The position numbers were made by a program, and so were the translations under genes. Positions 1 through 33,631 of a stretch of DNA of 33,631 nucleotides are shown here, piece after piece; the first letter of the stretch is position 1, and the number at the start of each line of letters is the position of its first letter. Source of the DNA: an uncultured Clostridia bacterium (GTDB taxonomy: Bacteria > Bacillota > Clostridia > Lachnospirales > Lachnospiraceae); NCBI GenBank assembly GCA_947304065.1, contig CAMZAI010000003.1, positions 1 to 33,631 on the forward strand, read 5' to 3'. The notes below the pieces were generated by a model. That model saw only the letters and a list, made by a program, of their open reading frames with translations. It was not told where the DNA came from and searched no databases.

Positions 1-1509
1 GGAGAGGGCATCGGCCGTTTTGGCGGCATGCCCTTTTTCATTAAAGGCGCGATACCGGGAGATACCGTTCTGGCGGGCGTGACCAAAATGAAAAAGACCT
101 ACGGATATGCCAGGATCGTAAAGATCCTCGATCCTTCCCCCGACAGGGTCGCACCGGCATGTCCGATCGCGGGACGATGCGGAGGCTGTCAGCTGCAGCA
201 CATGAGCTATGCCGCGCAGCTGAAGAATAAGCAGGATAAAGTCTTAAACGACCTCGTGAGGATCGGCGGGATCGCAAAGGACAGTTTTGTGTTCCCGGCC
301 GGTGATGAGATCTGTGCTGCCGAAAGCAGCAAGGCTGCGGCAGACGGACGGATATCGTTTTACCCGATCATAGGCATGGATGGGCCGTATCACTACCGCA
401 ACAAAGGCCAGTTCCCGGTGGGGACTTCCAAAGACGGCAGCATTATCAGCGGTTTTTATGCCGGGCATACTCATTCGATCATCGATACCGGGAGCTGTAT
501 GCTCCAGCATCCGGTAACGGACCTGCTGATGGCGGCGGTGAAGGAGTATATGCGCGAGGCGGGAGTATCGGCGTATGACGAGGAGGCCGCTGCAGAAAAA
601 GGCGCGTCACGCGGATCTGCGGATGAGCCCGGGATCGTGCGTCATGTGCTTACCAGAGTCGGATACAGGACCGGTGAGGTCATGGTCTGCGTTGTCATAA
701 ACGCCGAAAAACTTCCGAAAGAAGAGCTGCTGGTATCTAAGCTGGAAGAAGCGGTTTTGGACTACGATAGTAGAATAAAGAACCGGGCAGCAGGCACAGG
801 CGCCGCCGATATACCTGCAGTGCCGGAAGATATATCTGAATACCGTCTGGCATCTGTCTCGCTGAATATCAATACCCGCAATACGAACGTGATCATGGGC
901 GAGAAATGCAGGCTGCTCTTCGGCAACCTCTATATTACCGACTGTATCGGAGATATAAAGTATCGCATTTCCCCGCTCTCATTCTATCAGGTCAATCCCG
1001 TGCAGACGCAGAAACTCTACGCCACGGCGCTGGAGTTTGCCGGACTTACCGGCAATGAGACCGTCTGGGATCTGTACTGCGGCATCGGAACGATATCCCT
1101 GTTCCTGGCGCAAAGAGCGAAGAAGGTATACGGTGTCGAGATAGTCGGTCAGGCGATCGGGGACGCGCGCGCCAATGCGGAGCTCAACAATATCTCAAAT
1201 GCCGAGTTTTTTGTGGGAGCGGCCGAAGAAGTCCTTCCCGCGAAATATGCGGCAGATCCTTCGATGCGCGCGGATGTCATCGTGGTAGATCCGCCGCGCA
1301 AGGGCTGCGATGAAGCACTTCTGGAGTGCATCACAAAACTGGAGCCGAAGAAGATTGTCTATGTTTCCTGCGATCCGGCAACGCTGTCCCGTGACGTGAA
1401 ATACCTCGGGCAGCACGGCTATGCGCTGAAGGCGGTGCGCCCCTGCGATATGTTCCCGCAGACCAGCCATGTCGAAACCGTCGCCCTTCTGGGACGCAAA
1501 GACGCATAA
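1..1509 (+). CDS. rlmD: 23S rRNA (uracil-5-)-methyltransferase, RlmD/RumA family, 5' end outside window
   Basis: Frame stays open from base 1 (GEGIGRFGGMPFFIKGAIPGDTV, TRAM-like). CGGCQLQHM cluster, WDLYCGIGTISLFLA SAM motif and VVDPPRKGCDEALL / YVSCDPATLSRD catalytic motifs. The ATG at 28 is probably internal. Confidence 0.93.
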   Translation, partial: GEGIGRFGGMPFFIKGAIPGDTVLAGVTKMKKTYGYARIVKILDPSPDRVAPACPIAGRCGGCQLQHMSYAAQLKNKQDKVLNDLVRIGGIAKDSFVFPAGDEICAAESSKAAADGRISFYPIIGMDGPYHYRNKGQFPVGTSKDGSIISGFYAGHTHSIIDTGSCMLQHPVTDLLMAAVKEYMREAGVSAYDEEAAAEKGASRGSADEPGIVRHVLTRVGYRTGEVMVCVVINAEKLPKEELLVSKLEEAVLDYDSRIKNRAAGTGAADIPAVPEDISEYRLASVSLNINTRNTNVIMGEKCRLLFGNLYITDCIGDIKYRISPLSFYQVNPVQTQKLYATALEFAGLTGNETVWDLYCGIGTISLFLAQRAKKVYGVEIVGQAIGDARANAELNNISNAEFFVGAAEEVLPAKYAADPSMRADVIVVDPPRKGCDEALLECITKLEPKKIVYVSCDPATLSRDVKYLGQHGYALKAVRPCDMFPQTSHVETVALLGRKDA

Positions 1510-1535
1510 CCGTAAGAAAAGAAGGAGATCTCAAA

Positions 1536-2567
1536 GTGGAGAAATGCTTTCAAAAGAACCAAAAGAGGCGATTGGGAATAATCCTTATCCTGTGTGCGGC
1601 CTTACTGCTCGCGGGCTGCAGCGATAACAGGAAAGCCGCTTTGGCACCCGCCGGAGCGGAACATGCGGGGCTCTATGTAGACGGCACACAGCTCAGGACT
1701 GCGAAAGGCGAGCCGGTGGTTCTGCGCGGGATCAATCATGCACACTGCTGGTACAGAAGCTCGGACGAGATAGCTTTTAAAGCTATCGCCGATACGGGGG
1801 CAAACTGCATCAGGATCGTCTGCGCCTGCGGGATACAGTGGGACGCCGATACTGCGGAAAGTATCACCGAGGCTATAGAACGTGCGAGACAGCTTGGTAT
1901 GCTGGCCATTGTCGAGGTACATGACGGAACCGGAGATAATGATATTGACACCCTTAAAAAAATCGGCGAATTCTGGTGCGGGATCGCGGATGTTTTTGCA
2001 GGTACCGAGGAATACTGCATACTGAACATTGCCAACGAGTGGTGCGGAAAGAGGAGCGCCGATATTTGGCGCGACGGATACGCCGCGGTTATTCCGATGC
2101 TGCGCGAAGCCGGGATCAAAAACGTCATCATGGTCGACGCACCGGGCTGGGGACAGTTCGGAAAAGCGGCGGTAAAGGCCGGAGTCGATATCTTCGAGTC
2201 GGATCCGGACCGCAATACGATGTTCTCGGTCCATATGTACGGATTTTCGGGCGGCTCTGAGCGCGCGATACGCAGAAACATTACCGCATCGACAGACAGG
2301 AATCTCTGCGTATGCGTCGGAGAGTTCGGATATAAGCATTCGGACGGGGATGTAAAGGAAGAGTATCTGATGCGTTACTGCACGGAGCAGGGGATCGGGT
2401 ATCTCGCCTGGAGCTGGAAGGGAAACAGCGGCGGCGTGGAATATCTGGACCTTGCGACGGAGTGGGACGGAAGCGTCCTTTCGGCCGACTGGGGTGAAAT
2501 ATTCGTGAACGGGGAATACGGAATACGCGCTACATCGAAGCCGGTGATATCCGCGGTTTCACCGTGA
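1536..2567 (+). CDS. GH5 (GH5_8-like) mannan endo-1,4-beta-mannosidase, lipoprotein
   Basis: GTG start with GAAGGAG SD. Lipobox LLLAGC. GLYVDGTQL..GEPVVLRGINHAHCWY, ANTGANCIRIV, EVHDGTGD, NIANEW, GWGQFGK, FSVHMYGFSGG, VGEFGYKHSDGDV and LAWSWKGN resemble Bacillus-type GH5_8 mannanases from memory. Confidence 0.88.
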   Translation: MEKCFQKNQKRRLGIILILCAALLLAGCSDNRKAALAPAGAEHAGLYVDGTQLRTAKGEPVVLRGINHAHCWYRSSDEIAFKAIADTGANCIRIVCACGIQWDADTAESITEAIERARQLGMLAIVEVHDGTGDNDIDTLKKIGEFWCGIADVFAGTEEYCILNIANEWCGKRSADIWRDGYAAVIPMLREAGIKNVIMVDAPGWGQFGKAAVKAGVDIFESDPDRNTMFSVHMYGFSGGSERAIRRNITASTDRNLCVCVGEFGYKHSDGDVKEEYLMRYCTEQGIGYLAWSWKGNSGGVEYLDLATEWDGSVLSADWGEIFVNGEYGIRATSKPVISAVSP

Positions 2568-2618
2568 GTCAGCACGCTCTGTATGACAGATGAGATCACA
2601 GACCGAAAAGGAGATCAT

Positions 2619-3290
2619 ATGACTGTATACGAAAGACTTGCCGCATGCGGCAGCGAAAAATACAGGGATTTCCAGAGCAAGCTTGTTCCGAATATCCCGA
2701 AGGAAACGATACTCGGCGTCAAAACGCCCGACATGCGCAGGATCGCGAAGGAGATAAAGGGTACGAAGGAGGCGGAGGATTTCCTCACAGAGCTTCCGCA
2801 CAAATACTATGAGGAGAACCTTGTGCATTTCTTCCTGATCTCGATGATAAAGGATTTTGACGAATGCGTCGGAGAAGTCGAGCGGTTCCTGCCTTACGTG
2901 GACTGCTGGCCGGTCTGCGACCAGTCGAGCCCGAAGGTTTTTGCAAAGAACCATGAGAAACTCCTTCCACTGATCAAAAAGTGGATCGGTTCGGAGCATG
3001 TCTATACCGCGAGGTTCGGCCTCAGGATGCTGATGAACGAGTTCCTCGGAGACGATTTCAGGCCCGAATATCTTGAGTGGGCAGCCTCGGTAAAAGGCGA
3101 GGACTACTATATCAAGATGATGGTGGCCTGGTATTTCGCGACCGCGCTCGCAAAGCAGTATGACGCAGCGGTCGTATATATCCGGGAACGCAGACTTGAG
3201 CCGTGGACGCATAAAAAGGCCATCCAGAAAGCGGTCGAGAGCTTCCGCGTTTCCGATGAGCACAAGGAATACTTAAAGACCTTCAGATAA
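2619..3290 (+). CDS. DNA alkylation repair family protein (AlkD-like HEAT-like repeats)
   Basis: ATG at 2619 follows AAAGGAG. ILGVKTPDMRRIAKEI, YVDCWPVCDQSSPK and KMMVAWYFATALAKQYD motifs. The track start at 2583 is less likely. Confidence 0.85.
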   Translation: MTVYERLAACGSEKYRDFQSKLVPNIPKETILGVKTPDMRRIAKEIKGTKEAEDFLTELPHKYYEENLVHFFLISMIKDFDECVGEVERFLPYVDCWPVCDQSSPKVFAKNHEKLLPLIKKWIGSEHVYTARFGLRMLMNEFLGDDFRPEYLEWAASVKGEDYYIKMMVAWYFATALAKQYDAAVVYIRERRLEPWTHKKAIQKAVESFRVSDEHKEYLKTFR

Positions 3291-3312
3291 TGACAAACGG
3301 ACGGACTACGGC

Positions 3313-3753
3313 ATGAAGATTGACATAAAACAGATAACCGAGGGCGAGGAGAGCATCAACATCCGATACAAAGAGCCCAATCCCACGGTCGGGAGGATTA
3401 TCGGGATCCTGCGCGGCGAGGGCAACAAGATATGGGGCCGGACCGAGGAAGGCAGCGTATGCATCGGTTTGGACGACGTGCTCTATCTGGAGTCGGTGGA
3501 TGACAAAGTATTTGCCTATACCACGGACAAGGTGGTCAGGATCGACGGTACATTGAACTCATTCATGATAGAGAACGATGAGGACGTTTTCTTCAGGTGC
3601 AGCAAGTCCATCGTGATCAATGTGAACCGCGTGACGTCTCTGAAGAGCCTGGCCTCGAACAGGATCGACGCCACGATGGAGGGCGGCGAGCACATCATTA
3701 TTTCCAGGCGGTATGCGTCGGAATTCAGAAGATTTTTAAAGGGGGACAGGTAA
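3313..3753 (+). CDS. LytTR domain DNA-binding regulator
   Basis: DDVLYLESVDDKVFAYT...FFRCSKSIVINVNRV is the LytTR fold. No receiver domain. Paired with the DUF3021-like gene. Confidence 0.88.
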   Translation: MKIDIKQITEGEESINIRYKEPNPTVGRIIGILRGEGNKIWGRTEEGSVCIGLDDVLYLESVDDKVFAYTTDKVVRIDGTLNSFMIENDEDVFFRCSKSIVINVNRVTSLKSLASNRIDATMEGGEHIIISRRYASEFRRFLKGDR

Positions 3754-4215
3754 ATGAAGAATGAGAAAAAACTATCCCTTTGGGAAAGATATCTTACGAA
3801 AGAGATAAGCATAGAGTTCAAGGCTTGCCTGTATTTCTTTGCGATCCTGTTCTTTTACTGCGTCTGCAGGATGATAAAGGGTTCGTTCGAGGCTGAGATA
3901 CTGCATATGGCGGAGATGATCTTTACATGCTATATAATCTGCTATCTTCAGGTATATCTTTTCGGGAATTTTGATGAAACCGAGACCGTCGGACTCAGGG
4001 AGTGCATCGGCGTGACGGTATGCACCTTACTGTATTGCGCGGTTTCGTATTTTGGCGGATGGTTTGGAAAGCAGCTGTCTGTTTCTCTGATACTTGCCGC
4101 GTACATCCTGCTCACTTATTTCTGCGTATTTTTAATATACAGGACGAAGCGCAGGATCGACGACAGGAAGCTCAACGAAGAGCTGCGTATTTTCCAGACG
4201 GAGCATAAAAAGTGA
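3754..4215 (+). CDS. DUF3021-like integral membrane protein
   Basis: About four hydrophobic segments, immediately downstream of the LytTR gene; known LytTR/DUF3021 pairing. Confidence 0.75.
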   Translation: MKNEKKLSLWERYLTKEISIEFKACLYFFAILFFYCVCRMIKGSFEAEILHMAEMIFTCYIICYLQVYLFGNFDETETVGLRECIGVTVCTLLYCAVSYFGGWFGKQLSVSLILAAYILLTYFCVFLIYRTKRRIDDRKLNEELRIFQTEHKK

Positions 4216-4241
4216 ATGATAAGGCCGAATAAGTGCATCTT

Positions 4242-4272
4242 ACGGGGACAGCTATTGTCCCCGTTTTGTTTT
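4242..4272 (+). terminator. Rho-independent terminator after LytTR/DUF3021
   Basis: ACGGGGACA-gctat-TGTCCCCGT followed by TTTGTTTTT. Confidence 0.85.
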
Positions 4273-4339
4273 TATGATAGTAGTAAGGTGCAGAGCAGAT
4301 AATGCGTGGGAATGAAAGTTACGACAGGAGGAAAAAAAG

Positions 4340-5026
4340 ATGGGCAATGCTATTGAGATAGAACATCTCACGAAGAGTTACGGAAAGAACCGCGGCGTGA
4401 TCGATGTGTCGCTGAAGGTTAAGGAAGGCGATATCTTCGGATTCATCGGACCGAACGGCGCAGGCAAATCTACGACGATCCGGTCCATGCTGGGCTTCCT
4501 GAAGTTCAATGAGGGAAGCATAAAGATCCTCGGCATGGACAGCGTAAAGGATCATGAGGAGATCCTCCGGAACGTCGGCTACATGCCCTCGGAGGCCTGG
4601 TTCTACGATTCGATGAAGGTTTCGGACGTGATCAGATACGCGGCGGACGTAAGAGGCCTCGACTGTTCGGAAGAGGCAGCGAAGATCTGCGAGAAAATGA
4701 AGGTCGCGACGGATAAGAGGATCAAGGAGCTCTCGCTCGGAAACCGCAAGAAGGTCAGCATCGTTTGCGCGATGCAGCACAAGCCGAAGCTTTTTATCTT
4801 CGACGAGCCCACCGGCGGTCTCGATCCGCTTATGCAGAAGCATTTCTTCGAGCTGATCAATGAATATGTGGATAAAGGCGCGACCTGCCTGCTCTCGACG
4901 CATGTGCTCTCCGAGGTCAACAAGTACTGCAGGAGCGCAGCGATAATGAGGGAAGGAAGGCTGACCGTGCTCGATTCCCCGAAGATCGACGACGATACGT
5001 TTTTGAAATTCTATGAGGATGAATAA
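4340..5026 (+). CDS. ABC transporter ATP-binding protein
   Basis: GPNGAGKST Walker A, LSLGNRKKVSIVCAM signature, LFIFDEPTGGLDP Walker B. SD AGGAGG. Confidence 0.95.
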   Translation: MGNAIEIEHLTKSYGKNRGVIDVSLKVKEGDIFGFIGPNGAGKSTTIRSMLGFLKFNEGSIKILGMDSVKDHEEILRNVGYMPSEAWFYDSMKVSDVIRYAADVRGLDCSEEAAKICEKMKVATDKRIKELSLGNRKKVSIVCAMQHKPKLFIFDEPTGGLDPLMQKHFFELINEYVDKGATCLLSTHVLSEVNKYCRSAAIMREGRLTVLDSPKIDDDTFLKFYEDE

Positions 5027-5061
5027 GCCTTGTACGCTAGTCACGTGTAAGGCAAGGAATC

Positions 5062-5084
5062 AGAATCGGCTGAAAGCCGATTCT
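5062..5084. repeat. Perfect 10-bp stem hairpin with 3-nt loop between ABC ATPase and permease genes
   Basis: AGAATCGGCT-gaa-AGCCGATTCT. No poly-U tract. Confidence 0.8.
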
Positions 5085-5100
5085 AAATAGGAGATGTGAT

Positions 5101-5892
5101 ATGAAGACAATATTACTGAAGGAAATAAAACTGAACTTCAAGAATCTGCTGATCTGGAGCCTCGTTGTGGGCGGAGTCGGACTGGCCTGCATCCTTATGT
5201 ACCAAAGCATGCAGGGAGAGATTGCCAAAGTAGGCGACGCATTTTCCGATATGGGCTCGTTCTCGGATGCATTCGGAATGAGTACGCTGAGCATGGCGAC
5301 ACTGGCCGGATATTTCGCGGTAGAAGTCGGAACGGTGCACGGACTCGGCGGAGGTATGTTCGCTGCGATCGCAGCGATAGGGATCCTCTCTAAGGAGGAA
5401 GAACTGCACAGCGGAGAATTCCTGCTCTCATTGCCCGTATCGAGGAAAAAGGTCGTTGCGGCGAAAGGCATATGCGTGCTCTGCATGCTCGTTGCGTTTA
5501 CACTGATCTGCGGCTGCCTGTACGCGCTCGGCTTTGCGTCAATGGGAGAATCGCTGCCCGCCGGAGATTTCATGCGATTCATGCTGGGACAGTTCCTGAT
5601 GAATATAGAGATAGCCGCGGTATGCTTCGCGGTATCGTCGCTCTCCGGCAAAAACAGGATGGGAATGGGACTCGGCATCGCGCTGCTCTTCTATTTCTAC
5701 GATCTGATCGGAAGGGTTGTGCCGGACCTCAAGGATTATCTTTTCATCGGACCATACTCATACGTAAACGGTGCGGAGATATTCTCAGGAAAGAGCACGC
5801 CCGCGGCGGCGTTCGTCGTGGCTGCGGCAGCGATAGTCTGCGGCGCAGTATTCGCATTCTGGTACTACGACAAGAGGGATCTGGCGAGCTGA
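5101..5892 (+). CDS. ABC-2 type transporter permease
   Basis: Six-TM-like protein; LSKEEELHSGEFLLSLPVSRKKVVAAK is typical of ABC-2 permeases. Follows the ATPase gene. Confidence 0.88.
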   Translation: MKTILLKEIKLNFKNLLIWSLVVGGVGLACILMYQSMQGEIAKVGDAFSDMGSFSDAFGMSTLSMATLAGYFAVEVGTVHGLGGGMFAAIAAIGILSKEEELHSGEFLLSLPVSRKKVVAAKGICVLCMLVAFTLICGCLYALGFASMGESLPAGDFMRFMLGQFLMNIEIAAVCFAVSSLSGKNRMGMGLGIALLFYFYDLIGRVVPDLKDYLFIGPYSYVNGAEIFSGKSTPAAAFVVAAAAIVCGAVFAFWYYDKRDLAS

Positions 5893-5906
5893 GCCGGAGA
5901 CGGCAT

Positions 5907-6058
5907 GGGGACGGTTCTTCTGTCTGCGCCGGGATAACAGAAACGCGGGCGGCAACGGGATATTTCACCGCAAAACAAGAGCTTATCGTTTTGCGGTAAA
6001 ACACCCTGCGGCGCCCGCGTATTTCTTTATCTTCTGAGCAGACAAAAGAACCGTCCCC
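5907..6058. repeat. ~152-bp imperfect palindrome (REP/MITE-like candidate)
   Basis: Outer arms ggggacggttcttctgtctgc (5907-5926) and gcagacaaaagaaccgtcccc (6038-6058); nested CGCGGGCG/CGCCCGCG; inner CCGCAAAAC...GTTTTGCGG around loop aagagcttatc. Confidence 0.75.
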
Positions 6059-6088
6059 GTGTCTTCGTGTCTCACGTGTGTTAATCTT

Positions 6089-6115
6089 TCAAAATAGTGA
6101 CGCAGGTGTTATAAT
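6089..6115 (+). promoter_or_regulatory. Candidate sigma-A promoter (TATAAT at 6110-6115; weak -35 TTTCAA)
   Basis: Consensus -10, with a weak TTTCAA 17 nt upstream. A hairpin CAGAGTGC-gttccg-GCACTCTG (6124-6145) lies in the leader. Confidence 0.55.
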
Positions 6116-6171
6116 GGGAAACGCAGAGTGCGTTCCGGCACTCTGACATTATCACTGAAGGAGCGGCGAAG

Positions 6172-8658
6172 ATGGGCAGGAGACTTGACAGAAGACTGGC
6201 GTTTGTAAAGCGTCTGTTTTCTGCGGACTTTTATTCGCACCGGGCTTATATAAGATATTACGACAGGCTCAAAGTGCGTCCTGACACGGTGCTCCTCGAA
6301 TCGCAGCACGGAACGGTCCTCGGAGGAAATATCGCGGCGATACTGAAGACGCTGTGCGAGGAAGAAGAATTTGCCGGGCTGAAGATATATGTTACGGTAC
6401 GCAGGGAGACCGAGGAAAAAATAAAGGCGCAGTGGGCCGGCTTTAAGAACGCGGAAGGCAGGGTGCATACGGTCAGATTTGATTCGAGAGCTTATTTCCG
6501 CATACTCGCGAGCGCGGGAAGGCTGATCAACGACAATACCTTTATGCCGATGTTCATGAAGAAACCCGGGCAGATTTATCTCAATACCTGGCACGGAACT
6601 CCTTTAAAGACACTGGGCAAGGGCATAAAGGGCGAGCGTTTCGCGATCGGCAACGCGCAGAGGAATTTCCTTACGGCGGATCTGATGCTTTTCCCGAACG
6701 AACATACACGCGAGGTTCTGCTTCGCGATTACATGATAGAGAATTTCGGTACCGGCAGGATGGCGATGACCGGTTACCCGCGCAATGAAGTATTCTTCTC
6801 GGACGAGGTCAGAAGTGCGATGCGCGAACGCTTCGCGATGGAAGGAAAGCGGGTTTATGCGTATCTTCCGACTTGGAGAGGCATCGTGGGCAAGGTAGAC
6901 AAGGAGGCCCAGAAGCAGGAACTCGCCAAGTCTTTTAAAGAACTTGACAGCAGGCTCCCGGACGATGTGCTCGTCTATATCAAGCTTCATCCGATGCTGC
7001 GCGGAAGCATGCCGACCGAAGGCTTTAAGCATATCAGGACCTTCCCCGAGGATGTGTTCTCCTATGATTTCCTTCAGGCAACGGACGGCCTCATTACCGA
7101 TTATTCGAGCATAATGTTTGACTATGCGGTCACTCACAGGCCGATCGTTCTGTATACCTACGACGAGGAAGAGTATGTAAGGGACAGGGGACTCACATTT
7201 TCCCTTGACGAACTGCCCTTCCCGAGAGTAAAGGATATTGCATCTCTGGCCGCGGAGCTGGTTAAGCCGACCGCTTATGACGACAGCTCATTTATCTCGC
7301 GCTTCTGTCCTTATGACAGAGTGGGTGTCACAAAGGAACTCATGCGCGATTTCATCGGAGGAAAGCTCGACAAATATCCGAAGATGCCTTCAAACGGCAA
7401 AAAGAACATTGCTGTCTACGGCGGCGACTTCATCAGAAACGGTATCGCCACGGCGCTCGGAAGCCTGATGCAGAGCGTTGATCCGGAGAAGTTCAATTAT
7501 CTTGTGCTCTACAAGCTGAGCCCGAAAACAAACAACACGCCGGGCTATCACGAGCCCGCGCTTGACGATATACCCGAGGGTATTGCGACTCTCGGGATCA
7601 CGAATCCGCACTGCGGCACCTGGTGGGATCTGATCTGTTCGAAGGGCTGGAAGCGCCTGCAGAGGATATTCCCGGGCCTGCCCTTTAAGGCCTCGAAGAA
7701 AGCCTACGAGAGAATCGCGGTGCGTGAGGCGAACAAGACCTTCGGTATGGCGAGGATCGATGCAGCGATACAGTTTAACGGGTATTTCCCCGATATTATC
7801 GAGATGTTCAAGCTCATGGACTGCGGGCGCGCGATATTTGTCCACAATGACATGAACGGTGAGAACAGGAAGAGCTTCGCGGTGCCCAAGAAGCTGTTGG
7901 CCGACGCATAGTGCGCATATGACGACGTCGTGGTCGTGACCGACGAGCTGAAGCCCCGCATGGAGCATTTCATTGAGACCGCGGGCTTCGAGAGGCACGA
8001 TTTTACCGTTGTCCCGAACATCATCGATTACAGGTCTATACGCGAAAAGGCGGAGAAGGAGCTGCGCTTCGACGAGACCACGGAGACGGACATTACGATA
8101 GAACAACTCAAAGAGATCACTGACGGCAGATATAAGGTAGTGATCAATATAGGCCGCTTCTCGTACGAAAAGGGCCAGATGAGGCTGATCGACGCGTTTG
8201 AACGCGCGGCGGCGGACGATGATAAGGCAAGATTGATCATCCTCGGTTCGTACGGCCCCGAGTACCCGAAGATCTGCGAACGCGCGGCGAGATCGAAGAT
8301 CGCGGACCGGATAACTGTGATCAAGTTCATGTCGAATCCGTTCCCGCTCCTTAAGCGATGCAATTATTTTGCGCTTTCCTCGATCTACGAAGGTTTCGGG
8401 CTGGTGCTCTGCGAGGCGGATATCCTTGGGATCCCCTGCTTCTCGACGCGTATCGTCGGGCCAACTCTCTTTATGGAGAAGTACGGAGGAATGCTGGTCG
8501 AGGATTCCACGGAAGGCATTGAGGCAGGCATCAGGGCATGTCTCGAGGGCAAAGTTAAAAAGACACTCACGGTTGATTATGAGCAGTATAACCATGAGTC
8601 GGTGCAGAATTTTGAAAAAATGGCAGAGCGGCTGACCGCGCTGCACAGGAATAAATAG
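6172..8658 (+). pseudogene. Bifunctional CDP-glycerol glycerophosphotransferase-like / GT4-like glycosyltransferase, interrupted by in-frame TAG at 7909-7911
   Basis: 6172..7911 and 7930..8658 share a frame and are separated only by TAG. N-part: NTWHGTPLKTLGKGI, YLPTWRG, KLHPMLRG, TDYSSIMFDYA. C-part begins at SKNIAVYGGDFIRNGIA-like Rossmann start and resumes CAYDDVVVVTDELK ... NIGRFSYEKGQMRLIDAF ... SSIYEGFGLVLCEADILGIP. Pseudogene status is an inference. Confidence 0.75.
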
Positions 8659-8706
8659 AATTGCGAACAGGGTCCGAAGCGGCCCGCGCAAAGAACGGAG
8701 GCAAAT

Positions 8707-10017
8707 ATGTCCGCAAAGAAGCTGGCAGAATTCATCAAAAAGGCGGTTTCGCCTTATCATACCGTGGAGGAGTCGCGTAAGATCCTTGAAGATAAGGGTT
8801 TCGCGAGGCTCGAGGCGGGAAAAGAGTGGAAGCTCAAAAAAGGCGGGAAATACTATGTGATCCCGTTTAAGACCGCGATATTCGCATTTACGCTGCCGAA
8901 GGCGAAGACCTCGCGCGGCGTGCACATCGCCGCGGCGCATACGGATTTCCCCTGCCTGCATTTAAAGCCGAAGGCCGAGCAGGTGAGCGCGGGATATATG
9001 CGCCTGAACGTCGAAGTTTACGGCGGTCCGATACTTAACACCTGGCTCGACAGACCTCTCTCCCTCGCGGGACGCGTGCTCTTAAAGAGCAAAGATGTCT
9101 ATGCGCCCAAGGAAGTGCTTGTGGATTTTGCCAGACCTGTGGTAACGATCCCGAACCTTGCGATCCATTACAACCGTGAGGTAAATAAGGGCGTGGAGCT
9201 CACAAAGCAGAACGACATGCTCCCGCTGCTCGGAGTGCTTACCGATGAGCTTAACAAGGACGGATATTTTGTGGACTTCCTCGCAAAGGAGATCGGCGCG
9301 AAGCCCGCGGACATCCTTGATTTTGACCTGATCGTCTACAACTGCGAAGCTCCCGCGTTTGTCGGAATGAACGGCGAGCTGCTCTCGTGCCCGAGACTCG
9401 ACAACATCACTTCCTGCTTCGCTCTTGTAGAGGGCATCGGCAATGAAAGCAAAAAGCCGGCCGCAAAGGGCAAAACTACAACTGTAGAAGAAGGTGTGGA
9501 TCTGATCGCGCTCTTTGATAATGAGGAGATCGGGTCGGGCACAAAGCAGGGTGCGGATTCGGCTCTGCTGAACGGCATCTTAAAGCGCATTTACTCAGCG
9601 CTCGGACAGACTGAGATCGAGCTTGAGAACGATATACAGAAGGGCTTCCTGCTCTCCGTGGATGTCGCGCATGCGCTGCATCCGGCCAAGACAGAGAAGT
9701 TCGATCAGAACAACTGCATGAAGATGGGCGAGGGCGTGACCTTCAAGCTCAGCGCGAACCAGCGTTATTCCTATGACGCGGTGGCTGTGGCTTCGCTCCA
9801 GCAGCTCTGCGACAAAAACAAGATAAGATATAAGAAGTTTGTCAATCATTCGGATATGCCGGGCGGCGGAACATTGGGACCGATCATTTCGTCATGGCTG
9901 CCGATGTACACCGTGGACATCGGAGTACCGATACTTGCGATGCATTCCGCAAGGGAGCTGATGGGAGCGTCCGACCAGGACGAGCTCGAAAAGCTGATCA
10001 GAGCATTTATGGACTAG
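8707..10017 (+). CDS. M18 family aminopeptidase
   Basis: AAHTDFPCLHLKP, NRLDNITS-like PRLDNITSC, LFDNEEIGSGTKQGADS, SVDVAHALHP, PGGGTLGPI motifs. Confidence 0.95.
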   Translation: MSAKKLAEFIKKAVSPYHTVEESRKILEDKGFARLEAGKEWKLKKGGKYYVIPFKTAIFAFTLPKAKTSRGVHIAAAHTDFPCLHLKPKAEQVSAGYMRLNVEVYGGPILNTWLDRPLSLAGRVLLKSKDVYAPKEVLVDFARPVVTIPNLAIHYNREVNKGVELTKQNDMLPLLGVLTDELNKDGYFVDFLAKEIGAKPADILDFDLIVYNCEAPAFVGMNGELLSCPRLDNITSCFALVEGIGNESKKPAAKGKTTTVEEGVDLIALFDNEEIGSGTKQGADSALLNGILKRIYSALGQTEIELENDIQKGFLLSVDVAHALHPAKTEKFDQNNCMKMGEGVTFKLSANQRYSYDAVAVASLQQLCDKNKIRYKKFVNHSDMPGGGTLGPIISSWLPMYTVDIGVPILAMHSARELMGASDQDELEKLIRAFMD

Positions 10018-10033
10018 GATTTGGAAGATTTTT

Positions 10034-10876
10034 ATGAACAGAAAACTTGTATTTTTTGATGTTGACGGCACGATATGGGATTGGAAGAGAGTGGTGCCGG
10101 ATTCCGCGAGGGAAGCGGTGCGCCGGATGCGCGAAAACGGGCATATGGCGTTTATCTGCAGCGGAAGGGCCAAAGGGAATCTGATAGCGCCGTGGCTGCT
10201 GGACATCGGCTTTGACGGAATGGTGGCCGCCTGCGGAGCTTATGTCGAGCTCGAGGGAGAGATACTGTATAACCGCCTGATCGAGCAGCCGCAGGTGAAA
10301 AAGACCGTTGATGTGCTGAACCGCTGCAAAATGCCCTTCGTGCTGGAGGGCCCGAAGAAGCACTGGGTTTCAAACTGGGGCTTTGACCGCGACGACTATG
10401 TCGCAAATCTCTACGAGCTGCTGAAGGACGATGCGGTAACTATCGGCGAATATACCGAAGGCATCGAGATCAATAAATTCTCGGCGGATATCCTGGGACA
10501 GACCGATTACCGCGAGATACGAGCGACTCTGGACGATTACTTTGATTTTATCGAGCACGGAGTGACTCCCGATCTGCTGCTGACTTCCGAGCATAAGGGC
10601 AAGCCGCTGGAGATCCTCGGAGTGATAGAGGCTGTGCCGAAGGGTCTTTCAAAGGGCGTCGGACTGAAGATGGTCTGCGAGAAGCTGGGCATTTCGCCCG
10701 AGGATACGATCGCGGTCGGAGACAGCGTGAACGACCTCGAGATGTTTGAGACGGCCGGCACCGCGATAGCGATGGGCAATGCGACCGACGCCGCAAAACA
10801 GGCCGCGGACTGGATCACGACCGATATCCACGCGGACGGGATCATGAACGCGATGCGCCATTTTGGGCTGATATGA
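10034..10876 (+). CDS. HAD superfamily hydrolase, Cof-type (subfamily IIB)
   Basis: FFDVDGTIWDW N-terminal motif, FICSGRAKGNL, SKGVGLKMVCEKLGI, AVGDSVNDLEMFETAGTAIAMGNA. Confidence 0.93.
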   Translation: MNRKLVFFDVDGTIWDWKRVVPDSAREAVRRMRENGHMAFICSGRAKGNLIAPWLLDIGFDGMVAACGAYVELEGEILYNRLIEQPQVKKTVDVLNRCKMPFVLEGPKKHWVSNWGFDRDDYVANLYELLKDDAVTIGEYTEGIEINKFSADILGQTDYREIRATLDDYFDFIEHGVTPDLLLTSEHKGKPLEILGVIEAVPKGLSKGVGLKMVCEKLGISPEDTIAVGDSVNDLEMFETAGTAIAMGNATDAAKQAADWITTDIHADGIMNAMRHFGLI

Positions 10877-10893
10877 GACTGCATTGATGCAAG

Positions 10894-10930
10894 ACCCGCC
10901 GCCGGTCTTAAATGATCGGCGGCGGGTTTT
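10894..10930 (+). terminator. Rho-independent terminator after HAD gene
   Basis: ACCCGCCGCCG-gtcttaaatgat-CGGCGGCGGGT followed by TTT. Confidence 0.8.
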
Positions 10931-10983
10931 CGCGTGAGATGACCGTTAAGACCGGAGTAAGCCAGGATGAAAAAAATTTTAAA

Positions 10984-11040
10984 AATACCCCTTGACACGT
11001 GATACTATGTGCTGTATAGTATGACGTGTTGAGGGGTATT
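10984..11040. promoter_or_regulatory. 57-bp imperfect palindrome overlapping padR promoter (-35 TTGACA 10992-10997, 17 nt spacer, -10 TATAGT 11015-11020)
   Basis: AATACCCCT-TG-ACACGT-G-ATACTAT-gtgctgt-ATAGTAT-G-ACGTGT-TG-AGGGGTATT. Confidence 0.88.
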
Positions 11041-11112
11041 ACACGTCGCGAAGTATAACACCCTCGTGAAGGAAAACAGATATATATACACATACAGAAA
11101 AGGAGGAATCGA

Positions 11113-11472
11113 ATGGATTCTCAGTTCAGACGCGGCATACTTGACGCATGTGTGCTGGCAGTTCTTGAGAAGGGCGAATCCTACGGATATCAGTTGGTGA
11201 AGGATATCAGTCAGTTCATTACGATAACCGAATCCACACTTTATCCTATACTGAAGAGGCTTGAACAGACTGCCATGCTGGAAGTTTTCTCGCAGGAACA
11301 TAACGGAAGACTTCGGAAATATTACAGGATCACTCCTGCGGGACGTGACCGTATCACGGAATTACTTAATGAGTGGGAAGAGATAGTTAAGGTTTATCAG
11401 TTTATCGTTACAGAGAGAGGAGAGAGTCATGAACAGAGCGGAATTTCTTTCGGCACTGAGAGCGGAGCTTGA
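11113..11472 (+). CDS. PadR family transcriptional regulator
   Basis: ILDACVLAVLEKGESYGYQLVKDI...ESTLYPILKRLEQTAMLEVFSQEHNGRLRKYYRITPAGRDRI. SD AAGGAGG. Confidence 0.95.
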   Translation: MDSQFRRGILDACVLAVLEKGESYGYQLVKDISQFITITESTLYPILKRLEQTAMLEVFSQEHNGRLRKYYRITPAGRDRITELLNEWEEIVKVYQFIVTERGESHEQSGISFGTESGA

Positions 11473-12034
11473 AAGACAGTATATTAGCGGTGCGGATAAT
11501 ATGACCGAGTATTATGACGAGATGATCTGCGACCGCATGGAAGAAGGAATGAGTGAGGAAGAGGCGGTTGCGTCTCTCGGAAGCATTGAGGATATCGTCA
11601 ATGAAGCGCTCATCGATCGTCCGATGACGACAATCGTCAGGGACAGGGTTAAAAAGAGTAAGGACAATGCGGAAAAGAAGGGCCACGGAGCTCTCTGGAT
11701 CACACTTGCGATCCTCGGATTCCCGGTATGGTTCCCGCTGATGCTCAGCGCAGCCATTGTAGCGTTTGTGTTATTCCTGGTTTTCTGGATCCTGGTCGGA
11801 ACCGTTTTCATCGTAATCGGAAGCCTTGCGCTTTCGGCGGTTGCATGCCTTGCGGCAGCGATTACTTTCCCCTTCGGGTGGATAAGTATTCCGTCGCTTC
11901 TGGTAGCGCTCGGAGGAGCGTTGGCGCTCGGAAGCATCGTTCTGCTCCTGTGGAGACCGATGATCAGTTTCAGCAAGGCCGCCGGCAGATTCTTTGCCGA
12001 CATTGTAAGATCTATCAAGCGTAAGTTCGTATAA
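11429..12034 (+). CDS. DUF1700/HAAS-domain membrane protein
   Basis: MNRAEFLSALRAELE...YYDEMICDRMEEGMSEEEAVASLGS plus C-terminal TM segments. Overlaps the padR 3' end by 44 nt. Confidence 0.9.
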   Translation: MNRAEFLSALRAELERQYISGADNMTEYYDEMICDRMEEGMSEEEAVASLGSIEDIVNEALIDRPMTTIVRDRVKKSKDNAEKKGHGALWITLAILGFPVWFPLMLSAAIVAFVLFLVFWILVGTVFIVIGSLALSAVACLAAAITFPFGWISIPSLLVALGGALALGSIVLLLWRPMISFSKAAGRFFADIVRSIKRKFV

Positions 12035-12046
12035 AAGGGGGACATC

Positions 12047-13090
12047 ATGAATAAAAGTGTTATGATTGGAATTCTTGGATTAATTGCAGGTTTGCTGCTG
12101 ATCGGGATCGGATTCCTGGTTGTAAGAGGCGACTGGACTAAGTTTAACGGACGCAACGGGGCGTCAAAGTACGAAAAGAGCGAATATGTGTGCAGCGGAA
12201 ATATCGACGAGATCGAGATAGGAGAGCGTTCCGAAAACATCGAGATCAGGATCGGAAGCGTGGATAAGCCCGTTATCGAGTACTGGTACAGAGAGGGCGA
12301 AAAGGATGAGATCGTCATTACCGAAAAGGACGGTAAGCTGACCTTTAAGAGAGAAGATAAGCACTCGATGAAAGTCGTATTCTTCAGCATGAATTTTGAG
12401 GACACTTCCACTGTTGTTACACTGCCCGAAGATTATAACGGCCCTATCACTGCAACCGCTACCAGCGGCAGGGTAATGGCGACCGGAGTCACGACCGGTA
12501 AGGATATGACCCTCAAGGCAAACTCGGGCTATGTGGTTGCTGAGAATCTCAAGGCGGACAATCTTACCATGAAGGCTACGTCCGGTTCGATCAAGCTCAA
12601 CGACACGGAGTGCGCGGGCAGGGCAGAAATAGAGAATACTTCCGGCTATATCACGGTTGAGCGTCTGGCGGCCGGCGGCGAGGTTTTCATAAAGAACACT
12701 TCCGGATATATCAGGGCTACGGATGTGAGCGGCAATGATTTCAGCTCACAGAACAGTTCGGGAGGAATGGGCTTATCAAAGATTACCTGCGATGAGTTTT
12801 TCGCAAAGAACACTTCGGGTTCGATCAAGCTTAACAACGTAACCGCAGCGAGCATTGAGGCGGAGAACACTTCGGGCGGCATCAGGCTCGACGGCGTTTC
12901 GGGCGATGCGCTTAAGTTCACGAGCCGCAGCGGCAGCATCAACGGCAATATCAACGGAAAAGAGTCGGATTATTCGGTCATCACTTCAACCACCTCAGGT
13001 TCATGCAATCTTGCGGCGAGCAGGGACGGTGACAAGACCCTCGATGTCAGCACCACCAGCGGCGGCATCAGAATAACATTTGACAAATAA
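12047..13090 (+). CDS. DUF4097-like putative adhesin (beta-helix-like repeats)
   Basis: N-terminal TM then repeated NTSGYI/NTSGSI/NTSGGI units typical of DUF4097. Confidence 0.85.
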   Translation: MNKSVMIGILGLIAGLLLIGIGFLVVRGDWTKFNGRNGASKYEKSEYVCSGNIDEIEIGERSENIEIRIGSVDKPVIEYWYREGEKDEIVITEKDGKLTFKREDKHSMKVVFFSMNFEDTSTVVTLPEDYNGPITATATSGRVMATGVTTGKDMTLKANSGYVVAENLKADNLTMKATSGSIKLNDTECAGRAEIENTSGYITVERLAAGGEVFIKNTSGYIRATDVSGNDFSSQNSSGGMGLSKITCDEFFAKNTSGSIKLNNVTAASIEAENTSGGIRLDGVSGDALKFTSRSGSINGNINGKESDYSVITSTTSGSCNLAASRDGDKTLDVSTTSGGIRITFDK

Positions 13091-13109
13091 GCATTTTGCA
13101 TGATATACT
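13080..13109 (+). promoter_or_regulatory. Candidate promoter for metG leader (TTGACA 13080-13085, 18 nt spacer, TATACT 13104-13109)
   Basis: Near-consensus hexamers just before the T-box leader. The -35 overlaps the last codons of the DUF4097 gene. Confidence 0.65.
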
Positions 13110-13116
13110 TTACCGC

Positions 13117-13387
13117 AGTTAAGAGCGATGAAGGGAAGAGTAGATCGCGAATACTCCCACAGAGAGCCCGTGTTTGCTGAGATCGGGCGGAGGGATAACG
13201 GTTGAAGATGGTCCCGGAGCTTCGGGTATGAACGCACTGCCTTAGTATCCGACGGGTGTTCCCGTTACAGGACAGACTGTTGATGGACAGTCGCTGAGGG
13301 TCGTATCGTGAGGTACGGCTGAATTAAAGTGGAACCACGTGAGTTTATGCTCTCGTCTTTAATAAGACGGGAGCTATTTTTTTCAGG
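13117..13387 (+). promoter_or_regulatory. T-box leader (tRNA-Met responsive) of metG
   Basis: AGAGAGC stem I segment, GACGGG..CCCGTTA stem, T-box TGGAACC (13330-13336) within AAAGTGGAACCACG, terminator GCTCTCGTCTT-taat-AAGACGGGAGC + T7 (about 13349-13383). Candidate specifier ATG 13228-13230. Confidence 0.9.
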
Positions 13388-13397
13388 AGGAGCAGAA

Positions 13398-15374
13398 ATG
13401 GAGAAGACACCTTTTTACATCACTACCCCGATATACTATCCTTCGGGGAATCCGCACATCGGACACTGTTATACGACGGTGGCATGCGATTCGATCGCGC
13501 GTTATAAGAGAATGCAGGGACATAAGGTAATGTTCCTGACCGGTACCGACGAGCACGGTCTCAAGATCGTGCAGAAGGCCAGAGAAGCAGGTATTACACC
13601 CAAGCAGTATGTTGACAATATTGTTGAGATATTCAAAAAGCTCTGGAGCTACATGGGCATCAGCTACGACAGATATATCCGTACAACGGACGATTATCAT
13701 ATCGAGAGCGTTCAGAAGATATTTAAGACACTTTACGACAAAGGCTACATCTACAAGGGTAAGTATGTAGGAAAATACTGCACTCCCTGCGAGAGTTTCT
13801 GGACTCCTTCGCAGCTGAAGAACGGCAAATGCCCCGACTGCGGCAGACCTGTCATTGATGCCGAGGAAGAAGCATATTTCTTCAAAATGTCGCTGTTTGC
13901 GGACCGCCTCGAAGATCTGCTCTTAAATACCGATTACTTAAGACCCAAGACCAGAGCCATCGAGCTGGTTAATAACTTTATCAAGCCGGGTCTTGAGGAT
14001 CTGTGCGTTTCACGTACGTCATTTTCGTGGGGAGTACCGGTTTCGTTTGATACCAAGCATGTTGTGTATGTATGGATCGATGCGCTGTCCAACTATATCA
14101 CCGCGCTCGGTTTCGGCAACAGCAGGTATGACGACTATAAGACTTTCTGGCCCGCAGACGTTCATATGGTGGCAAAGGACATCATGAGATTCCATGCGCT
14201 GATCTGGCCCGCAATGCTGATGGCACTTGAGGAGCCGCTGCCCAAGCATCTGGCGGTTCACGGCTGGATCACCTTTAACGGAGACAAGATGTCGAAGTCC
14301 AAGGGCAATGTCGTAGATCCCTTCATTCTCGGAGAGCGCTACGGCTGCGACGCCATCCGCTATCATATCTTAAGAGAGATGGCGCTCGGCGCGGATTCGG
14401 ATTTCTCGAACGAGATCCTGATCAACCGCATCAATTCTGATCTGGCAAACGGCTTCGGAAATCTGGTATCGCGTACCGTGGCAATGGCTGACAAGTACTT
14501 CGGCGGAACCCTTCCCACCGAAAGAGAAGAGGCGCCCGTCGATAAGGAACTCATCGACCTTGCGCTTTCAATCTGCCCGAAGGTTGACGAATTTATCGAC
14601 AATACCCAGATCAAGCAGGCGCTCGAGACCATCTTCACGCTTGTCGACAGGGCAAATAAGTACATCGACGAGACGACTCCCTGGGTACTCGGCAAAGACG
14701 AGAGCAAGAAGGCCCGTCTGGCGACAGTCCTTTACAATCTGCTCGAGTCCATCCGTATCATATCGACTCTGCTTTCGGCATTTATGCCTACGACCATGCC
14801 CAAGGTATGGGAGCAGATCGGCGCTTCGGCTTCCGATACAACCTATGAGAACGCGCAGAAGTTCAATGTGCTGCCTCTTGATGTAACGGTACATAAGGGC
14901 GAGATCCTCTTCCCCCGCATCGATGTGGATAAGGAGATCGAAGAGCTCAACGCGATAATCACAAAGAATGCTCCGAAGGAAGAGGCAAAGGACAGTGCTG
15001 CAGAGGAGAAGAAGGAAGATGCCGCAGAGCTGCATGTTCCCACCAAGCCCGAGATCACTTACGACGATTTCGCGAAGCTCGAATTCCGCGTCGGCGAGAT
15101 CATCAAGTGCGAGGAGGTTCCGAAGTCGAAGAAGCTTCTCTGCTCGCAGGTTAAGATCGGCAGCGACGTGAAGCAGATCGTTTCGGGCATCAAGTCTCAT
15201 TACACTCCCGAGCAGATGGTCGGAAAGCGCGTAATGGTAGTGGTTAACTTAAAGCCCGCGACTCTGGCCGGACTTGTTTCGGAAGGCATGATCCTCTGCG
15301 CCGAGAACGAAGAGGGCGACCTTGCGATCATGGTTCCCGAGAAGCCTTTCGAGGGCGGCAGCGAGATCTGCTGA
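13398..15374 (+). CDS. metG: Methionyl-tRNA synthetase with C-terminal tRNA-binding domain
   Basis: TTPIYYPSGNPHIGHCYT, GTDEHG, WIDALSNYITALG, DKMSKSKGN; C-terminal YDDFAKLEFRVGEIIKCEEVPKSKKLL. ATG 13398 after AGGAGG; the GTG in the track (13329) lies inside the T-box sequence. Confidence 0.97.
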   Translation: MEKTPFYITTPIYYPSGNPHIGHCYTTVACDSIARYKRMQGHKVMFLTGTDEHGLKIVQKAREAGITPKQYVDNIVEIFKKLWSYMGISYDRYIRTTDDYHIESVQKIFKTLYDKGYIYKGKYVGKYCTPCESFWTPSQLKNGKCPDCGRPVIDAEEEAYFFKMSLFADRLEDLLLNTDYLRPKTRAIELVNNFIKPGLEDLCVSRTSFSWGVPVSFDTKHVVYVWIDALSNYITALGFGNSRYDDYKTFWPADVHMVAKDIMRFHALIWPAMLMALEEPLPKHLAVHGWITFNGDKMSKSKGNVVDPFILGERYGCDAIRYHILREMALGADSDFSNEILINRINSDLANGFGNLVSRTVAMADKYFGGTLPTEREEAPVDKELIDLALSICPKVDEFIDNTQIKQALETIFTLVDRANKYIDETTPWVLGKDESKKARLATVLYNLLESIRIISTLLSAFMPTTMPKVWEQIGASASDTTYENAQKFNVLPLDVTVHKGEILFPRIDVDKEIEELNAIITKNAPKEEAKDSAAEEKKEDAAELHVPTKPEITYDDFAKLEFRVGEIIKCEEVPKSKKLLCSQVKIGSDVKQIVSGIKSHYTPEQMVGKRVMVVVNLKPATLAGLVSEGMILCAENEEGDLAIMVPEKPFEGGSEIC

Positions 15375-15458
15375 TGACAGGGATTGCCATGAATATGGTT
15401 GTTTGGTGATCAAACTCATTTTTGTGCAACTTGTACATTATTTTTAAATATTATATAC

Positions 15459-15521
15459 AATACGACGAATCTGATGAAAATGTCTTTAATTGTATTGACA
15501 ATTCATCGGGTTCGTCGTATT
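15459..15521. repeat. Long hairpin in AT-rich intergenic region
   Basis: AATACGACGAATCTGATGAA (15459-15478) pairs with TTCATCGGGTTCGTCGTATT (15502-15521): 20 bp including two G-U pairs. T-rich 3' flank. Confidence 0.8.
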
Positions 15522-15669
15522 CTTTTCTTGTCTTTAAAACAATTATCGTTTCTAAACGATCAAAAAACAATTCTGAAGTACATTTTTGTTTATTCATTAA
15601 TCTCTTATTTTCCTTGGAATCTGAACAGAAAATTTTAAGCAACGGAGGACAAAAACAACGGAAAAAATA

Positions 15670-16716
15670 ATGGCCATATTGGTGTCGGAAGCGGCCTACG
15701 GCAGAAGCCTGGCCTCATTTCTGGCAGAACGGGAGGAGTTTCTTTATAAGCCCGTAACGTTCACGGACCTTGCCGCATATCTGCGGTTTGAACAGGAGAA
15801 TACGGTCGATCTGCTGCTATGCGACCGGGAGCTTGAGCCGGAAGAAAGGGAGGACGGACCGCGGAAGGTCTGCGTCCTCAGTGAATTCAGCACGGTTGGC
15901 GAAGATGACGGCGGACGCAGCAGCATTTTCAAGTACCAGTCGAGCGAAAGGCTGATGCAGGATATTCTTGCATGCGCGGGGACCAATGCAGATACGGGAC
16001 CTGCCGTGCGCCGTCCGAAGCTTGCGGAAGCCGCGGAGCGTTTTGCCCCGGCGGATCCGCTTGCCGAGCCTGCCCGCAAGAGCTTCAGGCTCATCGGTGT
16101 CTGCTCGCCGGTCGGGGGCAGCAGGTGCTCGACTTTTGCGTTTGCTCTCGCCGATTACCTTGCAAAGAGGGGAGCGACGCTTTTCGCAAGTCTCGATCCG
16201 TTTTTTTGCCCGCCCGTAAAAAAGGACGCCGGGACCCGCGACATTTCGGAACTGCTCTACTATCTGGAGACGAGGCCGGAAGGCGGGATGCCGGAGTTCC
16301 CGGAGTATGTTTGCGACGGGGAGGGCGCAGCGGTCATTAAGGGACCTTCGCACTGGCTCGATCTCGAAAATATGGGGAAGGACGCGCTGACGGGACTCGC
16401 GCGTCTGATCGAAAACGCCGGTTACGAGTGCGCGGTATTTGATCTCGGAAGACCGCAGACCGCGGCTACAGAGCTGCTCAGGCGCTGCACGGATATTTTC
16501 GTTACGCGCGGAAAAAACAGGCACGACGAAAGAGTGATCGCGGAATGGAAGAGGCAGCTTAAGTATTCGGGATTGTCGGACATTGCGGAACGCCTGAGCG
16601 AGCGGATCGTTCCGAGCGACAAAGCCGCCGAGGGCATGCTCGATCGCAGTGCGCTTCTTGAGGGCAGTCTCGGAGGATATTTGAAGGACATTTTTGATCA
16701 TGGCTATGTCGGATAA
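15670..16716 (+). CDS. TadZ/CpaE-like pilus assembly protein with atypical P-loop
   Basis: Receiver-like N-terminus then FRLIGVCSPVGGSRCSTFAFALADYLAKRG MinD/ParA-like region, directly upstream of a CpaF homolog. Confidence 0.75.
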   Translation: MAILVSEAAYGRSLASFLAEREEFLYKPVTFTDLAAYLRFEQENTVDLLLCDRELEPEEREDGPRKVCVLSEFSTVGEDDGGRSSIFKYQSSERLMQDILACAGTNADTGPAVRRPKLAEAAERFAPADPLAEPARKSFRLIGVCSPVGGSRCSTFAFALADYLAKRGATLFASLDPFFCPPVKKDAGTRDISELLYYLETRPEGGMPEFPEYVCDGEGAAVIKGPSHWLDLENMGKDALTGLARLIENAGYECAVFDLGRPQTAATELLRRCTDIFVTRGKNRHDERVIAEWKRQLKYSGLSDIAERLSERIVPSDKAAEGMLDRSALLEGSLGGYLKDIFDHGYVG

Positions 16717-17923
16717 AGAACTTTATGCGGAGCTTCGCAGGAAAATTCTTGAAAAGAGTGACGTCTGCTGCGCGGGCGGCGCAGAAGATGAAAGGCTTTA
16801 TGAACTGATAGACGAAGCGATATGCGATTACGCGCGTACCTCGCATCTGCCGCTTGCGCAGAGGATAAGAACCAGAAAACAGCTTTTTGCCTCGATCCGC
16901 GGGTTCGGCGTGATACAGGAGCTGCTCGAAGACCGGGATATCACGGAGATCATGGTCAACGGACCGCGGAATATCTTTTTTGAAAAGGACGGAAGGCTCA
17001 GCCGATTTGAGGGGGAATTCGAAGGGCTCGCGCAGCTGAACGATATTGTTCAAAAGATCGCTGCCGGGGCAAACCGTGTTATAAACGAGGCCAGTCCGAT
17101 CGTCGACGCCAGGCTGGGCGACGGATCACGCGTCAATCTCGTATTGCCTCCGGTCGCCCTCAACGGGCCGATCGTGACGATACGTAAGTTTCCCAAGGAA
17201 GTCATGACGCTTGAACGCCTGATCGAACTCGGGTCTGTGGATCTTGAGACGGCGGAATTCTTAAGAAAGGCGATAGCGGCGAAGCTCAATATAGTGATCT
17301 CGGGCGGAACCGGCACAGGAAAGACCACATTCCTGAACGCGCTTTCAGGCTGCATTCCCGCGGATGAAAGGGTCATCACGATCGAGGATTCGGCAGAGCT
17401 TCAGCTGAACGGCATAGCGAACCTTGTTACCCTGGAGGCCAGAAACAGCAATGTGGAAGGCCGGAACGGGGTCTCGATCAGGGACCTGATAAAAACAGCG
17501 CTGAGGATGCGCCCGGACAGGATCGTGGTAGGGGAGGTACGCGACGGAGCGTGTATTGATATGCTGCAGGCATTGAACACGGGACACTCGGGGATGTCGA
17601 CAGGACATGCGAATTCTACCGCCGATATGCTCTCGAGGATGGAGACAATGTGCCTGCTCGGCGCAGATATCCCGATCAGTGCCGTCAGACGGCAGATCGC
17701 GTCGGCTATCGATCTTATGATCCATCTCGGAAGATTCAGGGACAAGACGCGAAAAGTTGTGGAGATTACGGAGGTTGCCGGGTATGAGCATGACGAGATC
17801 ATTCTTAATCCGCTTTTTAAGTACGAAGAAACCGGCGAAAAAGAAGGACGCATCGAAGGAAGGCTTGTTCCTGCAGGCGCTCCGGTCACCCTCACAGACA
17901 AATTCCGCGCTGCCGGATTATGA
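16700..17923 (+). CDS. cpaF: CpaF/TadA family secretion ATPase
   Basis: DITEIMVNGPRNIFFEKDGRL, GGTGTGKTTFLNALSG Walker A, ITIEDSAELQL, RMRPDRIVVGEVRDG, TGHSGMSTGHANS. Confidence 0.96.
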   Translation: MAMSDKELYAELRRKILEKSDVCCAGGAEDERLYELIDEAICDYARTSHLPLAQRIRTRKQLFASIRGFGVIQELLEDRDITEIMVNGPRNIFFEKDGRLSRFEGEFEGLAQLNDIVQKIAAGANRVINEASPIVDARLGDGSRVNLVLPPVALNGPIVTIRKFPKEVMTLERLIELGSVDLETAEFLRKAIAAKLNIVISGGTGTGKTTFLNALSGCIPADERVITIEDSAELQLNGIANLVTLEARNSNVEGRNGVSIRDLIKTALRMRPDRIVVGEVRDGACIDMLQALNTGHSGMSTGHANSTADMLSRMETMCLLGADIPISAVRRQIASAIDLMIHLGRFRDKTRKVVEITEVAGYEHDEIILNPLFKYEETGEKEGRIEGRLVPAGAPVTLTDKFRAAGL

Positions 17924-18650
17924 GAATTACAGGATGAGCACACGCGAGACGGCGATCTCTGCCGCATTATGCACAGCGATGCTGGCTGCGGCGGCGCTAC
18001 TCTGTTATAACAGCCTGCATGCGATGATACTGCTGAGCCCGTATTTGGTACTTTACCTTAAAAAGCAGACGCAGATAAAAAAAGAGGCGCAAAAATGGAA
18101 GCTTGATCTGCAGTTTGCCGATGCGATAAGGAGTCTGAGCGCGGCCCTCGAAGCGGGATATTCGGTGGAGAACGGACTTGCGGAGGCTTACAGGGATCTG
18201 TCGGTCACTTACGGCGAGGATGAACTGATCATGATAGAACTGAGGGCGCTGATGGGCGAGGTAAGGAACAGCGTCCCGGTAGAGAAAGCGTTTGCGGGAC
18301 TGGCGGCGAGGAGCGGAGTAGACGATATCGCGGGCTTTGCCGATGTCTTCGCGACGGCACAGAGGACGGGCGGAAACATCATTGCGATAATACGCTCAAC
18401 TACGGACACGATCAGGACAGGGATCGAACTCAAACGCGATATAAGAACGGCTATGTCGGCGGCGAAGTATGAGTCTGACATCATGAAACTCGTTCCGTTC
18501 GGAGTACTGCTTTATCTGCGTATATTTTCACCCGGAATGATCTCTTCGCTGTACGGAAATGTCCCGGGGATCGTATTTATGACCGTAATACTTATCCTGT
18601 ACGTACTGCTTTGCGGACTCTCTGAAAGGCTGGTGAGAATAGAGCTTTGA
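17784..18650 (+). CDS. tadB: TadB-like type II secretion system F family protein
   Basis: DLQFADAIRSLSAALEAGYSVENGLAEA...VDDIAGFADVFATAQRTGGN, C-terminal TMs. GGAGG (17770-17774) lies 9 nt before ATG 17784. Confidence 0.88.
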   Translation: MSMTRSFLIRFLSTKKPAKKKDASKEGLFLQALRSPSQTNSALPDYENYRMSTRETAISAALCTAMLAAAALLCYNSLHAMILLSPYLVLYLKKQTQIKKEAQKWKLDLQFADAIRSLSAALEAGYSVENGLAEAYRDLSVTYGEDELIMIELRALMGEVRNSVPVEKAFAGLAARSGVDDIAGFADVFATAQRTGGNIIAIIRSTTDTIRTGIELKRDIRTAMSAAKYESDIMKLVPFGVLLYLRIFSPGMISSLYGNVPGIVFMTVILILYVLLCGLSERLVRIEL

Positions 18651-19975
18651 AAAAAGTGTGCCAACGGATATTGAAGCTGTTGAAAAAACTTGGGGCGCGG
18701 GATTTTCCGGTCAAAAGGGAAAGCCTTGAGCGGCTGAATGTAAACGGGGACGCGGATGAAGCGCAGGATGAGCAGGCCTGCAGATGCATTGCCTGTATGC
18801 TGGCGATCGCGGCAGCGACAGTCCTGATAGCGGCCGCAATATGGATCGGGAGTACGGCGGTCATCAACAGAGGAAGGCTGGCCAGAAAAGAAGCCGGTGA
18901 AGGCAGCAGCGGATATGAACTGGAGGTCGCAAGGGAAGGCAGCGAACCCGAGCAGATCACGGTGAATGTCAGCGAGCAGAGGTACGAGGGCGAGGAACTG
19001 GAGCGCTTTTTCGGGGAGGCTTTCAAGAAACTGGAAAAAGCAGTTCTTAACGGCAACGCATCCGCGGAAGAAGTCTGCGAAAGGCTGGATTTTGTCGATA
19101 CGATCGAAGGAACCCGGATCAAAGTGACGTGGCCCGACATTGACAGCACGTACTTTTATTCGTCAGGCGCGATCGTGTATGAAGCCGTGACGGAGCCGGT
19201 TATCGTCAGTCTTACGGCCAGGCTGGAGTACTACGATGAAGTACGGATATATTCGTTTCCGGTACGTCTCGTCGGAAAGCTCGAAGACGCGGGCGCCGCG
19301 TTTTCAAGGAAGCTGAACGAGCTGTTGGCAAGGGAAGATAAGGACAGTGCGGACAGTCCGTGGTTCAATCTTCCTACAGCTGTAGAAGGAGAAGGCATAG
19401 ACTGGAGCGAAAAAGAAGAGAAGAAGTGTCTGTGGGTGTTCCTCCTCGGATTCGGAGCAATCACCGCGGTGATCCCGGCGATGCGTTCCGATATCGCTGG
19501 AAAAGAGAGGAAGCGCGAGCAGGAAATGATGAGGGATTATCCGGACATCGTAACAAAGTTCGTGCTTCTCGTGACCGCGGGGATGACCTGCCGCGCGGCA
19601 TGGGAAAAGATCTGCGGGGATTATCTGAACGGAAAAGGCAGGAAAAGATACGCCTATGAAGAGATGCTGAGGAGCGCGCGGGAACTGCGTTTCGGCGCGA
19701 GCGAGGCGAAGGTGTACGAGGATTTCGGAAAACGCTGCGGAATTGCAGCCTACCGCAAGCTGGGAGTGCTTCTCGCGAATAACCTAAAACGGGGAAGCAG
19801 GGATCTGACCGGAGTACTTGAGCAGGAAGCGGCAGAGGCTGTCGAAGGGCGTATCGCCGAGGTCAGGAGACAGGCCGGTGAAGCCGGGACCAAACTGCTT
19901 CTGCCGATGTTCGGGATGCTGTGTCTGGTATTTGCGATCGTTATGGTGCCGGCGTTCTCATCGTTCGGAGGATAA
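18647..19975 (+). CDS. tadC: TadC-like type II secretion system F protein with large N-terminal extracytoplasmic region
   Basis: C-terminal DYPDIVTKFVLLVTAGMTCRAAWEKI ... GSRDLTGVLEQEAAEAVEGRIAEVRRQAGEAGTKLLLPMFGMLCLVFAIVMVPAF. TTG start overlaps the previous stop. Confidence 0.82.
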   Translation: MKKVCQRILKLLKKLGARDFPVKRESLERLNVNGDADEAQDEQACRCIACMLAIAAATVLIAAAIWIGSTAVINRGRLARKEAGEGSSGYELEVAREGSEPEQITVNVSEQRYEGEELERFFGEAFKKLEKAVLNGNASAEEVCERLDFVDTIEGTRIKVTWPDIDSTYFYSSGAIVYEAVTEPVIVSLTARLEYYDEVRIYSFPVRLVGKLEDAGAAFSRKLNELLAREDKDSADSPWFNLPTAVEGEGIDWSEKEEKKCLWVFLLGFGAITAVIPAMRSDIAGKERKREQEMMRDYPDIVTKFVLLVTAGMTCRAAWEKICGDYLNGKGRKRYAYEEMLRSARELRFGASEAKVYEDFGKRCGIAAYRKLGVLLANNLKRGSRDLTGVLEQEAAEAVEGRIAEVRRQAGEAGTKLLLPMFGMLCLVFAIVMVPAFSSFGG

Positions 19976-20035
19976 GCGGCACAACATAAATGAAGGTCTG
20001 ATCTGAATTTTTCAGCAGAGCGGAAAGGAAGAAAG

Positions 20036-20209
20036 ATGAAAGAGAAGAAAAGGTTTTTTGCGGACAACAAGGGGGTTACCAGCATTGAGATCGTGTTAAT
20101 CCTGGTGGTGATCATAGCTCTTGTCGTGATCTTTAAGGACCAGATCGTGCAGATCGTTGAAAAGGCGTTCCGGAGCATTACCGCAAATACGGACGCGATC
20201 CTTAACTGA
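20036..20209 (+). CDS. Flp/Flp1-like type IVb pilin, 57 aa
   Basis: MKEKKRFFADNKGVTSIEIVLILVVIIALVVIFKDQIVQIVEKAFRSITANTDAILN. SD GGAAAGGAAGAA. Absent from the supplied track because it is short. Confidence 0.87.
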   Translation: MKEKKRFFADNKGVTSIEIVLILVVIIALVVIFKDQIVQIVEKAFRSITANTDAILN

Positions 20210-22656
20210 TGCCGGGAAAGAGAGTTTCGGGCAGCATCACTGTGTATCTGGCGCTGGTCTTTGTGCTGATGCTCTCATTGATCGCGGTGAGCCTCGAAGC
20301 GGCTGCTGCGGCGACATTGAGGAGCAGGGCCGAAGCGGCTCTGGCGTCAGGGATGGAGAGTGCGCTTGCGGATTATTACAGACCTCTTTTCGACCATTAC
20401 GGGATATTTGCGCTCGATCTGGGGTACGGAGAGACAGTTGCGGACACGGAGGAACTTGAAAAAAGAGTTCTGCGGTATGCCAAAGCGAATTCCGGGGGAT
20501 GCGACGTTGCTGACTGCACAGTGAACAGCCTCGAACCGATCACCTCCGAGGGAGGGGAATATTTTATCCGGCAGGCGATTGAAGCCGAGAAAGTGACCAT
20601 GGCCGGGGGGCTGATCGAAAGTCTTGGAGAAAAGCTCGGACTGATCGCGGGACAGAGCGACGTGAATACTGTGCTTATGAAAAAGACCGGGATTGAAGAA
20701 GAGCTTGCAGGGGTTGATATCTACACGGCCGAGCTTATGGGACTGATAGACGGAGTGGAGATAGATACCGGCATGATCCTTGAGGGAAAGGGAGTTTACA
20801 GGATCAGGAACACCTTTGTCAAAAGGTTTATGGCAGGGAGCACGGACAGTATTTCCGTCGGGATCAACAGCCCGAAGATCTATGAGAAGCTTAAGGGGAA
20901 ATATTCTAATCCTGTAGAAAGAACGGCAGAGTTGAGCCGCATGGCAGAAGAATACGCTGCCCTTCTGGCGGAAGCCGAGGCGGCGACCGCGACAGCGGAA
21001 GCAGAGATCACGCCTCTTAAGGAGGAACTGAAGCTGCTCCTGGAAGCGATCGCACAGGCGGAAGCGGAGGCCGAAGCGGACGCCGGATCGGGCGAGGTGC
21101 CTGAGGACGATCCTAACGAATCTGAAGAAGACGATGTCATAAAGGGACTCAGGGCAGCAGCGGAGGAACTCTCCGAAAGGATCGGAGCTTTGGAAGCTGA
21201 ACAGGCAAAAGTCCATGCGAAGGCGTCCACGGCCGGGCGGGAATGCGGAAATCTCGCGGGAGAGCTCAAGACGCTTTACCTGGAGACCGTTTCGTGCCTG
21301 AAAGAAACCGAGAATGCAGCACGTTCGGCGCTTGAGCTGACCGAAAGCCTGCGCCCGAAGGTTGAGGGCTTTGAACAGATGTTGGGATCCATGCAGGGAG
21401 TGCTTGACGAAGAGACACTGGAGCAATTCTCAGGCTCGGTTTCGGCGATGAAGGAATACGTCGGGCTCGGGAGCGATATGAAGGTGGACTTCGAAAAGAT
21501 CCGGGCGACGGCACTGTCCGACAGGCAGCTGCTGGACGGTAATCTGGCAGTTGAGAAACTTGACTTTCCCGAAGAAACATCCGAAGCGGCCGAAAAATGG
21601 AGCAGGCAGCTTGCGGTGCTCGGGGAAAGGATGAAGGCGTTCTCTTATGAAGGGATGACCTTTGATTATGCTTCTTTTGAGGCTGTTGACGCCGAAGATA
21701 TCATACTCGATGGGATAACCGGCTTTGTACTTGAACCGCTTTCGGATATGTGGCTCGGTTTCCTGCTGGAAGATGCGGACTCACTTTCCGAAGCTGAGCT
21801 GAATACTTATCTGCTGCCTGTGCTTGACGGGAAAGAAGAGCCGGAAGAGGCGGAACAGGCAGCGGAAGCGCCGATGTTTGAGCAGTTGTGCGGAATAATG
21901 AGCGAGGGGATATCAAAGCTGTACGGCAAAGCGGTTTTCGACATGTATCTTTACGATCATTTCAACAGCTATACGGATCCCGGAAGAATGTGCGCGTCGG
22001 TGCTGAAATACGAGCAGGAATATCTGCTCTGCGGCAGTGAGAACGACCGGGTGAACCTGGCCGGCGCAATGGCGCAGATACTGCTGCTAAGGATGATCCC
22101 CGCGGGAATATTTGTGTTTACGGATTCCGAAACAACCTCGAAAGCGGGCGCTGCGGCGCAGTCGGTCGCGGGATTTACGGGCCTGCCGTTCCTGGTGATG
22201 CTTGTGAAATCTCTTATCCTGACGGTCTGGGCGTTTGAGCAGGCGGTGGTGGAAACAGCTGCGATCGCGCGCGGGAAAAGGGTTCCGGTTCTCACGTCGA
22301 AGGAGTCTTTCTGCATCGGGATGAATGAACTCCTGTCGTTCTCAAAAGAGCTTGCCCACAGTAAGGCAAGAGCTTTTAAAGAGGGCGGGCCGTCGCTCAC
22401 ATACGAGGAATACCTTTATGCGCTGCTGCTCGTGAGGAAGAATGAAACACTTGCCGGAAGAGCGCTGAACCTGATCCAGGAGAATATCAGGTATGCTTAC
22501 GGCGACACATTTCTTATAACCAATTGCATCGTCGGCTTCGAAGCCGGGGCCGGTTTCTCCTTCGGTGCGATGTATCTGACGAACTTCCCGGGACGGGGCA
22601 AAGACAAAAGTATCAGCGGATACTCGGTCAATGTGAGTTCCCGAAGATCATACTGA
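20209..22656 (+). CDS. DUF5702-like Tad-locus surface protein, 815 aa
   Basis: N-terminal GSITVYLALVFVLMLSLIAVSLEAAAAATLRSRAEAALASGMESALADYYRPLFDHYGIFALD. Starts in the TGATG of the pilin stop. Ala/Glu-rich coiled-coil. Confidence 0.8.
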   Translation: MPGKRVSGSITVYLALVFVLMLSLIAVSLEAAAAATLRSRAEAALASGMESALADYYRPLFDHYGIFALDLGYGETVADTEELEKRVLRYAKANSGGCDVADCTVNSLEPITSEGGEYFIRQAIEAEKVTMAGGLIESLGEKLGLIAGQSDVNTVLMKKTGIEEELAGVDIYTAELMGLIDGVEIDTGMILEGKGVYRIRNTFVKRFMAGSTDSISVGINSPKIYEKLKGKYSNPVERTAELSRMAEEYAALLAEAEAATATAEAEITPLKEELKLLLEAIAQAEAEAEADAGSGEVPEDDPNESEEDDVIKGLRAAAEELSERIGALEAEQAKVHAKASTAGRECGNLAGELKTLYLETVSCLKETENAARSALELTESLRPKVEGFEQMLGSMQGVLDEETLEQFSGSVSAMKEYVGLGSDMKVDFEKIRATALSDRQLLDGNLAVEKLDFPEETSEAAEKWSRQLAVLGERMKAFSYEGMTFDYASFEAVDAEDIILDGITGFVLEPLSDMWLGFLLEDADSLSEAELNTYLLPVLDGKEEPEEAEQAAEAPMFEQLCGIMSEGISKLYGKAVFDMYLYDHFNSYTDPGRMCASVLKYEQEYLLCGSENDRVNLAGAMAQILLLRMIPAGIFVFTDSETTSKAGAAAQSVAGFTGLPFLVMLVKSLILTVWAFEQAVVETAAIARGKRVPVLTSKESFCIGMNELLSFSKELAHSKARAFKEGGPSLTYEEYLYALLLVRKNETLAGRALNLIQENIRYAYGDTFLITNCIVGFEAGAGFSFGAMYLTNFPGRGKDKSISGYSVNVSSRRSY

Positions 22657-22757
22657 AAAGGATAATGATCGATATCTGTCCTTGATCTGCAGGCATTTCT
22701 CCCAATTCTAACCTATATCTTCTCTCTCCGGCGGGGTACTGTAAATCAAGAACAGTT

Positions 22758-23624
22758 ATGGATCATTATCCATTGGTGAGGGCTTTGAAAAAAAGAAGAG
22801 AGTTTAAGGCTTCGCTTACGGCGGAAGCCGCGCTTGCGTTTCCTGTTTTCTTCTTTGCGGTGATGGCGCTGTGCTGCCTGTTCCTGTATATGGAGGCGGA
22901 AACCGCGATAGGGGAGGCAATGCTCGAGACGGCCAGATGTGTGAGCGTTTATGGGGATATTGTCTCAGGGGCAGAGGAGAAGGCAGAGGAAAAAGGAACG
23001 ATCGCCGGAATTGCCGCCGATATCCTCGAAGGAGCTGCGGTCGGGACGATCCTCACGGAGAATCTGAAGGACCATCCGATAGCAGTAAATACCGTAGTAG
23101 GCGGCCTGTCGGGAATATCCCTGAAAGGATCCGACATTTGCACCGATGACGGCTGCCTGCATCTGGTATGCTCCTATGAATTGAGGTCTCCGGTCACGGG
23201 CCTCGGATTGCCGGGCATTAAGGGCAGTAGTGAGATCGTATACAGATATTTCACAGGAACGGCAGCCGACAGTCTTCTTGAGGAGAGCGAACAGGAAACC
23301 GAACCGGAAGAGGAAACGGTCTATAAGACCGAAACCGGGACCGTTTATCATGTTAGACTGACATGCCCCAGCCTTAAGCTTCATATTCTGACGACGACGC
23401 CCGGAGAGGTGAACGGACAACGGAACGAGTACGGCGGGAAGTATTATCCATGCGAAAAATGCGCTTCGGGCGAGACGCCCGAGGTGATCTACATTACAAC
23501 GGACGGAGACAGATATCATTACAGATTGGACTGCAGCGGCCTGAAACGTACGATAACGGAGATAAAAAAGTCGGAAGCGGACGGGTTGAGGCCCTGCAAA
23601 AGGTGTGGGGAAAAGGGAGATTGA
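22758..23624 (+). CDS. TadE-like pseudopilin with duplicated C-terminal H/C...PCxxC module
   Basis: FKASLTAEAALAFPVFFFAVMALCCLFLYMEAE pilin-like N-terminus. C-terminal YHVRLTCPSLK...YYPCEKC and YHYRLDCSGLK...LRPCKRC. Start is uncertain (TTG 22785 possible). Confidence 0.75.
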   Translation: MDHYPLVRALKKRREFKASLTAEAALAFPVFFFAVMALCCLFLYMEAETAIGEAMLETARCVSVYGDIVSGAEEKAEEKGTIAGIAADILEGAAVGTILTENLKDHPIAVNTVVGGLSGISLKGSDICTDDGCLHLVCSYELRSPVTGLGLPGIKGSSEIVYRYFTGTAADSLLEESEQETEPEEETVYKTETGTVYHVRLTCPSLKLHILTTTPGEVNGQRNEYGGKYYPCEKCASGETPEVIYITTDGDRYHYRLDCSGLKRTITEIKKSEADGLRPCKRCGEKGD

Positions 23625-24037
23625 GTTTTTCTGTGGTCATGGGGATCTATCTGCTGGCGCTCGCGGCAGAGGATATGTTTAAAAAGAGCGTTCCGCTTTT
23701 TCTGCTGGCAGCGGGCGCGATACCTGCGGCGGTATCTTTTTTTACCGGACAGAGGCCATCCCTTGCGGACAGGGGATTGGGACTGGCCGCGGGACTCGTG
23801 CTGCTCCTTGTAGCGAAGCTCAGCAAAGAAATGATCGGCTTCGGTGATTCCGCAGTTTTGAGCATAGCCGGGATAACGCTCGGACTTCGGATGACAGCGG
23901 TAATGACGGCGCTTTCGCTTTTTCTGCTCCTGATATATGCGGTCGCGATGCTTGCGAGGGGGAGGCTGCACAGAAAAAGCAAAGTGCCTTTCCTGCCGTT
24001 TGTTTTTGCGGGATATATGCTGATGCAGTTTATGTAG
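23621..24037 (+). CDS. A24-like prepilin peptidase (TadV/CpaA-like)
   Basis: YLLALAAEDMFKKSVP and MIGFGDSAVLSIAGITLGLR (GxGD) with several TM segments. TTG 23621 overlaps the previous stop; ATG 23639 is an alternative. Confidence 0.78.
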   Translation: MSFSVVMGIYLLALAAEDMFKKSVPLFLLAAGAIPAAVSFFTGQRPSLADRGLGLAAGLVLLLVAKLSKEMIGFGDSAVLSIAGITLGLRMTAVMTALSLFLLLIYAVAMLARGRLHRKSKVPFLPFVFAGYMLMQFM

Positions 24038-24062
24038 CTTTCATGTGAGAGGTGTGACCGGG

Positions 24063-24521
24063 ATGAAAAGACTTAAAGCCTCGGCGACGGTCGAAGCCGC
24101 GTTTATCATGCCGTTCGTTTTTTTCGCGACGATGGCGTTGATCGTGCTGATACTGATGCTCTATGACAGGATGAAACTGAAGGGCGATATAAGAAGCGTC
24201 CTTGAATACGGACGTATGCGGGCGGATACCGTCGGAACCGTGGATGAGGAAGACTTAAAAAGGATATTCGAAGGGAAGCTTTCGGAAGGATATCTGCTCT
24301 GTGACGTGACCGAAATATCGGTATCGGTCGAAGGAAATAAGTTAACCGCCTCTGCAGTAATCGCGATGAGAAGCCCGGCGGGCGCGGCAGGATTCAGAAT
24401 GCCCGCTTTTTCAAAGGTTGTGTCATGCACGGAAGCGGAAGACAGGGAACAAAGAATGAGGATCATAAGCGCCGGAAAAGAATTGATCGAAAAGGTGGTG
24501 GAACAGGATAATGCAGATTGA
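24063..24521 (+). CDS. TadE-like pseudopilin
   Basis: MKRLKASATVEAAFIMPFVFFATMALIVLILMLYDRMKLKGDIRSVLEYGRM. The track start is a GTG at 24045. Confidence 0.82.
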   Translation: MKRLKASATVEAAFIMPFVFFATMALIVLILMLYDRMKLKGDIRSVLEYGRMRADTVGTVDEEDLKRIFEGKLSEGYLLCDVTEISVSVEGNKLTASAVIAMRSPAGAAGFRMPAFSKVVSCTEAEDREQRMRIISAGKELIEKVVEQDNAD

Positions 24522-25791
24522 ACAATGCAGGAGCCTTGGCAGGCAGAGCATGCGGATCAGCGAAACGGAATATTCGGGAGACCGCAGCGATTTCAGGGAG
24601 CAGATGCTGCTCCACAACAGGGTTGAAGGCATTCTGCCTTTTGAAATAATCAATGAAAACGGATTGCGAATCTATGAGTACTCCGTTATGGGAATGGAAA
24701 CGCTCAAGAGCCTCTGCGCCCACAGAAAGCTCCGGGCGGAGGAACTGAAGTCGGTGTTTTCGGAGCTGCTCAAAAGCGTTTACCACGGTCATGAATTTAT
24801 GCTTCTCGAGGATGATTATGTTGTAACGCCCGAGACCGTTTATACCGACGCAAAGACAAAGACCGAGGTGGCCTATTATTCGGGATACGGAAAGCCGCTG
24901 CGCGACCAGCTTCGCGCGCTCTCCGAGTATATGATGGACAATATCGATTACAAAGACGATGACGCGGTATTGATGATCTATACGTTTTACATGAAAACGA
25001 AGGAAGAGAGCTGTACGATAGAGGATCTGATGGGGATCGTAAACGGCCCTTCAAGGGAGAAAGCGCCGGCGGAGCAGCAGGAAGCAAGGACAGCAGAACC
25101 GATGCCGCCGGTTCGCCCGTTAAGACCCGAAGATCGGGCAGCAGCAATGGCGGAACACGCTGCATTCAGGGAAATAGAGCCCGCAAAGAAAAGCGTTCCG
25201 TTATCTCCGGCAGAAATTGTAAAAGCGGCGCCGAGGGGACTTATACTGACTTCCCTGATGATACCGGCGGCAGCGGTGCTGGTACTGACCGTGCTGATCA
25301 AGACGGGCGTACTGACCAATGCCGTTACGGCAAGGCCTGACGTGACGAAGACCCTGCTTCTTGCGGGAATCGGGCTGATACTCTGTGTTGCCGCGGAGCG
25401 ATTCATCTGGGGACGCTTTGCTTCGGTTGTCAGAGAGAGCTGCAGGACCGCGGCCGAAGCCGAGGACGAAGCAACGCTGATGCTCTGCGATGACGGTATG
25501 GCGAGGTATCCGTTCTCCCTTGTCTCGGACGAATACCCGGCGATAGCCGTCGCAAAGACGCCGTTTTTTGTCGGGAAAGACCCGAAAACCTCGGACTATA
25601 TCTTAAATAAGGCCGGAGTCAGCAGATATCACATGAAGATAGATAAGGAGGGTGAGCAGTATACGGTCTCCGATCTCGGCAGTACGAACGGGGTGTACGT
25701 AAACGGCAAAAGACTGGAAAGTTATAAGCCTCAGGCTGTCCGAAGAGGCGATGAGATACGCATCGCGGCCTGTACATTTTATTGTAATTAA
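24511..25791 (+). CDS. FHA domain protein with DUF6382-like N-terminus and two TM helices
   Basis: FFVGKDPKTSDYILNKAGVSRYHMKI...YTVSDLGSTNGVYVNGKRL is a canonical FHA domain. Overlaps the tadE-like 3' end by 11 nt. Confidence 0.92.
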   Translation: MQIEQCRSLGRQSMRISETEYSGDRSDFREQMLLHNRVEGILPFEIINENGLRIYEYSVMGMETLKSLCAHRKLRAEELKSVFSELLKSVYHGHEFMLLEDDYVVTPETVYTDAKTKTEVAYYSGYGKPLRDQLRALSEYMMDNIDYKDDDAVLMIYTFYMKTKEESCTIEDLMGIVNGPSREKAPAEQQEARTAEPMPPVRPLRPEDRAAAMAEHAAFREIEPAKKSVPLSPAEIVKAAPRGLILTSLMIPAAAVLVLTVLIKTGVLTNAVTARPDVTKTLLLAGIGLILCVAAERFIWGRFASVVRESCRTAAEAEDEATLMLCDDGMARYPFSLVSDEYPAIAVAKTPFFVGKDPKTSDYILNKAGVSRYHMKIDKEGEQYTVSDLGSTNGVYVNGKRLESYKPQAVRRGDEIRIAACTFYCN

Positions 25792-25810
25792 TTTCGCGTT
25801 AGTGTATAAT
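25782..25810 (+). promoter_or_regulatory. Candidate promoter for glpP operon (TTGTAA - 17 nt - TATAAT)
   Basis: TTGTAA 25782-25787, TATAAT 25805-25810. Confidence 0.7.
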
Positions 25811-25814
25811 TAAT

Positions 25815-25837
25815 CCTTGGAATATCGTCCAAGGAGG
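25815..25837 (+). promoter_or_regulatory. Leader hairpin overlapping the glpP Shine-Dalgarno
   Basis: CCTTGG (25815-25820)-aatatcgt-CCAAGG (25829-25834); SD AAGGAGG at 25831-25837; ATG at 25843. Confidence 0.6.
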
Positions 25838-25842
25838 CGCGC

Positions 25843-26409
25843 ATGAACTACTCACTCAGAAACCTGGTTGAAGAATGTCCGGTCATAGCCGCGATCAAAG
25901 ATGAGACGGGTCTGGAGAATTGTCTCGATACGGATATCGGGATCGTCTTCGTCCTTTTTGGCGATATCTGCAGCATTTCGGACATTGTGAACACTCTGAA
26001 GGAGCATGGGAAGATCGCCATGGTCCATATCGATCTGATCACCGGTCTCGGTTCGAAGGAGATCGCGGTGGATTACATAAAGCGCATGACCAGTGCGGAC
26101 GGCATCATTTCGACGAAGCCGCTGCTGTTAAAGAGGGCGAAGGAGCTCGGACTGTTTACGATACAGCGCTTCTTTGTACTTGATTCGATGGCGATAGAGA
26201 ATATTTCAAAGCAGACCGACGTTCACAACACGGATCTTATCGAGATCCTGCCCGGAGTAATGCCGAAGATCATTTCCCGGATCACCGGGATGATCAATAT
26301 ACCCGTTATCGCCGGGGGACTGATCTCGGACAAGGAAGACGTCATCTCGGCACTCGACGCGGGAGCGGTCGCGGTTTCGACCACGAAGCGCGAAGTCTGG
26401 GAGCTTTGA
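25843..26409 (+). CDS. glpP: Glycerol-3-phosphate responsive antiterminator (GlpP family)
   Basis: CPVIAAIKDE, IVFVLFGDICSISDIVNTLKEHGKIAMVHIDLITGLGSKEIAVDYIK, DGIISTKPLLLKRAKELGLFTIQRFFVLDSMAI, EILPGVMPKIISRI, PVIAGGLISDKEDV. Confidence 0.93.
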   Translation: MNYSLRNLVEECPVIAAIKDETGLENCLDTDIGIVFVLFGDICSISDIVNTLKEHGKIAMVHIDLITGLGSKEIAVDYIKRMTSADGIISTKPLLLKRAKELGLFTIQRFFVLDSMAIENISKQTDVHNTDLIEILPGVMPKIISRITGMINIPVIAGGLISDKEDVISALDAGAVAVSTTKREVWEL

Positions 26410-26410
26410 G

Positions 26411-27046
26411 ATGAGAGAGTTTTTGAATGAGATAAAGAAATATGTTACGCCGGTGAACACCGCGATCATCGTGATCACTGTAATCTGCTTCATTGCGCAG
26501 ATCATTGCGGACGAAACGGTTGGGGAGGAGGCCGGGACCTATACCTTTTCCCTTGCATGGTGGCTGGTGTTTGAGGAGCATCAGTATTACAGACTGTTTA
26601 CCTATATGTTCCTGCACGGCGGGCTCGGCCATATTTTCAACAATATGCTGGTGCTGGGCTTTGTCGGGAGTACCGCGGAGCGCATGCTCGGAGGCTTTAA
26701 GTATGCGGCGGCCTATATCGGCAGCGGCCTGGTCGCGGGACTTGCTTCGGCGGCGTACAACAGATGGTGCTTCGCCAGGGCGTCGGAGGCCGGAGGTTAC
26801 TACACATACAGCCTCGGTGCTTCGGGAGCCGTTTTCGGGATAGCCGGAGTCCTGCTCTGGATAGTGCTGGCAAACCGCGGAAGAGTGGCGGGGATCAGCC
26901 TCAGACAGATCGTATTGTTCATGTTTCTGTCGATATATGCCGGAGTCACGAGCGTCGGTATCGATAATACCGCGCATATCGCGGGGGCGGCATTCGGCGT
27001 GGTTAGTGCGATGATTTTATATGACAGGCGCGGAGGTTATGCATGA
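26411..27046 (+). CDS. Rhomboid family intramembrane serine protease
   Basis: YMFLHGGLGHIFNNMLVLGFVG, YSLGASGAVFGIAG (GxSG), VGIDNTAHIAGAAFG. Confidence 0.92.
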   Translation: MREFLNEIKKYVTPVNTAIIVITVICFIAQIIADETVGEEAGTYTFSLAWWLVFEEHQYYRLFTYMFLHGGLGHIFNNMLVLGFVGSTAERMLGGFKYAAAYIGSGLVAGLASAAYNRWCFARASEAGGYYTYSLGASGAVFGIAGVLLWIVLANRGRVAGISLRQIVLFMFLSIYAGVTSVGIDNTAHIAGAAFGVVSAMILYDRRGGYA

Positions 27047-28038
27047 AGATCAACATCTATTACGGCGGACGCGGACTTATCGAAGACCCGACCCTCTATG
27101 TCCTCAATAAGATTACGGAAGTCCTCAAAGAGATACGTGTCGATGTGAACCGGTTCAATCTCTACGAACAGAAGGGCGGCATTGCCATGCTCCCGAATAC
27201 ATTGAAGGATGCTGACGCCGCAGTGCTGGCGGTCAGCGTGGAGTGGTACGGGATAGGCGGTCTCATGCAGCAGTTCCTTGATGCCTGCTGGCTTTACGCA
27301 GATAAAAACAAGCTTAAGAAATTATATATGTTCCCTGTTGTGATCTCCACCTCGCTCGGAGAGCGCGAGGCAGAATATCATCTGATCCGTTCGTGGGAGC
27401 TTCTCGGAGGAGTCGCGTTCCCCGGGATCTGCGCATATGCGGAGGATCATGTCGAGTTTGAGACGAACGCGGCGTACGGCAAGATGATAGAGCAGGCCGC
27501 GGAGAATATGTACAGGACCGTGAACCATAAGGTTGTTGCGTATCCTTCGAGCACGGCGGCGGGAGGTACGGTCGCCGTCAGCGGTTCACCGATCGATCTT
27601 ACTCCCCAGGAGAGCGAGCAGCTCTCGATCTATGTTTCCGATGAGACCTTCGTAAAGAAACAGAAGGAAGATGTCGCGAAGCTTACGAAGCTCTATCTGG
27701 ACAAGCTCGATCAGACCGGCGAAGAGGACAAGCAGGAATTTATAGCGGAATTCAAGAAGGCTTTCGTATCGCCCGAGCCTGATTTCTCAGCGGTATACCA
27801 GATCATGATGACGGATACCGAGAGGGATCTCGTGCTCGAAGTGGAGAACGGAAAACTCAAGGTTTATTACGGAACCGCACAGTCGCCGAACGTTCTCGCG
27901 AAGACCACCCGAGATATAGTGAACAAGCTTGTCAGCGGACGCGTGACATTCCAGGGTGCGTTCATGTCGAGCCAGCTGACCTGCAAGGGCGATTTTAAGC
28001 TGCTCAGGAGTTTTGACCAGTTCTTCAGATTTGAATGA
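27043..28038 (+). CDS. Flavodoxin/NAD(P)H-reductase-like protein with C-terminal SCP2-like domain
   Basis: N-terminal MKINIYYGGRG...DADAAVLAVSVEWYGIGGLMQQFLDACW; C-terminal DLVLEVENGKLKVYYG...RDIVNKLVSGRVTFQGAFMSSQLTCKGDFKLLRSFDQFF. Confidence 0.72.
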   Translation: MKINIYYGGRGLIEDPTLYVLNKITEVLKEIRVDVNRFNLYEQKGGIAMLPNTLKDADAAVLAVSVEWYGIGGLMQQFLDACWLYADKNKLKKLYMFPVVISTSLGEREAEYHLIRSWELLGGVAFPGICAYAEDHVEFETNAAYGKMIEQAAENMYRTVNHKVVAYPSSTAAGGTVAVSGSPIDLTPQESEQLSIYVSDETFVKKQKEDVAKLTKLYLDKLDQTGEEDKQEFIAEFKKAFVSPEPDFSAVYQIMMTDTERDLVLEVENGKLKVYYGTAQSPNVLAKTTRDIVNKLVSGRVTFQGAFMSSQLTCKGDFKLLRSFDQFFRFE

Positions 28039-28052
28039 TCTCAGATTTAATG

Positions 28053-28083
28053 AAATGCCGGGGCATCAGCTCCGGCATTTCTT
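28053..28083. terminator. Hairpin between convergent genes, candidate bidirectional terminator
   Basis: AAATGCCGG-ggcatcagct-CCGGCATTT between the ends of the + and - genes, with a T-rich + strand flank. Confidence 0.65.
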
Positions 28084-28342
28084 ATTCTTCCAAAACCCTT
28101 ATTTCCATGTAATCGAAATCAACCTCCTCGTGGAAGCTGTCGCGCGGGAAGCGTGCTTTTGCGCGGTATTTGAACTCGTTTATCGTCGTATCGAGCCAGA
28201 CGGGAACGGCCAGATCCCAGTCATGGCAGGCCTTCTCGAGCGAAGCGAAGACCTTTGCGGTACGGGAGACGTTCTCGTTATTTTCGATTGTAGTTTCTTT
28301 TATCGTGCGGCTGTCTTTGGACAGTCTGAACCATATTTTCAA
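28082..28342 (-). CDS. Conserved-looking hypothetical protein
   Basis: On the - strand AGGAGGAATACC precedes TTG: (M)KIWFRLSKDSRTIKETTIENNENVSRTAKVFASLEKACHDWDLAVPVWLDTTINEFKYRAKARFPRDSFHEEVDFDYMEIRVLEE. The ATG at 28366 in the track is less likely. Confidence 0.7.
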   Translation of the reverse strand: MKIWFRLSKDSRTIKETTIENNENVSRTAKVFASLEKACHDWDLAVPVWLDTTINEFKYRAKARFPRDSFHEEVDFDYMEIRVLEE

Positions 28343-28420
28343 GGTATTCCTCCTGTTTGGGATCATTTGTTCACATAGATTCTATCATAAGCTTTCGGGA
28401 TAGAAAAGCGGAAACCACGA

Positions 28421-28449
28421 TTGCATTCCTGCCCGCGATATTTTATAAT
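28421..28449 (+). promoter_or_regulatory. Candidate dnaX promoter (TTGCAT - 17 nt - TATAAT)
   Basis: TTGCAT 28421-28426, TATAAT 28444-28449. Confidence 0.65.
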
Positions 28450-28481
28450 ATTTGTATTATTCGGCATACGGAGGCGGGCGG

Positions 28482-30044
28482 ATGTCTTATCTGGCTTTAT
28501 ACAGGAAATACAGGCCTTCGTCCTTTGACAGGGTCAAGGGACAGGACCATATCGTTACGACGCTCAAAAACCAGATGAACGCCGGACGTATCGGTCATGC
28601 CTATCTTTTCTGCGGAACCAGAGGAACGGGAAAGACATCGGTCGCGAAGCTTTTTGCGAAGGCCGTGAACTGCGAGCATCCCATAGACGGAAGTCCGTGC
28701 GGTGAGTGTGCGGTCTGCAGGGCGATTGACGCGAGGACTTCGATGAACGTGATCGAGATCGACGCGGCTTCGAACAACGGCGTTGACAATATCCGCGATA
28801 TCATTGATGAGGTGAGATATTCCCCGACCGAAGGAAAATATAAGGTCTATATCATTGACGAGGTGCACATGCTGTCATCGGGCGCTTTCAACGCGCTCCT
28901 GAAGACGCTTGAGGAACCTCCGTCATATGTCATCTTTATACTTGCGACCACCGAAGTCCATAAGATCCCCGTTACGATCCTTTCGCGCTGCCAGCGCTAT
29001 GACTTTAAGAGGATCACGGTAGATACGATCACCGAGTGTCTGGCCGATCTTATGCGGCAGGAAGGGATCGAGACCGAGGAAAAGGCGCTCCGCTACATCG
29101 CGAAGACAGCCGACGGCTCGATGCGTGACGCGCAGAGTCTGCTGGACCAGTGCATCGCGTTCTATCTCGGACAGAAGCTTACCTACGAGAAGGTTCTCGA
29201 GGTACTCGGCGCCGTAGATATCGACGTATTCTCGGTATTGCTCAGATACATCCTGAAGGGCAGCGTTGATACATGTCTTTCTCTGCTGGACGACATTGTG
29301 ATGCAGGGCAGGGAGCTTACCCAGTTCGTGAATGATTTCGCATGGTATCTGAGAAATCTTCTTATCGCAAAAACAGCCGACGATCCGGCGGAGGTGCTGG
29401 AATTCTCGGCGGACAATATGCAGCTTCTTCTGAGCGAGGCGGAGGCCATGGAAGAGGGCACGATCATCAGATATATCCGCATTCTCTCGGAACTCTCGAA
29501 CAGGATCAGATATGCATCCCAGAAGAGACTGATGGTCGAGGTGGAACTGATCAAGATGTGCAGACCCGAGACCGAGGACAGGGACGATACCTTATCCGAC
29601 AGGATCAGGGTCCTTGAGCAGAAGCTCGAGCACGGAGTGTTCAGGACTGCCGAAGAGCAGGACGCGGACCGTGATGCCGGGGAAGAGGAGCAGGAGCCGC
29701 AGGTTCTTGCGAAGCCACTCACCGAAGACATCCGGAAGATCGCGGAGAACTGGAACGCGGTCATTAACAGGCAGTCGCCGCTTATCCGCAATTCGCTGAT
29801 CACCGCGAAGCCGACGGTAGGAGAGGGAGACAAGCTGAAGATCGTATTTACGAACGATTACGATATGGGCGCGGTGGCCAGGGAAGAACGTCTGACGGAT
29901 CTGAAAAAGAGCCTTGCGGCCCTGACCGGAAAGGACGTCGAGGTCGAGCTTGAACTCACCGACAAAAATAAAGCAGGCAAGATGATCGACATCACGCAGT
30001 TCATTAAGAATATGCCTATAGAATATACGGATTCCGAAGAATAA
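28482..30044 (+). CDS. dnaX: DNA polymerase III subunit gamma/tau
   Basis: YLALYRKYRPSSFDRVKGQDHIV, FCGTRGTGKTSVAKLFAKAVNC, CGECAVC, YKVYIIDEVHMLSSGAFNALLKTLEEPP, LSRCQRYDFKRI. ATG 28482 after GGAGGCGGG. Confidence 0.97.
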   Translation: MSYLALYRKYRPSSFDRVKGQDHIVTTLKNQMNAGRIGHAYLFCGTRGTGKTSVAKLFAKAVNCEHPIDGSPCGECAVCRAIDARTSMNVIEIDAASNNGVDNIRDIIDEVRYSPTEGKYKVYIIDEVHMLSSGAFNALLKTLEEPPSYVIFILATTEVHKIPVTILSRCQRYDFKRITVDTITECLADLMRQEGIETEEKALRYIAKTADGSMRDAQSLLDQCIAFYLGQKLTYEKVLEVLGAVDIDVFSVLLRYILKGSVDTCLSLLDDIVMQGRELTQFVNDFAWYLRNLLIAKTADDPAEVLEFSADNMQLLLSEAEAMEEGTIIRYIRILSELSNRIRYASQKRLMVEVELIKMCRPETEDRDDTLSDRIRVLEQKLEHGVFRTAEEQDADRDAGEEEQEPQVLAKPLTEDIRKIAENWNAVINRQSPLIRNSLITAKPTVGEGDKLKIVFTNDYDMGAVAREERLTDLKKSLAALTGKDVEVELELTDKNKAGKMIDITQFIKNMPIEYTDSEE

Positions 30045-30064
30045 TATTGCAGGAGGTTTTTAAA

Positions 30065-30430
30065 ATGGGTAAAAAAGGCGGATTCCCCGGAGGCGGAATG
30101 CCCGGAAGCATGACGAACCTGATGAAGCAGGCTCAGCGCATGCAGAGACAGATGGAAGAAAAGCAGAAGGAACTGGAGACCAAGGAATGGGAGGCCGCTG
30201 CCGGCGGCGGAGCCGTTACCGTTAAAGTTTCGGGAAAGAAGGAGATCACATCGATCAAGCTTGCACCCGAGGTTGTAGATCCCGATGACATCGAGATGCT
30301 GCAGGACCTTATCATTGCGGCGGCAAACGAAGCATTCCGCAAGATGGAGGAGGAGCAGAACGAGGCGTACGGTTCTCTTGCGGGAGGACTCGGCGGACTC
30401 GGAGGACTGGGCGGAGGATTCCCCTTCTGA
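30065..30430 (+). CDS. YbaB/EbfC family nucleoid-associated protein
   Basis: ATG 30065 after AGGAGG. MTNLMKQAQRMQRQMEEKQKELE...VTVKVSGKKEITSIKLAPEVVDPDDIEMLQDLIIAAANEAFRK. Lies between dnaX and recR. Confidence 0.95.
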   Translation: MGKKGGFPGGGMPGSMTNLMKQAQRMQRQMEEKQKELETKEWEAAAGGGAVTVKVSGKKEITSIKLAPEVVDPDDIEMLQDLIIAAANEAFRKMEEEQNEAYGSLAGGLGGLGGLGGGFPF

Positions 30431-30436
30431 TAGAAC

Positions 30437-31033
30437 ATGGAGTATTACAGCGATAAGATAAACAAACTGATTGAAGAACTCGGAAGGCTTCCCGGGGTCG
30501 GCCGCAAATCAGCGCAGCGTTTGGCGTTTCACATCCTGAACATGCCGAAGGAACAGGTACAGTCGCTGACCGGCGCGATCACGGAGGCAAAGGAGAATAT
30601 CCGCTACTGCAAGGAGTGCTTTACGCTGACGGACAGCGATATCTGCCCGATCTGCGCGAGCCCCGGCAGGAACAAGCGGGTGATAATGGTCGTGGAGAAC
30701 TCCCGCGATCTTGCGGCGTATGAGAAGACCGGCAAATATGACGGAGTGTATCATGTGCTGCACGGTGCGATCTCCCCGATGCTTGGCATCGGGCCTGCCG
30801 ATATCAGGCTGAAGGAGCTCATGGTCAGGCTGCAGAAGGATGTGGACGAGGTTATCATTTCCACCAACTCCAGTCTTGAAGGCGAGGCGACGGCCATGTA
30901 TATATCGAAGCTCATTAAGCCTACGGGGATAAAGATCAGCAGGATAGCGACCGGCATACCGGTCGGCGGGGATCTGGAGAACATTGACGAAGTAACATTG
31001 CTGCGGGCTCTTGACGGCAGAGTGGAACTGTAG
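30437..31033 (+). CDS. recR: Recombination mediator RecR
   Basis: LIEELGRLPGVGRKSAQRLAFHIL, zinc finger CKECFTLTDSDICPIC, TOPRIM region VVENSRDLAAYEKTGKYDGVYHVLHGAISPMLGIGP. Confidence 0.97.
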   Translation: MEYYSDKINKLIEELGRLPGVGRKSAQRLAFHILNMPKEQVQSLTGAITEAKENIRYCKECFTLTDSDICPICASPGRNKRVIMVVENSRDLAAYEKTGKYDGVYHVLHGAISPMLGIGPADIRLKELMVRLQKDVDEVIISTNSSLEGEATAMYISKLIKPTGIKISRIATGIPVGGDLENIDEVTLLRALDGRVEL

Positions 31034-31053
31034 AAAAGGAGAGACAGGTATTT

Positions 31054-32361
31054 ATGGGTGACGAATTATTTGATCAGAATGCGGCAGAAACTACAGAGAT
31101 CATCGGCGAAGTAAGCGATGCGGTGACTGAAGTGGCAGAGTCTGTCGGGGCGTCGTTTGCGGTGACTGAGGAGGCTCCGGCATTTGAGACTCCGGCTTAT
31201 GAGGCTCCGGTTTACGAGAATCCGGTTGTTCCGGATTTTGCTCCCGCTCCTTTGGAGACGGGTAATATCCTGAACGCGGGCGCCGAGGTGCTCCGTGAGA
31301 TCAAGGCGAGAGTACTGGAACTTGACGAACTCAAGGTCAGGGTTTCGGATCTTGCGGAAAAGCAGCAGACGCTGGATAAGGAGATCGGGACAAAGCAGAA
31401 ATCGATGGATTCCGAGATTTCTTCGGTTCTGACCAAGCGCCGCGCAGAGGTGGAGAAGAGCTTTGACGAGACGATCGAGCAGACCCGCGGCCGTATCAAG
31501 AACGTGAAGGCAAAGCGCGACAAGTTCAAGGGAACCAAGGTCGATGAGAGAGTGTCGGCAGAAACAGCCGACCTTAACGAACAGATCAGGGGACTCAAAC
31601 AGGATGTCCGCGGTATATATTCGCGCGAACATATTTCGAGACTCTTCAATAATAATTATTTCTTTACGATGTTCATGCCCGACGGACTCGGTGATTTCCT
31701 TGTGATCCTTTTGTCAGTTGTGATACTTCTCGCTCTCCCGTTCGGAATTTACACATTCCTTCCCGAGACAGTGAAAAAACCGCTAATCCTGGTTGCTGTC
31801 TATGCGGGCGTGATCATACTTGCGCTGCTTATCTTTACGCTTATCTTCAAGCTCGTAAAGGAGAAGCATTCCGAAGCCCTCAAGCAGGCTAAGCTTCTTC
31901 GCGACAAGATCGACAGGCTCAAAAAGCGCATCAGGAAGATGGAGAAGAGTATCCGCAAGGACAAGGACGAGAGCCAATACGGACTTGAGAAGTACGATGA
32001 GGAGCTCAGCGGACTCGAGCATGAGCTTGACGACGTTATCGAGCGCAAGAAGCAGGCTCTTTCGGAGTTTGAGAACACAGCGAAGAAAGATATCACCGAG
32101 GAGATTAGGGCGCGCTACGCCGAAGAGCTTGACCGCATGAAGAGCGAAAATGAGGCAGCTTACAGGCAGCAGGCCGAGGCTGAGACGAAGATCAAGTCGC
32201 TCTCGCTTGACATTTCCTCGAAGTATGAGACATATCTCGGCAAGGAGAACCTGAGCGTTCCGATGCTCGACAGTCTCCTTGACATCATTGATAAGGGCAA
32301 TGCGAAGAACGTTGCCGAAGCAATAACCTATTATAAGAATAATCTGACCGGAACAGTATGA
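31054..32361 (+). CDS. Hypothetical coiled-coil membrane protein (two central TM segments)
   Basis: Proline-rich PAFETPAYEAPVYENPVVPDFAPAP, charged coiled-coils flanking FLVILLSVVILLALPFGIYTFL and PLILVAVYAGVIILALLIFTLIF. Confidence 0.8.
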   Translation: MGDELFDQNAAETTEIIGEVSDAVTEVAESVGASFAVTEEAPAFETPAYEAPVYENPVVPDFAPAPLETGNILNAGAEVLREIKARVLELDELKVRVSDLAEKQQTLDKEIGTKQKSMDSEISSVLTKRRAEVEKSFDETIEQTRGRIKNVKAKRDKFKGTKVDERVSAETADLNEQIRGLKQDVRGIYSREHISRLFNNNYFFTMFMPDGLGDFLVILLSVVILLALPFGIYTFLPETVKKPLILVAVYAGVIILALLIFTLIFKLVKEKHSEALKQAKLLRDKIDRLKKRIRKMEKSIRKDKDESQYGLEKYDEELSGLEHELDDVIERKKQALSEFENTAKKDITEEIRARYAEELDRMKSENEAAYRQQAEAETKIKSLSLDISSKYETYLGKENLSVPMLDSLLDIIDKGNAKNVAEAITYYKNNLTGTV

Positions 32362-33533
32362 GAGAAACAGACGAGAATTACGAAAGCGAATACGAGACGA
32401 CGAGGCGCCCCCGAAGCAGGGGCGCTGTCGTTGTGATGGCGGTGCTTGCGCTGGGTATCATAGGCGTTATCATCTGGACCGTTGTGATGAAAAAGACGAC
32501 TTATACCTCGTGGGAGGCCGTGAGCAGGACCGAGAACATCCCGAACGCGCTCTGCATGGAGACTGACGGGGGATATATTCTTTATAACAGCGACGGTGCC
32601 GAAGGGCACGATCGCGACGGGCATGTAATCTGGAAGATAAGCTATGACCTGACTTCTCCGATAGCTGCAGTGGGAGGAGATTTTGCCGCGTTTGCCGACA
32701 GAGGCGCCAATACCGTGCATGTGACGGACGGCTCAGGCTCGAACAATGTAATCAATGTTTCAGAGAAGATTGCCGATCTTTGTGTGTCGGGACAGGGCAA
32801 TACAGCTATAAGGACCGACGGCGGAGATTACGATCATATTTATATATATGATTTTTCGGGCAATATGCTCATTGATATAAAGACCGAGGTCCGCAAGTCG
32901 GGATTCCCGATTGCGATGGCGCTGTCAAATGACGGGAGTAAGCTGGTCACCTCGTACCTGCAGGCAGGACAGACCCAGGCAGCCTGGGTTACCTTTTATA
33001 ATTTCGGCGATGTCGGACAGAGCTACGCCGATAAAATAGTAGGAAGCTATTCGTTTGAAGACAGCCTGATCCCCGATGTGAGATTTCTCGGCAATGACCG
33101 TGTGCTGATCTCGGATGACAAGCTCAGTGTGCTCTATAAGTTCAGGGAGGTTCCCGAAGAGATAAAGCGCTTCACCGGAGAAGGCGCGACAGCGTCGGTC
33201 ACCGGGCACGGAAGCTGGTTTGCGATCTCGAAAAAGCAGAACGACGGAATATGTAAGATTACAGTATATAATAATAACGGTCAGGAGACCGCGTCGGTAG
33301 AGACCGGGATTGTCTACGATACGATGAATGTCGAAGGCGGCGAGCTGATTCTTTCCGGAGGGGATTCCTGCGTTATATACAGAAAGAACGGCAAGGAGAA
33401 ATTCAGGTCGAGGCTGAACGGCACTGTCTCGCTTATCATTCCTTCGGGAGCGGACGCCACATATACTGCCGTTGAGGACGGCTTCACAGAGGTTATCCGG
33501 CTGAAAACGGGAGAAGATGCAGTTACAGAATAA
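32358..33533 (+). CDS. DUF5711-like membrane-anchored beta-propeller-like protein
   Basis: Acidic/Arg-rich N-terminus, one TM (GAVVVMAVLALGIIGVIIWTVVM), then repeated beta-rich segments (GGYILYNSDG, GDFAAFADRGANTVHV, MALSNDGSKLVTSYL). ATGA overlap with the upstream gene. Confidence 0.72.
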   Translation: MRETDENYESEYETTRRPRSRGAVVVMAVLALGIIGVIIWTVVMKKTTYTSWEAVSRTENIPNALCMETDGGYILYNSDGAEGHDRDGHVIWKISYDLTSPIAAVGGDFAAFADRGANTVHVTDGSGSNNVINVSEKIADLCVSGQGNTAIRTDGGDYDHIYIYDFSGNMLIDIKTEVRKSGFPIAMALSNDGSKLVTSYLQAGQTQAAWVTFYNFGDVGQSYADKIVGSYSFEDSLIPDVRFLGNDRVLISDDKLSVLYKFREVPEEIKRFTGEGATASVTGHGSWFAISKKQNDGICKITVYNNNGQETASVETGIVYDTMNVEGGELILSGGDSCVIYRKNGKEKFRSRLNGTVSLIIPSGADATYTAVEDGFTEVIRLKTGEDAVTE

Positions 33534-33631
33534 ACCGAAAATTCCGAGCTATATAAGCAACTGAGACAGGAGCGCGGAGTTGTATATACAATAGGCAAAA
33601 TTCTCTTTCGACTCCGAGCAACAAATGCAGT

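Follow-up and report, generated by a model that had tools for sequence, protein, structure and literature searches.

A TagF-like/GT-B polymer polymerase gene with a single in-frame amber codon in a rumen Lachnospiraceae metagenome-assembled genome

Introduction

Polymerases in which a TagF-like domain is joined to a GT-B glycosyltransferase domain have been described from Gram-negative capsule producers (PMC5974469). In Cps3D, glycerol-phosphate transfer by the TagF-like domain alternates with galactose transfer by the GT-B domain; R982 and K987 are reported to be crucial for the sugar transferase, and E1059 and E1067 constitute its EX7E motif (PMC5974469; PMC11666461). A TPR domain is stated for the majority of TagF-like/GT-B capsule polymerases, but is not strictly defining (PMC11666461; PMC5974469). 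The authors of the earlier study raised, without deciding it, a role of homologues in making the type II wall teichoic acids of Gram-positive bacteria (PMC5974469).

Here, a gene of this type is described from a window of 33,631 nucleotides, the whole stretch of DNA that was analysed, which belongs to a rumen bacterium represented by a metagenome-assembled genome (MAG) of 2.46 Mb (244 contigs, 81% complete). The gene is ancestrally one fusion, and in this copy a conserved tyrosine codon is replaced by TAG. The comparison with relatives and with Cps3D and the explanations that can be offered for the TAG are considered below.

Organization of the Interrupted Gene

The ancestral single gene, encoding a TagF-like/GT-B polymer polymerase, occupies 6172..8658 on the forward strand, as do all features given below. 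Its reading frame runs from MGRR...KKLLADA to a TAG at 7909..7911, resumes with CAYDDVVVVTDELKPRMEHF, and ends in HRNK before the terminal TAG at 8656..8658; codon 580 is the sole interruption. The preliminary description had placed two open reading frames in one frame here, and the single TAG at codon 580 indeed separates an ORF of 579 amino acids (6172..7911), whose ATG is preceded by GGAG, from one of 242 amino acids with a GTG start (7930..8658). The open continuation past the TAG (7912..8658) comprises 248 codons.

The 5′ fragment contains a TagF-like CDP-glycerol phosphotransferase domain (PF04464, Glyphos_transf; residues 32–383, E = 4e-59) and, by alignment to Cps3D, most of a GT-B N-terminal lobe (residues ~410–580). 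No TPR domain is present, and only about 30 residues lie N-terminal of the TagF-like domain. The 3′ remnant holds the last part of the N-lobe of the GT-B fold and all of the donor-binding C-lobe, and matches group 1 glycosyltransferases (PF00534/PF13692, E = 8e-23), with PF00534 at remnant residues 70–214. Because the TAG falls within the GT-B N-terminal lobe, the whole donor-binding lobe is cut off, together with the conserved elements of the retaining GT4 site, namely an arginine, a lysine, and the EX7E motif, all of which are present and all of which follow the stop. R662 and K667 (8155..8172) align with R982 and K987 in the donor-phosphate site of Cps3D, and E740 and E748 of the EX7E motif (8389..8415) align with E1059 and E1067.

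An intact relative matches Cps3D (PDB 8qoy) with E = 6e-82 across residues 26–821, and the Cps3D residue aligned with codon 580 is tyrosine. In the relatives and in the read-through frame, a single polypeptide carries the TagF-like domain and, C-terminal to it, a GT-B domain; in this copy that polypeptide is interrupted. The initial assignment as a CDP-glycerol transferase/GT4 fusion, made from the letters, is upheld by PF04464 and PF00534, and can be refined: the gene is homologous to Cps3D-type TagF-like/GT-B capsule polymerases. Judged from its sequence, the two-part enzyme probably builds a teichoic-acid-like surface polymer. Assignment as a TarF equivalog was rejected; the NCBIfam TarF score is 99 bits, far under the curated cut-off of 550. 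An AlphaFold model computed for the intact relative from a three-row alignment reached a pLDDT of 44.5 and was left out of the evidence.

The gene for an M18 aminopeptidase (8707..10017) lies directly downstream of the polymerase gene, and an M18 homologue is also found 3′ of the polymerase gene in a related genome (G008), so that the gene order is conserved there. Upstream, a non-coding stretch at 5905..6062 has long inverted repeats at its bounds (GGGGACGGTTCTT...AAGAACCGTCCCC) and resembles a small mobile or repetitive element without coding capacity. In another related genome (G020), the translation upstream of the polymerase gene shows a similar KNRPRV remnant.

Conservation of Codon 580 Among Relatives

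Close homologues are found in three of the 23 further genomes compared from the genus (G008, G020, and G021). A scan of GTDB genomes returned the same three and one more close homologue (JAILRC010000002.1), all four from rumen Lachnospiraceae MAGs, as well as three others at ~40% identity. Tyrosine stands opposite the TAG in all seven; three of the four close relatives encode it by TAC and the other by TAT. The protein is single and uninterrupted in G008 (830 amino acids), G021 (825), and JAILRC010000002.1 (825), and the homologue in G020 has tyrosine at the site on a contig that ends 21 codons beyond. Two of the distant homologues run full length (780 and 798 codons), and in the third (JAEENL010000064.1) the frame is open past the site; an in-frame TAA in this third homologue, at codon 641 and ~16 codons before the 3′ end of the contig, is probably an end-of-contig error.

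The 248 codons past the stop share 83% identity with one relative and 73% with another in the frame of the upstream half, and a tblastn alignment crosses the stop with 86% identity over 838 amino acids; the shared frame is thus more than chance. Since tyrosine and a continuous frame are found at the site in all seven relatives, none of which is divided at this boundary, the gene is ancestrally one fusion, as had been proposed when tyrosine was first suggested as the residue replaced by amber, and the TAG belongs to this assembly alone.

Constraint on the protein is intact beyond the TAG. Between this genome (G000) and G008, pN/pS stands at 0.15 past the stop, compared with 0.16 and 0.10 ahead of it, and amino-acid changes private to G000 and to G008 number 8 and 17 before the stop and 8 and 8 after it (Fisher p = 0.33). 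Decay as a pseudogene was rejected because amino-acid changes after the stop are without significant excess. Decay being undetectable past the stop, the TAG must have arisen very recently, if it is real at all.

Origin of the Stop Codon

The reading preferred here, held with a little more confidence than doubt, is that the TAG is a real and recent nonsense allele, carried by the sampled strain or strain mixture, in an ancestral bifunctional polymerase gene. By homology with Cps3D, the TagF-like domain of the ancestral enzyme would transfer glycerol phosphate with CDP-glycerol as donor, and a sugar would be added by the GT4 domain, giving a teichoic-acid-like poly(glycosyl-glycerol-phosphate). 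A very recent change of one codon would then have turned the conserved Tyr 580 into TAG, and in cells that have this allele termination there would give a protein of 579 residues in which the phosphotransferase domain is intact and the sugar-donor-binding lobe is gone. Without that lobe the alternating polymer should not form; this phenotype, like the activities, is predicted from the sequence.

The explanation that comes nearest to a real allele, and is slightly less likely, is that the TAG arose in the metagenome assembly, through a miscalled base or a strain collapse, and that the gene is intact in the living cell. A fresh nonsense mutation and an assembly error had both been offered as causes in the preliminary description, and this range of explanations is upheld. 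This is a serious, if somewhat less favored, candidate; the MAG is fragmented and incomplete, the contig titles of two relatives give a coverage of only 1–2, the constraint downstream of the TAG is intact, and low coverage and low read quality are documented sources of spurious internal stops (PMC11017572). Against it, the assembly is not generally error-ridden; the TAG at codon 580 is the only internal stop among ~92 homologous loci and ~36,000 aligned residues, some of them counted repeatedly, and no frameshift or split-frame pair was found among these loci. Other apparent stops precede the likely starts and sit at the 5′ ends of frames read from stop to stop, and general breakage of the assembly was rejected on this ground. 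The assembly is therefore not grossly error-prone, although it may contain a single isolated error.

Far less probable than either a real allele or an assembly error is that the TAG is read as an amino acid, by amber suppression, reassignment, or programmed readthrough, and that the full-length protein is made. The strong constraint past the stop would suit such decoding, as would the failure to find RF1 (prfA) in this genome when it is present in all 23 of the congeneric genomes compared; however, this absence coincides with an assembly gap. In G020 the order of genes is prmC, prfA, and an rRNA methyltransferase-like gene. In this genome, prmC breaks off at the end of contig C200 (match at 3419–4294 of 4296 bases), and the gene that flanks prfA on its other side has no close match in this genome. 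Since prmC is cut two bases before the contig end and the other flank is missing, RF1 is most likely hidden in the assembly gap, and the failure to find it has no bearing on the question; the gap after prmC mimics the loss of RF1 in a profile search. The gene for RF2 (prfB) is split over two contigs (C81:10943–11680 and C111:1–318). In the 433 kb of this genome that were sampled, TAG terminates 11 of 214 long ORFs, and the three TAG-ended genes open to comparison with a relative end within 0–2 residues of the same place. The TAG stops at 8656 and 10015, which had been cited against general amber reassignment, coincide with gene ends in a relative, and reassignment, as far as these sequences tell, is contradicted by the gene ends. 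Across the ~92 loci, TAG does not occur repeatedly inside genes, and no relative retains a stop at the position of codon 580. A TAG flagged in prfA of G013 is not an internal codon; it either closes the gene normally or stands, in frame, immediately ahead of the start. No tRNA with a CUA anticodon is among the tRNAs found, a set that is incomplete in this MAG, and low-level suppression might still occur, although nothing supports it. A variant in which the TAG is real, maintained, and partly suppressed, so that a truncated phosphotransferase and the full bifunctional polymerase are both made, is still harder to credit; if true, such dual products would vary the surface polymer.

Equally improbable is a pair of native genes sharing one frame, the second of which would start from the GTG at 7930..7932 or nearby, for although same-frame neighbours occur elsewhere in the genome, none of the early in-frame starts past the stop has a convincing Shine-Dalgarno sequence (the first, this GTG, follows AGTGCGCATATGACGACGTC and is, as first suspected, an unlikely start, whereas the ATG at 6172 has GGAG before it), and the boundary would cut a GT-B N-lobe that is continuous in Cps3D and in all relatives. 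The same-frame neighbours in question are two ABC-transporter genes (L083:3697–7201) parted by a TAG that sits right in front of the second gene's ATG, and they serve as a control that TAG-separated genes in one frame can be ordinary.

Comparison with Known Systems

The stop codon itself is of little weight, being either an ordinary recent nonsense allele, slightly the likelier reading, or a one-base error of the assembly, and not a new decoding system. The locus resembles the false pseudogenes and nonsense-interrupted genes reported from draft assemblies (PMC11017572), in which a gene that is otherwise under constraint likewise holds one internal stop, and differs from them only in the gene concerned. 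Furthermore, it illustrates how an assembly gap can pass for the loss of RF1.

The TagF, TarF, and TarL teichoic acid transferases (PDB 3l7i, 8va1; NF041712) have the glycerophosphotransferase domain PF04464 in common with the polymerase described here, whereas they are without a fused GT4 domain. The closest described system is Cps3D of Actinobacillus pleuropneumoniae (PDB 8qoy; PMC5974469; PMC11666461). Unlike Cps3D, the rumen Lachnospiraceae proteins are without an N-terminal TPR domain, their hosts are not Gram-negative pathogens, and the copy in this window has a premature TAG. The order of domains, TagF-like and then GT-B (GT4), is nevertheless common to both, and the positions of the arginine, the lysine, the EX7E motif, and Tyr 580 are conserved in the gene under study or its relatives. 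The gain for annotation is modest: rumen Lachnospiraceae carry TagF/GT-B polymerases like Cps3D.
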